Assembly: GCF_000931935.2 (NCBI RefSeq)
Contig: NZ_AZAC01000078.1
Coordinates: 1 to 64,000 of the forward strand
DNA length: 64,000 nucleotides
Direction of reading: 5' to 3'
Source of the DNA: Dethiosulfatarculus sandiegensis
Lineage (GTDB): Bacteria; Desulfobacterota; Desulfarculia; Desulfarculales; Desulfarculaceae
Each line of letters begins with the position of its first letter. Within the stretch, counting starts at the first letter, position 1. The notes beneath the pieces were generated by a model. The model saw nothing but the letters and a program-made list of their open reading frames with translations. It did no database searches and was not told the DNA's origin. A program made the position numbers and the translations under genes. Of this stretch, positions 1 to 64,000 are shown in pieces.

Positions 1-95
1 AAAATATCTTACGTTATCTTTATATAGATCTAAAATAATTTCTCATTCCATATGTTTAGCCAAATAATTACTCTACAAAACACATGAAGGTAACA

Positions 96-737
96 ATGAA
101 AAGACAAGAAGCAATAAGGCTGATTGTTAACCGGGATATCAAAAGGCTAACCGTTGATCAATGGCTAGAAGAGCTTGATTATATGATGCTGCCCTTTCCG
201 CCCAAGGAGCTCGGCCATAATGAGTTGCCTCCTGATTTGTTGAGTGAATTCAAAAACGAAAAAATATTACAAAAGTTATCCTCTATGCTCTGCGAAGAAC
301 ACCACAAGGCCGACCTGACCCAAGAATATGAAGCCGCTGCCAATGAGTATCTTATTGAAGAACTGAGGTCCATGAATATTAATGTCGACAATATCGAGGG
401 ATCGCCGCTTCTCTTAGAAGCATGCCCCTGCTGTGGATATAGAACCCTGGATGAAAGAGACTGTTGCGACATCTGCATGGTCTGCTGGTGGGAAGACTAC
501 AGCCAAGACAATGAAAATGCTGACGTAATAACAGGTGGCCCAAATCACGGTTTAAGCCTGACCAGGGCCAGGATAAATTATCTTAAACATGGAATTGCAA
601 ATCCTTTAAGGGAGGACCTTATCAAAATCAAGCACCCATGTAATCGGTATGTAAAAGGACGGTCATTCGAGTTATCAGAAGATGGGCTAACTGTTTATGA
701 GTCTCAAGCTGGTTGGTCCTCAAGTTGGGATAACTAA
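96..737 (+). CDS. CPCC-type cysteine-rich protein
   Basis: A 213-residue soluble protein of unknown function. The second half carries a CPCC motif followed by CGYRTL, DCCDIC and CWWEDYSQD, the signature of the cysteine-rich CPCC family (a small putative zinc-binding domain), then GGPNHGLSL and a short helical tail. The N-terminal half (about 100 residues) is unrecognised and acidic. There is an in-frame ATG at 84, but the only Shine-Dalgarno-like sequence (GAAGG) lies inside those first codons, 6 nt before the ATG at 96, so 96 is preferred. No operon partner is visible. The family assignment comes from the cysteine pattern only, and no catalytic role can be proposed. Confidence 0.75.
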   Translation: MKRQEAIRLIVNRDIKRLTVDQWLEELDYMMLPFPPKELGHNELPPDLLSEFKNEKILQKLSSMLCEEHHKADLTQEYEAAANEYLIEELRSMNINVDNIEGSPLLLEACPCCGYRTLDERDCCDICMVCWWEDYSQDNENADVITGGPNHGLSLTRARINYLKHGIANPLREDLIKIKHPCNRYVKGRSFELSEDGLTVYESQAGWSSSWDN

Positions 738-809
738 CCAATCATACAGACGCTATTGAGAACGGTGTAAAACCGGTATTCTATTAATTTTACGCTTTGC
801 CCGATAAGG

Positions 810-923
810 ATGGCCCACCTCATTGACCTGGGCATTGTCCAAGAGTTAACCAAACGGAAAAGAAACCGGATATTCAGCTACTCTCAATTTATAAAAATTC
901 TAAATAAGGGCCTGGAGGCTTAA
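810..923 (+). pseudogene. C-terminal remnant of a Fic-family protein
   Basis: An open stretch of 37 codons ending in TAA reads MAHLIDLGIVQELT, then KRKRNRIFSYSQF, then IKILNKGLEA. This is the characteristic C-terminal winged-helix tail of Fic/DOC-type AMP-transferases (typically HL..LGI..E.T.k.RNR.f.Y..yl.IL..G). The catalytic HPFxxGNGR core is absent in any frame upstream, where the preceding reading frame is unrelated to CPCC gene 96..737. It is therefore a decayed leftover of a larger gene. The rest of 738..1053 shows no gene. Confidence 0.65.
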
Positions 924-1053
924 TCAATATAGGCCCCAAATTGTATTCACAAACTGGCCACCAGCTCAATCAAACCCGGCACGCCAAATTTTAGAAAAGC
1001 CCAATTTCTTGCGGACTTGGGCTCCCGACAAACAACCATAATCAATTCCCCCC

Positions 1054-3987
1054 TCACTCCGTCTCCACCCATTTCTCTTTGGCCAAGCGGTCATGCAGCC
1101 AGAGCCTCAACCTTTCATTCAGCGGCCCCACCCATTCCTGTAGCTTATCGAAATCAAGGTTCAGGAGGGCCAATCTGTGCTCGGGGCTCAAGTCGTAGTC
1201 GTTAAGGATTCCGGCCGGGTTTTCGGACAACGCGGTCAAAAAGGCGTTATTTTCGGCTGCCAGGTCCAGGACATCGAGCACCGCCTTTACGGAGGCGACC
1301 TTATACTCTGGTATGTTGGCCACCGGGTCCACGCTCGGGTTGGTGAGGGAGTTGGCCGGTGCGTCCTGCCAATGAAAGGCCATAAAGGTCTGGCCGGGCC
1401 TCACCCTTCGGCTGGTGCGGGCCTTGGAGCGGACCTGTCCACGCCTGGACTTGATGGAAAGGGTGTCTCCTTCGGTCACGCCGAGTTCGGCTGCGTCCTG
1501 GGGATTGATCTCGATCCTACTTTCAGGGGCCAGGGTTTCGAGCACTCGCGAGCGGTGGGTCATGGAGCCTGTGTGCCAGTGTTCCAGGATGCGGCCGGTG
1601 GTGAGCAGGAGAGGATATTCCGCAGAGGGCAGCTCTGCCGGGGGACGGTCGTGAACCACATGGAACCTGCCCCTACCCCTGGTGAAGCGCCCTTTATGGA
1701 GCATGGCGCTGCCTTTGTGACGCCGGTTCCAGCAGGGCCATTGCAATCCGCGCAGCCCAAGGCGGTCATGGCTGATCCCGCCGTAGATGGGGGTCAGGGA
1801 AGCGATTTCATCCATAATCTCAGCGCTGTTTGCAAAGGCAAAGGGCCGTCCCAAAAGAGCCGCCAGATCGGAGAGTATGCGCCAGTCTTCCCTGGCCTGC
1901 CCCGGCGGGTTGAGCGCACGGTTCACCTTCTGGATGCGCCGTTCCGTATTCGTGAAGCTGCCCTCCTTTTCGGCAAAGCAGGCGGAAGGAAAAACAACAT
2001 CAGCCAAAGCCGCAGTTTCGGTCAAAAAGATATCCTGCACAGCGATAAAACCAAGTCTGGCCATGGCCTCTTGGGCGTGGTTAAGGTCCGCCTCGCTCAG
2101 CATGGGGTTTTCGCCTACAATATAAAGCCCTTTCAGGCTGCCGGTATGGGCTGCCTTTATCATTTCAGTCAAGGTCAGGCCCGGACGGTCGCTAAGTATA
2201 GCGCCCCAGGCAAGCTCGAACTTGGCCTTGACCTCGGGATTATCCACCCGCTGGTAGCCCGGATAAACATTGGGCAAGGCACCCATGTCGCAAGCCCCCT
2301 GCACGTTGTTCTGGCCCCGCAAGGGCGCAAAACCACACCCCAGCCGCCCCATATTTCCGGTGAGCATCAAAAGGTTGGCCACGGCCTTTACGTTATCCGT
2401 GCCGGTCACGTGTTGGGTGATGCCCATGCCATAGGCCACCACCAGTCGCTTGGCCTTGCCCAGAATCCGGGCGGCTCTTTGGATCTTCTCCGCCGGAACG
2501 CCGGTCGTAGCCTCGGTGACCTCTGGAGTGTAGCCGGCCAATGATTCGGCAAAGGCCTCATAGTTTTCACACCGCCTGGCAATAAAGCGGCGATTGTGAA
2601 GCTTCAATTCCACAATCCGGTTCATCAGGCCGTTTAACAGGGCAACATCGGTTCCGGGCAGATGATTAAGGAAAAGCTCGGCCTGGTCGCTCAGCTCAAC
2701 TGCCCGAGGGTCTGCCACCAAAAGCTTGGCCCCTTTTTCCTGCACAGCCCGCTTGATGCGGCGGCCGATTACAGGGTGGCATTCGGTTGTGTTGGAGCCG
2801 ATGACCAGGATCACATCGGCCTTTTCAAAATCAGAAATAGAATTGCTCATGGCCCCGTCGCCAAAGGCGGCCAAGGCTGCGGTCACTGTGGAGGCGTGGC
2901 ACAAACGGGCGCAATGGTCAACATTATTGGTCTTCAATACCGCGCGGGCAAACTTCTGGGTGACATAATTATCCTCATTGGTGCATTTGGCGGAAGACAA
3001 CACACCCAGGCAATCAGACCCGTATTCATGGATCAGGCCTTGCAAGGCATTGGCAGTCAGCTCCAGGGCCTCTTCCCAGCCAGCCTCCCGGAAAGCCTGC
3101 CTGGGGTCAGGCGGCTTGGCCAGACGCCCAATATTCTCTTTTCGCACCAAGGGCGTTGCCAAACGCTCCGGGCTATGCACAAAATCAAGCCCAAACCGTC
3201 CTTTTACGCATAATTCTCCACGGCTTACCGGATTTTCCCGAACGCCCTCCACCCTAACTATCCGCTCCTGGCGCACGCCCAAGCGCACACCGCAACCAAC
3301 TCCACAATAAGGGCAAATAGTCTCAACCTGCCTGGTGGCGGGCAGGCTTTCCCTGATAGTCAAAGCGCCGGTGGGGCAGCGGGCCACGCATTCGCCGCAG
3401 CTCTGGCAGACAGATTCAAGCAGGCTCTGATTCCAAAAAGGCGTGATTATGGTCTTTTGGCCCCGATAGGCAAAATCGATCGCCCCCACAAAGGCAACCT
3501 CCTGGCAGGCGCGAACGCATTTACCGCAGAGAATGCACTTGTTGGGGTCATAGACAAAGCCCGGGGTGGAATCGTCCACAGGCCTGTCCAGCCTGCCCCG
3601 GCGCAGGCGCGCCACCCTTGCCTTATCAGCGCCTAAATAGTTGGCAACCTTGAGGAGTTCGCATTCCTCGGCCTTGGGGCAGACAAGGCAGTCCTGGGGA
3701 TGATTGGCCAGGAGAAGCTCTATAATAATGCGGCGCATGCGGAGAATTTCTTCGTTCTCGGTCCACACCACCATGCCATCCTGGGCCGGGGTGGTGCAGG
3801 AGGTGGGAAGCCCCCGCATGCCCTCTATTTCAACCAGGCAAAGCCGACAGGCCCCGAATGGCTTAAGGTCCGGGTCATCACACAAGGTGGGCACGTAGAT
3901 GCCCGCCTGACGGATGGCCTCCAGCACCGTGGTCCCAGGGGCAACGGTTTGCCTGCGCCCGTCAATGGTCAGATGCAAGGCTTCCAT
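1054..3987 (-). CDS. fdhA: NAD-linked formate dehydrogenase, catalytic (molybdopterin) subunit
   Basis: A 977-residue molybdenum/tungsten-bis-MGD oxidoreductase that should oxidise formate to CO2 or run in reverse. In order: an N-terminal NuoG-like [2Fe-2S] ferredoxin domain (Cys36, Cys47, Cys50, Cys64), the His-Cys cluster region (HPQDCLVC...CE near 96-109), two [4Fe-4S] motifs (CILCGKC at 151; CQSCGEC at 194), the Mo-domain cluster motif CPYCGVGC (225-232), then the catalytic domain. The active-site motif is CARLCH (359-364), with Cys363 at the position that is selenocysteine in many homologues, so this is the Cys form. The C-terminal MoCo-binding domain is complete. It is the last gene of a minus-strand operon after the NuoF-like subunit, with a 150-bp gap. 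The start ATG has AGGGAG upstream. Cytoplasmic; no Tat signal is visible. Confidence 0.9.
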   Translation of the reverse strand: MEALHLTIDGRRQTVAPGTTVLEAIRQAGIYVPTLCDDPDLKPFGACRLCLVEIEGMRGLPTSCTTPAQDGMVVWTENEEILRMRRIIIELLLANHPQDCLVCPKAEECELLKVANYLGADKARVARLRRGRLDRPVDDSTPGFVYDPNKCILCGKCVRACQEVAFVGAIDFAYRGQKTIITPFWNQSLLESVCQSCGECVARCPTGALTIRESLPATRQVETICPYCGVGCGVRLGVRQERIVRVEGVRENPVSRGELCVKGRFGLDFVHSPERLATPLVRKENIGRLAKPPDPRQAFREAGWEEALELTANALQGLIHEYGSDCLGVLSSAKCTNEDNYVTQKFARAVLKTNNVDHCARLCHASTVTAALAAFGDGAMSNSISDFEKADVILVIGSNTTECHPVIGRRIKRAVQEKGAKLLVADPRAVELSDQAELFLNHLPGTDVALLNGLMNRIVELKLHNRRFIARRCENYEAFAESLAGYTPEVTEATTGVPAEKIQRAARILGKAKRLVVAYGMGITQHVTGTDNVKAVANLLMLTGNMGRLGCGFAPLRGQNNVQGACDMGALPNVYPGYQRVDNPEVKAKFELAWGAILSDRPGLTLTEMIKAAHTGSLKGLYIVGENPMLSEADLNHAQEAMARLGFIAVQDIFLTETAALADVVFPSACFAEKEGSFTNTERRIQKVNRALNPPGQAREDWRILSDLAALLGRPFAFANSAEIMDEIASLTPIYGGISHDRLGLRGLQWPCWNRRHKGSAMLHKGRFTRGRGRFHVVHDRPPAELPSAEYPLLLTTGRILEHWHTGSMTHRSRVLETLAPESRIEINPQDAAELGVTEGDTLSIKSRRGQVRSKARTSRRVRPGQTFMAFHWQDAPANSLTNPSVDPVANIPEYKVASVKAVLDVLDLAAENNAFLTALSENPAGILNDYDLSPEHRLALLNLDFDKLQEWVGPLNERLRLWLHDRLAKEKWVETE

Positions 3988-4138
3988 TTTTTTGCTCCCT
4001 TTGTTTTCGGACCGTCCATTTCGTTATCATCCATATCCCGAAACTGAACGACTCTTTAATTTTGCTTTAATGTTACCGGGTTAACCCCCAGCCTGGTTCT
4101 TGGTTCACTTCCCTGGCAACAGGTTTACGCGAACAGGC

Positions 4139-5989
4139 CTACATGATGGCCACTGCCTCAAATTTGCATGAGTCATAGCATTCACCGCATCTGATGCAGG
4201 CTTCCTGGTCAATTTCGTGAGGCTCTTTTTTGCTTCCGCTGATGGCGTTTGCCGGGCACTTCCTCAAGCAGGCCATGCAACCGGTGCATTTTTCCGGATC
4301 TATCTGGTAGAAGAACAGGGCCTTACACACTCCGGCCGGGCATTTATGGTCAATCACGTGCTTTTCATACTCCTGCCTGAAGTATTTCAAGGTGGAGATG
4401 ACCGGATTGGGGGCTGTCTGTCCCAGGCCGCAAAGAGAAGCCTTTTGCATGGCTTCGCCGACCTCTTCCAAAAGGTCCAGGTCCTCCGGCGAGCCCCGCC
4501 CCTCGCAGATATCAATGAGAATATCCAGGAGTTGGCGGCTGCCGAGCCGACAGGGCAGGCATTTGCCGCAGGATTCGTTTCCAGTGAAGGTGAGAAAATA
4601 GCGGGCCATATCCACCATGCAGGTGCGCTCGTCCATCACCACCATCCCGCCGGAACCCATGATCGAACCCGCTTCAGCCAAAGACTCGTAATCCACGGGC
4701 AGGTGATTAAGGCTAAAGGGAATGCATCCGCCGGAGGGGCCGCCGGTCTGAACAGCCTTGAAATTACCCCCGCCGATAACTCCGCCGCCGATCTCCTCTA
4801 TGATCTCCTTCAGCCTGGTTCCCATGGGCACCTCGATAAGGCCGGTGCGCCTGATCTTGCCTGCCAGGGAAAAGGTCTTGGTTCCCTTGCTTTTTTTTGT
4901 GCCATAGCCTGCGAACCAGTCTGCCCCGCGCTCCATGATGGCAGACACATTGGCCAGGGTCTCAACGTTGTTGATATTGGTTGGCCGCTCCCACAAACCG
5001 GCCTGAGCCGGAAAAGGCGGCCGAGACCGGGGCATGCCCCGCCCACCGGCAATGGAGGCCATCAGCGCGGTTTCCTCACCGCAGACAAAGGCGCCCGCCC
5101 CTTCCTTGATTTTAATATGAAAAGCAAAGCCCTTGTCCAATATGCCGCCGCCCAGAAGGCCATAGGCCTTCATCTGCTCCAGGGCGGTTTCAAGCCGTTT
5201 GATGGCCAAGGGATACTCGGTGCGGATATAAACGTAGCCCTCAGAAGCCCCTATGGCATAAGCCCCGATGATCATGCCCTCCAAAACCGCATGAGGGTCT
5301 CCCTCCAAAAGGGAGCGGTCCATAAACGCGCCGGGGTCTCCCTCATCGGCGTTACAGATAAAATATTTCTCAGAACTCTTCGATTTATGGGCAAAATCCC
5401 ATTTCACGCCAGTAGGGAAACCGGCCCCCCCCCGCCCCCTCAGTCCGGATGCCTTGATCTCTTCTATGACCTCATGCGGAGAAAGCCCTAAAGCCCTTTT
5501 CAGCCCTTCATACCCCCCGCGGGCCAGGTAGTGATCGATCTCGCCCGGATCGATCAGGCCGCAATTGCGCAAGGCGATCCTCACCTGGGGACGCACAAAG
5601 GGCAGTTCATGAAAATCGGGAACTCCGTTTACTGCATCCGAGCCCATGGTGAAAAGGGCCGCTTTTGTGTCCGGTTCGCCGTCTATGAGCTGAGCTTTCA
5701 GTATCTCCGCTGTGTTTGCCGCGGACACGCGCCCATAGTAGATCATGGGATGGCCGAGTGATTTAATACCCAACAAAGGCTCCTGATAGCAAAGACCCAG
5801 GCAACCGACCTCCACAATCCGGGCCAACAGGCCAGACTTGTTTAAAAAGGCCCTGGCCTCTGCCAACACCTCTCCGGCCCCGGCGGCCAGGCCGCAGGTG
5901 CCGGTGCCGATATGGATCAAGGGAATGCGGGATTCCCCCAGAGAGCGCATTTTGCGTTCGGCCCTGTTCTGCAACTCTGTGTAATCCAT
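4139..5989 (-). CDS. NuoF/HydB-like NAD(P)H- and FMN-binding diaphorase subunit
   Basis: A 616-residue soluble electron-transfer subunit that should link the formate dehydrogenase to NAD(H), possibly with ferredoxin. In order: an N-terminal thioredoxin-like [2Fe-2S] domain (residues about 25-115), the NADH/FMN Rossmann-like domain with GRGGAGFPTGVKW and NADEGDPGAFMDR, an SLBB domain, the NuoF [4Fe-4S] motif ESCGKCLPCR, and two C-terminal ferredoxin clusters (CTGCMACLRKCP; CIRCGECYDSC). This is the domain order of the HydB subunit of multimeric [FeFe]-hydrogenases and related NAD-dependent formate dehydrogenases. Its ATG overlaps the stop of the NuoE-like gene by one base (TGATG), indicating translational coupling. 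Electron bifurcation is possible for this architecture but is only an inference. Confidence 0.9.
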   Translation of the reverse strand: MDYTELQNRAERKMRSLGESRIPLIHIGTGTCGLAAGAGEVLAEARAFLNKSGLLARIVEVGCLGLCYQEPLLGIKSLGHPMIYYGRVSAANTAEILKAQLIDGEPDTKAALFTMGSDAVNGVPDFHELPFVRPQVRIALRNCGLIDPGEIDHYLARGGYEGLKRALGLSPHEVIEEIKASGLRGRGGAGFPTGVKWDFAHKSKSSEKYFICNADEGDPGAFMDRSLLEGDPHAVLEGMIIGAYAIGASEGYVYIRTEYPLAIKRLETALEQMKAYGLLGGGILDKGFAFHIKIKEGAGAFVCGEETALMASIAGGRGMPRSRPPFPAQAGLWERPTNINNVETLANVSAIMERGADWFAGYGTKKSKGTKTFSLAGKIRRTGLIEVPMGTRLKEIIEEIGGGVIGGGNFKAVQTGGPSGGCIPFSLNHLPVDYESLAEAGSIMGSGGMVVMDERTCMVDMARYFLTFTGNESCGKCLPCRLGSRQLLDILIDICEGRGSPEDLDLLEEVGEAMQKASLCGLGQTAPNPVISTLKYFRQEYEKHVIDHKCPAGVCKALFFYQIDPEKCTGCMACLRKCPANAISGSKKEPHEIDQEACIRCGECYDSCKFEAVAIM

Positions 5990-6546
5990 CAGGACCCTCC
6001 TGGTTTGGGGGAGTTTTCTTTTTTGGCAGACGCCCCTTCCTCTTTTTCAACGGTGCGTTGTAAAACTTTCCTGGTCTTAAATGGAGTCATCCGGCCATGG
6101 ACAGACTCGTCCAACACCACCACCGGGGCCAAGGCGCAACTACCAAAACAGGCCACAGTCTCCAGGCTGAAACAACGGTCGGAAGTGGTTTCGCCCGCCT
6201 TAACCTTCAAGCGGGTTTGGATATCCTCCTGAATCCGGTCAGAGCCCCTTACGTGGCAGGCCGTGCCCCGACAGATCTTGATGGTGTGCCTGCCCGGAGG
6301 ATCAAACCTGAACTGGGCGTAAAAGGTGGCCGCTCCAAACACCTTGGCCTGGGGCATACCAATGAATTCAGCTATAAAGATCAGTGCCTTAGGCGGTAAA
6401 AAACCCAACACCTTCTGGGTTCTCTGCAACATGGGTATCAACTCCTCAGCCCTGCCGGAAAACCTCTGGCGCAAGTCATTGAAAAGTGATTCGAATTGTG
6501 CTTCATCCTCTCCACCGGCCAAAAGCGACGCTTGGTTTGGGGCCAT
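5989..6546 (-). CDS. NuoE/HydC-like thioredoxin-fold [2Fe-2S] subunit
   Basis: A 185-residue small subunit of the formate dehydrogenase/diaphorase complex. The thioredoxin-like [2Fe-2S] fold is clear from CRGTACHVRG followed by CFGSC, the four-cysteine pattern of NuoE/HydC. A charged, lysine- and proline-rich tail follows. The ATG at 6546 is preferred to the TTG at 6552 because GGAGG lies 9 nt upstream of the ATG but only 3 nt from the TTG. It sits 51 nt after the response-regulator gene and overlaps the NuoF-like gene by one base, so the three are almost certainly co-transcribed. Confidence 0.9.
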   Translation of the reverse strand: MAPNQASLLAGGEDEAQFESLFNDLRQRFSGRAEELIPMLQRTQKVLGFLPPKALIFIAEFIGMPQAKVFGAATFYAQFRFDPPGRHTIKICRGTACHVRGSDRIQEDIQTRLKVKAGETTSDRCFSLETVACFGSCALAPVVVLDESVHGRMTPFKTRKVLQRTVEKEEGASAKKENSPKPGGS

Positions 6547-6597
6547 TTGCAATCACCTCCCCATAACGTTTTAAAAACCATCGTCCACAGACGATGC

Positions 6598-7281
6598 TTA
6601 CCAAGCTTCCCGTTCCAGGCGCTTGTAAATGAAGGTCAGCTGCTTTTCGCTCAAATCGCCGACATGGTCGCGGATCCACTGCAAATCACCGGAAATAATG
6701 GCAGCCTTGGCCGCACTGGTCAGGTGGTAATCCCCAAGGGCCGTGGAGCCTTCCTCCATGAGTTTGCGCCAGAAGGTCTGCTCCTGATTCGCTCTTTCCA
6801 AGACCTTGATCACTTCCTGCTTCTGAATGAGCCGCTCGTTTTCGGTTTTGACCAAAAGCTTCTCAACAGATGGTTCTTTCTTTTTCAGAAGGGCGCTATT
6901 GACTGCGTTTTTGAATTCATCATCTGTAAAAGGTTTGCGAAGGTAATCATGGACGCCCATCTTCACGGCGGCCACGGCTGAGGATACCGAGGGGAACCCA
7001 GTGATAATAACCACCTGGGTCTCGGGACGCTCCGCCTTCACCGTCCTGATAACCTCCATGCCGTCGATATCCGGCAATCTCAGGTCGGCGACAACCAGGT
7101 CAAAACCGTTGCCCCGGAAGGTATCCAGGGCGCTTTTGCCGTCCATGGTCACGTCAACCCCATATCCCTCCTCGCTGAGGACCATCTTAAGCCCCTTGGC
7201 CACATTGGTCTCATCCTCAACCAAGAGAATGTGAGGATGCCAACCACCACTTTCTTTAATGGTTTGAGTGTTAAGGCCCAT
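6598..7281 (-). CDS. Response regulator (REC plus helical C-terminal domain), first gene of the fdh operon
   Basis: A 227-residue protein with a full receiver domain (residues 16-135; phosphoacceptor Asp66 in VVADLRLPD, acidic pair Glu22-Asp23, conserved Lys in YLRKPF). It has no recognisable DNA-binding domain. The C-terminal part is helical and ends KQLTFIYKRLEREAW, a conserved-looking motif that may dock onto a partner. It is the promoter-proximal gene of the formate dehydrogenase operon, which suggests phosphorylation-dependent control of the enzyme or of signalling rather than direct transcription. The start is the ATG at 7281, preceded by AGGAGGGG. An upstream in-frame TTG at 7302 would place that Shine-Dalgarno sequence inside the gene. 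Operon membership is inferred from strand and spacing. Confidence 0.85.
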   Translation of the reverse strand: MGLNTQTIKESGGWHPHILLVEDETNVAKGLKMVLSEEGYGVDVTMDGKSALDTFRGNGFDLVVADLRLPDIDGMEVIRTVKAERPETQVVIITGFPSVSSAVAAVKMGVHDYLRKPFTDDEFKNAVNSALLKKKEPSVEKLLVKTENERLIQKQEVIKVLERANQEQTFWRKLMEEGSTALGDYHLTSAAKAAIISGDLQWIRDHVGDLSEKQLTFIYKRLEREAW

Positions 7282-7342
7282 CACATCCCCTCCTTTTTCC
7301 AAAAAACAAATAGGAGTGAATCAGCCTGCGATTTCTATACTT

Positions 7343-7358
7343 TGCAAACTGCATTCCA
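7343..7358 (-). promoter_or_regulatory. Sigma54 (-24/-12) promoter of the formate dehydrogenase operon
   Basis: On the minus strand the sequence reads TGGAATGCAGTTTGCA. GG and GC have the exact -24/-12 spacing, and the -12 half (TTTGCA) matches the TTGCA consensus fully. Predicted transcription starts about 12 nt downstream and about 50 nt before the ATG at 7281. The neighbouring NtrC-type regulator (8942..10360) is the obvious activator. Confidence 0.75.
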
Positions 7359-7700
7359 ATATTCAGGGGGATTGTAAAGGGAATTAATATTGGGAATAGA
7401 TATTTCATATTAGGTAGTTACAGCCAAAGCCCCGGGATTTGAAACCGCCCGTTTTATGGCAAAGCGTATTTTTTAATATCCGCCCGGCGAGGATTTTTTT
7501 TAATCTTTTAAATATTATAACTATTTATATGCGTATAATAAAATATACATATTGACTGGCAGTGGCTATTGAAAAGGTTGGCAATGTGCCCTGGAGAACC
7601 TGCGGATTTGGGCGGGTAATAAAAATACCAATAGAAAAGGTGGATAATTTTTTCTTGAGTGATTTTATTTCAGCTTCGTAAAATAAAGTATGAGAGATTT
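7359..7700. other. Divergent control region between the fdh operon and its two-component system
   Basis: AT-rich and non-coding. It holds an imperfect dyad GGCAATGTGCC (7580..7590) and a second AT-rich symmetric stretch around 7528-7550, either of which could be an activator site for the NtrC-type regulator. No convincing sigma70 or sigma54 promoter is seen for the kinase gene. No RNA gene was recognised. Confidence 0.4.
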
Positions 7701-8936
7701 ATGATGACTGATTTTGACCAATTTGAGACCTTTTACCGCACTTTCCGCGAGGTTATTTCTGCGGTCCACGCCAGCAATGAAACCACGGAAGTTTTGGACC
7801 TGGTGGTCTTAAAAATCACTCAAGTGCTGAATGCCAAAGGCGCGTTAATACGCCTTCTCAACCTGGAAACAAACCGCTTTGAGTTAAGCGCCTCCTATGG
7901 TTTGAGCGAGCGTTATCTTGCCAAGGGACCCATCTCCAGCAAAAGGCTGATCAGCGACCTCTATAAAAAGAACAAAGTCGTTATTATCAAAGACATGCTG
8001 AATGACCCTCGGGTCCAGTACCCCAAGGAAGCCCGGGAAGAGGGAATCGAAATGATGCTCGATGTCCCCATGTCCATGGAGGAAAACATAATCGGCATCC
8101 TGCGCACCTTCCTGGGCCGAAAGAGGGAATTTTCCGAAGCGGAACTGCATTTTGTGGTTTCCATAGTGGAGCAATGCGCCTGTGCCATTCAAAAGGCCCG
8201 CTTGCTGGAGACCCAAAAATCCCGGTACGATCACTTGGCCACTCAAACCGAAAAGCTCTCCGCATTGGGGCGCATGGCCGCGGGCATTGCCCATGAAATC
8301 AACAATCCACTGGCCGGGATTCTGCTCTACAGCTCCAATATGTCCAAAAAGGTTCCAAACGACAGCCCCTTGAAGGAAGGCCTGGAGATCATCTCCCACG
8401 AAGCCATGCGTTGCCGCGACATCATTCAAGAGCTTTTGGAGTTCAGTCGGGAAAGAGAAGCCCAAAAGAAAATGACCGATGTAAACCAGGTTATGGCCAA
8501 GGCCCTGGCCGTGGTCGGCAACGAACTACATCTTAATCACATTGAGCTTGAAAAAAACTTTGCTTCTGAATTGCCGGAAAGCATGTTGGACCAAAACCAG
8601 GTCGAGCAGGTATTGATAAATCTGCTTTTAAACGCCATCCAATCTATCAATGAACGGGGGAAAATAACGGTTACAACTCGCACCATTTCAAAAGGGAAAC
8701 GCATACAGGTTGAGGTGACAGACAGTGGGAAAGGCATTTCCGGTGAGTATATTTCAAGAGTGTTTGAACCGTTTTTCTCCACTAAACCAAATGGAACCGG
8801 GCTCGGTTTATCGGTGAGCTACGGCATTATGAAGGGGCATCAGGGCACTATCGATATCCAAAGCAGCTTGGGGGAAGGCACCAAGGTGATCCTGGAGTTT
8901 CCGGTAACCCGGCAAGCCGAAAATTTTGGCGAGTGA
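7701..8936 (+). CDS. Soluble GAF-domain sensor histidine kinase
   Basis: A 411-residue cytoplasmic kinase without membrane segments. The N-terminal GAF sensory domain spans about 25-165. The HisKA dimerisation domain has the H-box GRMAAGIAHEINNPL with His198 as the phosphorylated residue. The HATPase domain has an N-box (NLLLNAIQSI), a G1 box (VTDSGKGIS) and a G2 box (GTGLGLSVSYGI). The frame is open back to a GTG at 7659, but the ATG at 7701 (followed directly by a second ATG) has GAGAG just upstream and starts the recognisable protein. The gene is followed at once by its response regulator. It is divergent from the fdh operon and probably senses a redox- or formate-related ligand (inference). 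Confidence 0.88.
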   Translation: MMTDFDQFETFYRTFREVISAVHASNETTEVLDLVVLKITQVLNAKGALIRLLNLETNRFELSASYGLSERYLAKGPISSKRLISDLYKKNKVVIIKDMLNDPRVQYPKEAREEGIEMMLDVPMSMEENIIGILRTFLGRKREFSEAELHFVVSIVEQCACAIQKARLLETQKSRYDHLATQTEKLSALGRMAAGIAHEINNPLAGILLYSSNMSKKVPNDSPLKEGLEIISHEAMRCRDIIQELLEFSREREAQKKMTDVNQVMAKALAVVGNELHLNHIELEKNFASELPESMLDQNQVEQVLINLLLNAIQSINERGKITVTTRTISKGKRIQVEVTDSGKGISGEYISRVFEPFFSTKPNGTGLGLSVSYGIMKGHQGTIDIQSSLGEGTKVILEFPVTRQAENFGE

Positions 8937-8941
8937 TCAAG

Positions 8942-10360
8942 ATGAACCCGCCTAAAAACAGCATCCTGATAATCGACGATGAAAAGATGCTCTGCAAGGC
9001 CTGCCAACTGGTCTTGTCCGAGGAAGGTTATGCGGTGGAGGCCAAATCCACGGGCACAGACGGACTGGCCGCCGCCCTGGAAGACAACTATGACGTGATC
9101 CTTTTGGATATGAAAATGCCGGATCTGGACGGGATGGAAGTTCTAAACACCCTGCGTAAAGAAAAACCCGGACAATTTATCATTATCATAACCGGATACT
9201 CCACAGTGCAAAACGCTGTGGATGCCATGAAACAAGGGGCCTTTGATTATCTGGCCAAGCCGTTTTTAGATGACGAACTTCTGTTATCCGTCAAAAAAGC
9301 CGTTGATAAGAAAAACTTGATCGATGAAAACATAGCCCTTCGCAAAGAGCTGTCAGACAGTTTCCGAAGCGATAAAATAATCGGCGACAGCCCGGCTATC
9401 CTCCGGGTTTTTGAAAAGGTGAGAAAGGTGGCCCTCACCGACAGCACTGTGCTGATCTACGGCGAAAGCGGAACCGGCAAGGAGCTCTTTGCCCGTGCGA
9501 TTCACGCTCACAGCGGGAGGGCGGCCAAGCAATTCGTGGCTGTGGATTGCAGCACCTTTTCTTCCAGCATTTTGGAAAGCGAGCTCTTTGGGCATGTAAA
9601 GGGGGCGTTTACCGGTGCAGAGCACGATAAAGCCGGCATCTTTGAGTTAGCTCAGTCCGGCACCCTTTTTTTAGACGATGTGGCGAATATAAACCTGGAT
9701 ATCCAGGCAAAGTTGCTGAGGGTGTTGGAGGCCAGGGAATATAAGCCTGTGGGCGCTGGTTTCTTTAAAAAAAGTGATGTCCGCATCCTGGCCGCAACCA
9801 ACAAGAACTTGGCTGCAATGGTGGAACAGGGCGCTTTTCGCGAGGACCTGTTCTATCGCCTGAACGTTTTTCCCATCTCTCTGCCGCCTTTGCGGGAACG
9901 CAAGGGAGATATCCCCAAACTGGTCTATCATTACCTCAGGCATTTTTGCCAGAAGACCGGCAAACATATAGACGGCTTTACCGAGGACGCCCTTGAGGTG
10001 CTGATAAATTACGAGTGGTCCGGCAACGTGCGCCAACTCAAGAACATCATCGAACGCCTGGTTATAATGTCCGAAGGCGGAATTATGGATATCATCCAGT
10101 TGACCTCCCACATGGGGGCGCAACTGCCTTATATGAATAACAGTGTCCCGGAAACCTTAAGCGAGCTAAAGGCCTTGAAAAAAAGCCTTTTGGAAAACAC
10201 CTTTGGCCGCATAGAAAAGGCTTTTCTGATCAAGGCCTTAAAAGCGAAACAAGGCAATATAACCAAAGCGGCGAAAAAAGTGGGCATGCATCGCTCCAAC
10301 TTCAGCGCCCTGATGAAAAAACACAAACTTGTATACCGGGAAAAGGGCGAAAAGCCTTAA
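8942..10360 (+). CDS. NtrC-family sigma54-dependent response regulator
   Basis: A 472-residue activator with all three domains: receiver (residues 1-120, phosphoacceptor Asp56), AAA+ sigma54-interaction domain (Walker A GESGTGKE at 174-181; intact GAFTGA loop at 221-226; Walker B TLFLDDV; WSGNVRQL), and a C-terminal Fis-type helix-turn-helix (GNITKAAKKVGMHRSNFSALM). The intact GAFTGA loop means it can contact sigma54. The ATG at 8942 lies 5 nt after the kinase stop; an alternative GTG at 8933 overlaps it. Its likely target is the -24/-12 promoter at 7343..7358, which drives the fdh operon. Confidence 0.92.
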   Translation: MNPPKNSILIIDDEKMLCKACQLVLSEEGYAVEAKSTGTDGLAAALEDNYDVILLDMKMPDLDGMEVLNTLRKEKPGQFIIIITGYSTVQNAVDAMKQGAFDYLAKPFLDDELLLSVKKAVDKKNLIDENIALRKELSDSFRSDKIIGDSPAILRVFEKVRKVALTDSTVLIYGESGTGKELFARAIHAHSGRAAKQFVAVDCSTFSSSILESELFGHVKGAFTGAEHDKAGIFELAQSGTLFLDDVANINLDIQAKLLRVLEAREYKPVGAGFFKKSDVRILAATNKNLAAMVEQGAFREDLFYRLNVFPISLPPLRERKGDIPKLVYHYLRHFCQKTGKHIDGFTEDALEVLINYEWSGNVRQLKNIIERLVIMSEGGIMDIIQLTSHMGAQLPYMNNSVPETLSELKALKKSLLENTFGRIEKAFLIKALKAKQGNITKAAKKVGMHRSNFSALMKKHKLVYREKGEKP

Positions 10361-10517
10361 AGCCGGTATAAAGACTAAAGTACGCAACCTACCCTTTTAC
10401 CTGTCAACCATGCGAACGAGGCAAAACCCGCGAGGCCCCATATGCGGCCCAGGATTCTTGCCTGTATCACCCTGCTTTCAAGCCGCCCAGTGTATAGGGG
10501 AACGCTTTTCTTAACTT

Positions 10518-11405
10518 TCACCCAACATTGAAAAACCCCTGCTCCTCGGCGATTTGTTTAATTATCTCCAAGCCATCCCTCGCCCCTGGGCGGGGAAAGG
10601 AATGGGTTATCATGTAGGTGATCCGGTCGGGAGGCGGAGGGGTTAATCTGTAATAAGCCATATCGGTTTTCCATTTATAGGAGTTCATCACAGATTCCGG
10701 AACCAGCACCCAATTTTCCGGGCCTTCGATTAAATCCCGAGCCAGCTCTACCGAATCGAGTTCAATCTCAGACTTGCGGGCAGGCCCCCAAGTCTGGTCA
10801 TGCCATATGTGATGTCCCGGGCCCCAATTAATATAGAGTTCGTGTCTGGGATCAAGCTGCCCGGCCTGCAGTTTCGATGAAGCAAAAACGCCATCCTGCA
10901 TTTTGGCGACCATCATTTTCTCTTTGTAAAAAGGCGTAACCTCGACATTCTGCAAGTTTTTCTCCTGCAGTACAAAAGCCACATCCAATTCCCGGCGTTC
11001 AATCTTGTCATATAACTCAACGGATCTGGTGGTGAATATCCTTAAATACACGGGCGGATCATGGGCCCTTAGCGCCCTGTACAAGTCCGGCATAACGTGC
11101 TTGCTCAAGCTGTCCACACAGCCTAAACGCAATGAAACCGCCAACACACCGGATGAAAACTGGTGAAGCTTACGCTGAAGGCGGTTCCAGCGTTCCGCAA
11201 TCGGCAAGAACCTTTCTCCGGCCAGGGTCAATTCACAACTTCTCACCCCTTTTTGGCGATCAACCAAGGTTATGCCCAACTGCTCTTCCAGATCCTTCAG
11301 CCTGCGGCTGACCGCGGTCTGGGAGATATGCAAAAGTTCAGAGGCCTTGGAAAGGCTGCGGCTGGAAGCCACGGCGAAAAACGCCTCAATTCCCCTGTCA
11401 TACAT
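10518..11405 (-). CDS. LysR-family transcriptional regulator
   Basis: A 295-residue LysR-type regulator. The N-terminal winged helix-turn-helix has the typical FFAVASSRSLSKASELLHISQTAVSRRLKDLEEQLG pattern spanning residues 9-43, followed by a periplasmic-binding-protein-like effector domain. It is divergent from the RraA-like/TRAP operon and separated from it by 193 bp, so it most likely regulates that operon in response to the transported carboxylate or its product (inference from arrangement). Confidence 0.88.
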   Translation of the reverse strand: MYDRGIEAFFAVASSRSLSKASELLHISQTAVSRRLKDLEEQLGITLVDRQKGVRSCELTLAGERFLPIAERWNRLQRKLHQFSSGVLAVSLRLGCVDSLSKHVMPDLYRALRAHDPPVYLRIFTTRSVELYDKIERRELDVAFVLQEKNLQNVEVTPFYKEKMMVAKMQDGVFASSKLQAGQLDPRHELYINWGPGHHIWHDQTWGPARKSEIELDSVELARDLIEGPENWVLVPESVMNSYKWKTDMAYYRLTPPPPDRITYMITHSFPRPGARDGLEIIKQIAEEQGFFNVG

Positions 11406-11437
11406 AACAAGCGTCCTTAATATGCAATTTAATCATA

Positions 11438-11467
11438 TTATATCAAAAATAAATACGTTTTATATCA
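11438..11467. promoter_or_regulatory. Candidate LysR operator: two TTATATCA direct repeats
   Basis: Two exact copies of TTATATCA (11438..11445 and 11460..11467) lie 22 bp apart, two helical turns, in the 193-bp divergent region between the LysR gene and the RraA-like gene. This face-of-helix spacing suits a LysR dimer or tetramer site. The sequence is AT-rich, so chance repetition cannot be excluded. Confidence 0.4.
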
Positions 11468-11598
11468 ATATTCAGTTTTGCTAGCATGGCTTCAGTTAAT
11501 GAACCTGCCGGGCAACGCCATTAGCTTGCCTAAGCAACTTAGGGAAAACCACTACTAAAAAAATAAACGGCAATAAACCTGCCAAGGAGCAGCATTTC

Positions 11599-12225
11599 AT
11601 GGTTGATGCAGAGACAATCAACGGATTGGCGGCATTAGATTCAGCCACCATATATGAAGCACAGGGCGGCGTCGGCGCTTTGCCCATATATATTAGGCCA
11701 CTATTTCCTTGGATGAAGCTGTGTGGCCCGGCATTCCCGGTATTATCCTGCGGAGGCGACAACCTCATGGCCCATGCCGCAGCAGCCCAAGCCGGCCCCG
11801 GCGACATCCTGGTCATCGGCACCGGGCACTATCTGGCCGGAGGCCTTTGGGGAGACATCCTGACGCTCGCCGCCCAGAAAAGGGGAATCGCAGGCTTGTT
11901 GACCGATGGCTGTGTAAGGGATTCCAACACCATAAACGAAATGAAATTTCCTGTTTTTTCGGCAGGGGTTTTCATGGGAGGCACCACCAAAAAGAACAAG
12001 GGAACCATGAATCAGTCCATCAAGCTTGGTGGAGTCATGATCTCCCCCGGCGATATCATTGTGGCCGACAGTGACGGGGCGGTGGTGGTTGCGGCTGAAA
12101 AGGCAAGCGATGTCCTCAAAGCCGCCCTGGCCCGGGAAGCTGAAGAGGAAGAAAAGCGCCGGAAAATAGAATCCGGGGTCAGCACCTTGGATCTGTTTAA
12201 TCTGAGACCGATTCTGGATGCATAA
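11599..12225 (+). CDS. RraA-like / HMG-CHA aldolase-family protein
   Basis: A 208-residue member of the RraA/class II HMG-CHA aldolase family. The metal/substrate signature is visible: GDILTLAAQKRGIAGLLTDG then CVRD, matching the G-x20-R-D pattern that separates the aldolases (4-hydroxy-4-methyl-2-oxoglutarate or 4-carboxy-4-hydroxy-2-oxoadipate lyases and oxaloacetate decarboxylases) from true RNase E inhibitors. As the first gene before a TAXI-TRAP transporter, a catabolic lyase or decarboxylase role on an imported carboxylic acid is more likely than RNA regulation. The exact substrate cannot be told. The C-terminus is charged and helical (EEEEKRRKIESG). Confidence 0.8.
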   Translation: MVDAETINGLAALDSATIYEAQGGVGALPIYIRPLFPWMKLCGPAFPVLSCGGDNLMAHAAAAQAGPGDILVIGTGHYLAGGLWGDILTLAAQKRGIAGLLTDGCVRDSNTINEMKFPVFSAGVFMGGTTKKNKGTMNQSIKLGGVMISPGDIIVADSDGAVVVAAEKASDVLKAALAREAEEEEKRRKIESGVSTLDLFNLRPILDA

Positions 12226-12312
12226 CCTTAACCACTAACCGCGACAAAACGGTTTACTTTGTGATCTTATGTAATTTTTTTTAATTTAATATACCGATAA
12301 AAGGAGAGAGAC

Positions 12313-13347
12313 ATGAGATTTAAGGACTATGTGCTGAGCCTGGCTCTGGTGGCCGCTTTGATCATGGCCCCCATGGCCGGTACTCAGGCCATGGCTGCAG
12401 ACACCACAGACTGGCGTATGGGTTCCGGCAAAATGGGCTCTTTCGGGTATGCCACTGCGGCCTCTGTGGCAAAGGTTGCGGGTAAATACAGCAAAAATCT
12501 CCGCTTTTCCGTATCGCCGACCCAGGGCAGTACAGCCAGCATGAAACTCTTCGGCAAAGGTGATGTGGATTCGTGCTATGCCTCCAATTTCCAGCTTTGG
12601 CAAGCCCTGCACAATGAGGGCCCTTTTGCCAAAAAGACCTTGCAGCGAAAAGTTTATCAAACCATCTACACCTACACTGCCGAATACTCGGTAATGACCC
12701 TTAAGAAAAGGGACGACATCAAGACCATATCCGACCTGAAGGGCAAAAAGGTCTTCATGTACCCGGCAGCCACCGGCCCCCATGATTTGTATAAAAAGGT
12801 TTTCAAGATTCTGGGCATGGTGGACCAGGTCAAGCATGTGGAAATCAGCCTGATGCAGGCTCCGGACCTGTTGAAATCCGGGGTGGTGGACGCCGTGGTC
12901 ACTTGCAGCGTTGCCCAGCTCACCCCCAATGCCTACACCGAAAACCTGGTCACCCGTTCCGATCTCAAGATTATCAATTTCAACGCCGAAGAAGAAGAGA
13001 AGCTGAAAAAGGGCGGAGTGGTGATGGTGAACTATGATCCCAAAGCGGTTTTTGGTAAAAAATTAGGGGTGGATGCTGTTATCTGCCCTTCCATAGTGTT
13101 CGGATACCAGACCGGCCCCAACATGTCTGCTGATAATGTGTACAACTTCGTCAAATCGCTTATGGAACACACCGGCGAGCTGGTGAAGGTCAGCAAAGGC
13201 TTCAAGGGGATGCAAAAGGGTGGACTTGAGTTCCAGACAGCGGTCATCAACTCCATCCCCGATGTTCCGGTTCATGCCGGTCTGGCTCGTTATCTAAAAG
13301 AAAAAGGCGTTTGGAACGACGCCTGGAAGGTTGGCGCTGACAAATAA
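12313..13347 (+). CDS. TAXI-type TRAP transporter solute-binding protein
   Basis: A 344-residue periplasmic receptor. A Sec signal peptide (about 1-28, ending QAMA-AD) precedes a TAXI-family binding fold with the early motif WRMGSGKMGSFGYATAASVAKV and later ISDLKGKKVFMYP. TAXI proteins deliver small carboxylates or amino acids to a fused TRAP permease, which is the next gene (111-bp gap). A strong Shine-Dalgarno sequence (AGGAGAGA) precedes the ATG. The ligand is unknown; the neighbouring aldolase-like gene suggests a hydroxy- or oxo-dicarboxylate. Confidence 0.88.
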   Translation: MRFKDYVLSLALVAALIMAPMAGTQAMAADTTDWRMGSGKMGSFGYATAASVAKVAGKYSKNLRFSVSPTQGSTASMKLFGKGDVDSCYASNFQLWQALHNEGPFAKKTLQRKVYQTIYTYTAEYSVMTLKKRDDIKTISDLKGKKVFMYPAATGPHDLYKKVFKILGMVDQVKHVEISLMQAPDLLKSGVVDAVVTCSVAQLTPNAYTENLVTRSDLKIINFNAEEEEKLKKGGVVMVNYDPKAVFGKKLGVDAVICPSIVFGYQTGPNMSADNVYNFVKSLMEHTGELVKVSKGFKGMQKGGLEFQTAVINSIPDVPVHAGLARYLKEKGVWNDAWKVGADK

Positions 13348-13458
13348 GCGGAAAACCACTATCCCCGGACTTCCATAATTGTCCGGGGATAGACAAACCA
13401 CCTGCCGAAAATTTGTTTATTGCAAAATTTTTAAAAACCTTTTAAGGACGCTTCTAAT

Positions 13459-15396
13459 ATGAGCGGGACACAAAAAGCAAATAGAAATTTTTTAACGCTG
13501 GCAGCGAATATTTGCGCCTTAATCTTTGTCGGTTTGGTGGTTAACTACACCATTACCGGGTTTGAAGGCCGCATCCGTCTAACTACCGTCCTTGTGCCCC
13601 TCAGTCTGATCATACATCTTTTGTATCAGGGTAAAACCGTACGTGCAGGCTTGGGCGACTCCGCGAACCGGGTTTTATTTACAACCTTGTTGGCATTATC
13701 TTTTCTGTCTTTATTCTATCTTTGGTTTAACTATAACAGCCTGATCTATGAACGGGCCGGTGACTTCACCGACCTGGACTTTGGCATTGGCCTGCTTTCC
13801 TTTCTGGTAATAGCGGAAGTAGTCAGAAAAGATCACGGCAACATAATTCTGTACATCATCGGCTTTTTCATCCTGTACAGCCTGTTCGGCAACTACCTGC
13901 CGGGCTTTCTGCATCATGGCGGCATCTCGATCTCACGGTTGATAAGCAGCGCCTCGGTAGAGATGAACCAGGGAATCTGGGGGCTCTTGCCGCAGGTGGG
14001 CTGCACCTGGATAACCATATTCGTGTTGCTCGCCTCCATAGCGGAAGGCTTCGGTTGTCTGGATGTGCTGATGAAAATATGTCAGGTGATCCCCCGCTAC
14101 GCCCGTTACGGGGTTCCCCAGACCGCCGTGGTTTCAAGCCTTATAATCGGTGGTTTCAGCGGCAGCGCCGCAGCCAACGTGGCGGCCACCGGCGCTTTCA
14201 CCATTCCACTTATGAAGCGTCATGGACTGCCCGGCTCCATAGCCGGGGCCATCGAAGCGGTGATCTCCACCGGAGGCCAGGTTATGCCTCCCATTATGGG
14301 CGCCGGGGTGTTTTTGATGGTGGAGTTTTTGGGTGTACGCTACTTTGATTTAATGCTGGTGGGCATAGTGCCGGGGTTGCTTTTCTTTGGCGCAACCGCC
14401 CTAAGCGTCTACTTCCTTTCCCGCAAGCATCTGACCTTTGATGCAAACGAAGATTTAAGCAAGTTCAAGGTAACCTGGGCCGACATAGTCAAGATACTTC
14501 CCCTGGTCACCGCAGTGGCGGTGCTCATCTTCATGCTGGGATATCTGATGATGGGCATCATGATCTCCGGCCTGGCGGCGACTATTGCCCTGCTGGCGGG
14601 TCAGGCTGTTTTGGGAGGCATATTCTGGCTCAAAAAAAAGCCCGAAATGTTAAAGGCATACCCCAGGCAACTGTTCAAGGGACTCATCATGGGCGTTAAG
14701 GGATCGGTGAGCCTGATCCTGCTTTTAAGCCTCATGGGCGTGATAGTCGCGGTGCTTAACGTATCCGGCCTGACCTTAAAGATAACCACCACTCTGACCG
14801 AAACCGCGGGCAGCAACTTCGGGGTGCTGATCCTCTTTGTCACCCTGGTATGCATGCTTTTTGGAATGGGTGTCCCCACTGTGGCGGCTTACCTGATGGT
14901 GGCCATCATGGCCGCCCCGGCCCTGGAGGAATTCGGCATCCAACCGCTGGTCTCCCATTTCTTTGTGTTCTATATCGCCATCCTGTCCGGGCTGACTCCG
15001 CCGGTGGCCCTGAACGCGGCGGTGGCCTGCAAAATCTCCAAGGCTCCTTTTTGGAGCACTGCCTGGCAATCGCTTAAGCTGGGAATCCCTCTCTTTATAT
15101 TGCCGGTGCTCTTTCTGTTCCATCCTGACCTGCTGGCAGGCAGCACAGCCGCCTTATACCCCATGCTCATAGTGGGCTTAGGGCTGGCAGGCATCATATT
15201 CGCCATATACGGATTAGACACAACCCCGTTGGGCTATGCCAGGCGCTGTGCGGAATTTGTGCTGGCTGTAACCGTACTTCTCATGACGGGCCACAGCGCC
15301 GTATTCTGGGTGGCCATGGCCGCCATGCTGGCGCTTTGCACCTATGATTTACATGTCTTACGCTCCGCGCCAAAACTCAAAAGACAAGTGGCGTGA
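13459..15396 (+). CDS. TRAP transporter permease, fused small and large membrane subunits (4TM/12TM)
   Basis: A 645-residue integral inner-membrane protein with about 16-18 hydrophobic segments. The N-terminal part corresponds to the DctQ-like small subunit and the remainder to DctM, the usual fusion for TAXI systems. Conserved DctM-type stretches are visible (GGFSGSAAANVAATGAFTIP; STGGQVMPPIMGAGVFLM; LFGMGVPTVAAYLM; LSGLTPPVALNAAVA). With the TAXI protein upstream it forms a Na+-driven secondary uptake system. A hairpin terminator follows at 15416..15456. Confidence 0.92.
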   Translation: MSGTQKANRNFLTLAANICALIFVGLVVNYTITGFEGRIRLTTVLVPLSLIIHLLYQGKTVRAGLGDSANRVLFTTLLALSFLSLFYLWFNYNSLIYERAGDFTDLDFGIGLLSFLVIAEVVRKDHGNIILYIIGFFILYSLFGNYLPGFLHHGGISISRLISSASVEMNQGIWGLLPQVGCTWITIFVLLASIAEGFGCLDVLMKICQVIPRYARYGVPQTAVVSSLIIGGFSGSAAANVAATGAFTIPLMKRHGLPGSIAGAIEAVISTGGQVMPPIMGAGVFLMVEFLGVRYFDLMLVGIVPGLLFFGATALSVYFLSRKHLTFDANEDLSKFKVTWADIVKILPLVTAVAVLIFMLGYLMMGIMISGLAATIALLAGQAVLGGIFWLKKKPEMLKAYPRQLFKGLIMGVKGSVSLILLLSLMGVIVAVLNVSGLTLKITTTLTETAGSNFGVLILFVTLVCMLFGMGVPTVAAYLMVAIMAAPALEEFGIQPLVSHFFVFYIAILSGLTPPVALNAAVACKISKAPFWSTAWQSLKLGIPLFILPVLFLFHPDLLAGSTAALYPMLIVGLGLAGIIFAIYGLDTTPLGYARRCAEFVLAVTVLLMTGHSAVFWVAMAAMLALCTYDLHVLRSAPKLKRQVA

Positions 15397-15415
15397 GATA
15401 TCTTTAATTTTCATG

Positions 15416-15456
15416 ACAAGGCGGTGGTCTTAATTGATTAAGGACCACCGCCTTGT
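15416..15456. terminator. Strong hairpin between convergent genes
   Basis: Arms ACAAGGCGGTGGTC...TTAA and TTAAGGACCACCGCCTTGT pair almost perfectly (one bulge) just after the TRAP permease stop. There is no long U-tract on either strand, but the stem is very stable and the flanking genes converge, so it probably ends transcription from both sides. Confidence 0.65.
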
Positions 15457-15568
15457 GCCTGAACAGCTCAAAAAAATATCGCACGGGTCAAACAAAGAAC
15501 TTTTGTCATCCTGAAGGGTTAATTGTTTAATAGCCCTGTTTTTCAAGCGTTTTATCTCTGGTTTTAAT

Positions 15569-17668
15569 CTAGAACCTATACGTCAGAGTGACGCCAATGC
15601 TTCTAGGTTCACCGTTCTGCGCCACACCTATGGCTTCGTTAGGATCTCCGTAATCAAAGGCTGAAGTATAGTAGGTTTCATCAAAGGTATTTTTGCACCA
15701 GAAAATCACATCGTAATTTTCCGATACATATCCAAGGCGGAGATTCAAAAGATAATAATCTTCAAGTTTTACATGATTACTGTTCTTCACATCACCGTAC
15801 ATCTCTCCTGTACCGAGAAGATCGGCCCTGAAAAACAGGCCCTTATCGTGGCTGTATTGAACACCTAGGTTGTAGGTGTATTCAGGCGTATTCGGCATTT
15901 TGTTTCCGGTATAGTCCGCAGAGCCTGCTTTCCACTCGTCTATTTCAGTATCCACATATCCAAAGGTTGCAAATATATCCAGCCCTTTGGCAGGCTTGGC
16001 CTTTAGTTCAAGCTCAATCCCTTTTGAGTGGGCTTCAACAGCATTATCAATAGAAGCCACTGCCCCGCCTGCCGTATATTCAGACACCTGTTTATCATTT
16101 ATGGTGATATAAAAAAGTGCTACATTGGCAATTAATCGTTTATCAAGCCAGCTTGTTTTAAACCCAATTTCATAGTTTAAGGTATATTCCGGATCATATA
16201 CGAAGCTTGCCGAATCAGTTGCTTGGGCGTAGTTATAACCTCCCTCAAGATACCCTTTGGCCACAGAGCCATAAACCATTGAATTTTCGTTCATATCATA
16301 CGCCAAAGCCAACTTGGGCAGCCATTGATGAAAATCACGATCCCTTTTGTATGATGCGGAAATATCGTTTCCGCTCCAATCCGACCCTTTGAGGTCCTGG
16401 TGTCCTTCAAGGTTGATAAAGTCGTATCTCAAACCACCCGTCAGGTGAAAGCGTTTAAGGAATGAATAGGTCATATTGAGGAATGCAGCGGCTCCCATTT
16501 TGTCGACCTGGGTATCCCTGATCTGAAACGCCTCAAATTTTGAAAAATAGATATCTGTTTCCTCTTTAAACCCGTATAACCCAAGCAGCCATTCAAGAGG
16601 GCCTGAATTATCTTTTGAAGAAATGCGGAACTCCTGACTCAGGAATTGATCATCATATTCCCAGTCATTTCTCCCGTAATCGACCAGCCCCACACCTGAT
16701 CCGAGAGTGGAAGAATTATTGTAATCCCGCCTCCCCGTGATTGACACAAAATCAAATATCTCTCCAAGGTACTTGGCTTTTAACACTTGACCTGAATTTT
16801 TCTGATCTAAATTTGACTCATAAAATCCACTAGTTTCGGTGTTGGTATTATTTTTAAGACCACCTTGGCTTGTAAAAACTCTATAAAGGCCCTGCTTATC
16901 GCTAAAATCAGATGCGTCCGCAATCAAGGACATTTCAAGGCGCTCAGTGGGGAGCCACCGGGCACAAGCCCTGAAGCTTGACCTGTCGATTTCAGCAGCA
17001 TCGTCTTTATCCAAACGGACATTTTTCATGAAACCGTCACTCATAATCCCCACACCGGCAACCCCCAAAAACAACTTATCTTCCACTATCGGGACATCTA
17101 TGTTCCCATTAAGTTGATATTTGGGAATAAACCCATGAGAAGTATCATAAAAACTATAACTGCCCTTTACGGAGCCTTTAAGCGTATTTCCAGGTTGCTT
17201 GGTTATAATGTTCAACACCCCGGATTCCGTGTTCCTCCCATACAAGGTGCCTTGTGGGCCTCGAAGCAATTCAACCCGCTCAACATTCAACAACTGTAAA
17301 TTGTGCATAAACAAAAGTGGATAATTTATGTCATCGACATAGACGCCGGTGGGGCTGACAGTGGCTCCATCAACAGAAGAAACGCCACGAACCACAATGA
17401 TGTTTTCCATGGTGGCTTCCTTGAAATAGACATTGGGGATATATCGCGTAACTTCGGGTGTACTTTCTATCCCGGCATCTTCAAGATCCATGGAATTAAA
17501 GGCATTCATGCTGATCGGTACTTTTTGCACATCCGCATCTTTTTTTTCTGCTGTCACCGTGATGGTATCCAGTCCTATAGGTTCACTTTCCTGTGCCCAT
17601 AACCGAGATGCCGTCATGAAAACAACAAGTACCAGCCCTAATGTCGCCATCTTTAATATGTTCTTCAT
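15569..17668 (-). CDS. TonB-dependent outer-membrane receptor (1)
   Basis: A 699-residue outer-membrane receptor. A Sec signal peptide (about 1-26, ending SRLWA-Q) is followed by a TonB box-like LDTITVTAEK, a plug domain (VPISMNAFNSMDLEDAGI; VERVELLRGPQGTLYGRNTESG) and a 22-strand-type beta-barrel ending SIGVTLTYRF with a C-terminal Phe. The frame is open to a GTG at 17674, but the ATG at 17668 starts a normal signal peptide. It resembles siderophore/iron-chelate receptors; the ligand is unknown. The upstream PchR-like AraC gene on the same strand is the likely regulator. Confidence 0.9.
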   Translation of the reverse strand: MKNILKMATLGLVLVVFMTASRLWAQESEPIGLDTITVTAEKKDADVQKVPISMNAFNSMDLEDAGIESTPEVTRYIPNVYFKEATMENIIVVRGVSSVDGATVSPTGVYVDDINYPLLFMHNLQLLNVERVELLRGPQGTLYGRNTESGVLNIITKQPGNTLKGSVKGSYSFYDTSHGFIPKYQLNGNIDVPIVEDKLFLGVAGVGIMSDGFMKNVRLDKDDAAEIDRSSFRACARWLPTERLEMSLIADASDFSDKQGLYRVFTSQGGLKNNTNTETSGFYESNLDQKNSGQVLKAKYLGEIFDFVSITGRRDYNNSSTLGSGVGLVDYGRNDWEYDDQFLSQEFRISSKDNSGPLEWLLGLYGFKEETDIYFSKFEAFQIRDTQVDKMGAAAFLNMTYSFLKRFHLTGGLRYDFINLEGHQDLKGSDWSGNDISASYKRDRDFHQWLPKLALAYDMNENSMVYGSVAKGYLEGGYNYAQATDSASFVYDPEYTLNYEIGFKTSWLDKRLIANVALFYITINDKQVSEYTAGGAVASIDNAVEAHSKGIELELKAKPAKGLDIFATFGYVDTEIDEWKAGSADYTGNKMPNTPEYTYNLGVQYSHDKGLFFRADLLGTGEMYGDVKNSNHVKLEDYYLLNLRLGYVSENYDVIFWCKNTFDETYYTSAFDYGDPNEAIGVAQNGEPRSIGVTLTYRF

Positions 17669-18024
17669 CTGCACCCGCCCAGTTATCAGATTTGGGATAT
17701 CTTATTTGGTAGTTAAAATTTTTTTAATTAATCTCAAATTATTGGCCGCAGCATAACAAGGCCGATCTTCAGAGGCTTTCACCCACGTACTTATTTTTAG
17801 CGGGTAAATACATTTTTAAAGATTAGGCTAATCAGGTCAGGTAAGGTGCGCCTGCCGGATTGCCTTCACACCTTGAGGGAATAGTGGTTTAAAAGGCTTG
17901 GTGCAGCTTACCGCGAAAAACCATTCTCAAGAGAGTGGGCTAGCCAAAAGCCGTTTCCACAATGACAGGATAAATCATTTACTTTAGATGAAGCGTTGCG
18001 GGGTAAGATGGCGTTTTTCAAACT
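17669..18024. other. Intergenic region upstream of TonB receptor 1
   Basis: AT-rich next to the receptor start, so probably holding its promoter. No clear terminator, repeat or RNA gene was found. Confidence 0.3.
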
Positions 18025-18939
18025 CTAGCCGGTATACCTGCTTGGAGGAACTCCGTAATATGCTCTGAAAACCTTGGAAAAATGACTCAGGCTGGCATAT
18101 CCAACAATCGAAGCTATCTCTGTGAGGCTTTTCTCCCTTTGGAAAAGAAGCTGCCTTGCACGTTTTAGGCGCATATCCCTCAAACAGGCTGCTGGTGTGG
18201 TTCCAAAAAGATAACTGAACCCATTGATCAACTTTGTCCTCGAAATGCCGACCATTCTGGCCAGCTCCGAAAGTTCGGGTGGATTTTCCATCCGGGATTT
18301 CAGCAAGTCTCTAGCAAAATGAAGGCGATCTACATCGTCCTTTTTCAGAGACAACAACACTCCGGTAGTTTTTTTACCGGAAGATGCCTCCAGTTCATCA
18401 AGCTTGCACGCTATCAGTTCCATGATCTTGGCTTCGACAAAATAGGCTGCCGCAATACCGTTTAAGGGGCAATAAAGCACCTGCATCATCAACTGCCGCA
18501 TCCGAGGTGTAATTCTGCCGGCAATTCTAAACGGATCAGTTACTTTGCCGCAGGCAAGCCTTCTTGCACATGACGGAAAAGCTCCTGGAGCAGACTCAAC
18601 CATTTCCCGCAAAATATCATTTGGGATATTGATAGACATCCGCCACACTGCCTCTTTTGATGATGTCTGAGAATATATTTTAGTTTCAGGGAGATAATAT
18701 ATGGCGCTTTCCCCGCCTCTGATTTCGATCTCATTTTTGAAACAAGAAATTCTGCTTCGGGTGAATCCGCTGACACAAAAACCAAACCCAAATACCGGCA
18801 TTTCATTCTCAAGGCTGGAAATAACGACATCGTCAAGAGAGTAATGCATGAGTTCCGCCCTGATACCCGAAGAAAGGGCAAATACCCTGTAAATGTCTAT
18901 CCGATCCGCTTCAGCCCTTGCATTTACTTCAAGATTCAA
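18025..18939 (-). CDS. AraC-family regulator, PchR-like (1)
   Basis: A 304-residue AraC/XylS regulator. The last 100 residues carry two helix-turn-helix motifs (PPELSELARMVGISRTKLINGF and LTEIASIVGYASLSHFSKVF) in the arrangement seen in PchR/YbtA-type siderophore regulators. The N-terminal 200 residues would bind an effector. The only reasonable start is TTG at 18939 with AAGGGG upstream; the first ATG in frame would remove about 30 residues. It lies upstream of and in the same direction as TonB receptor 1, a typical receptor-regulator pair. Confidence 0.83.
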   Translation of the reverse strand: MNLEVNARAEADRIDIYRVFALSSGIRAELMHYSLDDVVISSLENEMPVFGFGFCVSGFTRSRISCFKNEIEIRGGESAIYYLPETKIYSQTSSKEAVWRMSINIPNDILREMVESAPGAFPSCARRLACGKVTDPFRIAGRITPRMRQLMMQVLYCPLNGIAAAYFVEAKIMELIACKLDELEASSGKKTTGVLLSLKKDDVDRLHFARDLLKSRMENPPELSELARMVGISRTKLINGFSYLFGTTPAACLRDMRLKRARQLLFQREKSLTEIASIVGYASLSHFSKVFRAYYGVPPSRYTG

Positions 18940-19652
18940 CTTAACCCCTTAACTAAACGTTTATTGGGTTACACCACCCAGGTTTTATTATTTTTTCAGG
19001 TAAGCAACCAGGAAAGGAGCCTTAACCCGTGGGGTTAAGAATCGGTATAGCGATGGTTGCATGGAATTTTGGATCAGTCTGCTTGGCTCAGAAATAAAAA
19101 AACTTTTACCGGGATCTTAAAAAGGTCTGCCTCCCCCTTTAGCCCTTACCAGGGGGGTGCACGGCATATTTAACGGACAGGAGCGATACACACTGACACA
19201 ATAAAACGGTAGTTAATTATTGGTCTGGCTTCTCGCACATATTAATAAAATACAATAAAGTTTAGAGTAGTGAATAATTATCATCGGTCTAAAAGCATGT
19301 CAACCCACTTCCTTAAATCGAGGCAAGTTTAACCATGGATTTTTCATGTATTGCGAGTTGCCTAAAGTTTGATGCCAGACAAGCCGGTTGTTCACTCTGC
19401 CAAGTATTCTCCTATAAATAGGTTCATCTCTAAATCCGTATACATATTTTTGTAGGATCCTTTTTTGCCAAAGGTGCCTCCCGATCTGCTCATATCCACA
19501 ATTTCGCCATATTCCTGGAACCCGCTATCAACGACATCCCTTTTCTTTAAAAAACCTCTCCCAGGCAAAAAATACTCCCGCACGGGGCTGAATCTCTCTG
19601 CCTGTATGCACGAAAATTAGGCAAAAAATTCAAACAGATCTGGGAGAGATTT
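18940..19652. other. 713-bp intergenic region with a Fur-like site
   Basis: Non-coding between AraC regulator 1 and the DUF4198 gene. GAATAATTATCATC (about 19272..19285) resembles part of a Fur box (GATAATGATAATC-type repeats) and would fit an iron-regulated promoter, but only about half of the consensus is present. A weak 63-codon minus-strand frame (19392..19583, GTG start) is listed separately. Nothing else was recognised. Confidence 0.3.
19392..19583 (-). pseudogene. Possible small gene or gene remnant, unknown
   Basis: A 63-residue frame starting at GTG with protein-like composition (DVVDSGFQEYGEIVDMSRSG, then YKNMYTDLEMNLF). It lies alone in a long intergenic region and has no good ribosome-binding site. 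It looks like the C-terminal end of something larger, but no family was recognised. It may equally be a chance frame. Confidence 0.22.
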
Positions 19653-20543
19653 ATGAAAAAACTAACGACACTTGTTTTGGGCCTGGCAATGCTGTTTATT
19701 GCCGAAAGCGCCTCGGCTCACATGTTCTGGGTAAATGCCTTTAAGTCTGAGCATCACTTCCCCAACTATGTGACCACAACCATAGGTTATGGGCATGCCT
19801 TGCCAATCGACGACTTTTTGATAAGCGGCAAGGATACCATCAAGGTGGGTGAATATTTTGTGGCGGGGCCCAAAGGTAAACGCTCGGACCTGCATTTGGC
19901 CAAGCCCGCCTATTACAAGCCTGAGCCCTTGAGCAAAGGACTTTCGGCCCAGCCCGGAAGTTTGAGCGCCAACAAAATCATTCTTTCCAAAGACGCGGCC
20001 AAGGGCACCTACCAGGTGGCGGCAGTGGTTGAGCCAACCTGCTTCACCATTTATAAAAACCAAAAAGGCAGAACCAAATTCGCCTTAAAGGGCATGGATG
20101 AAATCAAGGACCTGAAAAAAACAATACTTGGCATGGCCTGCTTTTTTAGCGGCAAATCTTTTTTCACGGTAGGGTCCTGGACCAAGCCCGAGCCCTTGGG
20201 GCTGGATCTGGAAATCCTGCCGCAAGATGACTTAAGTGACGTTCATGTGGGAGACCTGGTGAAATTCCGGGTGCTCTTAAACGGCAAGCCGCTTTCCAGC
20301 TCCTTTAAAGGAATTGAATCCATCAGCGCCCAGAGCCCCTCTTTCGGAGCCTCGGATGGAAACGAAATAACCTGCAAGTTGCATAACGGCATGGGCAAAA
20401 TTCGGGTTCCCGCAGCAGGACAGTGGGTGGTCAAGGTTTGGACCCAAAAAAAGGTCAGCCAGGACCCCAAAATGGCTAAATTCAAAAACAAGGCCCAGGT
20501 GCTCTACTATGCTTCCAGTGTGACCTTTTCCGTAAAGCCCTAA
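19653..20543 (+). CDS. DUF4198 periplasmic protein
   Basis: A 296-residue exported protein. The signal peptide (1-22) ends ESASA-HMFW. The mature N-terminus HMFWVNAF, with a histidine as first residue, and the IGYGHALP motif are typical of DUF4198 proteins, which accompany metal (Ni/Co) or TonB-dependent uptake systems and may bind metal. Two beta-sandwich-like halves are expected. A strong GGGAGAG ribosome-binding site precedes the ATG. It is placed between two TonB receptor/AraC modules, which suggests a periplasmic accessory role in the same uptake function (inference). Confidence 0.78.
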   Translation: MKKLTTLVLGLAMLFIAESASAHMFWVNAFKSEHHFPNYVTTTIGYGHALPIDDFLISGKDTIKVGEYFVAGPKGKRSDLHLAKPAYYKPEPLSKGLSAQPGSLSANKIILSKDAAKGTYQVAAVVEPTCFTIYKNQKGRTKFALKGMDEIKDLKKTILGMACFFSGKSFFTVGSWTKPEPLGLDLEILPQDDLSDVHVGDLVKFRVLLNGKPLSSSFKGIESISAQSPSFGASDGNEITCKLHNGMGKIRVPAAGQWVVKVWTQKKVSQDPKMAKFKNKAQVLYYASSVTFSVKP

Positions 20544-20558
20544 GGTAATAAAAAACAA

Positions 20559-20612
20559 GCCGGGAAAAAGTAATGCTCGGTGGTTTTTCCCCTCTGGCAT
20601 TCTTTTCCCGGC
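20559..20612 (+). terminator. Hairpin after the DUF4198 gene
   Basis: Arms GCCGGGAAAAAG (20559..20570) and CTTTTCCCGGC (20602..20612) pair across a 31-nt loop directly after the DUF4198 stop. The trailing U-run is absent, so strength is uncertain. Confidence 0.5.
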
Positions 20613-20867
20613 CAACCAAACCAGCCCCTTCCCATCTTTGAAATTCCCCCAAGCCCCTCCCGTTTAAACCATTTCATCCCAACCCAACCCGGGCCTGATT
20701 ATGCTTAGTTCGAAATCCTTCCAAGCAAGGTTAATTACCCCGTATTAAACACCACGTTTTAGGGCCTTTGGTCAGTTAAATTATCAACTGGCCTCACCTA
20801 ATCCGCCTTTGAACCGGGCCGGTTTATAAAAGCCATGCTTGTGTGGGCAAGAAAAGACCAAGGCATA

Positions 20868-20898
20868 TAAAAAAACAGGCTGCCCAAAAGCAGCCTGT
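20868..20898 (-). terminator. Rho-independent terminator of TonB receptor 2
   Basis: Read on the minus strand: ACAGGCTGC, loop TTTTGG, then GCAGCCTGT, followed by a run of T (TTTTTTTATATG). This is a textbook intrinsic terminator about 220 bp after the receptor stop at 21118. Confidence 0.85.
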
Positions 20899-21117
20899 CA
20901 GGTGCGAGTCTGTTTTTAAAAAACCGCATATGAACCCCCAGGTTATTATTAAACCATTGGCCGCCCTTTCCAACCTCTCCCTGCCCAGTAGAAAGGCTGA
21001 TTTGAACGGCCATTGGTTATGGCTATTCCGCCTGCGCCCTATGTCTGCCTATCGTAAAAACCCGGCATGGTACACTTGGACGCAGGCGGAACAGAAAAAC
21101 TTACAACTCAGCGAAAA

Positions 21118-23196
21118 CTAAAAACGCGCGCTCAGCTCAATACCCACAGTTCTAGGCGGACCGTCTATAACAGCGATGTCGGAATCGCTCCAGAAGCGTT
21201 TGTCAGTCAGGTACTCTTTATCAAAAAGGTTCCTGCACCAGAGGTTCACAGCCCAGTTATCCGTCTCGTAACCAAGCTTCAGGTTAAAGAGTGCATAGCC
21301 ATCGCATTCGATATCGTTTTCAGGATCTGTGTAATAGGAACTAACCCCGCTCATATCCAGGCGACTGAAGACTCCGGAGTCATGCCGGTACTGGATGCCT
21401 GCACTATAGGTGTATTGGGGGGCAAAGGCGAGGGTGTTGTCTTTGTAATCATATAAACTGGTTCGCCAGTCCGTGAACTGGGCATCCACAAACCCGAGCC
21501 CGGCAAACAGATCCAGGCCCTGGACAGGTCTGGCCTTGACACTAAGCTCAAACCCAACCGAGCGGGCGCCGTCGGCATTGTCAATCCAGCGGTCGTTCAT
21601 GACCACCTTTTTGACCTGCTTATCACTGACTTCCTGCCAAAATGCCGAGAAATTCACTATAAGGCGGTCATCCAACCAGGATGTTTTGGCGCCGACCTCA
21701 TAGCTCCACATTTCTTCGATGTCGTATGTGAAAAGATCCTTACTTGACCCAAAGGATGTATTGAAACCTCCGGCAAGAACTCCCTTGCTCACAGAGGCGT
21801 AAACCATGGCCTCTTCAGTCAGATCATAGGCCAGGGACATCTTGGGCAGGACTTCGGTATTTTCTATGTCATCCTCAAAGTGAAAAGGCGTTCCATAATA
21901 GTTTTTATAGTCCTGCTCACCCTCCAGATTGGTATGATCCAGCCGAAGTCCAACCGTAAGGTGCAACTCTTCTATAAAGGAATAGGTAACCTGACCAAAG
22001 GCGGCCATATTTTGAGATTTCACCTCAGATACGCGGTCATCGCCCATACGCCAGGCCAACATGTCGATTTGCTTGGTCACATCAGTGTCCTGGAGCATAC
22101 CGTAGAACCCGGCCAACCATTTCCACGGACGCCTGCCTTCGGGAGAAGAGATGCGGAATTCCTGGGTATAGGCGTCAAAATCTTTTGTCATGTGATATTC
22201 CATATCACCGGTCGAGGCCGAACCAGAGGTCAGGTCACCATCCCCATCATAGGTGTGTGAAAAGTTGGTTCTGGTTGTGATGGAAACAAAATCATAGGCC
22301 CTTGCCTTATAATCCACTCGCAGGGCCTGGGTGTTTCCGTCTCTTTCATTGTTGTTGGGACCGTTGTAATCAATCTTGTAACGGTCAGTCTTGCCAATGC
22401 CCTGATCAATGCGGAAAGAACCATCTTCATCGTCGTAATTAAAATAATCGGCGGTCAAAGAAACAGTGAACGCCTCGCTCACCAGCCAGCGCAAGGCGCC
22501 TCGAAGGCTTAAGTGCTTTATACCGGAGGCATAATCATCGGTATATTCGTTTTCCATGTAGCCGTCTGAGTTTCGGGTGGCGACTGCCGCATTGAACAGA
22601 AGCTTATCCTGGACCAGGGGCAGATTTGCCTTACCGGTAAAATCATATGTATTGAATGAACTGTATCCGCCCCTTAAGCTGGCGGAATATTCATTGTTTG
22701 GCTTCTTGGTGGTGATATTGACCACGCCGGTCTCGGAATTACCACCATAAAGGGTCCCCTGGGGTCCGCGCAGCACTTCCACGCTCTCCAAGTCAAAGAG
22801 ATCAGGGTTCCGCATCTCAGCCGCCAGGTAGTTGACCCCATCAACATAAAAACCGGAAGGAGCCCAGAGCAGGCTGTCCGGCCCTTTCAGCCCACGAAAA
22901 ACGATCCGGTTAATTCCGTAGTTGCTGTTCGAGTAGATATTGGGCATGAGACTCGTCAGATCGGCAAAAGACTTGCTCCCCGAGTCCTCGATCTCAACAT
23001 CTGAAAAAGCGTAAACACTTGCCGTAACCTTCTGTATATTCTCCGCCTCCTTTCGGGCAGACACCGTAACCTCCCCAAAGGAATAAGTCTTTTCTTTTTC
23101 AAAAGAGCTGTTCGTGTCCGGCTTTTTTTCCGCATAGACTGAAGAGCTCAGAAGGCAGCTTAGTAAAAGGGTTATTATAATTGGCTTTATTTTCAT
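21118..23196 (-). CDS. TonB-dependent outer-membrane receptor (2)
   Basis: A 692-residue outer-membrane receptor. Sec signal peptide (about 1-22, ending SSVYA-EK), TonB-box-like YSFGEVTVSARK, plug domain (VTASVYAFSDVEIEDSG; LESVEVLRGPQGTLYGGNSETG) and a beta-barrel that ends GIELSARF with a C-terminal Phe. It is a paralogue of receptor 1 with the same layout and a shared plug motif. The start at 23196 follows GGAGA at proper distance; the frame is open upstream to 23217, but that start would bury the ribosome-binding site. Probably iron-chelate or other metallophore uptake, energised by TonB. Confidence 0.9.
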   Translation of the reverse strand: MKIKPIIITLLLSCLLSSSVYAEKKPDTNSSFEKEKTYSFGEVTVSARKEAENIQKVTASVYAFSDVEIEDSGSKSFADLTSLMPNIYSNSNYGINRIVFRGLKGPDSLLWAPSGFYVDGVNYLAAEMRNPDLFDLESVEVLRGPQGTLYGGNSETGVVNITTKKPNNEYSASLRGGYSSFNTYDFTGKANLPLVQDKLLFNAAVATRNSDGYMENEYTDDYASGIKHLSLRGALRWLVSEAFTVSLTADYFNYDDEDGSFRIDQGIGKTDRYKIDYNGPNNNERDGNTQALRVDYKARAYDFVSITTRTNFSHTYDGDGDLTSGSASTGDMEYHMTKDFDAYTQEFRISSPEGRRPWKWLAGFYGMLQDTDVTKQIDMLAWRMGDDRVSEVKSQNMAAFGQVTYSFIEELHLTVGLRLDHTNLEGEQDYKNYYGTPFHFEDDIENTEVLPKMSLAYDLTEEAMVYASVSKGVLAGGFNTSFGSSKDLFTYDIEEMWSYEVGAKTSWLDDRLIVNFSAFWQEVSDKQVKKVVMNDRWIDNADGARSVGFELSVKARPVQGLDLFAGLGFVDAQFTDWRTSLYDYKDNTLAFAPQYTYSAGIQYRHDSGVFSRLDMSGVSSYYTDPENDIECDGYALFNLKLGYETDNWAVNLWCRNLFDKEYLTDKRFWSDSDIAVIDGPPRTVGIELSARF

Positions 23197-23603
23197 GTAA
23201 GGATCTCCCCTTGGCATTTATTTGATTATTTTTTTCGTTGTCTAATTTTTTTTACTTTCCCTTAAAAACTGTTCATAGATAGCAAACAGGGCGAGCGGGT
23301 TCTACCCCGAAAGGTTGTAATTTTTACCAAGGTCAGAAAGCGTAGTTGCGGCGGGGAATCCTAAAATTTTAGTTAGGATGGATGTGATTTTACAAAAACA
23401 GAGATGGGGGTCTCTAGTGTTGGAGAAAAATTTACAGGCTCTACCAAAGATGGGGGAAAACAGGGCGGGTTAAAGGCCCAATGATTTCTCTTTCCTGCCC
23501 GACCACACAATCGTAATTAGAAACAATTCGCGTATTTCGTTTCAAGGACAGGAGGTATCGATCAGGGCTGTCACCGCTGTATTCAGCGGGCGCGCCCGTT
23601 TAT
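23197..23603. other. Intergenic region between receptor 2 and AraC regulator 2
   Basis: AT-rich, about 400 bp, expected to hold the receptor promoter and a PchR-type operator. No repeat, RNA gene or terminator could be assigned. Confidence 0.3.
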
Positions 23604-24638
23604 TCAGGAAAACAAGCGTCCGGGATTTGTCCGGGATGTTGCGGCCGCTACATGAAAACCCTTATTACGAACCTCACGCAGGTAAGCTCCTGGATTGATG
23701 CTGAACAGATTATGAAAGGCACGGCAGAAATGAGAAGGATTGGAATAGCCCACAGCGCAGGCCACTTCGCAGACATTAAGTTGCCCCTGGGTTAAAAGAT
23801 TTCGGGCCAGATCCATGCGTGCATTTCTATGGCAATTATAAATACTGGTCTTAAACAGGAAACGAAACCCCTTTTTAAGCTTGAACTCATTGATGCCGAC
23901 TTTAGTGGCCAGTCCTTTGATGCTGGGGGGAGACGCAGTGAGATCCTGTAACAGCAACTCACGGGCATAGTGTATTTTCTCAACATCCTGGCCGGAAAGA
24001 GGGATCTCCCCCTTATCTGTGGCATCCTCAATAATCAAGGAAAGGGAATCGCAGACAATATCAAGGGTTCTGCTTTCGGCAAACAGCATCTCCAGAGGAG
24101 CGTCATAGGGGGAATTGCATAATTGCCGAAGGGCCAACTTTGCGCCTGCGGAGGTGGTTTCTGAGTGAACACAAAAATGGCCCTGCCCGTTTTCCACAAA
24201 TCGGCGGATTGCCCGGGATTGCCCGGCATCATCCTGTCTGAAGTGCCTTTGTAAAAAGGCCTGGTTCAACCTGATATATGCGCACCCGAAATTACGGCCC
24301 TCACAAGAGCGGAGCTCACGGTTCACCTCTGTTCCGGTCACCACCATCATCTCTCCGGATTTTAGGTCGAACTCTTGACTGTGGGCTTTGACCCTGGTGA
24401 CTCCCTCCAGTTGATAAATAAACCACAGGCACGGCTCTGTATCGTAGCAGCAGATGGAATGGGACTTGCGCTGTCTCCCTCTTTCCACAGCCGCCATTAT
24501 TCCATTAAAGAGGTATACAGTGGCCTCAGCCAGCGGAATTGGATCCAGGCGGACCCGTCTGGGAACTTCGCAGCCCTCGCTGGCCATTTTTGAAAGAAGA
24601 CAATGGCGATGTCCGTGTTTGACAGGCAAGGTATCCAT
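23604..24638 (-). CDS. AraC-family regulator, PchR-like (2)
   Basis: A 344-residue AraC/XylS regulator. The C-terminal DNA-binding region shows PSIKGLATKVGINEFKLKKGF and NVCEVACAVGYSNPSHFCRAF, closely matching the PchR-type pattern (PSL..LA..VG.N..KLK.GFR; V..VA..VGY...S.F..AF). The N-terminal effector domain is unassigned. It has the same strand and relative position to TonB receptor 2 as AraC regulator 1 has to receptor 1, so the two modules look like an old duplication. Confidence 0.85.
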   Translation of the reverse strand: MDTLPVKHGHRHCLLSKMASEGCEVPRRVRLDPIPLAEATVYLFNGIMAAVERGRQRKSHSICCYDTEPCLWFIYQLEGVTRVKAHSQEFDLKSGEMMVVTGTEVNRELRSCEGRNFGCAYIRLNQAFLQRHFRQDDAGQSRAIRRFVENGQGHFCVHSETTSAGAKLALRQLCNSPYDAPLEMLFAESRTLDIVCDSLSLIIEDATDKGEIPLSGQDVEKIHYARELLLQDLTASPPSIKGLATKVGINEFKLKKGFRFLFKTSIYNCHRNARMDLARNLLTQGQLNVCEVACAVGYSNPSHFCRAFHNLFSINPGAYLREVRNKGFHVAAATSRTNPGRLFS

Positions 24639-24890
24639 ACTCTAAGTCTAGGTTGATTTTTGGATCATTAATTTTATTTACAGGTCCAAACTAATGAAAG
24701 ATACCACACTTGACAAGGTTTATCGTAATTTGGCCTTAAAAATCTCTGACACTCCAGGATATTAAACAATCAAGAAGACATAGGGAAGACTTCCAGACTG
24801 GTTAATTTAATCCGGTGAAGCCGGGCCAGCGGTATTGCCGCGTTTCCCGGGCGCGGCAAAACGCCTGTGTGACCTGAAGAGAGATCCTAT

Positions 24891-26126
24891 TCAGATGGCC
24901 GATGGCATGCCTTGCCGATTCAAGATCTGCATGATGCGGGAAACGGTTCTTCCCTCCAAAAGCAGATCGGCCATGATGCCTAAGTAAGGGGCCATATGAG
25001 TAAAAATCCGCTTATAGGCCTCGCACAGATAACTCAGGCCAAGTCCGCCTTCAGGTGTTGGGGTGAATCTGTTCTTGGGACAGTCGCCATGACAAGCGGG
25101 GCGGACTTCACACCCAAGACAACACTCCGGCAGGCTCTCCCATTTGTAATTCCCGAAACGACGCTGCGGCTTTGAATCCATAAGCACGGGCAGTGGAGTT
25201 TCCATGATGTTGCCGAGCCTGTGAGCCGGATACACATAGTGGTCGCACGAGTAGAGATCGCCGTTATGTTCCAACACCGGGCCCAGGCCGCATCGCGGTG
25301 AAAAGTTGCAAAGGCCCGACCCTGCACCGAGCCAGTTGGCAAGAGCCACTTCAAAGAACTGCACAAAAACCCTGCCCACATCATGGCGCACCCAGTGGTC
25401 AAAGATGCTGATGTAAAAATCCGCCAAACGCCTGGGATCGACACTCCACGGGGTCACCTGAGTGTGGGCGGCGGATCCAGAATAAAACGGCGGCATGGCG
25501 AAACCCATTCCCAGCCCGACAGCAAAATCGTCCGGCCTGCGCTCCACCGCCGGAATGAACTGCATATGACCCTGGCCGATATTTTTAAGAAATCGATAGA
25601 CCTTCAAAGGGTGGAGGGAATTATGATCATTCACTACAGTGAGGGTGTTGAAAGACACTCCATGCTTGGCAAGCAATTCCACGCCAGACATAACCAAATC
25701 AAAAGTGGGCTGCCCGCTTTTGGTTACCCGGTATTGGTTGTGAATTTTCCGCGGCCCGTCAATGCTCAGGCCAACCAGAAATCCGTTTTTTCTGAAAAAG
25801 GCACACCATTCATCGGTCAGCAGGGTGCCGTTGGTCTGGATGCTGTTGACCACCTTTTTTCGACCGGCGTATTTTCTCTGCAGCGAGACCACCAATTTGA
25901 AAAACTCAACCCCAAGCAAAGCCGGCTCGCCGCCTTGCCACACGAACTGAATCTCCCCGCTCTCCTGACAAGCTATGTACTGTTGAATAAAGGTCTCAAG
26001 AACTTCAAGCGGCATCTTCCATGGGGCGGGGCTGTCATACAGGCTTTTCTTTTCCGTGTAATAACAGTAGACGCACTTTAAGTTACATGCCGCGCCCACA
26101 GGTTTTGCCATTACCTGAAAATGCAT
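24891..26126 (-). CDS. Anaerobic sulfatase-maturating enzyme (radical SAM, anSME)
   Basis: A 411-residue radical-SAM enzyme that converts the active-site Cys or Ser of sulfatases to C-alpha-formylglycine without oxygen. The radical-SAM cluster motif CNLKCVYC (Cys14, Cys18, Cys21) follows the typical MAKPVGAACN start, and IQFVWQGGEPALL is the anSME GGEP region. The C-terminal SPASM region holds the cysteines for two further clusters (CNFSPRCGLGPVLEHNGDLYSCDHYVYP; CCLGCEVRPACHGDCPK). The frame is open to a TTG at 26165, but the ATG at 26126 fits the family start. It is divergent from the sulfatase gene, its evident substrate. Confidence 0.92.
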   Translation of the reverse strand: MHFQVMAKPVGAACNLKCVYCYYTEKKSLYDSPAPWKMPLEVLETFIQQYIACQESGEIQFVWQGGEPALLGVEFFKLVVSLQRKYAGRKKVVNSIQTNGTLLTDEWCAFFRKNGFLVGLSIDGPRKIHNQYRVTKSGQPTFDLVMSGVELLAKHGVSFNTLTVVNDHNSLHPLKVYRFLKNIGQGHMQFIPAVERRPDDFAVGLGMGFAMPPFYSGSAAHTQVTPWSVDPRRLADFYISIFDHWVRHDVGRVFVQFFEVALANWLGAGSGLCNFSPRCGLGPVLEHNGDLYSCDHYVYPAHRLGNIMETPLPVLMDSKPQRRFGNYKWESLPECCLGCEVRPACHGDCPKNRFTPTPEGGLGLSYLCEAYKRIFTHMAPYLGIMADLLLEGRTVSRIMQILNRQGMPSAI

Positions 26127-26432
26127 GTGACCGCCCACAGCCCAAACCGGTGACAGAAAAATCAATCATATTTTTCATTATCAATCTACCATGATGCGCC
26201 GTTCACCCTCAAATGAACCCACCCGGCATGGCAAAGGCAAGGCCGGAAAAAGCCTTTATATGCCATGGGCAATGAATGTTAGAATGAAATTGCATGCGGT
26301 CTCTAAAAAAATAGTAATAAAGGGAGGTTGATCGCCCAAGCCACACCTTTTTTCCGGCAGGCGATATTTAACCGGGTGACGGAAGTGAGCCCCATGCTTT
26401 AAGTCGGGTTTTTAGAAGCTTATCCGGAGCCG

Positions 26433-28046
26433 ATGGAGATGAACCGACGTGATTTCATGAAATGGTTGGCGGCAGTTGGCGCATCCACGGCCTTGGGCGC
26501 CTATCCCCAGAGCGGGCACGCTGTTGATAAGCCCCAGCGGCCAAATTTCCTGGTAATCTTAACCGACCAGGAGCGTCATCACCTGCATTGGCCCCAGGGC
26601 TTTACCAAAAGGCACATGCCGTCTTGGGGCAGGCTGCAAAAAAACGGCCTGACCTTCAACCGGGCTTATTGCGCGGCCACCCAATGCTCCCCCAGCCGGG
26701 CCTGCATACTGACTGGGCATTATTCCAACCTGAACCAAGTTCCCTCCCTTGCGTTCCCCGGCGGCCTGCCAAATAAAACCGTACTGCCGAACATCGGGTC
26801 ATGGCTGGCGGATAAAGCCGGTTATGAAGTGGTGTGGAAAGGCAAATGGCATTTGAGTTATCCGATTGGGTTTAAGGGCGGTCCGCCGGACGGCGAGGTC
26901 TGGACCGAAGCCGATATCAAAGCCATGGAAGAAAACTATGGCCTGGCCCAATGGAACCCGCCGGAGGCAGGCAACGATGTCACCAACAGCCTAAAGGCCA
27001 GAACCACCTTGGGGGGAGGAAACGCCAACAATGACGGCCGCTTCGTGCAGGGTTTAAACCCGGATAATCCCAAGCAGACCAAGGGAATGGGCCAAAGCGC
27101 GATTGAATACATAAGGCAACTGGGCAGAACTCCCAAGCAAAAACGAAAACCGTTTTGCCTGTTCGTTTCCCTGGTCAATCCCCACGACATCGCCTATTTC
27201 CCTAACGGATGGGATGAAGGAGGATACGATCTCGCTGATTTCAAGGATCTTGGTATAGGCCTGCCGCCCAATATCAAAGACGACCTTTCCACCAAACCCG
27301 GCATCCAGAAAAAACTGTTGGAGTATCTGGAAGGCGAAGCGCCCTTGGCAAGTGATGCCGAGCGGCTTGATTACGTGAATTTCTACGCCCATTTGCATCA
27401 GGTGGTCAACGGCCCCATTGATGCCTTGCTAAACGCCATGGATTCAGCCGGCCTCACCAGGGACACCATTATCATCCGCACCGCGGACCACGGAGAAATG
27501 TGCCTGTCGCACGGCCTCAGGGAAAAATCCTACGTGGCCTATGAAGAGGCCATACATGTGCCTTTAACCATTTCAAACCCCGAGTTGTTTCCCAAAACAG
27601 CAACCACAGACGCCATCTATTCCCATGTGGACCTGGCCGCCACCATGGCCCACCTGGCCGGGGTTCCCGGATTGGGGGTGGGCAAGAGCCAGGTTCCGGT
27701 CCTCCTGAACCCTGACGCTTCGGTGCGGCAAGACGCACTCTTTGCCTATGACGATTACTTCTTTTTGCCCAAAAACTCGCCGGCCTCCCACATAAAGGCC
27801 CTTCGCGACGAACGGTATACCTATGCGGTGTATTACTCGGCCGACGGAAGCTTATTTGAATACGAACTTTATGATAATCAAAACGATCCGTTACAAATGA
27901 ATAACCTGGCCTTTAATCCCTCGCCATCAACCCTTGACCTGATAAAAATACTTCACAAAAGGCTCACCCAAAGGATCAGGGAAAACATGGCCCAACCTAA
28001 GGGGTTCAATTGGCCCACTGATCCGCTGAAAACAAAAACCGCCTAA
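26433..28046 (+). CDS. Tat-exported sulfatase
   Basis: A 537-residue sulfatase of the alkaline-phosphatase fold. The active-site motif TQCSPSRACILTG contains Cys85, which is converted to formylglycine by the divergent anSME. Metal and catalytic motifs follow (N-terminal ILTDQERHH; KGKWHLSYP; RTADHGEMCLSHG). The N-terminus NRRDFMKW with a hydrophobic stretch to AGYPQSGHA is a twin-arginine signal, so the enzyme is matured in the cytoplasm and exported folded. The substrate is unknown; sulfated polysaccharides or sulfate esters are usual. Two close starts (26433, 26439) are possible. Confidence 0.92.
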   Translation: MEMNRRDFMKWLAAVGASTALGAYPQSGHAVDKPQRPNFLVILTDQERHHLHWPQGFTKRHMPSWGRLQKNGLTFNRAYCAATQCSPSRACILTGHYSNLNQVPSLAFPGGLPNKTVLPNIGSWLADKAGYEVVWKGKWHLSYPIGFKGGPPDGEVWTEADIKAMEENYGLAQWNPPEAGNDVTNSLKARTTLGGGNANNDGRFVQGLNPDNPKQTKGMGQSAIEYIRQLGRTPKQKRKPFCLFVSLVNPHDIAYFPNGWDEGGYDLADFKDLGIGLPPNIKDDLSTKPGIQKKLLEYLEGEAPLASDAERLDYVNFYAHLHQVVNGPIDALLNAMDSAGLTRDTIIIRTADHGEMCLSHGLREKSYVAYEEAIHVPLTISNPELFPKTATTDAIYSHVDLAATMAHLAGVPGLGVGKSQVPVLLNPDASVRQDALFAYDDYFFLPKNSPASHIKALRDERYTYAVYYSADGSLFEYELYDNQNDPLQMNNLAFNPSPSTLDLIKILHKRLTQRIRENMAQPKGFNWPTDPLKTKTA

Positions 28047-28422
28047 ATGCAGGCACACAAGAAATATCATAACCAATGCGGTTTATAGGCAAGGCACATC
28101 TTGACTAACGGCCCAAGTAATTTCACACTAAATAAATAGATCATTACAAGGCATTACCCTGCCCCTAATTCATGAGTGGTCTTTTGCAAATTAAGAGCAG
28201 ATCAAAACATCTTCAACTTTTCGCCATGAGCAACAAGGCGACTATTCTAAACCGCTTTTCCCTTAATTACACCTGACTTAAACAATCGGAAAAATACAGA
28301 ATTTATCCTGGTTAAAAACATAACGATCTTACAAAACCAAAAGCCTGATTCAGTCAGCGGCTGAATACCATCCGGATTTTTCACTTAACTGCCTCAACCC
28401 ACCAGGCCGGGAGGTGGCGAGA
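28047..28422. other. Intergenic region after the sulfatase
   Basis: AT-rich and non-coding. A weak TTGACT-type -35 near 28102 has no clear -10. No terminator hairpin or RNA gene was recognised. The last 15 bases hold the GGAGG ribosome-binding site for the next gene. Confidence 0.3.
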
Positions 28423-29922
28423 ATGCGTCAAAGAAAGAAAAAGATCCTCACCCTGTATGACGCGGCTGTTTCCGCTGAACAAAAATACGAGTTTCAAAAC
28501 GCCAAAAAGGCCTACAAGAAAATTGTGCACCTGTATCCGGAAAGCACAGAGGCTGAGATCGCCCGAGACCGCATGGGGGATATGGACGATCTCAGCAATG
28601 AAAAAAGGCTCTACCGCAGGATAAACCGCAATGCCCGGCGCATACTCACCGAGATCGGTATTGATTTCAGCAATACACCGCGGATCATGGATATCCTGGC
28701 CCGGGCCGATGCCATTGATTTTGAAAGTGACAAGGCGCTGTTCATACCCATAAGGGAAGATTATCTGGACTATTGCCTGGATCAGGCGCCCACAGACATG
28801 GATGCGGACCCTGGTGAAAACGCCTTTGGCACCGGCGCAACCCCTCCTTTTCTGTTGAGGCCGGAAAGGGACGATCTGGCCCCGGCCAACCGACAAGAGT
28901 TCGAGGCTATTGTGGAAAAGGCGGTTGAATTCACAGACAGCCTCGGCATATTCAGCCAGCCTGTGGCCACGGACAAATCCATCACGGATATAGAAAGCGC
29001 CAAACTGATGGACGGCTTCCCGGACCTGAAAATGATACAGACCCGCAATATGACAGATAAAGAGGCGGCTTTCTTCAGCGGGCGGGAAGACTGGCTGGAC
29101 GGCACCAGCCTGATAACCTCGCTGGCGGTTATGCCCACCATGGTTAATTCCTTTGTCCGAAGCGCTGAGCTGGGCAACAACCTTTTATTACTGGACCTTA
29201 CCATTGCCGGTTCCTCCGGCCCCATGAGTCCGGAGGCGCTTCTAACCCAGGTTCACGCCCAGGTGTTGTTCATGATGCTCCTGGCCCAGACCATCAACCC
29301 CGGCATCACCTGTGTGCACGGCGGCATACCGGATGTGCTCGGCATCGGAGGCGATCTGGGCTACAGCGATCCGGGCCAGCCTTTGATCAACTCATCCATG
29401 GCCAGGTTGAACATGTGGATCACCGGTTTTCCCTCGGCCCAATCCGGCGGCAGCACCAGTATCCTGAAAGACATAGAAGCCGCAGTTAATGAATCCGAGA
29501 TGAGCAGGAACACCTTGCGTGAATATGGTGTGCACATTTTGCGCCATGCCATGGGGACCATGGGCAGCCTTAACTTCTTCAGTCTGGAAAAGTTCATCGA
29601 AGACTGTAAAAGGGAGCGAGCCGCCCGCAAGGTGTGGCTGAAAATGCGCCATGACTTTATGGTGCCGCTTTATGTTCCGGAAGATAAACAGGTGGTTAAG
29701 GGTATAAGAGAGATAGCTGAAAAAGGCGGGCCCAAAAACGCTGACCACACCCTCAACAATGTGGACGCCTTTTACAAATGGCGGCGAAAACTCATCGAGA
29801 TGGCGGACAAAAGAGATTATTTCCCAGATCTTATGGATACTGTTCGCAATGAAAGAGACCGGCTTAAACGCACAACCCCGGAGGAAAGGGCAACCCAGTT
29901 ACAGGAGACTTTTTATGATTGA
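28423..29922 (+). CDS. MttB-family (trimethylamine methyltransferase-like) protein with N-terminal TPR-like segment
   Basis: A 499-residue protein. Residues about 1-50 form a TPR-like helical hairpin (LYDAAVSAEQKYEFQNAKKA; YKKIVHLYPESTEAEIA). From about 60 onward the sequence follows the MttB TIM-barrel family: ARRILTEIGIDF, the LSSE-like substrate region, then GPMSPEALLTQVHAQVLFMM and the PGITCVHGGIPDVLG stretch near the barrel end. No in-frame TAG is present, so this is a non-pyrrolysine member, like MtgB-type glycine-betaine or other quaternary-amine methyltransferases. No corrinoid protein or corrinoid activator lies nearby. The ATG at 28423 sits 8 nt after GGAGG, better than the GTG at 28414. 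Function is unproven; the TPR fusion is unusual. Confidence 0.72.
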   Translation: MRQRKKKILTLYDAAVSAEQKYEFQNAKKAYKKIVHLYPESTEAEIARDRMGDMDDLSNEKRLYRRINRNARRILTEIGIDFSNTPRIMDILARADAIDFESDKALFIPIREDYLDYCLDQAPTDMDADPGENAFGTGATPPFLLRPERDDLAPANRQEFEAIVEKAVEFTDSLGIFSQPVATDKSITDIESAKLMDGFPDLKMIQTRNMTDKEAAFFSGREDWLDGTSLITSLAVMPTMVNSFVRSAELGNNLLLLDLTIAGSSGPMSPEALLTQVHAQVLFMMLLAQTINPGITCVHGGIPDVLGIGGDLGYSDPGQPLINSSMARLNMWITGFPSAQSGGSTSILKDIEAAVNESEMSRNTLREYGVHILRHAMGTMGSLNFFSLEKFIEDCKRERAARKVWLKMRHDFMVPLYVPEDKQVVKGIREIAEKGGPKNADHTLNNVDAFYKWRRKLIEMADKRDYFPDLMDTVRNERDRLKRTTPEERATQLQETFYD

Positions 29923-30362
29923 GATAGCGGGGAGGCCGCGCCGGTATATTCCATTAAGGTTTCCCTGTGGCCCGTGTGCGGTTCCGGTCTTTCTTTTTTA
30001 GCGGTAAATCCGCATTTTACATAGAACCCCAGTGCAGTTGTGTTTTCACTGTATACGCAAAGATCAATTTTTCTCCGCAGAGATTTCGCCTTATCCATAA
30101 GCCTTGTGCCAATACCCTTACCCTGATGATCAGGATCGACAAACAACGCGGCCAGGGTGTTTTCGTAAAGAGAAAAAAATCCCAATACCTGGTTATTATC
30201 CTCAAGCACATAGGTCTCGGACCCGGGGATATAGACCTCGCGCATGTCCTTGACATGACTCTGCCAGAATTCTTTTTCCACGAAATCATGGGCCTTTATG
30301 GAGGCCCTTAACCATATATCCAAAACAGAATCCATATCGGATTCTCTAAAAAGCCTTATCAC
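29913..30362 (-). CDS. GNAT-family N-acetyltransferase
   Basis: A 149-residue acetyltransferase. The acetyl-CoA-binding motif is visible in LFVDPDHQGKGIGTRLMDKA, followed by LCVYSENTTALGFYVKCGF, the usual motif A/B pair. It resembles YjaB-type single-domain GNAT enzymes. The gene starts at GTG (30362) with GGAAGGAAAA upstream. Its 3' end overlaps the MttB-like gene tail-to-tail by 10 bp. Substrate unknown. Confidence 0.85.
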   Translation of the reverse strand: MIRLFRESDMDSVLDIWLRASIKAHDFVEKEFWQSHVKDMREVYIPGSETYVLEDNNQVLGFFSLYENTLAALFVDPDHQGKGIGTRLMDKAKSLRRKIDLCVYSENTTALGFYVKCGFTAKKERPEPHTGHRETLMEYTGAASPLSQS

Positions 30363-30415
30363 AGAAACTTTTCCTTCCAGAGCGTGTGAATCAAAAGCAA
30401 AAAAACATAGCCTGA

Positions 30416-31951
30416 TCAGTGTTTCTTTTTTTTCTTATCCGGATCATACTCAGTTTGCTTTGCCAGCACCTGTTCCGCATAGGCTGGGTAAAGTTTTTTA
30501 AGGCAATCCGGGCAGATGCTGTGGGTAAAGCTGGCTTCCGAATGTTGGCTGATATAGTCCTCCACCTGTTGCCAATATTCCTCTTCGTTTCTGATCTTCT
30601 TGCAATTGGCGCAGATCGGTAAAAGGCCGCTCAATTGCTTAACTTCGGTCAAGGCTTTTTCCAGTTCCCGGGTGCGCTCGGCCACCTTTTCTTCCAGGCC
30701 TTCGGCAAGCTGCTGCTCCGCCTCCAGGGCGCGGGCCAAAGCTTCTTCTTTTTGCCTGTTAAGCACGTTTATGCGGTCGGCCAGGGCCAGGCTCAGCAAA
30801 ATAATCTCCAACATGGAGGCCATGCGCCAGGCATAGCGGGTGAAAAAGGAATTGGGGATCAGCCCCAGGTACATATCCAGCATGAAGACTGTGGCTCCGG
30901 CCAGGACCAAAAGCCAGGCAACCAGAAAATAACGAGCTCTTTTAAAGCCCAAAAACCAAAAACGAAAACCGGTAAAGATGATAACCGGAATAGATATAAG
31001 CCAGGCCAGGCGCACCGGGGCTTTGTAATCAACCAGGGGCAAAAAGCAGGACATAATGGTATTGAAGACGCATAAGGCGGCTATGGCCATGAATATCTTG
31101 AATAAAATTGGAGCATTCTTGCGGCAGTTGAAAAAGGAGCAGGCAAAAAGGACCACGAACAGGCAGGTGGTGGTATTGGCAATACGCGCTCCCCACACCT
31201 GTTGCCAGGGATTTTCCGGCCAGATAAACTGCTGCCCCAGGCCGTCCAAATACACCCACAGGCTCATGAAAGAGGCGGCATAGAGCACATAGAGCAGGTA
31301 GTTGGTGTCTTTTAAGGAAAAATAAATAAAAAGGTTATAAAAAATAGCCACCAAAAAGGCCGCATAAAAAAGGCCCAGTAAAATGTATTCATAGGGGAAT
31401 TTCGCTACAAAACTTTTGGCATCAAAAAGAGTGAGCGAAGTCTCTAAAATGGCCTGGGTCTCTAACTTTAAATAGATAGTGGTTATACCGGCGGGCTTGA
31501 CCTTGAAACTGAAATTCGGGTGCCGGTGATAATAATCCCTTTGGCTCATGGGATGCATGTCACCGGTAATTTTTTCCTCAAATTCACCTTTTTCATCTAA
31601 AACAAACAAAGTGGCGTGGTTTATGGTGGAGGTGCCAAGCTCCAGGACCATCTCTTTCGCCAGGGATTGTCTGTTCTCAATTTTGATTTTCAACCAGCAC
31701 ACCTCGTCAGGCATCACACCCAGGTTAAGAGGCTTGCCGCCCGAGGGCTTGAACCTTTTTTGCATATCAGGCCCGAGGATTTCCTTTAAACCTATTTTAG
31801 ATGAGTTATCAACCAGATAGGCATAGTTACCAGCCAAGTCATAACTGGACTCAGAAGGGTTCAGTATAAGCGGGGCCGCATCCTGGGCATAAGCCGGGAG
31901 GGAAAGGAGCAAAACCAGCAACCCCAAAATGACTCGGCCAAAAGCCATCAT
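30416..31951 (-). CDS. 7TMR-DISM membrane sensor with C-terminal zinc-ribbon-like module
   Basis: A 511-residue signalling protein. A signal peptide (1-22, ending LPAYA-QD) and an extracytoplasmic sensing domain (about 25-180) are followed by seven transmembrane segments (about 185-385) of the 7TMR-DISM type, a coiled coil (ADRINVLNRQKEEALARALE; LEKALTEVKQLSG) and a C-terminal cysteine module (LPICANCKKIRNEEEYWQQV ... HSICPDCLKKLYP). That last module is common on bacterial PAS and response-regulator proteins and probably binds a metal. No kinase, cyclase or phosphodiesterase domain is attached, so the output must be by protein contact. A poly-Lys tail ends the protein. Confidence 0.85.
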   Translation of the reverse strand: MMAFGRVILGLLVLLLSLPAYAQDAAPLILNPSESSYDLAGNYAYLVDNSSKIGLKEILGPDMQKRFKPSGGKPLNLGVMPDEVCWLKIKIENRQSLAKEMVLELGTSTINHATLFVLDEKGEFEEKITGDMHPMSQRDYYHRHPNFSFKVKPAGITTIYLKLETQAILETSLTLFDAKSFVAKFPYEYILLGLFYAAFLVAIFYNLFIYFSLKDTNYLLYVLYAASFMSLWVYLDGLGQQFIWPENPWQQVWGARIANTTTCLFVVLFACSFFNCRKNAPILFKIFMAIAALCVFNTIMSCFLPLVDYKAPVRLAWLISIPVIIFTGFRFWFLGFKRARYFLVAWLLVLAGATVFMLDMYLGLIPNSFFTRYAWRMASMLEIILLSLALADRINVLNRQKEEALARALEAEQQLAEGLEEKVAERTRELEKALTEVKQLSGLLPICANCKKIRNEEEYWQQVEDYISQHSEASFTHSICPDCLKKLYPAYAEQVLAKQTEYDPDKKKKKH

Positions 31952-32233
31952 CTTTCCCCACCCCCCAATTCACGGTAGGCAAAATAATATATTTCCATCA
32001 TAAACCTATAACTTACAGATAGGCCATAGATAGTCAAACTCCGAAACCAAAGGGGAACAATTAAGGGACAGCTATCCATTGACCTTTGAGGTGACTTAGC
32101 CAAAAAATTAAAAGTTTGAATACAAAAACCTGGAGTTTTAACAGATACTGTGATTGAATGACCAGTCTGTAAAAACTTCTTAATATTAACAATATAACTA
32201 TTATTTATTACTTGGCCTCAGGGCAACCGTTTC

Positions 32234-34912
32234 ATGAAAGCATATTGGCCCTATTGGGCAAAAATATCAAACTTCCAGGAAAACAATCCAACCAACTGGC
32301 ATTTACTGCCTTTTCACCTCATGGATGTGGCGGCGCAAGGCCTTCTGCTTTTAGAGCGGGACAAAACACTTGCCAACCGCTTAAGCAAGCTGCTTAAGCT
32401 ATCTTTAGAAAAACTTAAAAATTTAATAATCTTCTTTTTCTGTCTGCATGACATTGGCAAGTTTGCCGATACGTTTCAAAGTAAAAACCCGGAGCTTTAC
32501 CAGAAACTCCTTAACCGCACCCACCCCAAGGCAGGAAACAACAATCATGCAGAAATAGGCTACTATATTTGGAAAAAATATTTAGCTGCCAACCTGTTTG
32601 AAATACTCTCCCAAAATCATCCGGACCTGGAGGCCTATGACCTGGAGGATTTACTTATCCCCTTGGCCAGGGCGGTTATGGGGCATCACGGAGCCCCGCC
32701 TTCCTTGGAAAGCGATTGCCTGGAAGACAGCCTCACTGCCGAAGACAAAAAGGCGATTACAGACTGGTTCAACACGCTATGTGAACTGGCCACCTTGGAT
32801 TGGCTGGAGGATCTTCTGCATAATTATGATGAAGAAAGCCTCATAATTGCCTCCTGGCTTGTGGCCGGGATGGTGGTTTTCTGCGACTGGCTCGGCTCAA
32901 ACCCGAATCATTTCCCCTATCATAACCAGCCGATTGAACCCGGGGAATATTTTGAATCCATAGCCAAAAAATCAGCCCGGCAGGCGCTTGAACGCGAAGG
33001 CCTGATTCCCCCGCCTGTTGCGCCTGTTCAGAACCTGGCAAAATTATTCCCCGGCTTCACCTCCCCCACTCCCTTACAGGCAAAGGCCGAGCAATGGGAA
33101 CCCACAGAGAGCCCTCAACTGGTGATCATTGAAGACGCCACCGGTGCGGGCAAAACAGAGGCCGCCCTGCTCATGGTCAACCGGCTCATGGCCCATGGGG
33201 CAGGGCAAGGTTTTTTCTTTGCCCTGCCGACCATGGCGACCAGTAACGCCATGTACAGCCGCATGGCCCATGTTTACGGCCGCCTTTTTCAGGAGACCAC
33301 GGAAGCCAAAGCCTCATTGGTGCTGGCCCATGGCTCAGGCAGGCTGCAGACCAAATTCTTAAGGCAAAAAAACAGATCAAACAAAAACCCCCTTGAACAG
33401 GATGCCTTTTGCGCCGCCTGGTTGGCGGACAACCGCAAAAAAGCCCTTTTGGCCCAGGTGGGTATTGGCACCATTGACCAGGCCCTTATGGGGGTGCTTG
33501 CGTTGCGTCATCAATGTTTGCGGCTTTTGGGACTTAGCCGCAACCTGCTGCTGGTGGATGAGGTGCATGCCTATGACTCATACATGCACGGACTGTTATG
33601 CAATCTGCTTAAATATCAGGCCGCGTTTGGGGGCAGTGCGATCCTGCTCTCTGCCAGCCTGCCCCAAAAGACTCGCCAGGAACTGGTCGACGCCTTTAAC
33701 CGGGGCCTCAAAAACCCGCCGATCCAACTGAAAGAAGATCATTATCCCCTGCTCACCTGGAGCGCCCGGGGAAAGGTCCGGGAGATAAAGACGCCTGCCT
33801 GGAAGCGCAATCAAAGAAAAGTAAGGGTGGATTTTGTTTCCGATAAGGAGCAGGTTCTTGAACGCATCTTAAGCGCAGCCGAACAAGGCCATTGTGTGTG
33901 CTGGATAAGAAACACCGTGGCCGATGCCTTTGATGCCTGGAAAACGCTGAAAGATAAAATCCCTCCTGAAAACCTGCATCTGTTTCACGCCCGTTTTCCC
34001 TTGGGCGACCGCCTGGCCAGGGAGGAGAAGATACAAAACCTTTTCGGAAAGAACAGCACTCAAGAGCAAAGGGCGGGCCAGGTGCTTGTAAGCACGCAGG
34101 TGATAGAACAATCCCTTGATGTGGACTTTGATGTGCTGATAAGCGATCTGGGCCCCATAGACCTGATCATCCAAAGGGCCGGTCGTCTGCAAAGGCACCC
34201 CAGGCCCTACCGCACCCTGGAACCGATTCTCATAATCCATGCCCCGGAGTTCACCGAAGAGCCCGGGGAAGACTGGTATAAAAAGCCCTTTCCCAAAGCC
34301 GCCTTTGTTTATCCGGACCATGCCAGGCTTTGGCTCACAGCCAGGGGGCTTAAACAAAAAGGTTTTATCCAGGTTCCGGAAGGGGTGCGGGAACTGATGG
34401 AAGGGGTTTACGGCCCGGAGGTGGAAGAGCAAATCCCTTGCGGTTTGCAAGCCTCTTTTTATGAAGCTGAAGGGAAGTCTCTTTCCCATCAGTCCGTGGC
34501 TTATTTCAACCGATTAAACCTGGAAGAAGGCTATGCCGCCCAGGGAGACAAATGGTTGGACGATCAAAACGCACCGACCCGTTTAGGCGAGAAAAGCACC
34601 AACCTTTATCTGGCCAAGTGGGATGGCGGGCGTTTGACTCCCTGGTACAAGGAAACTGACCCACTCCATGCCTGGGCCATGAGCCAGGTGAATGTGGCGG
34701 CTTACAAGGTGGAAGGCCCGGCTGAGTATGAAGAGCCTATTACAGACGCAATAGAAAAAACCAAGGAGTCGCTCCCTGACAAGGGGAAATTTTCCGTTCT
34801 GCTTCCCCTGTTTAAGGACCCTGTTACCGGCTGTTGGCAGGGTGAGGCGCGGGGTTCCGGCGGGAAAAAGGTGGCCCTTATCTGCAGCAGGGATTTTGGG
34901 GTTGAGATTTAA
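32234..34912 (+). CDS. cas3: Cas3 nuclease-helicase, type I-E
   Basis: An 892-residue effector that degrades DNA marked by Cascade. The N-terminal HD nuclease domain shows HLMD (His28), LHDIGKF (His72-Asp73) and HHGAP (151-152). The SF2 helicase follows with Walker A DATGAGKT (301-308), DEVH box (about 441-444), SASLP, and motifs V/VI (TQVIEQSLDVDFD ... QRAGRLQRH). A Cas3 C-terminal domain closes the protein. All key residues are present, so it should be active. It is the first gene of the locus and is separated from cse1 by a 487-bp regulatory region. Confidence 0.95.
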   Translation: MKAYWPYWAKISNFQENNPTNWHLLPFHLMDVAAQGLLLLERDKTLANRLSKLLKLSLEKLKNLIIFFFCLHDIGKFADTFQSKNPELYQKLLNRTHPKAGNNNHAEIGYYIWKKYLAANLFEILSQNHPDLEAYDLEDLLIPLARAVMGHHGAPPSLESDCLEDSLTAEDKKAITDWFNTLCELATLDWLEDLLHNYDEESLIIASWLVAGMVVFCDWLGSNPNHFPYHNQPIEPGEYFESIAKKSARQALEREGLIPPPVAPVQNLAKLFPGFTSPTPLQAKAEQWEPTESPQLVIIEDATGAGKTEAALLMVNRLMAHGAGQGFFFALPTMATSNAMYSRMAHVYGRLFQETTEAKASLVLAHGSGRLQTKFLRQKNRSNKNPLEQDAFCAAWLADNRKKALLAQVGIGTIDQALMGVLALRHQCLRLLGLSRNLLLVDEVHAYDSYMHGLLCNLLKYQAAFGGSAILLSASLPQKTRQELVDAFNRGLKNPPIQLKEDHYPLLTWSARGKVREIKTPAWKRNQRKVRVDFVSDKEQVLERILSAAEQGHCVCWIRNTVADAFDAWKTLKDKIPPENLHLFHARFPLGDRLAREEKIQNLFGKNSTQEQRAGQVLVSTQVIEQSLDVDFDVLISDLGPIDLIIQRAGRLQRHPRPYRTLEPILIIHAPEFTEEPGEDWYKKPFPKAAFVYPDHARLWLTARGLKQKGFIQVPEGVRELMEGVYGPEVEEQIPCGLQASFYEAEGKSLSHQSVAYFNRLNLEEGYAAQGDKWLDDQNAPTRLGEKSTNLYLAKWDGGRLTPWYKETDPLHAWAMSQVNVAAYKVEGPAEYEEPITDAIEKTKESLPDKGKFSVLLPLFKDPVTGCWQGEARGSGGKKVALICSRDFGVEI

Positions 34913-35006
34913 ATCAGGCCAACTGCCTGTTGTGTTTACATGACCCGATAGAGCATGATAGGTTCAATCAGTTTCTTTCTCTTTACAACCAAAGTAAAAA
35001 GCCAGT

Positions 35007-35084
35007 AAGTTCCCCATGTTGTGGGGATGAACCGTGTTTGTAAAACAAAAAGAGCCATGTTCCCCGCTCTGCGGGGATAAACAA
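35007..35084 (+). CRISPR. Degenerate mini-CRISPR (two repeats, 22-nt spacer) between cas3 and cse1
   Basis: Repeat 1 (35007..35034) contains GTTCCCCATGTTGTGGGG then ATGAACCG; repeat 2 (35057..35084) contains TGTTCCCCGCTCTGCGGGG then ATAAACA. Both differ from the main-array repeat but keep the hairpin stem: CCCCA/TGGGG in repeat 1, CCCCGC/GCGGGG in repeat 2. The 8-nt handle ATGAACCG of repeat 1 is identical to the main repeat. The spacer is 35035..35056, shorter than the 32-33 nt of the main array. It matches a site at 35237 downward on the minus strand beside an AAG PAM. Cas6e could process it into a short guide RNA (inference). This layout matches the CreR-type cas-regulating RNAs reported near other type I loci. 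Confidence 0.8.
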
Positions 35085-35144
35085 CTAAGAAGAAAGTTTT
35101 GTTTTCATCTAAGCCAATAGAAGGAGGCATTTAACAATAAAACA

Positions 35145-35178
35145 TGTAACTAAAGCAAATTAGTTACATAATTTTTTT
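35145..35178 (+). terminator. Rho-independent terminator after the mini-CRISPR
   Basis: TGTAACTAA (35145..35153), loop AGCAAA, TTAGTTACA (35160..35168), then TAATTTTTTT. A perfect 9-bp stem plus a U-tract. It would end the mini-CRISPR transcript (and cas3 read-through), giving a small RNA of roughly 170 nt or less. Confidence 0.8.
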
Positions 35179-35217
35179 ACAAAAAACTGACTACTTTCAA
35201 CATCATTTTTCACATTT

Positions 35218-35240
35218 CGTGTTTTATTTTAGAAACACTT
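35218..35240 (-). promoter_or_regulatory. Predicted target site of the mini-CRISPR guide in the cse1 upstream region
   Basis: On the minus strand AAG (35240..35238) is followed by TGTTTCTAAAATAAAA, compared with spacer TGTTTGTAAAACAAAA. Fourteen of the first 16 positions match and the two mismatches are at 6 and 12, the bases flipped out by type I-E Cascade; pairing stops at 17. AAG is the canonical type I-E PAM. It lies 160 bp before the cse1 start codon, so bound Cascade could block the effector operon without full R-loop formation. Confidence 0.7.
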
Positions 35241-35283
35241 TACTTCCTACCTATCTTCATGATATCCCTACAGACATAAACTT

Positions 35284-35312
35284 TTGACTTGAGCCATCCC
35301 CATGTCTAGAAG
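35284..35312 (+). promoter_or_regulatory. Candidate sigma70 promoter of the Cascade operon
   Basis: TTGACT (35284..35289), 17-bp spacer, TAGAAG (35307..35312). It is the best -35/-10 pair seen in the region and lies 88 bp before the cse1 ATG. A weaker alternative, TTTACT at 35239..35244, would overlap the predicted guide target. Confidence 0.4.
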
Positions 35313-35399
35313 GCAAGTATTTAGCTTCAAGTTAAAACCCGACAATCAAAAAACTATTTTTAGTTTTGACCATAACTTATTGTTATAGGGGGGAGTAAA

Positions 35400-37001
35400 A
35401 TGGATTCCAACCTCTTACGCATTCCCTGGATTCCGGTAAAGCGCCTAAGCGGCAAAAAAGAAATAATAGCTCCCTGGCAGATCACCGACAATTTTCAGAA
35501 TGACCCCATAATCGGCATTGAGTCTCCCAGGCCTGATTTCAACGGCGCGTTGAACCAATTTCTCATTGGCATTTTACAGACAACCTGGGCCCCTGAATCA
35601 GAAAAAGCATGGCGAAAAATTCTCACCAAACCGCCCTCTCCCCAGGAACTCAAAGACAGCTTTTCCAAATTAGAACCATACTTTAATTTGCTAGGCAACG
35701 GCCCCCGCTTTATACAGGACTTTGACCTTACAGACGGCGCCGAACAAAACGTATCCAACCTGCTTATAGAATCTCCCGGCGGAAACACGGAAAAAAACAA
35801 TGCAGACCTTTTTATCAAAAGGGGCCAGGCAACCAGGCAATGCCCCCATTGCCTGGGCACGGCCCTTTATTGCATGCAGATCAACGCACCTTCAGGCGGC
35901 GTGGGGCACCGCACCTCATTACGCGGAGGCGGTCCTTTAAGCACCATTATCCTGGCAAACACCCTGTGGGAGACGGTCTGGGCCAATGTGTTGCCCAAAA
36001 GGGATTTTGAGGCCCTGGCCGGGAACCCGCAAAAAACCAACCCCCAGGATATCTTTCCCTGGCTGGCCCCCTGCCGCACCAGCGAGGCCAAAACCGGCCA
36101 GGCCACCCTGCCCCAGGACACCAACCCCTTGCAGATGTACTGGGCCACCCCCAGGCGCATTCGCATAATCGATCAGGAACCGGAACAAGGGGTCTGCGAG
36201 ATCTGCGGGCGCATGAGCCAACACCTCACAAGCGCCTATCAAACCAAAAACTATGGGGTGAATTATGAAGGAGCCTGGCAGCACCCCCTGACCCCCTACA
36301 CCAGGGATAAGAAAGGCATGCCCATTGCCAGACACCCCCAGCCCGGCGGGATGGTTTATCGCCATTGGCTGGGGCTGGTCATAACCGATGCCGAGGGCAA
36401 CACCCGACCGGCTAAAGTTGTGCAGCACTTTTTAAATCAGCGCCGCTTTCGGCTTTTGCAGAAACCCCAGGGCAGCCACAGCCCCAGGCTTTGGTGCTTT
36501 GGCTTTGACATGGACAATATGAAAGCCCGGTGCTGGTACGAAAGCACCATGCCCCTGGTGGATATAGACAGCCAACACATGCCCCTTTTGGAGAAAAACA
36601 TCTCCCGCCTGGTTCGGGCGGCTGATCTGGCGGTCTGGCTCTTGCGCACCAACCTGAAAAAGGCCTGGTACAAAAGGCCGGGCGATGCCAAAGGGGATTT
36701 CTCCATCATAGACCAGCGCTTTTGGCAGGAAACGGAAAGCAGTTTCTATGAAGCCCTGGAGCAGGCAATCCAGCTGGTGGAAGAAGGCCGGGACACCGAG
36801 GACCTCCGCAGGGAATGGCTAAGGCTCTTAAGAAACAAGGCGCTTGAGATCTTTGATTCCCTTTCCCAGACCGGCCATTTTGAGGCAGTGGAGCCCAGAA
36901 GGGTGGCCCTGGCCCGTCTGGACCTGGGAAAGGCCCTGAACGCCACCTCCAAAATAGGCAAAATCCTGGACCTTACAAATAAAAAAACCAAAGCAGCATA
37001 A
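35400..37001 (+). CDS. cse1: Cse1 (Cas8e), large subunit of type I-E Cascade
   Basis: A 533-residue Cascade large subunit that reads the PAM and recruits Cas3. It begins with the family-typical short strand (NLLRIPWIPVKRLSG), has the conserved GNGPRFIQDF loop region and the SGGVGHRTSLRGGGP segment, followed by a C-terminal four-helix bundle. A zinc-knuckle-like CPHC and CEICGR pair is visible. GGGGGGAG precedes the ATG. First gene of the cse1-cse2-cas7-cas5-cas6-cas1-cas2 operon. Confidence 0.93.
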   Translation: MDSNLLRIPWIPVKRLSGKKEIIAPWQITDNFQNDPIIGIESPRPDFNGALNQFLIGILQTTWAPESEKAWRKILTKPPSPQELKDSFSKLEPYFNLLGNGPRFIQDFDLTDGAEQNVSNLLIESPGGNTEKNNADLFIKRGQATRQCPHCLGTALYCMQINAPSGGVGHRTSLRGGGPLSTIILANTLWETVWANVLPKRDFEALAGNPQKTNPQDIFPWLAPCRTSEAKTGQATLPQDTNPLQMYWATPRRIRIIDQEPEQGVCEICGRMSQHLTSAYQTKNYGVNYEGAWQHPLTPYTRDKKGMPIARHPQPGGMVYRHWLGLVITDAEGNTRPAKVVQHFLNQRRFRLLQKPQGSHSPRLWCFGFDMDNMKARCWYESTMPLVDIDSQHMPLLEKNISRLVRAADLAVWLLRTNLKKAWYKRPGDAKGDFSIIDQRFWQETESSFYEALEQAIQLVEEGRDTEDLRREWLRLLRNKALEIFDSLSQTGHFEAVEPRRVALARLDLGKALNATSKIGKILDLTNKKTKAA

Positions 37002-37025
37002 TCCCGTTCCATAAAGGAGGGCTTT

Positions 37026-37571
37026 ATGAAAAGCAAAAACAACATCAACTTCTCCTATCCGGACCAAACGGATACCCGGATCTTTTTAGAATGGTGGGAA
37101 GATCTGGTCAACAGCTCGGCAGACAGGGCCTGGCTGCGCAGGTCGCGCAGCCCCGGCGAGTTGGCCATGTGCCCGGCGTATCACTCCCTTTTGGCCCGTT
37201 ACAGACAGGCCGAGCTTAATGTCAACAAATGGAACGGCCCCAAGCTGGCTGTAATGGCCGGACTGGCCGCCCATGTAAAGGGCCGGGTGGAAGACACGCC
37301 CCTGGCCAAACAGATGGCCCTGCCCCCCAAAAAAGGGGACAACCCCAGGGTGAGCGAGCTCCGCTTCAGGCGCATCTTAAGCAAAACCACTTTGGATGAT
37401 CTTTATCTGCCCATGTACAGGGTTTTGCGCATGTTGGACGGGGTCTGCGACCTTTGGGATCTGGCCAGATCAATTTACTGGTGGGAAAAAAACACCCTCA
37501 ACCAACAAGGGAAGCAGGATACCCGCACCCGTTGGGCCGTGGAATATTACAGCCACCTCAAGACCAAATAA
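37026..37571 (+). CDS. cse2: Cse2 (Cas11e), small subunit of Cascade
   Basis: A 181-residue helical protein, present as a dimer in type I-E Cascade where it stabilises the displaced DNA strand. It is identified by position between cse1 and cas7, by size, and by the RLLRILSKTTLDD-like arginine-rich stretch (LRFRRILSKTTLDDLYLPMY). A good AGGAGG ribosome-binding site lies before the ATG, 24 bp after cse1. Confidence 0.9.
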   Translation: MKSKNNINFSYPDQTDTRIFLEWWEDLVNSSADRAWLRRSRSPGELAMCPAYHSLLARYRQAELNVNKWNGPKLAVMAGLAAHVKGRVEDTPLAKQMALPPKKGDNPRVSELRFRRILSKTTLDDLYLPMYRVLRMLDGVCDLWDLARSIYWWEKNTLNQQGKQDTRTRWAVEYYSHLKTK

Positions 37572-37599
37572 TCATCTCTTATGTAAAAGGATATAAATC

Positions 37600-38670
37600 A
37601 TGAGCCGGTTCATTCAATTGCATATGCTTACCTCTTATCCCCCCGCCAACCTCAACCGCGACGACCTGGGCCGCCCCAAAACTGCGATCATGGGCGGAGC
37701 CCAGCGCCTGAGGATTTCCTCCCAATGCCTGAAACGCACCTGGAGGACCTCTCCGGTGGTGGAGGAGGCCCTTAAAGGCAATTTGGGCCAAAGGACCCGC
37801 CGCATGGGCAGGGTCCTTTTGGGAAATCTTTTGGAAAAAGGGATTGATAAAGAAAAGGCCGTGGCATGCACCTCCGCCTTGGTCGAGTTCTTCGGCACCA
37901 TAGAAAAACCCAAAAAAGGCGACGATAAGCCAAAAGAAGAAAAACTCCTGGATATCAAGGAACTTTTCTTTTTCAGCCCGGAAGAAAAAAAGGCCATGGA
38001 GGAAATGGCTCTCCGCTATTTGGAAGAGGGAAAACTGCCGACTGAAAAGGATTCCAAAGAGATCATGGGTCAGACCCAAACAGCGGTGGACCTGGCTTTG
38101 TTTGGCCGCATGGTGGCCAAACAACCCGCTTACAATGTGGAGGCGGCGGCCCAGGTTGCCCATGCCTTGAGCGTGCACGAAGTGGCTGTGGAAGAAGATT
38201 TTTTCAGCGCAGTGGACGAACTCAACGAGGGTGAGGAAGACATGGGCGCAGGCCACATTGGCGAGACCGAATTTGCAGCCGGATATTTTTATCTCTACGC
38301 CTGCATCAACTACGACCTTTTAGTCAAAAACCTGGGCGGCGACCGGGAACTGGCCGACAAGGGCATCCGGGCCTTTGTGGAGGCCATGGCCACCAGCGCG
38401 CCCAAAGGCAAAATCAACTCCTTTGGCAGTTATGCCTATACCAGTTACTGCCTGGCGGAAAAGGGCTCCCGCCAGCCCCGCTCCCTTTCCGTCTCCTTTT
38501 TGAATCCCGTAAAAAGCAAAAACATGCTCACAGAGGCCATATCCGCCCTGGAAAACACCAGAGACGACATGGACGCAGCCTACGGGCCTTGCGCGGAAGA
38601 TTCCTATGTCATGAATGTTCCGGAAAGAAAAGGCACTCTGCCTGAACTTCTGGACTTTATCGCCGGGTGA
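37600..38670 (+). CDS. cas7e: Cas7e (Cse4), backbone subunit of Cascade
   Basis: A 356-residue RAMP-fold protein, six copies of which coat the crRNA. The N-terminus FIQLHMLTSYPPANLNRDDL, then PKTAIMGGAQRLRISSQCLKR, is the highly conserved Cas7e signature, and GKINSFGSYAYTSY near the end is also typical. The beta-hairpin thumbs of this subunit flip out every sixth base of the guide-target duplex, which matters for the mini-CRISPR target described here. Confidence 0.95.
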   Translation: MSRFIQLHMLTSYPPANLNRDDLGRPKTAIMGGAQRLRISSQCLKRTWRTSPVVEEALKGNLGQRTRRMGRVLLGNLLEKGIDKEKAVACTSALVEFFGTIEKPKKGDDKPKEEKLLDIKELFFFSPEEKKAMEEMALRYLEEGKLPTEKDSKEIMGQTQTAVDLALFGRMVAKQPAYNVEAAAQVAHALSVHEVAVEEDFFSAVDELNEGEEDMGAGHIGETEFAAGYFYLYACINYDLLVKNLGGDRELADKGIRAFVEAMATSAPKGKINSFGSYAYTSYCLAEKGSRQPRSLSVSFLNPVKSKNMLTEAISALENTRDDMDAAYGPCAEDSYVMNVPERKGTLPELLDFIAG

Positions 38671-38673
38671 GCC

Positions 38674-39417
38674 ATGAAAAATTATCTATATTTCAGATTA
38701 TACGGCGCCATGGCCTCATGGGGTGAAACAGCAGTGGGCACAAAACGGCCCACTGCCCTTCATCCCGGCAAGGCCGCGGTTTTAGGGCTTTTGGCCGCCG
38801 CCCTGGGCCTGGACCGGGATCAGGATGAAACCTTCAGCCAAATGAGCCAAGCCTATGGGCTGGCGGTATTGGTTGAATCCGCAGGGTTGCCCCTGCGCGA
38901 CTACCATACCGCCCAGGTTCCTGACAGAACACAACTAAAAAAAATGGGCGGGGCCAACACCCGGGCCGAGGAGCTGAGCGCTCCCAAACTGGGGACTATC
39001 TTGTCCTCCAGGGATTACCGCACAGATGGCCTTTATTACATCCTGCTCTGGCAGGCGGCTCCCAATCCGCCCTATGGCCTGGCCGAGTTGGCTGATGCCC
39101 TGAAAGAACCCAAATACCATCTTTACCTGGGCAGAAAGTCCTGCCCCTTGGGGCTTCCCTTGCAGCCCAAGGTGATACAAGCCACAGGCCTTAAACAGGC
39201 CTGCGGCCTATTGCCTGAGGATCTGCCCAAGCAATTTGAAAAATTAATCAAAGCAGAAGCCGGGGGGCTTTTTTGGGAAGACACGGGCCGGGAAGAGGCC
39301 ATAAGGCCCCGGCTCACCAACCCGGTCAGGGATCTTCCCTTAAGCCGCCGGCGCTGGCAGTTTGCAGTGCGCCAGGAGCATTTCACACCCATCAGTGAGC
39401 TAAAAAGGGGGGACTGA
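38674..39417 (+). CDS. cas5e: Cas5e, crRNA 5'-handle-binding subunit
   Basis: A 247-residue RAMP protein. The start YLYFRLYGAMASWGE and the GLLAAALGLDRDQ segment are the conserved Cas5e N-terminal region; it caps the 5' handle (ATGAACCG here) of the crRNA. It starts 3 nt after the cas7e stop. Confidence 0.93.
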   Translation: MKNYLYFRLYGAMASWGETAVGTKRPTALHPGKAAVLGLLAAALGLDRDQDETFSQMSQAYGLAVLVESAGLPLRDYHTAQVPDRTQLKKMGGANTRAEELSAPKLGTILSSRDYRTDGLYYILLWQAAPNPPYGLAELADALKEPKYHLYLGRKSCPLGLPLQPKVIQATGLKQACGLLPEDLPKQFEKLIKAEAGGLFWEDTGREEAIRPRLTNPVRDLPLSRRRWQFAVRQEHFTPISELKRGD

Positions 39418-39418
39418 A

Positions 39419-40092
39419 ATGTACATAAGTAAGCTCACCTTTAACCCCAAGGCCTTGGAGACCCCGGATTTCTGGCAACTGGCCATGGGGCATGGAGAAC
39501 TGGACCATAAAGTCATTTGGCAGGTCTTCTCTGACAGCCCGGAGCGGAAAAGGGATTTTTTGTTCCGCCGCATGCAGCAAACCGGAAACATCCCCCAATA
39601 CCTGGCCATATCAGACCGCGCCCCTTTGCAAAACCCTTTATGGAATATCCAAACCAAGCCCTATGAACCCCGCCTCAGCAAGGGAACCAAACTGGGGTTT
39701 ACCATGCGTATAAACCCGGTGGTCAAAAGAAGGGATGCAAACGGCAAACAGACCCGGCACGACCTGGTCATGGACCAAAAGCAAAAATTAAAAACAGCCG
39801 GGGTTGCCAGAGACAGCTGGCCCATGCAGGCCGAACTGGTGCAAAAGGCCGGGGTTGGCTGGCTTGAAAACCGGGCCGAGCCAAACGGATTTTCTTTTGC
39901 AAAAGATAAAATAAGGGCAGAGGGGTATCACCAAAAGCGCTTTTTCAAGGGCAGGAGGCCGGTCAGCTTAAGCAGCCTTGACCTGTCCGGCGAGCTTTTG
40001 ATCACAGACGAGGAATTGTTTTTAAAGACCCTTTATCAAGGCCTTGGCCCGGCCAAGGGCTATGGCTTCGGCTTGGTTCTGGTCAGGCCCCT

Positions 40093-40096
<4 letters not shown>
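39419..40096 (+). CDS. cas6e: Cas6e, crRNA-processing endoribonuclease
   Basis: A 225-residue RAMP ribonuclease that cuts each CRISPR repeat at the base of its hairpin, leaving the ATGAACCG handle. The C-terminal glycine-rich loop GLGPAKGYGFGLVLV is the Cas6e signature. The conserved N-terminal ferredoxin fold starts YISKLTFNPKA. It starts right after cas5e and overlaps cas1 by 4 nt (ATGA). Confidence 0.93.
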
Positions 40097-41287
<1,191 letters not shown>

Positions 41288-41364
41288 GGCCTTAAAAAAG
41301 GCAAAATAATCGGTAAAAAAATCGCGTTCAAAAAACGCAATTATTTCAAGTGTTTTTAAGAAGA
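41288..41364 (+). promoter_or_regulatory. CRISPR leader
   Basis: A 77-bp AT-rich stretch between cas2 and the first repeat, with A-runs and a small inverted repeat (GCGTT...AACGC). It should contain the array promoter and the integration-directing site. AAG followed by TGTTTTTAA (41348..41359) next to the first repeat matches the mini-CRISPR seed (positions 1-5 and 7-9). Confidence 0.65.
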
Positions 41365-43041
41365 GTGTTCCCCGCATACGCGGGGATGAACCGGTGAAGC
41401 GCTTTCTACACAGTTAGAACGACAGGTGTTCCCCGCATACGCGGGGATGAACCGGCAAAACTTTGTATGTCTTACATAATCCTCGGGTGTTCCCCGCATA
41501 CGCGGGGATGAACCGAATGGCCGCTCACTCATTTTTCCGACCACCATGTGTTCCCCGCATACGCGGGGATGAACCGTTGTTGACTTTTCTCGTCATACCA
41601 GACAGGCTGTGTTCCCCGCATACGCGGGGATGAACCGGCAATGGGAAAAAACAAGTGTTGACCTGGCAAGTGTTCCCCGCATACGCGGGGATGAACCGGA
41701 ATATTTATCGTCACCAAAACAAACCGGCAGGTGTTCCCCGCATACGCGGGGATGAACCGCAATGTATCTTCGTTTTTTAAAAAACGAAGTTGTGTTCCCC
41801 GCATACGCGGGGATGAACCGGCCGGGGCTTTGGTTTTGGCCAAGGTCCAAAAGTGTTCCCCGCATACGCGGGGATGAACCGTCATTAGACACTGACCACG
41901 CCGTGGAAATAAGGTGTTCCCCGCATACGCGGGGATGAACCGACATATTATTAGGAAAAACTGAAGACTGGTCGGTGTTCCCCGCATACGCGGGGATGAA
42001 CCTGGCCAAGAGGTTGAACGTGCCCCTGGTGTGGCGTGTTCCCCGCATACGCGGGGATGAACCGGTTTAAACCTTAAATACAAGCACGCGCTTAGTGTGT
42101 TCCCCGCATACGCGGGGATGAACCGATAACTAGTCCCGTGTTCGTCCTCGCATTCGAGTGTTCCCCGCATACGCGGGGATGAACCGCACAGAACAGGCAA
42201 AACGCGTTAGTGGTGAAGGTGTTCCCCGCATACGCGGGGATGAACCGCTTTGCGTTAGCGGGAGCAGGGGAGTGTCTAAGTGTTCCCCGCATACGCGGGG
42301 ATGAACCGGCAACACATTAGTTAGATCATCGATTTGATTAGTGTTCCCCGCATACGCGGGGATGAACCGCACTTGAATGTTCCCTTTGTCGAACCTTTCA
42401 AGTGTTCCCCGCATACGCGGGGATGAACCTGCCACTGGAGCGCGCCAAAGGCGGTTAAGTTCCGTGTTCCCCGCATACGCGGGGATGAACCGTAATAAAA
42501 TTTGGCAAAAAAGTTTAGTTTTGAGTGTTCCCCGCATACGCGGGGATGAACCGTATACGCGAGAATTCGAGGTATTAATGCCTATGTGTTCCCCGCATAC
42601 GCGGGGATGAACCGCCTGAAAGACGGGAAAGCGCACGAACAGACATGTGTTCCCCGCATACGCGGGGATGAACCGAGATTGGTAAATCCCTTGATCTTAC
42701 CTGGAAAGTGTTCCCCGCATACGCGGGGATGAACCGATTATGATGATTACACCTACATCCCTTTATTTGTGTTCCCCGCATACGCGGGGATGAACCGATA
42801 TCGTTGAGGCTGCGGCGAATTATGCACGTGTGTTCCCCGCATACGCGGGGATGAACCGGCTGGCAACGCGATCTGAGCGGCGCTGTGCGCGTGTTCCCCG
42901 CATACGCGGGGATGAACCGGCTGGCAACGCGATCTGAGCGGCGCTGTGCGCGTGTTCCCCGCATACGCGGGGATGAACCGGCGGGCGATTGAGCCACCAA
43001 CCACCCGCCAAGGTGTTCCCCGCATACGCGGGGATGAATCA
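41365..43041 (+). CRISPR. Type I-E CRISPR array, 28 repeats and 27 spacers
   Basis: Repeats are 29 nt, GTGTTCCCCGCATACG then CGGGGATGAACCG, with period 61 (32-nt spacers; spacer 18 is 33 nt). The palindromic core CCCCGC/GCGGGG forms the Cas6e hairpin. The array runs in the same direction as the cas genes, with the leader on the left. Repeats 11 and 18 end in CCT instead of CCG. The last repeat (43013..43041) is degenerate at its end (ATGAATCA), marking the old end. Spacers 25 and 26 are identical. Spacer 7 is nearly wholly palindromic. The repeats are otherwise uniform, consistent with an active array. Confidence 0.98.
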
Positions 43042-43217
43042 TAGCCCTATACCGGGGACTTCTTACCCCTTTCCCTTTTCCCCGCCCATGCAAGTCTCAA
43101 AACCCGCACTCCCCCCTCCCTGGCCTGGGCGGCTGGGTAAGGCCTTGAAAGCGGCGGGTGATTGAAAAACATCTTTCCCAAGCCGCCTTTTCGCCCCCGG
43201 CAAAAGCCTTTTTGGGC

Positions 43218-43439
43218 CTATTCCTCGTCGTGGCTGCACATTTCAATGGCGCGGCAGTCCGGGTCGCTCCAGCAGTCGGCTTCGCCTTTTTTGAAAAAGG
43301 CCACATAACCGGCCCTGGGCTCATAGATGTACTGCATGCCGCATTTGGAGCAGTCTGCATAGCGGGGTGCAAAGAGGCCGTCGTGCAGGATGGTTTCGGT
43401 GTGTTGACAATAGGGGCAGGTAATCTGTAACTGGCTCAT
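43218..43439 (-). CDS. Small cysteine-rich zinc-ribbon-like protein
   Basis: A 73-residue protein with CPYC and CSKC pairs 22 residues apart (a probable treble-clef or zinc-ribbon site), then three further cysteines and an acidic tail (CRAIEMCSHDEE). Family not recognised. The GGAGG ribosome-binding site 7 nt before the ATG lies inside a perfect inverted repeat (43440..43484). It lies alone between the CRISPR array and the PAS-sigma54 regulator. Confidence 0.7.
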   Translation of the reverse strand: MSQLQITCPYCQHTETILHDGLFAPRYADCSKCGMQYIYEPRAGYVAFFKKGEADCWSDPDCRAIEMCSHDEE

Positions 43440-43484
43440 GGTTAATCCTCCGGTTGGGGTTACCCCCCTTATTGGGGATTAACC
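43440..43484 (-). promoter_or_regulatory. Inverted repeat sequestering the ribosome-binding site of the small Cys-rich gene
   Basis: On the minus strand GGTTAATCC (43484..43476) and GGATTAACC (43448..43440) are perfect 9-bp arms. The second arm includes the 3' half of the GGAGG Shine-Dalgarno sequence and abuts the ATG. In RNA the hairpin would hide the ribosome-binding site; in DNA it could be a repressor operator. Confidence 0.55.
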
Positions 43485-43706
43485 AAATGATTTGCAGGGG
43501 TTGTGCCAATACAACCCATAATTGGATAGGTCATTCATTACTTGGGCTTAGCCGGATTCACCAACTCCCGTTTTAATAAATAATTATCTTGTACTTAACA
43601 GTTGTTGTTAACTTAGCGGCCGTTAATCTGGTCATAAACATCCTCTATTTTTTGGAGAAATATCCTTGGCCTGCTTTGGACAAACTTTGTGAAAACGGCC
43701 CTGTTG

Positions 43707-45074
43707 TCACCTTTGGTTTTCTTCCATTTTTTTCAGCCATTTCCACAAGGTAACCCGGCTCACACCCAAAAGGCGGGCCGCCTGGGTGCGATTTCCGTTG
43801 CATTTTTCCAGGGCCTGGCGCACTGAATCCTGGTCTGTTTTGGAGGGCCCGCCCGGTCTGCGGGTGCGCACCTTTACAGCGCCCTTTTTTTCGCCTCTAA
43901 CCTCCCTGGGCAGGTGCTTGGGTTTTATCTCCCCGCCTTTACAGACCACAAAGCTGTATTCCAGCACATTTATCAGCTCCCGCACATTGCCCGGCCAGTT
44001 ATAGGCCTCCAATAGTTCCAGCGCATCCCGGTCCACGCCCATGATGTTGCGGCCGGTGCGGCCCCTCAGCCTTTCCACCAGGGCCTCGGTCAAAAGGGGA
44101 ATATCCCCCTTTCGCTCGCGCAAGGGCGGCACCTCGATGGGAATCACCGCCACCCTGAAAAACAGATCCTGCCTGAAAACGCCTTCAGCCACCTTGGCCC
44201 TTAAGTCCCGGTGGGTGGCTGATATAACCCGCACATCCACAGGTATGGGCTTATGGTCCCCCACCCTTTCCACCAGGTTTTCCTGCAACACCCTCAACAA
44301 CTTAACCTGGGTGGAGGCAGGAAGATCCCCCACCTCGTCCAGGAAAAAATCCCCGCCCCGAGCCGCCTGGAAGCGGCCCATCCGGTCCCTGTCCGCACCG
44401 GTGAAGGCTCCCCGCACATGCCCGAAAAGTTCACTCTCCAAAAGGGATTCATTTAAGGCGGCGCAGTTAACCTTTATAAAGGGCTTATTCGCCCGGGGGC
44501 TTAAGCTGTGGATAGCCTCGGCCACCAGCTCCTTGCCTGTGCCGCTCTCGCCCAGGATAAGCACCGGGGCCTGGGACTGGGCAGCAGCCTGGATCAGTTC
44601 AAACAGCTCCAACATGGGGCGGCTGACTCCCAAAATCCCCTGAAAGGAGTTGTTGACCCCCATGCGGCGGCGCAGGTTTTCCAGCTCCCTTTCCTTGGCA
44701 GCCACAGCGCTCAGGTCGGTCAGGGTCTCCACCCCGCCCATGACCTCGCCCGAAGGGTCCCGCAAAAGGGCGGCGTTTTTAATAACCGGTACAAACCCTC
44801 CATCCTTGCGGGTCAAATTGCAGTGGCCGCGTTTGATGCCCCCCTGGCTGAACAGGGCGCAATGGTGCTTCCCGCCGGCGGTGATCACCCCGGCGCAGTG
44901 GTCACAGCCCAGTACAGTGCAGGGCCGCCCCACCAGCTCTTCCTGTTTATAGCCCAACATGCGCTCCAGGGCCGGGTTCAGGCTCACAATGGTGCCGTCC
45001 GGCGCAACCACCAAAAGCCCGTCTTCCATGGTCTCCACTATGGTCTGCCAATACTGGCCGTAATCCTGTTCCAT
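43707..45074 (-). CDS. PAS-domain sigma54-dependent transcriptional activator
   Basis: A 455-residue enhancer-binding protein. The PAS domain (about 8-125) contains an unusual cysteine cluster (Cys52, Cys57, Cys60, Cys72, Cys85, in PCTVLGCDHC and HHCALF), suggesting a metal- or redox-sensing PAS. The AAA+ domain (about 145-375) has Walker A GESGTGKE, an intact GAFTGA and Walker B DFFLDEV. The C-terminal Fis-type helix-turn-helix (GNRTQAARLLGVSRVTLWKWL) completes it. It is divergent from a TusA-like/DUF1638 operon with a sigma54 promoter and has paired sites just upstream of its own start, so it probably activates that operon and may regulate itself. Confidence 0.92.
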   Translation of the reverse strand: MEQDYGQYWQTIVETMEDGLLVVAPDGTIVSLNPALERMLGYKQEELVGRPCTVLGCDHCAGVITAGGKHHCALFSQGGIKRGHCNLTRKDGGFVPVIKNAALLRDPSGEVMGGVETLTDLSAVAAKERELENLRRRMGVNNSFQGILGVSRPMLELFELIQAAAQSQAPVLILGESGTGKELVAEAIHSLSPRANKPFIKVNCAALNESLLESELFGHVRGAFTGADRDRMGRFQAARGGDFFLDEVGDLPASTQVKLLRVLQENLVERVGDHKPIPVDVRVISATHRDLRAKVAEGVFRQDLFFRVAVIPIEVPPLRERKGDIPLLTEALVERLRGRTGRNIMGVDRDALELLEAYNWPGNVRELINVLEYSFVVCKGGEIKPKHLPREVRGEKKGAVKVRTRRPGGPSKTDQDSVRQALEKCNGNRTQAARLLGVSRVTLWKWLKKMEENQR

Positions 45075-45081
45075 GCCGCAC

Positions 45082-45124
45082 CTGGTTAACAGTATAAATT
45101 TACAAAACTAACACTGGTTAACAG
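45082..45124. promoter_or_regulatory. Tandem CTGGTTAACAG sites, candidate activator (UAS) pair
   Basis: Two exact copies of CTGGTTAACAG (45082..45092 and 45114..45124), each around a GTTAAC palindrome, are spaced 32 bp (three helical turns). They lie 92-134 bp upstream of the sigma54 promoter and directly upstream of the divergent PAS-sigma54 activator gene: the expected place for enhancer sites. Confidence 0.65.
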
Positions 45125-45215
45125 CAGTTTATCACAACTCACCCCTTTCTGGTTGCCGTTAAAAAACCCTGTCAATCTAACTAATTATAAAATACCTGCC
45201 CCGCACCTGGGAATC

Positions 45216-45230
45216 TGGCACACAGTTTGC
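45216..45230 (+). promoter_or_regulatory. Sigma54 promoter of the TusA-like/DUF1638 operon
   Basis: TGGCACACAGTTTGC matches the -24/-12 consensus in all core positions (TGGCAC, N5, TTTGC). The predicted start of transcription near 45242 excludes the TTG at 45240 as a start codon for the following gene and supports the ATG at 45273. Confidence 0.85.
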
Positions 45231-45272
45231 CACTAACTATTGCAGCCAGGAAACCTCAAAGCGGAAGAGCCC

Positions 45273-45590
45273 ATGCCCCTGAAAAACGGAGAACAAAAAC
45301 CAATAAGGGATTTTGATGTAACCGAATGGCATGGCCCCTTGATGCTGCTCAAGGTGAAAAATTTTCTGGACCAGCTTGGACCAGGGCAAAAGGCCCGCAT
45401 AATCGCCCCGACAAACAAAAGCGGCCACGAACTGCTGAAATTTATTCAAGCCATTGGCCATCAGCTCCTGGAGATCACAACCGCTCGGGGGAAACAGGTG
45501 TTTCTGGTCCGTCCGGTTCGGGATAACGCCTCGCAGGGCCTGGCCTGGCCCAAGCCCGACGAAAATCCGCCACCCCGTAAAGGCGGCTGA
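45273..45590 (+). CDS. TusA/SirA-fold protein lacking the catalytic cysteine
   Basis: A 105-residue small protein. The stretch DFDVTEWHGPLMLLKVKNFL, then LGPGQKARIIAPTN and FIQAIGHQLLEITTARG, follows the TusA-like fold (LD.RGL.CP.P.l..k.al..l..G..l.v; GH.l...). The CP motif is replaced: HGPLM has no cysteine, so sulfur transfer by the usual mechanism is excluded. First gene of the sigma54-controlled operon. The frame stays open for about 42 codons past the TGA without an obvious domain; that is probably chance. A 258-bp gap follows. Confidence 0.6.
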   Translation: MPLKNGEQKPIRDFDVTEWHGPLMLLKVKNFLDQLGPGQKARIIAPTNKSGHELLKFIQAIGHQLLEITTARGKQVFLVRPVRDNASQGLAWPKPDENPPPRKGG

Positions 45591-45848
45591 AGGCCTGCTG
45601 CGGGGCAGGTCTGCTCCCTGGATGAACACTGGTCTTTAAAAACGGAACATGCCCCGGATCCGGATATGTCTCCCAGGCAGATGCCGGAAAATGATCATAG
45701 GCCGGAAAAGCCAAGATGAACCAAGATTAAAGCAGCGGAGACGACAGATGCACACTGTCATTCAAAAGCCTATTACCGTGCCCCCGAGGAATATACAGTC
45801 TTAAAGAAAACACTTTAATGCGCATTTGGCGCAAACGGGAACAAAAAA

Positions 45849-46490
45849 ATGAATCAGCCTGATTTTTCGGATATTGCGATAGTTGCCTGCGGAACCCTGG
45901 CGCCTGAGCTTAACCGGCTCAAAAAAGAAGGATTCCTTAATGCGGGCCAGATCATCTTCACCACTCCGGGCCTGCACCAGGACTGTGTAGAGTTGGAGCG
46001 GCAACTGCTGAAAGCCATTAAAAGGGCCAGGGAACGCTTTGCCAAGGTGCTGGTGGTTTACGGGGGCAAATTCTGTTACGTGAACACAGCCGAACCCACC
46101 CGCACCATGCAGAAAATCATTGCCGAACAGGGGGAGGGAGTGGCCCGGATCAACGCCACCCATTGCATGGATATGCTGGCTTCCGAGTCTTTCCGCAATG
46201 AAACGGCAGGGGGTGAACCGGTCTGGTGGATGACACCGGGCTGGGTGAGGTTCAAAGACGATGTGTTCAAGGGCTGGGACAAGGCCATGGCCAATGAAAA
46301 CTTTCCCCGCCACACCGGCGGAGCCACGGTCCTGGACGGGCTGGGCTACTTTGACAAGCTCCTGAATGAAGACCCGGAAAAGGTCCTTGAAATGTCGGAC
46401 TGGATGGGGATTCCCATGCAGGCCTGCCCGATAACCCTTGATCGCCTGAAAGATCTTCTGGCCGATCAGGTCAAGGAGTTGAATAAATAG
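45849..46490 (+). CDS. DUF1638-family protein
   Basis: A 213-residue soluble protein starting with IAIVACGTLAPELNRL and carrying TTPGLHQDC, VVYGGKFCY and WMTPGWVRF, the pattern of DUF1638. Members are found in methanogens and anaerobic bacteria near methylamine or corrinoid methyltransferase genes, but their role is unknown. Conserved Cys and His residues (LHQDC; KFC; NATHCMDML) suggest metal or cofactor binding. It lies between the TusA-like and the transporter genes. Confidence 0.8.
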   Translation: MNQPDFSDIAIVACGTLAPELNRLKKEGFLNAGQIIFTTPGLHQDCVELERQLLKAIKRARERFAKVLVVYGGKFCYVNTAEPTRTMQKIIAEQGEGVARINATHCMDMLASESFRNETAGGEPVWWMTPGWVRFKDDVFKGWDKAMANENFPRHTGGATVLDGLGYFDKLLNEDPEKVLEMSDWMGIPMQACPITLDRLKDLLADQVKELNK

Positions 46491-46499
46491 GCCGCAAAA

Positions 46500-46547
46500 G
46501 GCCCGCCCCGAAACGGACCGCGAAAACATACCAGAAAGGGGCGGGCC
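46500..46547 (+). terminator. Hairpin after DUF1638 gene
   Basis: GGCCCGCCCC (46500..46509) and GGGGCGGGCC (46538..46547) form a perfect 10-bp GC stem directly after the DUF1638 stop. The following bases are only moderately U-rich, so it may attenuate rather than fully end transcription before the transporter gene. Confidence 0.55.
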
Positions 46548-46672
46548 GTCTTAGATAAAAATCTTCATAAACGTATAAAACTAAATACTAAAATTAATAC
46601 AGACTGCAGAAAAATTAAAAATTCCGCAGTCTGAAGGTCAAGCACAAGCCAATTGGCCGGAGGTGTAGAAAT

Positions 46673-47668
46673 ATGTGGTATGCCCTGAAAAAGATAAGTC
46701 AGAACCTGGTGATAGCCATCCCTGTAATGATGTTGGCCGGATTTATAACAGGTTTGTTTATTGATCCCAAGCCCCTGAAGAGCCTGATAATCCCCTTCAC
46801 CTTTCTCATGGTCTATCCCATGATGGTGACGCTTAAGATAAAAAAAGTATTTGAAGGCGGAGACTTGAAGGCTCAGATAATCACCCAGGCCATTAACTTC
46901 GGGGTTATCCCCTTTGTGGCCTTTGGCCTGGGCTCGTTTTTTTTCAAAGACCAGCCTTACATGATCCTGGGGCTCTTGCTGGCAGGGCTTGTCCCCACCA
47001 GCGGCATGACCATCTCCTGGACCGGGTTTGCCAAGGGCAACGTGGCTGCCGCAGTCAAGATGACTGTCGTGGGCCTGACCCTGGGTTCCATTGCCACGCC
47101 CTTTTTCGTTAAGTTTTTAATGGGAACAAATCTTTCAGTGGATGTGATGGTGGTGATGCGCCAGATCCTCTTGATCGTATTCCTGCCCATGTTGGCCGGT
47201 TTCATGACCCAGCGGCTTTTGGTGCGGCGTTACGGTGAGATGGAGTTCCAGCACAAACTGGCCCCCCGCTTTCCCTCCCTCTCCACCCTGGGGGTCATGG
47301 GCATTGTCTTTATCGCCATCAGCTTAAAGGCCCAAACCATTGTGGCCTCCCCCCAGTTGTTACTTTTGATCCTGGCTCCCCTGGCACTCTTGTATGCCAT
47401 AAATTTCACCCTGGCCACCATAACCGGCCGCATGTTCCTGCCCCAGGGAGACGCCATTGCCCTGGTTTTCGGCACAGTCAGCAGAAACCTTTCCATTGCC
47501 TTGGCCATTGCCATGAACGCCTTTGGCCAGGAAGGCTCCATCGCCGCCCTGGTGGTGGCAGTGGCCTATATCATCCAGGTCCAGTCCGCGGCCTGGTTTG
47601 TAAAACTGAACGGCCGCTTGAGCATCTTGCCCACCGGCGAACCGCAAAAAGCCATGGCCACCCGCTGA
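46673..47668 (+). CDS. BASS/ACR3-like sodium-coupled transporter
   Basis: A 331-residue integral membrane protein with about ten hydrophobic segments. The fold and motifs (LVPTSGMTISWTGFAKGN; FGTVSRNLSIALAIA) fit the bile acid:sodium symporter/arsenite permease (ACR3) superfamily. The ACR3 catalytic cysteine in TM4 is not obvious, so an organic-anion or other solute is as likely as arsenite. A strong GGAGGTG ribosome-binding site precedes the ATG. Probably part of the upstream sigma54-controlled group although a hairpin lies in between. Confidence 0.8.
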   Translation: MWYALKKISQNLVIAIPVMMLAGFITGLFIDPKPLKSLIIPFTFLMVYPMMVTLKIKKVFEGGDLKAQIITQAINFGVIPFVAFGLGSFFFKDQPYMILGLLLAGLVPTSGMTISWTGFAKGNVAAAVKMTVVGLTLGSIATPFFVKFLMGTNLSVDVMVVMRQILLIVFLPMLAGFMTQRLLVRRYGEMEFQHKLAPRFPSLSTLGVMGIVFIAISLKAQTIVASPQLLLLILAPLALLYAINFTLATITGRMFLPQGDAIALVFGTVSRNLSIALAIAMNAFGQEGSIAALVVAVAYIIQVQSAAWFVKLNGRLSILPTGEPQKAMATR

Positions 47669-47674
47669 ACCAAA

Positions 47675-47709
47675 AACACCCGCGCCCCGGACACAGGGGC
47701 GCGGGTGTT
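47675..47709 (+). terminator. Strong hairpin after the transporter gene
   Basis: AACACCCGCGCCCC (47675..47688) and GGGGCGCGGGTGTT (47696..47709) pair perfectly over 14 bp, 7 nt after the transporter stop. Confidence 0.65.
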
Positions 47710-48117
47710 CGCCCCCTTCCACATCAGCCAGCAAACTTCCACCTTTTACTTTAATTTGAAAAATTGACGCATTTGCCCGCCTCAGGCAGGCCAAACCGCA
47801 TTCTTCCGCCAAAACAGCTCTCCATGCCCGGATTGATTGACCATAATGGCCCCAGAGGATTAATATCAAAATCATAGGGAGACTGAAGTGACTTAACCGA
47901 ATAAGACTTGGCACTGACATCTTTTCCCGGACCTGCCTGATTTATTAGCCCGGATGTTTCAGTCTCAAACCATTCGCAGCAACCAAACAACTTTTCACAA
48001 CAAAAAGGGAAAAACCTCTAATGGACTTTCCATTTGGATTTGAAAGGCCTTTTTACCTGGCGCCGTAAAGACTTTGTCTGACAATTAGTGCGCTTTTTTG
48101 GGTTTTGGAGGCAAAAC
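47710..48117. other. Intergenic region before the large secreted protein
   Basis: About 400 bp with no open frame of note and no recognised RNA or promoter. The last bases carry TGGAGG, the ribosome-binding site of the next gene. Confidence 0.3.
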
Positions 48118-50535
48118 ATGAGAAGACCCCACCAACCGGCCTTGATTAAAATCCTTTTTTCGACTCTGGTCTGTTTTTTGCTCGCCTGGGCTCTTCCTTC
48201 TCAAGCGGAAGTCTTTGAATACAATTCCGGCAGGGCAGAGGCGGACGGCAGAAAAACCCGCCTCAAGTTGATATTTACCGGCAAGCAAGTAAGCGGCAGC
48301 ATGACCGCGGACCCGGTCTGCAAAGTCGGCATGCGGTTGACCAAGACCCAAATCGAATTCAAGGGAACCCTCAGCGGCTCCTGGGAAAAAAGCGGATCCA
48401 GCATTACCGCCCAGTGGAAAGGCGGGGACTATGGCTGCACCGGCGGGCTGATGAAAAATTACCCCACCAAGGGCAACCTCACCATAGTGGTGCGCCCCAA
48501 TACGGATTTCGGTGGAACCGGGCTGGAAGTCTATCTTAAACGTCAGGGCCTTTCCCGCTATGGCTATGTGTTCAAGCCCTTGGGAAAGGTGTATAAGGCA
48601 TCGGCATCGTCTCCGTTTTCGGGCGGTCAGGCCGCTTCTTCGACAGGTTTCACCCTTATAGCCCCAAAACAGGACAACACATCCTTGGGAGCGCCGGCCG
48701 CTTCCTTTAAAATGCCGTCCGACCTGGCTGTCTCCAAGCCTTCAAGGACCATAGCCCTTAGCGTGGGTGAAAGCCAGACCCTGTCGCTCACTAAAAACGG
48801 ACAATGGTTTGCCCGCATCCCAGGCAAGCCAACCCCCTTGCGCATCACCTCCTGGCGAAAACTCAGCCTGAGCGGCCACTATGCCAGCCCTGGAATTCTG
48901 AAAAGCCGCACCACAGGCAACGGCGTCACCGTGACCGGCCTGAAGGCGGGAGCAGGCACGGTTGTGTTGAGCTACAGCATAAATGTAACCCTGGAGGACG
49001 GCAGCAATGAAGACAACCACAGAATAGACCTGCAATACCTTGTTTTAGTCGGCAAGGAAGCCCTGGCCGCTTACCAGGGCAAGAAAAAGCCCGAAACCCT
49101 GGCCGCGCCAAATGCACCGCCTGCGGATATACCAATGGTGAAAATAAAGGGGCGCGCCCTCAGAAGGGGCAGCAAGGCCCCGGTGGGCCAGGCCGACATC
49201 TACCTGGCCCCCCAATGGACTCAGAAGATCTGCAACAGCCGGGCGGACGGGACCTTTAACTGCACCTTTAACGACCTGCGCTCGGGTCGATATGAAATTA
49301 TGATCCAGAAAAGGGAGCGCCGCACAGACCTTGGCCCGGCCGAGACGGTCAACCGGGATCTGTGGCCTGTGAAGACCTACCTCTTTGACCTGGACCCGGC
49401 CTTGGCCAAGGCCGGGGTGATAGACCTCGGCATCATCTGGATGGACCGCATAGGCATCCTCTCTGCCAACGGCGGTGAGCGTTCCCCAGAGGTCCTGGCC
49501 GCCCAAACCGGCCAAGTCTCGCCAAAGCAGAATGCAGACCAGCTTTGGCAACAGGGCAAGCTGCTTATCAATCAAGGAAAAACCGATGAAGGGCTTTCAC
49601 TGCTCAAGCAAAGCCTTAAGCTTCAGGCAAGCCCGCAAAGAAATCGTGAGCTGAAAGCCATTGAAAAAAAGCTTGCCGCAAAGACGGATAAAAACCAAGT
49701 GGCCGAAGGTGAGGGCGAATGGCTCCTGGTCAAGGTGCTTGGCCGAAAACTCAAGCCCGGCAAGCATCAATGCTACAAAGATGTTGTTAGCGGAGGCGAA
49801 GGCTCTGTGGTCTTTACGGTGCATAACCTTTGCACCAAGCCCAAATCCAAATTCGTGGCCAGCCAAACCTGGACCAGGCCCCCTGCCAGGCTGCTTCCGG
49901 AACAAAAGGCCCATGTGGAGATAGCCGCCACCCGCCTGGCCCAGGAAAAGAGTCTCTTTCAAAACGGAGGCATAACGGTTTATCTGGAGCCGGTTCGCAT
50001 CTCCTGCGGCTACACCACCGGCGGCAGCCTTGGCAGTGTCAGAGTCCGTTCCAAGGTGAAAGAATCAAGCGCCCGGAAAAAAGTGCAATTTAAGATACCC
50101 AAGCCCTCCAAACACGGAGACCAGCTCACCCTGAATGTCTGCCCCAAGGGATGGGAGCAGAAATACATCTATCAATATGTGGCCCCGGGTAAGCCCAGGC
50201 CGGTGGTCTCCCTTGCGCCCATGCCCAAACCCGCCCCCTTGCCCAAACAAACGGAAAAAGACCCCTTGGCCGGGGTCTGGCTCGACAAACAGGCCAGTGG
50301 CTCCTGGACCTTTACCCAAAAAGGCCCGGGAGCTTATGTTTTTAGCTTTAAAAACACCTATGGGATCAAGGTCGGGGGACAGGCCAGATTGTCTGGGAAG
50401 AGTCTCAAATTCTCATTCAAGGTAAACGGCGATACTGTCCGCTATGAGGTTAAATTGGCCAAGGATCTCAAAACAGTCAGTGGCTGGTCCTGGTACAAGG
50501 GTGACAAGGAAAAGGTTTTCTGGAAACGCAAGTAG
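48118..50535 (+). CDS. Large secreted multidomain protein of unknown function
   Basis: An 805-residue exported protein. A Sec signal peptide (about 1-30, ending LPSQA-EVF) leads into a lipocalin-like beta-rich domain (30-140; paired cysteines near DPVCK and YGCTGG), a beta-sandwich with Ig-like features (about 205-310), a carboxypeptidase-regulatory-like domain (VKIKGRALRRGSKAPVGQAD; RADGTFNCTF), a short TPR-like helical part (NADQLWQQGKLLINQGKTDE), another beta domain with cysteines, and a C-terminal repeat of the first-domain type (GSWTFTQKGPGAYVFSF). The start is the ATG at 48118, preceded by GGAGG; a GTG at 48088 is unlikely. No catalytic motif is visible; it is probably a periplasmic or surface binding protein. 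Confidence 0.7.
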   Translation: MRRPHQPALIKILFSTLVCFLLAWALPSQAEVFEYNSGRAEADGRKTRLKLIFTGKQVSGSMTADPVCKVGMRLTKTQIEFKGTLSGSWEKSGSSITAQWKGGDYGCTGGLMKNYPTKGNLTIVVRPNTDFGGTGLEVYLKRQGLSRYGYVFKPLGKVYKASASSPFSGGQAASSTGFTLIAPKQDNTSLGAPAASFKMPSDLAVSKPSRTIALSVGESQTLSLTKNGQWFARIPGKPTPLRITSWRKLSLSGHYASPGILKSRTTGNGVTVTGLKAGAGTVVLSYSINVTLEDGSNEDNHRIDLQYLVLVGKEALAAYQGKKKPETLAAPNAPPADIPMVKIKGRALRRGSKAPVGQADIYLAPQWTQKICNSRADGTFNCTFNDLRSGRYEIMIQKRERRTDLGPAETVNRDLWPVKTYLFDLDPALAKAGVIDLGIIWMDRIGILSANGGERSPEVLAAQTGQVSPKQNADQLWQQGKLLINQGKTDEGLSLLKQSLKLQASPQRNRELKAIEKKLAAKTDKNQVAEGEGEWLLVKVLGRKLKPGKHQCYKDVVSGGEGSVVFTVHNLCTKPKSKFVASQTWTRPPARLLPEQKAHVEIAATRLAQEKSLFQNGGITVYLEPVRISCGYTTGGSLGSVRVRSKVKESSARKKVQFKIPKPSKHGDQLTLNVCPKGWEQKYIYQYVAPGKPRPVVSLAPMPKPAPLPKQTEKDPLAGVWLDKQASGSWTFTQKGPGAYVFSFKNTYGIKVGGQARLSGKSLKFSFKVNGDTVRYEVKLAKDLKTVSGWSWYKGDKEKVFWKRK

Positions 50536-50549
50536 CCGTTTTTTGTGAA

Positions 50550-50575
50550 CCTCCCCGGCTATAAAACCGGGGAGG
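50550..50575. terminator. Bidirectional hairpin between convergent genes
   Basis: CCTCCCCGG and CCGGGGAGG form a perfect 9-bp stem with an 8-nt loop, between the secreted-protein gene and the convergent metallo-hydrolase gene. Confidence 0.65.
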
Positions 50576-50590
50576 CAAAATAAAACGGAA

Positions 50591-51562
50591 TCAAGCTTTA
50601 AACAACATGCTGGTGCATGACATGTTCAGCAAAAACTTACCGGGCATGGCTCTTTCAATAGCCAGGGTGGCGTTTCTGCCGGTGCAATGGGCTGGAACCA
50701 CATACTCGGGGTTGATCTCCAAGAGGGCCTTGATGGTGGGCTTGATCTGGTGTTCAAAGGTCGGGCCGGTCAGGTGAAAGCCGCCCATAACAGCGTATAC
50801 CCGGTCCACGCCGGTCACCCGGCAGGCGTGTTTGACTGTATTGATTATGCCGGAATGGGCACAGCCCGAGAGGATTACCAGGCCCTTTCCCTTTACATGA
50901 AATACCAGGGAGGTGTCGTCGGCAAGGGGATCAAAAACCTCTTTCCCTTTCTCCAGGTAATAGGCGTTTGTCATTCCCTTTTCAAACTCTGTCTCCCTGG
51001 GGATCTCGCCCAGAAACAGGCAGGTTCCATCCAGTAGGGAACGCGGCTCTTTACTTTCGGCGATATCGGCTCCGGCGGCCTTGACGTCTTCCCGGCTGAA
51101 AAGCGGGAATTTCAGTTTAACCCCTCCGGGCAGGGCCATGAAACGATCTCTCCGGAAAACTCCGGGATGGGCGACCAGGGTGAGATCATCTCGACGGGTG
51201 CGTTTTACCAGCTCTTTCATGCCGCCAAAGTGATCAAAATGGCCATGGGAAAGGGCCAGGGCCTCGACCCGGCTTAAGTCTATTCCCAAAAGATCGGCGT
51301 TAAAGGCAGCGCCGTCATCCGAACAGCCGAAATCAAAAAGCATATTTTTGGGGCCGGCCTCGCCCGTGACTGTAATAAAGGAAGAAAAACCGTGCTCTGC
51401 CTTGGGGCTTTTAGTGAGAGTAACCTCTTTCTCAGCCTCGGGCCTCACCAGCATGGGCCTTTTCACCACTTCTCCCGCATCCATGGTGAGTACGTCAATA
51501 TAATTGTCCTGAAGGCTCAAGATCTCCACACCTTGGATCTCTTTCAAAACAGGCGACACCAT
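50591..51562 (-). CDS. Metallo-beta-lactamase-fold hydrolase
   Basis: A 323-residue soluble hydrolase. The metal-binding motif SHGHFDHFGG (His106, His108, Asp110, His111) and the later SGCAHSGIINTV, GGFHL and PAHCTG motifs match the MBL family related to 7,8-dihydropterin-6-yl-methyl-4-(beta-D-ribofuranosyl)aminobenzene-5'-phosphate synthase (methanopterin pathway) and similar uncharacterised enzymes. Substrate cannot be assigned. An AGGAG ribosome-binding site precedes the ATG. Its gene lies downstream of the MFS transporter with a 232-bp gap, so co-transcription is uncertain. Confidence 0.82.
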   Translation of the reverse strand: MVSPVLKEIQGVEILSLQDNYIDVLTMDAGEVVKRPMLVRPEAEKEVTLTKSPKAEHGFSSFITVTGEAGPKNMLFDFGCSDDGAAFNADLLGIDLSRVEALALSHGHFDHFGGMKELVKRTRRDDLTLVAHPGVFRRDRFMALPGGVKLKFPLFSREDVKAAGADIAESKEPRSLLDGTCLFLGEIPRETEFEKGMTNAYYLEKGKEVFDPLADDTSLVFHVKGKGLVILSGCAHSGIINTVKHACRVTGVDRVYAVMGGFHLTGPTFEHQIKPTIKALLEINPEYVVPAHCTGRNATLAIERAMPGKFLLNMSCTSMLFKA

Positions 51563-51794
51563 TTTCTCCTTTTACTAACGGTCAGTTAAGTTTTTTTTGG
51601 GGCTATGGGCCCATTTATGCGGTTCTATACCAACAGGCATTTTAAATACCTTACGTAAAAATAGTAATCCTGATTGTTTTTGGGGTTACAAAAAAAGTAA
51701 TAGAATCCTAATATAACAACCTAGCCAACCACTATAAAAGCCATCAGCCATATACACTTTCACCATAAGCGGGCTAAAGGCAATTATATATCAA

Positions 51795-53045
51795 TCACTT
51801 GGCGGGCGTTTTTTTAAGACAAACAACCAGAACAAAAAGACCGGCAACAGTCAAAACGCATGCTCCTATCATGACCACGCCGTAACCCCAGGCATCAGAG
51901 AGCCAGCCCGCGGCCAAAGCGCCTAAAACCGAGGCCACTGCCGTGCTGGAGTTGAAGACCCCCAGGGCATTGCCTTCCGGCATGGTGGCCAACTGGGCGG
52001 TGTAGGCGGTTCCAGCCACAATCAAGGGAGACCAGGCAACAGGCATGGAAATAAAAACCACCTGGCTCAGCCACCAGTTCATCCCGGTGTCCACATAAGC
52101 CAAAACGGCCATGCCGACCATGGAAACCAAGGTCATGAGTATGCCGATCAACACCACCGGCCCATCGCCGATCTTCTCGGCGATAACACCTGAAGGCGCA
52201 TAGGCGAAGATGCCCAAGGTGGCGGCAATGGCATAGGCCAGGGAACTCATGCCCGCGTCCACTCCGTAGAGGCTTTCCATTAAAAGGGGGAAGAGGTTGT
52301 AGACCATCCAGGTGCCGAGCATGGTCACAAACCAGCTCAGGATAAAAATGCCAAAAGGGCCGTCCCATTCATCTATCAAATGCTTTATGCCTTTGATGGA
52401 TATGCTGTGGCTCAAGTGAAGCTGATGCCAGGCCCGGGCCGGATGTTTGAGCTTATGGTGATTTAAAAGTGCAACTGTCACCTTTTTATGATTTTTTGCA
52501 GGCGGCAACCCCATCCGACCCAGGAAAAGCCCGGGCGCCATCAAAAGGGCCGCCAGGCCCATTCCCCATAAAGGGGCCAGCTGGGCCGCCGCAGCCAGCC
52601 CCAGGCCCAGGGCCTGGCCTGTGCCGTAAAAGGTCTGCAACCAGCCAATGCGCGGATTCCATTCCTGCTTGGGCTTGAACTCCACAATGAACATGGCCGC
52701 CACGGTGTTGGTGGCGGCGGAGCCCGCCCCCTGCATAAAGGCAAGCCCCAACCAGAAATAAAGATCCTCGGTCAAGGCAAAAAAACCCATGCCCAAACCA
52801 AGAAGCACATAGCCCAAAGAATAGATCAGGCGGTGGCACCCCGTGCGGTCGGTGATTTGCCCCCAAAAGGGAGCCGTGAGCTGGCCAAGGTAAAAAGCCG
52901 CCACCACCATGCCCGCCTGGGAACTGCCTCCCAGCTTGGCCACAATTATGGGAAGGAGAATCGGGATCAGCCCCAGCACGGCCGCGCCTTGAAAGGCATA
53001 GCCTGAATACCATTTATCTGAATATTTTTTCAATCCGCCCGGCAA
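51795..53045 (-). CDS. MFS transporter
   Basis: A 416-residue protein with about 12 membrane segments and the loop 2-3 motif GQITDRTGCHR of the major facilitator superfamily. A central loop (AKNHKKVTVALLNHHKLKHP) separates the two halves. It starts at TTG (53045) with GGGGAAGG upstream; no suitable ATG exists near the N-terminus. It is downstream of the GAF-sigma54 activator on the same strand, separated by a terminator-like hairpin. Substrate unknown. Confidence 0.85.
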   Translation of the reverse strand: MPGGLKKYSDKWYSGYAFQGAAVLGLIPILLPIIVAKLGGSSQAGMVVAAFYLGQLTAPFWGQITDRTGCHRLIYSLGYVLLGLGMGFFALTEDLYFWLGLAFMQGAGSAATNTVAAMFIVEFKPKQEWNPRIGWLQTFYGTGQALGLGLAAAAQLAPLWGMGLAALLMAPGLFLGRMGLPPAKNHKKVTVALLNHHKLKHPARAWHQLHLSHSISIKGIKHLIDEWDGPFGIFILSWFVTMLGTWMVYNLFPLLMESLYGVDAGMSSLAYAIAATLGIFAYAPSGVIAEKIGDGPVVLIGILMTLVSMVGMAVLAYVDTGMNWWLSQVVFISMPVAWSPLIVAGTAYTAQLATMPEGNALGVFNSSTAVASVLGALAAGWLSDAWGYGVVMIGACVLTVAGLFVLVVCLKKTPAK

Positions 53046-53141
53046 AGCAACCTTCCCCTCGGGTAATTGGTTTTGGCAATCTTTAAATCCAGCTTACAAC
53101 CCTGCCATGTTGGCCAAAGAAAAAGCAAGCCTCAAAAAAGA

Positions 53142-53161
53142 GGTTTTTTCAGCAAAAAACC
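53142..53161 (-). terminator. Terminator-like hairpin after the GAF-sigma54 activator
   Basis: On the minus strand GGTTTTTT, loop GCTG, AAAAAACC, followed by TCTTTTTTGAGG. An AT-rich stem with a T-run, 14 nt beyond the regulator stop. Confidence 0.5.
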
Positions 53162-53174
53162 GGGAATTTTTTGG

Positions 53175-54758
53175 TCAAGAACTGGACCTGCCAAAGGGAA
53201 TGCCCAACTTTCGCATGCGGTTTCTAAGGGTGCTGGGATGCAATCCCAACAGTGCGGCAGCCCCGTCCTCTCCCTGCACCTTGCCCTTGCATTTTCTCAT
53301 GGCCTGCTCAATGTGCGCCCGGATGGCTTCATCTAAGGTGAGGTTTTCGAAAAGGCTTTTGGCCCGGGCTTGCACCGGGGCCTTGACCGAGTCCGCGCCG
53401 GGATTGAAATCATCAAACCCAAGGGGTGTCCCCGGCCCTGCCGCCCGGGACCGAATCAGCTCCCTTTCCACTGCATTTTCAAGCTCGCGCACATTTCCCG
53501 GCCAATCATGTGCGTTAAGCCTGCCAAGGGCCCCCCTGGCCAAGGGGGGAGTATAGGATAATTTCATATCCTTGGCCTTGCGCTGGATAAAATGCTCCAC
53601 CAAGGCCGGTATATCCATTTTGCGCATGCGCAAAGGGGGAATGATTATGGGGAACACATTGAGCCTGAACCAAAGGTCTTCCCTGAACTTGCCGTCTCTA
53701 ACCATCTGAGGCAGGTTTCTGTGAGTGGCGGCGATAATCCTTACATCCACAGGCACGGTCTTGGTTCCGCCCACCCGCTCGATCTGCCTGGTCTGGATAA
53801 CCCTCAAAAGCCTGACCTGAGCCGCCGGAGGGAGTTCAGCCACTTCGTCCAAAAAAATGGTGCCCTTATGAGCCCTTTCAAAACGTCCCCGCTTTTGCTC
53901 CACCGCGCCGGTAAAAGCCCCTTTTTCATGGCCAAACAGCTCGCTGTCCAAGATAGAATCGGCAATGGCCCCGCAATTCACCTTGATCATGGGGCCTGCG
54001 GCCCTGGTGGAAGAATGATGAATAGCTCCCGCTATCACCTCTTTGCCGGTTCCGGTCTCACCCAGAAGAAGCACATTGCTGTCCAGGGTTGCCACCTGCC
54101 CCACCATGGTCATCACCTCGCGCAGGCCAAAATCCCGGCCCACAATCTCGTCACCGGTGATATGTAAAAGCTCCCTTCTCAGAAATATATTTTCATCGTT
54201 TAACATCTCCTTAAAGCGCAGAACTTCACGAAAACGCACGGCATTGGAAAGGGCTATGGCAAAGGGGTCGTGTAAAAGGGTTAAAAGGGATTTGTGTTTT
54301 TCGGTAAAGGCGTTTTCAGAACTGGATGAAACAACCAACACCCCCAGCTTCACCTCTTGCACGCTTAAATGCAGCACCATGTAAGAGCCGTTTTCAAAAC
54401 CAATGCGCTCCTGCATGCCTGTCGCAATTGACCTGGCATCCGGCAACCGGCCCACCATGACCCTGTCCAGCTCCTCCAGGTGGTCGCTGGTGTATTCAAC
54501 AAACTCAATGCCCCTTTTATCAAGAGGAACAAGTTGGTTTGTTAAAGATTTTTTGGATCTCCCCCCCTGGGCGGCTATTATGCGGATGCTCCTTAGCTCA
54601 GGCTCGTAGATGTTTATATGCAGGCCTTCCAACGGTATGTAATTCTGCAAAAATTCATAACAGTTGGCCACTGATTCCGAGATATCCAGGCTGCTGCATA
54701 TGTGCATTGTGGCAGCATGGAAAAAGGCATGTTCATCAACCTGCAAAACCACCTCCAT
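53175..54758 (-). CDS. GAF-domain sigma54-dependent transcriptional activator
   Basis: A 527-residue FhlA/NorR-like activator. The N-terminal region (10-175) is a GAF-type sensory domain. The AAA+ domain has Walker A GETGTGKE, an intact GAFTGA loop, Walker B TIFLDEV and the arginine-finger region [13 protein letters not shown]. The C-terminal Fis-like helix-turn-helix includes [21 protein letters not shown]. It is divergent from the RND efflux operon, which has a sigma54 promoter, and an 11-bp inverted repeat lies 26-66 bp upstream of its ATG. It probably senses a small molecule and activates efflux; no phosphorylation domain is present. Confidence 0.92.
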
Positions 54759-54783
54759 GTCATATTAGACACTTACCCTCAAA

Positions 54784-54824
54784 AAATATCTTATTCGATA
54801 TTTAAAATACCATATAAGATATTT
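54784..54824. promoter_or_regulatory. Perfect 11-bp inverted repeat, candidate activator site
   Basis: AAATATCTTAT (54784..54794) and ATAAGATATTT (54814..54824), centre-to-centre 30 bp, between the GAF-sigma54 activator and its divergent operon, 51-91 bp upstream of the -24/-12 element. Fits an enhancer (UAS) and autoregulatory site. It could form an AT-rich hairpin, but no T-run follows. Confidence 0.6.
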
Positions 54825-54874
54825 CTATTTCCAGTCAAATAGACAACCCATTATTTTTACACAACTAATTATCT

Positions 54875-54890
54875 TGGCACAGTTATAGCT
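54875..54890 (+). promoter_or_regulatory. Sigma54 promoter of the RND efflux operon
   Basis: TGGCACAGTTATAGCT: a perfect -24 half (TGGCAC) and GC at the exact -12 spacing (TAGC instead of TTGC). The predicted start near 54901 lies about 75 bp before the first gene. Confidence 0.75.
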
Positions 54891-54975
54891 ATTCCCCTGT
54901 CTGAAAGCTGAGAGTGATTCAACCCAGATAACGAAGGCCACTGGCCGTCACCGGACAGGCTTAAAGGTATTTTAA

Positions 54976-55377
54976 ATGAGATATTCGACACTTATAGCGA
55001 GAGCCCTCTCCTACTCATGCGCTTTTTTTTTGGGCGCCGGTGTGAGCCTCTGCTTTATCAAAGAACTCCTTTGGACAGGCAATCTGTGGGCGGCATACGG
55101 CTTGAGCGGCCTTTTATTAGTCATCCCGGACCACTCCCTGCTCCAAGGCGATCTTTTTAAAATTGTTTCACGGCTTGGTCTTGCTCTTTTATCCGGCTCC
55201 CTCACTGCGTTTTCAAGCCAGCTGGGGCTGGAAGCGTGCTTTGACGCCTGCCTGAGGCGCGGACACAAAAAGCATAAACAAGGCACAGATCTCAAAGAGA
55301 AACGTCACACCAATAAATCGGAAAAATTATATGGAACCAATGGAAACCATAAACATCAGGTTGTTCAACCCCGCTGA
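54976..55377 (+). CDS. Small membrane protein, unknown, first gene of RND operon
   Basis: A 133-residue protein with about three hydrophobic segments (LSYSCAFFLGAGVSLCFI; LWAAYGLSGLLLVIP; RLGLALLSGSLTAFSSQLG), then a basic, hydrophilic tail rich in His, Lys and Asn. Family not recognised. The last 47 nt overlap the next gene in another frame; the tail of one of the two may be shorter in reality. Its position directly after the sigma54 promoter suggests it is an accessory of the efflux system. Confidence 0.55.
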   Translation: MRYSTLIARALSYSCAFFLGAGVSLCFIKELLWTGNLWAAYGLSGLLLVIPDHSLLQGDLFKIVSRLGLALLSGSLTAFSSQLGLEACFDACLRRGHKKHKQGTDLKEKRHTNKSEKLYGTNGNHKHQVVQPR

Positions 55378-55636
55378 CAGCCATTTGGTGACCATGATTT
55401 TTGAACAGCTGCTGGGGGGTTGGGCAGATCTGATGCCGCCTCAAGAAGCCAGGTTGTTTAAAAACCGTCAATTGCCCGGAGACTTCAGCATTCAGCTTTT
55501 CTGGGGAGTTGAACAAAAAGAAAAAACGCCTTTGGGCACCCATCTGGCAGAGTCCCTGCGCTTAAAGGGCATGGTTAACCATTTTTTCTGGAAGGGTGAA
55601 GCAAAGCACATTTTCCCCAAAAAACACGCAAATTAA
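55331..55636 (+). CDS. Small soluble protein, unknown, second gene of RND operon
   Basis: A 101-residue protein (METINIRLFNPADSHLVTMI; GGWADLMPPQEARLFKNRQL; FSIQLFWGVEQKEKTPLGTH). The pattern of strands and helices suggests a small alpha/beta fold, perhaps ferredoxin-like, but no family was recognised. ATG at 55331 and 55340 are both possible; GGAA lies upstream of the first. It ends 12 nt before the membrane fusion protein. Confidence 0.6.
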   Translation: MEPMETINIRLFNPADSHLVTMIFEQLLGGWADLMPPQEARLFKNRQLPGDFSIQLFWGVEQKEKTPLGTHLAESLRLKGMVNHFFWKGEAKHIFPKKHAN

Positions 55637-55648
55637 GAAAGTCAGAAA

Positions 55649-56800
55649 ATGATATTACGGTTCAAATCCAAAGCTAAAACAATTTTAGGATTAAGCGCAA
55701 TCGCGGCTCTCTTGGCAAGCCTTTCCGCCTGCGACCCCAGTGGAGCCCAGACCAATCCGGCCCCTAAAACCATAAGGCCGGTTAAGGCGGTTCAACTCAG
55801 CGAATCACAAGGCGAAAACCGCCTTAATCTGCCCGGCGTGGCCAAGGCGCATAAAGACACGGACCTTTCTTTTCGGGTTGGCGGTCCCTTGATCCACTTG
55901 AACGCGGATACGGGCAGACAGGTCAAAAAAGGCGAGGTGTTGGCCAGGATAGACCCTCGGGATTTTCAGATCAGGATCAAGACCTGCCGAGCCGCTCTGG
56001 CCTCGGCCAGGGCCCACTTGGAAGAGGCGCGACTGCAATACAAGCGCTACTCCAAATTAGTTAAATACAAGGCGGTGGCCCAAGCCGAGTATGACCGCGT
56101 CAAGGCCGCCTATGAAATGGCCCTGGCCCAAAAACAGAGCGCGGAAAAGGCCTTGGAAAACGCCGGGAACGCACTGGTGGATACAGTGCTGAAAGCCCCC
56201 TTTTCCGGCTACATAAACCAAAAATTCGTGGACAACCATGAAACCGTGCAGCCGGGCCAGCCAGTGGCCTCTTTGGTGGATCTTGAGAATATGGAGGTGA
56301 GGCTCTCCCTTTCCGAAGACCTTTTGCCGATAATCAAACGGTTCAAGTCCTTTTCCTGCACTTTCGAGGCCTTGCCCGGCCAGGCCTTTAAAGCCCGCTT
56401 CAAGGAAGTCGGTAAAAAATCAGACCCGGCCAGCCGAACCTATCCCCTTTTACTTTATCTGGATGACCGGCCCGCAGCCCTGGTGCGGCCGGGTATGTCG
56501 GCCGAGGTCTTAATCGAACTTGCGCCAAAGCCCTTAAACAACAGCTTTGTGGTGCCCTTAAGCGCTCTGGTCAACAAGGGTGGGCAAAAGTCCTATGTCT
56601 GGGTGCTTGACACCAAGACCAAAAAGCCGGTCCTCACCCAGGTCTCCATCCTGGGCCTTAAGGAACAGGGAGCCGAGATCACAGGAGAGCTTAATCCTGG
56701 GCAATGGGTGATCACCGCCGGAGTGAGCCAACTTGAAAAAGACTCCCAGGTAAGGCTTTTCGATGAGCCGAGCACAACCAATATCGGAAAAGAAATGTAA
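55649..56800 (+). CDS. RND efflux periplasmic adaptor (membrane fusion protein), lipoprotein
   Basis: A 383-residue AcrA/MexA-like adaptor. The lipobox LASLSAC predicts lipid attachment at Cys28. The biotinyl-lipoyl half (VGGPLIHLNADTGRQVKKGE), a coiled-coil hairpin (about 105-170) and the second lipoyl half (LKAPFSGYINQKFVDNHETV) are clear, followed by beta-barrel and membrane-proximal domains. It joins the inner-membrane pump encoded next to an outer-membrane channel that is not encoded here. Confidence 0.93.
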   Translation: MILRFKSKAKTILGLSAIAALLASLSACDPSGAQTNPAPKTIRPVKAVQLSESQGENRLNLPGVAKAHKDTDLSFRVGGPLIHLNADTGRQVKKGEVLARIDPRDFQIRIKTCRAALASARAHLEEARLQYKRYSKLVKYKAVAQAEYDRVKAAYEMALAQKQSAEKALENAGNALVDTVLKAPFSGYINQKFVDNHETVQPGQPVASLVDLENMEVRLSLSEDLLPIIKRFKSFSCTFEALPGQAFKARFKEVGKKSDPASRTYPLLLYLDDRPAALVRPGMSAEVLIELAPKPLNNSFVVPLSALVNKGGQKSYVWVLDTKTKKPVLTQVSILGLKEQGAEITGELNPGQWVITAGVSQLEKDSQVRLFDEPSTTNIGKEM

Positions 56801-56898
56801 AAGGCGTTTAAGCGGTCAGAGACCCTTGGCAAAAGGGATGCCTATGAAAAACCGCGGCAAAATGGTTTTAAGGACCATTATCGGGAAAGAATCGTCTC

Positions 56899-59800
56899 AT
56901 GAATCTGGTTAACTATTCCCTGAAAAACAGGGTCACTGTTTTATTTTTCATGTTTATTTTGATTGTGGGCGGCGTTTTGGCCTACACCAAAATGGGGAAG
57001 CTGGAAGACCCCACCTTTACCATCAAGACAGCCATGGTGGTAACCGCCTATCCCGGCGCCTCGGCCCATGAGGTTGATCAACAGGTGACCAGGGTGGTTG
57101 AAAGGGCCATTCAGGCTGCGGAAGAGGTGGAGAGCATCAAATCCCTTTCCCGGCCCGGACAATCCATAATCTGGGTGAATATATATGAATACAACCGCAC
57201 CGACAAGATACAGCAGCTCTGGGACATCTTAAGGCGCAGGGTCGGCGAGGTGCAGGGCAAACTCCCGCCCCAGGCCGGGCCGCCGATTGTGATGGACGAT
57301 TACAGCGATGTCTTCGGCATCTTCCTGGCCTTGACAGGCGAGGGTTTCAGTTACGCGGAACTCAAGGATTATGCCGAATTCATGAAGCGCGAACTGGTCC
57401 TGGTGAAAGATGTCAAACGCATCAACCTGGTGGGTGAGCGCACTGAAGTAATAAATGTCGGCATTTCCCGCGCCAAATGCAGTGGTGCGGGAATCAGCCC
57501 GGTCAGCATAGTCAAAACCCTCTCCTCCCAAAACCGAATGCTCGCCTCAGGCGCGGTCAATTGCGGAGACGCCAGGGTGCGTATTTCGGAAACGGGTTCC
57601 TTTGAGGGCCCCAAAGACATTGAAAACCTGATAATCTCATCTCCCGGCGGAGCCCAGATAAGACTCGACGAACTGGCCAGGGTGAGCCGCGCCTACCTTG
57701 ATCCGCCGGAGCCGTTTATCCGTTTTAACGGCAAACCGGCCATTGGCCTGGCCATCAGCGCCGCCAACGGGGCCAATGTGGTCGAAATGGGCCTGGCCGT
57801 GGAAAACCGGATCGAGCAAATGTCCGCTCGTCTGCCCGTGGGGCTGGAAGTGCATGAGGTCTATTTTCAGTCCAAATTCGTCAAACGGGCCATAAACGCC
57901 TTTCTCACCAACCTGGGGGAGTCGGTTGGCATTGTGCTGGCAGTACTCCTGATCACCATGGGAATAAGAAGCGGACTGATAATCTCGGCCAACCTTATCC
58001 TCTCCATCCTGGCCACTTTAGTGGTGATGTTTGCCTGGGGCATTGACCTGCAAAGGGTTTCTTTGGCTGCCTTGATCCTGGTGATGGGCATGATAGTCGA
58101 TAACGCCATTGTGGTGGTGGACGGGGCCCTGACGGGGATTAAAAAAGGCGAGGAAAAGGAAAAGTCCATAAGCGGCATAGCCCGCCAGACCGCCCTGCCC
58201 CTTTTGGGTTCCACCGTCATAGCGGCCCTGGCCTTTATACCGATTTACTTAGCCCCCATCAACACCGGCGAATATTGCGCCAGCCTTTTCCAGGTGGTGG
58301 CCATAGCCCTCATGGCCAGCTGGGTCCTGGCCATGACCCAGACACCTGTTTTCGGTTATTACCTGCTCAAGGTGAAACCGGGCAAAAAAACCATAACCGA
58401 TGAGAAAAGCCTTTTTCATTGCCTCTACAAAACCCTTTTAAGGGCGACCTTAAGGCACCGTCTGCTCACCCTGCTGGTCATGCTCGTCTTTTTGGCAAGT
58501 GGTTTTGCAGGCCTTAATCTTGTCTCTAAAATCTTTTTCGCGGACTCGGACAAGCCCCAATTTTTTATTGACTACAGGCTGCCCCAGGGCAGCCGCATCC
58601 AGGCCCTTTCCAGGGACCTTGCCAAGGCTGAAAAATACATCTCAGGTCTGAAAGAGGTTAAAAACCATACCGCCTGCCTGGGGCAAAGCGCCCCCAGGTT
58701 CGCCGCCGCCATCACCCCGGAGCCCCACGACCCGGCTTATGGCCAGATTGTAGTGAGTGTCCACGATTATCGAAAGATAGATGAGCTGGCACAGAATCTG
58801 GAAAAATGGTTCGCCCAAAACCTGCCCCGGGGAGAGTTGCATATCACCAAATATATCTCAGGCCCCAAGTCCGATTACAGGGTGGAGGCGCGTTTCACAG
58901 GCCCGGACCCCAAGGTGCTGAGAGACCTGGCCGAAAAAACAAAGCACATCATGAAAAAAAGCGGGCTGGCCAAAAACATCACCGATGACTGGAAACAAAG
59001 AATCCTGGTTTTAAAGGCAAACTATTCCCAGCAAAAGGGGCCTCAGGCCCGGGTTGAACGCAAGGATCTGACCAACACCCTCCTTTCGCTCACAGACGGG
59101 CTCACGGTAACCAGCTTCAGGGAAAACGACAAGCTCATACCAATCAAGGTGCGCTTGGGCGATGCCAACCTGGAGAAGCTTGCCTTTTCACCGGTATGGG
59201 GCAGCCAGGGCCGGGCGACCACCATGGGGCAGGTCACAAACCGCCAAAGTCTTTCCTGGGAAGACCCCATTGTAAGGCGGTACAACAGAAGGCGGGTGAT
59301 CAGGGCCCAATGCGACCCGGTAGAGGGAGTGACCTCAAACGGGTTACTGGAGCAAATCCAAGGCAAGATCGAGGCCCTGCCCCTGCCCGAGGGGTATCAT
59401 CTGGAATGGGAAGGTGAAAAGGAGTTGAGTGACAAGGGCAACAAGGGTGTAGGCACCTACCTGCCGCTTTCACTCATTTTGATGCTGGTTATCCTGGTTA
59501 TGCTGTTTAACGGAGTCCGCCAGCCGCTGATCATCGCCCTGGTGGTCCCCCTGGCCACAGTGGGCATGGCGGCGGGCCTTTTGATAACCGGAGAACCCTT
59601 TGGCTTCCTGGCCATGCTCGGGGCCTACAGCTTGATCGGCATGCTGATCAAAAACGCGGTGGTGCTTCTGGATCAGATAAAGATCGAGACCCAAGCGGGC
59701 AAGCCCGCCTTAAGGGCGGTTATCGACTCATCGGTGGGGCGAATGCGGCCGGTCTTGATGGCCTCGATCACCACCATCCTGGGTATGATCCCCCTGCTCA

Positions 59801-59928
59801 CCGACGCCATGTTTTCCTCCATGGCCGTAACCATCATGTTCGGGCTGGCCTTTGCCACCATCTTGACCCTGATCGTGGTGCCGGTTCTTTACACCCTTTT
59901 CTTTGGCATAAAGACAAAGGCCGCATAA
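56899..59928 (+). CDS. RND-family inner-membrane efflux pump (AcrB-like)
   Basis: A 1009-residue proton-driven transporter with the usual two repeats: TM1 near the N-terminus (RVTVLFFMFILIVGGVL), a large periplasmic loop, TM2-6, a second loop and TM8-12. The TM4 motif VMGMIVDNAIVVVDG holds the proton-relay aspartates (Asp-Asn in place of Asp-Asp, as in many shorter RND pumps); TM10 carries the Lys region (SLIGMLIKNAVVLLD). The 98-bp gap after the adaptor contains no gene. No outer-membrane TolC-like gene follows, so a shared channel is expected. A strong terminator ends the operon. Confidence 0.93.
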   Translation: MNLVNYSLKNRVTVLFFMFILIVGGVLAYTKMGKLEDPTFTIKTAMVVTAYPGASAHEVDQQVTRVVERAIQAAEEVESIKSLSRPGQSIIWVNIYEYNRTDKIQQLWDILRRRVGEVQGKLPPQAGPPIVMDDYSDVFGIFLALTGEGFSYAELKDYAEFMKRELVLVKDVKRINLVGERTEVINVGISRAKCSGAGISPVSIVKTLSSQNRMLASGAVNCGDARVRISETGSFEGPKDIENLIISSPGGAQIRLDELARVSRAYLDPPEPFIRFNGKPAIGLAISAANGANVVEMGLAVENRIEQMSARLPVGLEVHEVYFQSKFVKRAINAFLTNLGESVGIVLAVLLITMGIRSGLIISANLILSILATLVVMFAWGIDLQRVSLAALILVMGMIVDNAIVVVDGALTGIKKGEEKEKSISGIARQTALPLLGSTVIAALAFIPIYLAPINTGEYCASLFQVVAIALMASWVLAMTQTPVFGYYLLKVKPGKKTITDEKSLFHCLYKTLLRATLRHRLLTLLVMLVFLASGFAGLNLVSKIFFADSDKPQFFIDYRLPQGSRIQALSRDLAKAEKYISGLKEVKNHTACLGQSAPRFAAAITPEPHDPAYGQIVVSVHDYRKIDELAQNLEKWFAQNLPRGELHITKYISGPKSDYRVEARFTGPDPKVLRDLAEKTKHIMKKSGLAKNITDDWKQRILVLKANYSQQKGPQARVERKDLTNTLLSLTDGLTVTSFRENDKLIPIKVRLGDANLEKLAFSPVWGSQGRATTMGQVTNRQSLSWEDPIVRRYNRRRVIRAQCDPVEGVTSNGLLEQIQGKIEALPLPEGYHLEWEGEKELSDKGNKGVGTYLPLSLILMLVILVMLFNGVRQPLIIALVVPLATVGMAAGLLITGEPFGFLAMLGAYSLIGMLIKNAVVLLDQIKIETQAGKPALRAVIDSSVGRMRPVLMASITTILGMIPLLTDAMFSSMAVTIMFGLAFATILTLIVVPVLYTLFFGIKTKAA

Positions 59929-59942
59929 AACGCTTGAGCACT

Positions 59943-59983
59943 GCCGGGCGGGCCTGAATCACCTGAGGCCCGCCCGGCTTTTT
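59943..59983 (+). terminator. Rho-independent terminator of the RND operon
   Basis: GCCGGGCGGGCCT (59943..59955) and AGGCCCGCCCGGC (59966..59978), a 13-bp GC stem followed by TTTTT. Confidence 0.92.
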
Positions 59984-60593
59984 GGGTCTAAGTTGTAAAT
60001 CTCATTTCACTCCCCAAAAACCTGTCTATGGCCCTGAACACCCCGGCTCACAATTTCCCAAAAACCATGGCTGTTTGTGAATATCATTTACAAAAGCACC
60101 AAACCAACCCAAGAAAAAAACAGAATACAAACAAAACATATAAACTTAGCCAGTTAAAGCATTTTCTACCATCAAACCAACGACAAAGCCCCTTTACCTG
60201 GGCCAATTTTCCCCCGTTTTTTCAGGTCTTCACTGAAGTGTTTAAATCCGGGTATGCACACATTATAGGTAGATTAGTAAACAATCGTGCATTTTATATA
60301 CACATAGGCCTCAAAAGCCTTCTTGAAACTGAAACCTAAGTGATTCCCTTCTTTTTAACAAAAAATATTTCGTATTCTTTCAGATAGTTCGGGATTACAA
60401 AATAAATCTGGAACAAACCTTGCTTAGTATTGCCCCAACCCGGACACGGCAAGTTTTCCGGGCTTATCTCAATTGGGGGCGGTTTTCCAATCACACCTTA
60501 TGACTAATCCCCTGAAGTAGTGCGCAGCCACCCCGGGGGCAAAAGCCCTCAGGCAAATGAATTGCGGGATGAAAAAGCAGAAAGGAACGCCAA
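59984..60593. other. Long leader region upstream of metK with predicted RNA structure
   Basis: A 610-bp region. The 5' half is AT-rich; a 103-codon frame there (60028..60339) has no family or ribosome-binding site and is not called. Nearer metK, GCCCCAA (60432..60438) can pair with TTGGGG(G)C (60473..60480) enclosing CCCGGA (60439..60444)/TCCGGG (60457..60462), a compact two-helix element. A second possible stem is GGGC-AAAA-GCCC near 60535-60550, closed by CCTGA/TCAGG. This is typical of a regulatory leader, but no known SAM or SAH riboswitch class could be matched. Confidence 0.4.
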
Positions 60594-61793
60594 ATGAGCA
60601 AAATCAAAACCGACCATGTTTTTACCTCGGAATCGGTCGGCGAGGGGCATCCGGACAAGGTATGCGATCAGATATCAGACGCAGTGCTCGACGCCTGCCT
60701 GGCCGGGGACCCGGAGGCCAGGGTGGCCTGCGAAACCGCCGTGGCTCATGACTCGGTCGTGAACTTAGGTGAAATCACCTGCAACGGCTGGGAAAAGATA
60801 GACACGGAAAAGATCGCCCGTCAGGTGGTGAGAGAGATCGGCTACGACCACGAAGATCTGCTTTTTTGGGATGAATCCTTTAATTACATTTCCAGGATTC
60901 ACGGCCAGTCCCCGGACATCAGCCAGGGTGTGAGCCGGGGAGAGGGGCTTTACGAAGAACAGGGAGCCGGTGATCAGGGCATGATGTTCGGGTACGCCAG
61001 TAATGAAACGCCTGAACTGATGCCTACTCCCATCGCTTTCAGCCACCGCCTTCTCGGCCGTTTGACCGAGCTTCGTAAAAATAAGGAGATCGGCTATCTC
61101 AGGCCGGATGCCAAGAGCCAGGTCTCGGTGCGCTATGTCAAGGGTGAACCCAAGGAGCTGACAGCGGTTGTTATAAGCCACCAGACAGATGAAGTGGATT
61201 ATGAAACCATCAAAAAAGACCTCACCGCCGTTTGCAAAGAAGAACTCAATCCCACCGGCCTTTTGACCGGCCGGACCAAGTTCTACATCAACCCCACCGG
61301 AGCCTTTATCCTAGGCGGCCCCTATGCCGACGCCGGGCTGACCGGGCGCAAAATCATTGTCGACACCTATGGCGGGGTGGGCGCTCACGGCGGCGGAGCC
61401 TTCTCAGGCAAGGACCCATCCAAAGTGGACCGTTCGGCAGCTTATTACGCCCGGTTTGCCGCCAAGAATATCGTGGCTGCGGGATTGGCCGAAAGGGCTG
61501 AAATTCAAGTGGCCTATGCCATAGGCGTGGCTGCTCCGCTCTCTATCAACGTGGACACCTTCGGCACTGGAAAAATCACGGATGCGGAATTGCAGAAGAT
61601 ACTGGAGTCAGACGAAATCTTTGATTTCCGCCCGGCTGCCATCATTGACCAACTTGATCTCAAGAATCCCGCCGGTTGGTCTTATCAAAAAACTGCGGTT
61701 AACGGGCATTTCGGCCGTGAAATCTTCCCCTGGGAACAGACCGGGAAGGCCGAAGCACTGGCCCATGCCGCCAGAGTCAAGGATGCTGCCTAA
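60594..61793 (+). CDS. metK: S-adenosylmethionine synthase
   Basis: A 399-residue enzyme making SAM from methionine and ATP. Signature motifs are present: [32 protein letters not shown], and [20 protein letters not shown]. Full family length. An AAAGGAA ribosome-binding site precedes the ATG. First gene of an operon with ahcY (2-bp gap) and a glycine/sarcosine methyltransferase, which together make and recycle SAM for betaine synthesis. Confidence 0.98.
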
Positions 61794-61795
61794 TT

Positions 61796-63250
61796 ATGAC
61801 TGCCAAAACAGCCAAAGAAATTCTTAACACCACCATGACATCACAAAGCACGGGCCCTGACTACCAGGTTGCAGACCTGGGCCTGGCCCAATGGGGCCGC
61901 CGGGAAATGGCCATAGCCGAAAAAGAGATGCCCGGCCTGATGGCGACCAGGGAAAAATACGGCCCGGAAAAACCCCTTAAGGGAGCGCGCATCGCAGGCT
62001 CCCTGCATATGACAATCCAGACAGCTGTTTTGATCGAAACCTTAAAGGCCCTGGGAGCTGATGTACGCTGGGCCTCCTGCAATATTTTCTCGACCCAGGA
62101 CCACGCGGCAGCCGCCGTCGCCGAAGCGGGCACCCCGGTCTTTGCCTGGAAAAGTGAAACCTTAGAAGATTATTGGACCTGCACCTTGAGGGCCCTTACC
62201 TGGCCGGACGGCAACGGCCCCCACCTGGTGGTCGATGACGGCGGCGACGCCACCCTTATGATCCATCGGGGCTACTATGCCGAGGAGAACCCGGCCATTT
62301 TAGATGAACCCACCGACAACAAGGAGCTTTTGATCGTTAATGAAAGGCTGAAAGAGCTCCAGGCCAGGGACAATCGTTTCTGGCACAGGGTGGTGGAAAA
62401 TTTCAAGGGTGTAAGCGAAGAGACCACAACCGGTGTGCACAGGCTTTACCAGATGCAGGAAAAGGGAGAACTTTTAGCCCCTGCCATTAATGTCAACGAC
62501 TCGGTCACCAAAAGTAAATTCGACAATATCTATGGGTGCCGTGAATCATTGGTAGACGGCATCAAAAGGGCCACGGATGTGATGGTGGCCGGCAAAACCG
62601 CCATGGTTTGCGGCTACGGAGACGTGGGCAAGGGATCGGCAGAGGCCCTGGCCTCTCACCGGGCCAGAGTGCTGGTAAGCGAGGTAGACCCCATCTGCGC
62701 CCTGCAGGCCCTTATGGCCGGTTTCAAGGTGGTCACCATGGAAGACGCCCTGAAAAAAGCCGATATATTCGTCACCACCACCGGCAACTGCGACGTTATC
62801 ACCGCCGATCACATGGCCAACATGAAAGATCAGGCCATTGTTTGCAACATCGGCCATTTTGACAATGAAATCCAGGTGGACCGCCTGAACAACCGGCCCG
62901 GCGTCATAAAGACCAATATCAAGCCCCAACTGGACAAATACACCTTTGAAAACGGCAGAAGCATCTACCTTCTGGCCGAGGGCAGGCTGGTGAACCTGGG
63001 CTGCGCCACGGGCCACCCCAGTTTTGTAATGTCCAATTCATTCACCAACCAGACCCTGGCCCAGATGGACCTGTGGTCAAATGAGCGTGAGATAGGGGTC
63101 ACCACCCTTTCCAAGGAGTTGGATGAAGAAGTGGCCAGGCTGCACCTGGACAAGTTGGGAGCCAGGCTGACAAAACTCAGCAAGGAACAGGCAGACTACA
63201 TAGGCGTGCCTCAAAACGGCCCCTTTAAACCGGAACACTACAGATATTAA
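61796..63250 (+). CDS. ahcY: S-adenosylhomocysteine hydrolase
   Basis: A 484-residue NAD-dependent enzyme that splits SAH to homocysteine and adenosine, removing the inhibitor of methyltransferases. Visible motifs: [20 protein letters not shown], the substrate site [22 protein letters not shown], the NAD-binding [20 protein letters not shown] and [13 protein letters not shown]. The C-terminus FKPEHYRY is complete, with the Lys and Tyr that reach into the neighbouring subunit. Two bp after metK. Confidence 0.98.
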
Positions 63251-63297
63251 TTAGATGTGCTGACAAGGCCCAAACTTTCAACAAGGGAGGTCCCGAA

Positions 63298-64000
63298 ATG
63301 TCTTTTGCCAAGACCCAGGATTTTGGCCTGGAACCGGTGGAGGTGAGGGAAAGCGACCATTACCAGGAAGAATACGTAACCACACTGGCCGACAAATGGG
63401 ACGAGCTGATCGACTGGAAACGCAGAGCCAAGGCGGAGGGGGATTTTTTCATTCGGACCCTCAAGGAGCACGGCGCCAAAAAAATTCTGGATGTGGCCAC
63501 CGGCACGGGTTTCCATTCGGTGCGCCTTTTAAGCGAAGGGTTCGACGTCACCAGCATAGACGGAAGCCCCCAGATGTTATCCAAGGCCTTTGAGAACGCC
63601 AAGAGACACGGCTTTATTCTGAACACCTGCCTGGCGGACTGGCGTTTTTTAAACCGTGACGTTCATGGGGAGTTTGACGCAATCATCTGCCTCGGCAACT
63701 CCTTCACCCATTTGTTCAAGGAAAACGACCGCAGAAAAGCCCTGGCCGAGTACTACTCCATGCTGGCCCATGACGGCATTTTAGTCATAGACCAAAGGAA
63801 TTATGACGGCATGCTCGACGACGGCTTTACCAGCAAGCACAAATACTACTATTGCGGAAAAGGCGTGGTGGCCGAGCCCGAGCACGTGGACGAAGGCCTG
63901 GCCCGTTTTGTGTACCGTTTTGAAGACGGCAGCAAGTTTCATCTGAATATGTACCCCTTGCGCAAAAAATATATGAAAGGACTTTTGAGTGATGTGGGTT
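63298..64000 (+). CDS. gsmt: Glycine/sarcosine N-methyltransferase (partial, runs off the window)
   Basis: The visible 234 codons encode a SAM-dependent methyltransferase. The N-terminal EVRESDHYQEEYVTTLADKW and the SAM-binding ILDVATGTGFHSVRLL (63-78), DGSPQML, ICLGNSFTHLF, and EPEHVDEGLARF are the highly characteristic sequence of glycine-sarcosine methyltransferases of halophiles, which make glycine betaine from glycine in three methylations (with a dimethylglycine methyltransferase, probably just beyond the window). A GGGAGG ribosome-binding site lies before the ATG. With metK and ahcY this forms a dedicated osmoprotectant operon. Confidence 0.93.
   Translation, partial: MSFAKTQDFGLEPVEVRESDHYQEEYVTTLADKWDELIDWKRRAKAEGDFFIRTLKEHGAKKILDVATGTGFHSVRLLSEGFDVTSIDGSPQMLSKAFENAKRHGFILNTCLADWRFLNRDVHGEFDAIICLGNSFTHLFKENDRRKALAEYYSMLAHDGILVIDQRNYDGMLDDGFTSKHKYYYCGKGVVAEPEHVDEGLARFVYRFEDGSKFHLNMYPLRKKYMKGLLSDVG

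Follow-up and report, generated by a model that had tools for sequence, protein, structure and literature searches.

A mini-CRISPR between cas3 and cse1 of Dethiosulfatarculus sandiegensis as a candidate CreR-type guide for type I-E Cascade

The window analysed here, a stretch of 64,000 nt of Dethiosulfatarculus sandiegensis DNA, contains a mini-CRISPR between cas3 and cse1 that probably (at a probability of about 0.72) encodes a guide RNA of the CreR type, by which Cascade would repress the cse1 operon. The unit comprises two degenerate repeats (psiR1 and psiR2) and one spacer (psiS) on the cas strand. Its anatomy, the match of psiS to an AAG-flanked site in the same gap, the uniqueness of this match in the assembly and the occurrence of fitting guide-target pairs in relatives are shown by the sequences themselves.

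The window holds the type I-E gene set, namely, cas3, cse1, cse2, cas7, cas5, cas6e, cas1 and cas2 (Table 1). The cas3 product also matches NF007248 (E=1.2e-158), with 529.8 bits, under the cut-off of 569. The gap of 487 nt between the end of cas3 (34912) and the start of cse1 (35400) is AT-rich; a weak-tailed terminator-like site at 34915-34929, listed by the terminator scan, was left unused. A search of the gap DNA against plasmids returned zero matches, and 40 plasmid records carried a Cas8e match. The assembly comprises 5.93 Mb in 82 contigs, with 97.8% completeness and 5.4% contamination. The main CRISPR array follows the cas genes and has 27 recognised repeats with a period of 61 nt (29-nt repeats and 32-nt spacers); at 42829-42980 two adjacent spacers of this array are identical.

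Table 1. Features of the type I-E locus and of the cas3-cse1 gap, in window coordinates
Feature	Position	Strand	Details
cas3	32234..34912	+	TIGR01587 cas3_core, E=6e-70 (above its cut-off)
psiR1, first of the two degenerate repeats, 28 nt	35007..35034	+	handle ATGAACCG at 35027-35034
Predicted guide RNA	35027..35076	+	from repeat anatomy: 8-nt handle + 22-nt spacer + 20 nt
psiS, 22-nt spacer	35035..35056	+	length assumes that psiR2 starts at 35057
psiR2, degenerate second repeat, 28 nt	35057..35084	+	last 8 nt are ATAAACAA
AAGGAGG, Shine-Dalgarno-like	35121..35127	+	read from the sequence
Terminator-like AT-rich hairpin and T7	35144-35169 and 35172-35178	+	-9.3 kcal/mol, z -3.36
Protospacer	35222..35237	-	psiS pairs at positions 1-5, 7-11 and 13-16
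PAM AAG	35238..35240	-	CTT on the + strand
TTTACT, -35-like hexamer	35239..35244	+	holds two PAM bases; score 4.9, rank 15 of 293
28-aa ORF	35302..35388	+	ends at the cse1 ribosome-binding site; unlisted by the SD scan
cse1 (casA/cas8e)	35400..37001	+	TIGR02547, E=2.1e-97
cse2, cas7, cas5, cas6e	37026..40096	+	profile matches
cas1e and cas2e	40093..41287	+	profile matches; cas2 start putative
Second AAG-flanked guide match	41348-41361 (AAG and site; seed 41351..41361)	+	9/10 seed, fails at position 10
Main type I-E CRISPR array	41365..43041	+	common repeat GTGTTCCCCGCATACGCGGGGATGAACCG

Both psiR1 and psiR2 fold as Cas6e-type hairpins, with folding energies of -10.2 and -13.1 kcal/mol, respectively, compared with -14.4 kcal/mol for a main-array repeat, and both are one base shorter than the array repeat. 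With one mismatch allowed, the repeat shape GTTCCCC-N7-GGGGATNAAC is found in the whole assembly only in these two repeats. The pair of divergent 28-nt repeats and the single 22-nt spacer set the unit apart from an ordinary array; degenerate repeats, a Cas6-type hairpin, an 8-nt handle and a single spacer are the anatomy of a CreR unit. The ends of the predicted guide RNA assume that Cas6e cuts after GGGG in each repeat. The terminator-like hairpin starts 60 nt past psiR2 and was unlisted by the terminator scan, presumably because the scan needs at least three G-C pairs and the stem has two. The AAGGAGG sequence that precedes it is followed at the usual spacing by no ATG, GTG or TTG before the hairpin; lying within the predicted mini-CRISPR transcript, it is perhaps the relic of a lost toxin ORF.

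Cascade flips out every sixth base of the guide-target pairing. With positions 6 and 12 set aside, psiS matches the minus strand from 35237 to 35222 at 14 of 14 positions, and position 17 is mismatched. The earlier note had described two degenerate repeats with hairpins and an intact handle, a 22-nt spacer, a terminator 60 nt further on, and an AAG-preceded minus-strand site at 35237 that differs from the spacer only at positions 6 and 12 of 16, after which pairing stops; folding and the sequence bear out all of these elements, the terminator being the AT-rich hairpin with its seven T.

The match was compared with chance over the 315 nt downstream of the unit, using dinucleotide-shuffled targets (n=4000) and shuffled spacers (n=4000). 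A run of at least 14 occurred in 2/4000 shuffled targets with any PAM and in 0/4000 with AAG, and among the shuffled spacers in 0/4000 in either case, while 27 spacers of the main array, taken as controls, reached a best run of 6. In the 5.93-Mb assembly, 35237 is the only AAG-flanked 14/14 site, and when the PAM is disregarded, psiS itself and the 35237 target are the only 14/14 sites; PAM-free sites with one mismatch number 13, no more than in the reversed-pattern control. A plain PAM-free count over 14 positions gives a tie between the target and the terminator site at 35185 (12/14, PAM AGT), because both are AT-rich. The shuffles, the array-spacer controls, the uniqueness in the assembly and the swapped guides described below rule out simple chance, and the guide-target match is confirmed as real. 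The gap thus presents what is expected of a CreR target, that is, a PAM-flanked site with partial pairing (seed positions 1-5 and 7-11) ahead of the cas genes.

From these features, we infer transcription and processing of the unit, loading of its RNA, targeting of a promoter, binding without cleavage, and release. The unit at 35007-35084 would encode a crRNA-like regulatory RNA, the transcript starting upstream of 35007 and ending at the hairpin, at about 35178. Cas6e would cleave both degenerate repeats, and the operon's own Cascade would load the 22-nt guide, which would bring it to the AAG and target at 35240-35222, downstream of the mini-CRISPR and upstream of cse1. Through about 16 nt of interrupted pairing, Cascade would bind there and block transcription into cse1-cse2-cas7-cas5-cas6-cas1-cas2; since pairing of this length should yield no full R-loop, no attack by Cas3 is proposed to follow. 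Scarcity of Cascade, its occupation by other crRNAs or its inhibition by an anti-CRISPR would release the operon.

Related loci were collected by a contig search (26 loci) and by whole-genome searches of the order, the class, the phylum and two further classes of this phylum, all of them picked by likeness to the Cas8e of the window. The first pass comprised 71 loci, with L005 (a second piece of the L006 gene) and L008 (weak, with stops) excluded. The strict survey took 66 of the 71, dropping L007, L010, L016 and L047 because too little sequence lay upstream, and L049, whose match was weak and partial and which has no gap. Gaps of at least 90 nt were present in 41 of the 66 loci. For five of these 41 (L048 and L064-L067), which have no clear upstream ORF, a 700-nt stretch was used, and L065 and L066 proved positive. 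For a locus to score, a candidate with hairpin and handle had to fit an AAG site of its own gap at 8 or more of 10 seed positions. A fitting guide and AAG site, matching at 9-10 of 10 seed positions, was found in 23 of the 41 gaps, the window included, these counts being of loci related to varying degree and not of independent events. Guides swapped onto other gaps reached 9/10 in 4/920 and 8/10 in 9/920 combinations, a comparison slightly biased to the observed side, as the survey took the best candidate per locus and the control one guide per locus. The strict test was negative in 18 of the 41 gaps, nine of which had no handle candidate and nine candidates that did not fit. Under looser rules the arrangement is also present in three of these 18, L011, L032 and L041, which stand outside the 23; a looser earlier survey had counted L060 and L075 through non-AAG sites.

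Over the 23 loci, positions 6 and 12, unused in the choice of sites, are mismatched in 36/46 cases, close to the approximately 75% expected for unrelated letters. Positions 13-17, which served only as a tie-breaker, are mismatched in 35/115 cases (80/115 match), and seed positions, which the choice of sites favours, in 10/230. Position 18 is mismatched in 17 of the 23 loci. Positions 6 and 12 therefore behave as unconstrained and positions 13-17 as constrained, the pattern predicted for Cascade pairing in which every sixth base is flipped out.

In the order of the window, 21 genomes were searched and a Cas8e match was found in four, all of the same family: the window's own, G003, G006 and G019. 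The guides of L004 (in G003; seed AGGTA.AAGTT) and L006 (in G019; seed TGTTT.TTTTA, compared with TGTTT.TAAAA in the window) each match their own gap at 10/10 positions with AAG, and in both loci the mini-CRISPR lies on the cas strand and the target on the opposite one. Their targets are upstream of the mini-CRISPR, whereas that of the window is downstream. The closest Cas8e relative found, L003 (in G006; 60% identity), has cas3 and cse1 only 17 nt apart, and this 17-nt gap contains no mini-CRISPR unit. Two Bordetella ansorpii genomes contribute one locus each, L017 and L019, with related spacers that fit their targets at 9/10 (L017, mismatched at position 10) and 10/10. Where the two spacers differ, at positions 7 and 8, the targets differ correspondingly; the protospacers of the two loci are on opposite strands and are therefore not necessarily a single inherited site. 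For the earlier note, independent divergence of spacer and target in related genomes would have spoken against self-limitation of Cascade through a unit upstream of cse1. The pairs fit their own gaps instead, and such matching pairs lend support to the proposed self-limitation; as the targets lie at varying positions, this support comes from the fit within each locus and not from stepwise co-change of a single site.

Several further features of the related units were recorded. In L032, the target and its AAG are present twice, at 8687 and 8709, 22 nt apart, and in L074 the site lies directly before the unit's own first repeat. The distance from the handle to the psiR2 hairpin, considered in 14 mini-CRISPRs, falls in two classes: 23-24 nt (the window, L011, L017, L019, L031 and L034), which is about 10-11 nt shorter than the 34-35 nt of the other (L006, L013, L023, L041, L057 and L073); L032 has 27 nt, and L026 gave no value.

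Promoters at the targets were predicted with an approximate sigma-70 matrix. In 11 of the 23 loci, compared with about 3.7 expected, the top-ranked + strand promoter shares sequence with the Cascade footprint; the expectation sums fractions per locus and ignores AT-rich composition, which in such targets favours promoter-like matches by itself. In six loci (L004, L006, L013, L023, L026 and L031) the -35 box of the top-ranked promoter begins at base 2 of the PAM complement. This PAM-overlapping promoter ranks first in L004, L006, L013, L023 and L031, and in L026 it is first in a narrower range and fourth of 173 in a wider one. The predicted promoters of L004 and L006, CTTGACC-17-CATACT and CTTGACT-17-TAAAGT, are good ones and hold the PAM inside the -35 box, and the units of these two loci would repress their own transcript plus the cas genes behind it, judging by their layout. 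In the window, repression would be limited to what lies past the unit's own terminator. Its -35-like TTTACT has a poor -10 partner, and the sigma-70 model rates the promoter at the window target as weak: the two best predicted promoters lie 47 and 95 nt beyond the PAM-overlapping one, with the third-ranked one overlapping the target. Given the rank of the PAM-overlapping promoter, the promoter controlled in the window is one that we infer.

The guide might instead be part of a CreTA-type addiction module; it would then keep a short toxic ORF or RNA of the gap repressed, with cse1 merely lying next to it. Such a module has a published precedent in the cas3-casA gap of the type I-E system of Citrobacter rodentium, as described in PMC12055562, and the related loci offer candidates. 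A scan for Shine-Dalgarno (SD)-led ORFs of 3-110 aa, run on 14 loci that do not include all 23 positives, found cas-strand ORFs of 12-83 aa downstream of the target in nine of them (L011, L017, L019, L023, L031, L032, L041, L057 and L073), although its loose rule, by which four bases suffice, means that some may be chance. Seven of the nine ORFs (all except those of L041 and L073) contain a hydrophobic stretch (15-residue mean of at least 2.0). Where a small ORF follows the target, a toxin and not the cas genes may be under control. Hydrophobic ORFs of 28-52 aa between target and cse1 in L011, L017, L019, L023, L032 and L057 are possible Cascade-repressed toxins, and a 12-codon ORF at 1323 in L073, with AGGAGG and three TTA codons before the stop, recalls rare-codon CreT toxins. 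In the window itself, the lone AAGGAGG and the 28-aa ORF at 35302, whose codons 3-4 are AGA AGG, could be read in the same sense. However, the AAGGAGG is upstream of the target, with no start codon at the usual distance; the 28-aa ORF lacks an SD lead, and AGG is a frequent codon in seven of the cas genes (of 179 Arg codons, 53 are AGG and 15 AGA). On the cas strand of the window gap, the scan yielded no SD-led frame between 3 and 110 aa, and its lone hit in the gap is a 4-codon frame on the opposite strand. An addiction module in the window is thus considered unlikely, without being negligible. In the gap no toxin ORF with efficient translation signals was found, and the SD scan, to which an RNA toxin would be invisible, revealed no toxin coupling; with no SD-led ORF on its cas strand, the window unit is filed with CreR.

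It is highly improbable that the unit is what is left of a decaying ordinary array, or a stray self-targeting spacer that lacks function. The degeneracy of both repeats, their being one base under the array repeat length and the lack of a unit in L003 would agree with decay, but handle, hairpins and pairing are retained while positions 6 and 12 differ, and the pattern is present in 23 of 41 gaps; on this recurrence, plain array decay was rejected. Barely credible is the reading that the guide represses transcription of the mini-CRISPR itself, or acts at the leader site 41351, and not at cse1. Repression of the own promoter would have a parallel in L004 and L006, where the targeted promoter is upstream of the mini-CRISPR, but in the window the 35237 site is downstream of the unit and its terminator-like hairpin, so that binding there should spare the mini-CRISPR start. 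Apart from the 35237 target, the 41351 site, 14 nt ahead of the first array repeat, is the only AAG site of this quality in the window, and its 9/10 seed match is equalled within the leader by 5 of 20000 permuted spacers; against its use, it fails at seed position 10, and the AAG sites with a run of at least 6 in nine other loci (eight with a recognised array) include no leader match. A single guide with two addresses, CreR-Cascade acting both at 35237 and at the leader-repeat junction 41351, is a rather improbable proposal; if true, the abundance of Cascade could limit both its own proteins and its guides, or could block the insertion of new spacers. As psiS together with psiR2 resembles the leader end together with the first array repeat, they possibly descend from a copy of that junction, which is a plainer reading of the same match.

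If the units act as proposed here, Cascade-guided self-control may be common among the relatives of this type I-E system, given the 23 of 41 wide gaps with fitting pairs. The guide-target pairs carry the every-sixth-base rule of Cascade as a natural signature. The fall of the PAM within the predicted -35 box in six loci suggests a search rule that combines a mini-CRISPR in the gap, AAG in a -35 box and free positions 6 and 12; the presence or absence of a small ORF after the target would then sort toxin-antitoxin versions from cas regulators. The commonness in the sample, the geometry of the PAM and the -35 box, and the second partial match, at the array leader, add to the interest of the unit.

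Among known systems, the unit is closest in type to CreR (Liu et al. 2023 Cell Host Microbe), described in PMC13131331 and in the review PMC12737573 as a crRNA-like RNA with limited pairing to a cas promoter through which the Cas effector represses its own genes; PMC13131331, citing Liu et al. 2023, states such autorepression for types I-B, I-E and V-A. The earlier note's premise that crRNA-like RNAs with short pairing repress cas operons in type I systems agrees with this report of CreR (PMC13131331). Another type I-E arrangement, CreTA of Citrobacter rodentium (PMC12055562), is described as a 96-bp toxin ORF with CreA on the opposite strand and a target in the cas3-casA gap. The window shares with it the location in this gap, the repeat-like and spacer-like segments and a target with a type I-E PAM at its side upstream of the next ORF. 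In that system, however, the PAM is ATG, CreA is on the opposite strand and the toxin ORF lies downstream, whereas the window has AAG and a unit on the cas strand, with its own terminator-like hairpin and no SD-led small ORF after the target. In this last respect it is the other loci, with SD-led ORFs after the target, that resemble the module of C. rodentium (PMC12055562). CreA of Halobacterium hubeiense, of type I-B, requires positions 1-5 and 7-11 for repression, which mutation of position 6 or 12 leaves unharmed, according to PMC8501985. Two degenerate repeats, pairing over positions 1-5 and 7-11 and a target-side PAM are common to this system and the window, but the former is archaeal and of type I-B, its PAM is TTC and it controls an RNA toxin (PMC8501985). 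With CreR, for which type I-E is named in PMC13131331, the window shares a crRNA-like guide, limited pairing ahead of the cas genes and, as proposed, autorepression by the Cas effector; the evidence for the window unit is sequence, and the comparison covers the kind of RNA, its pairing, its effect and the type of system. As CreR in type I-E has already been reported, the principle is not new, and the mini-CRISPR of D. sandiegensis would represent a new example of it.
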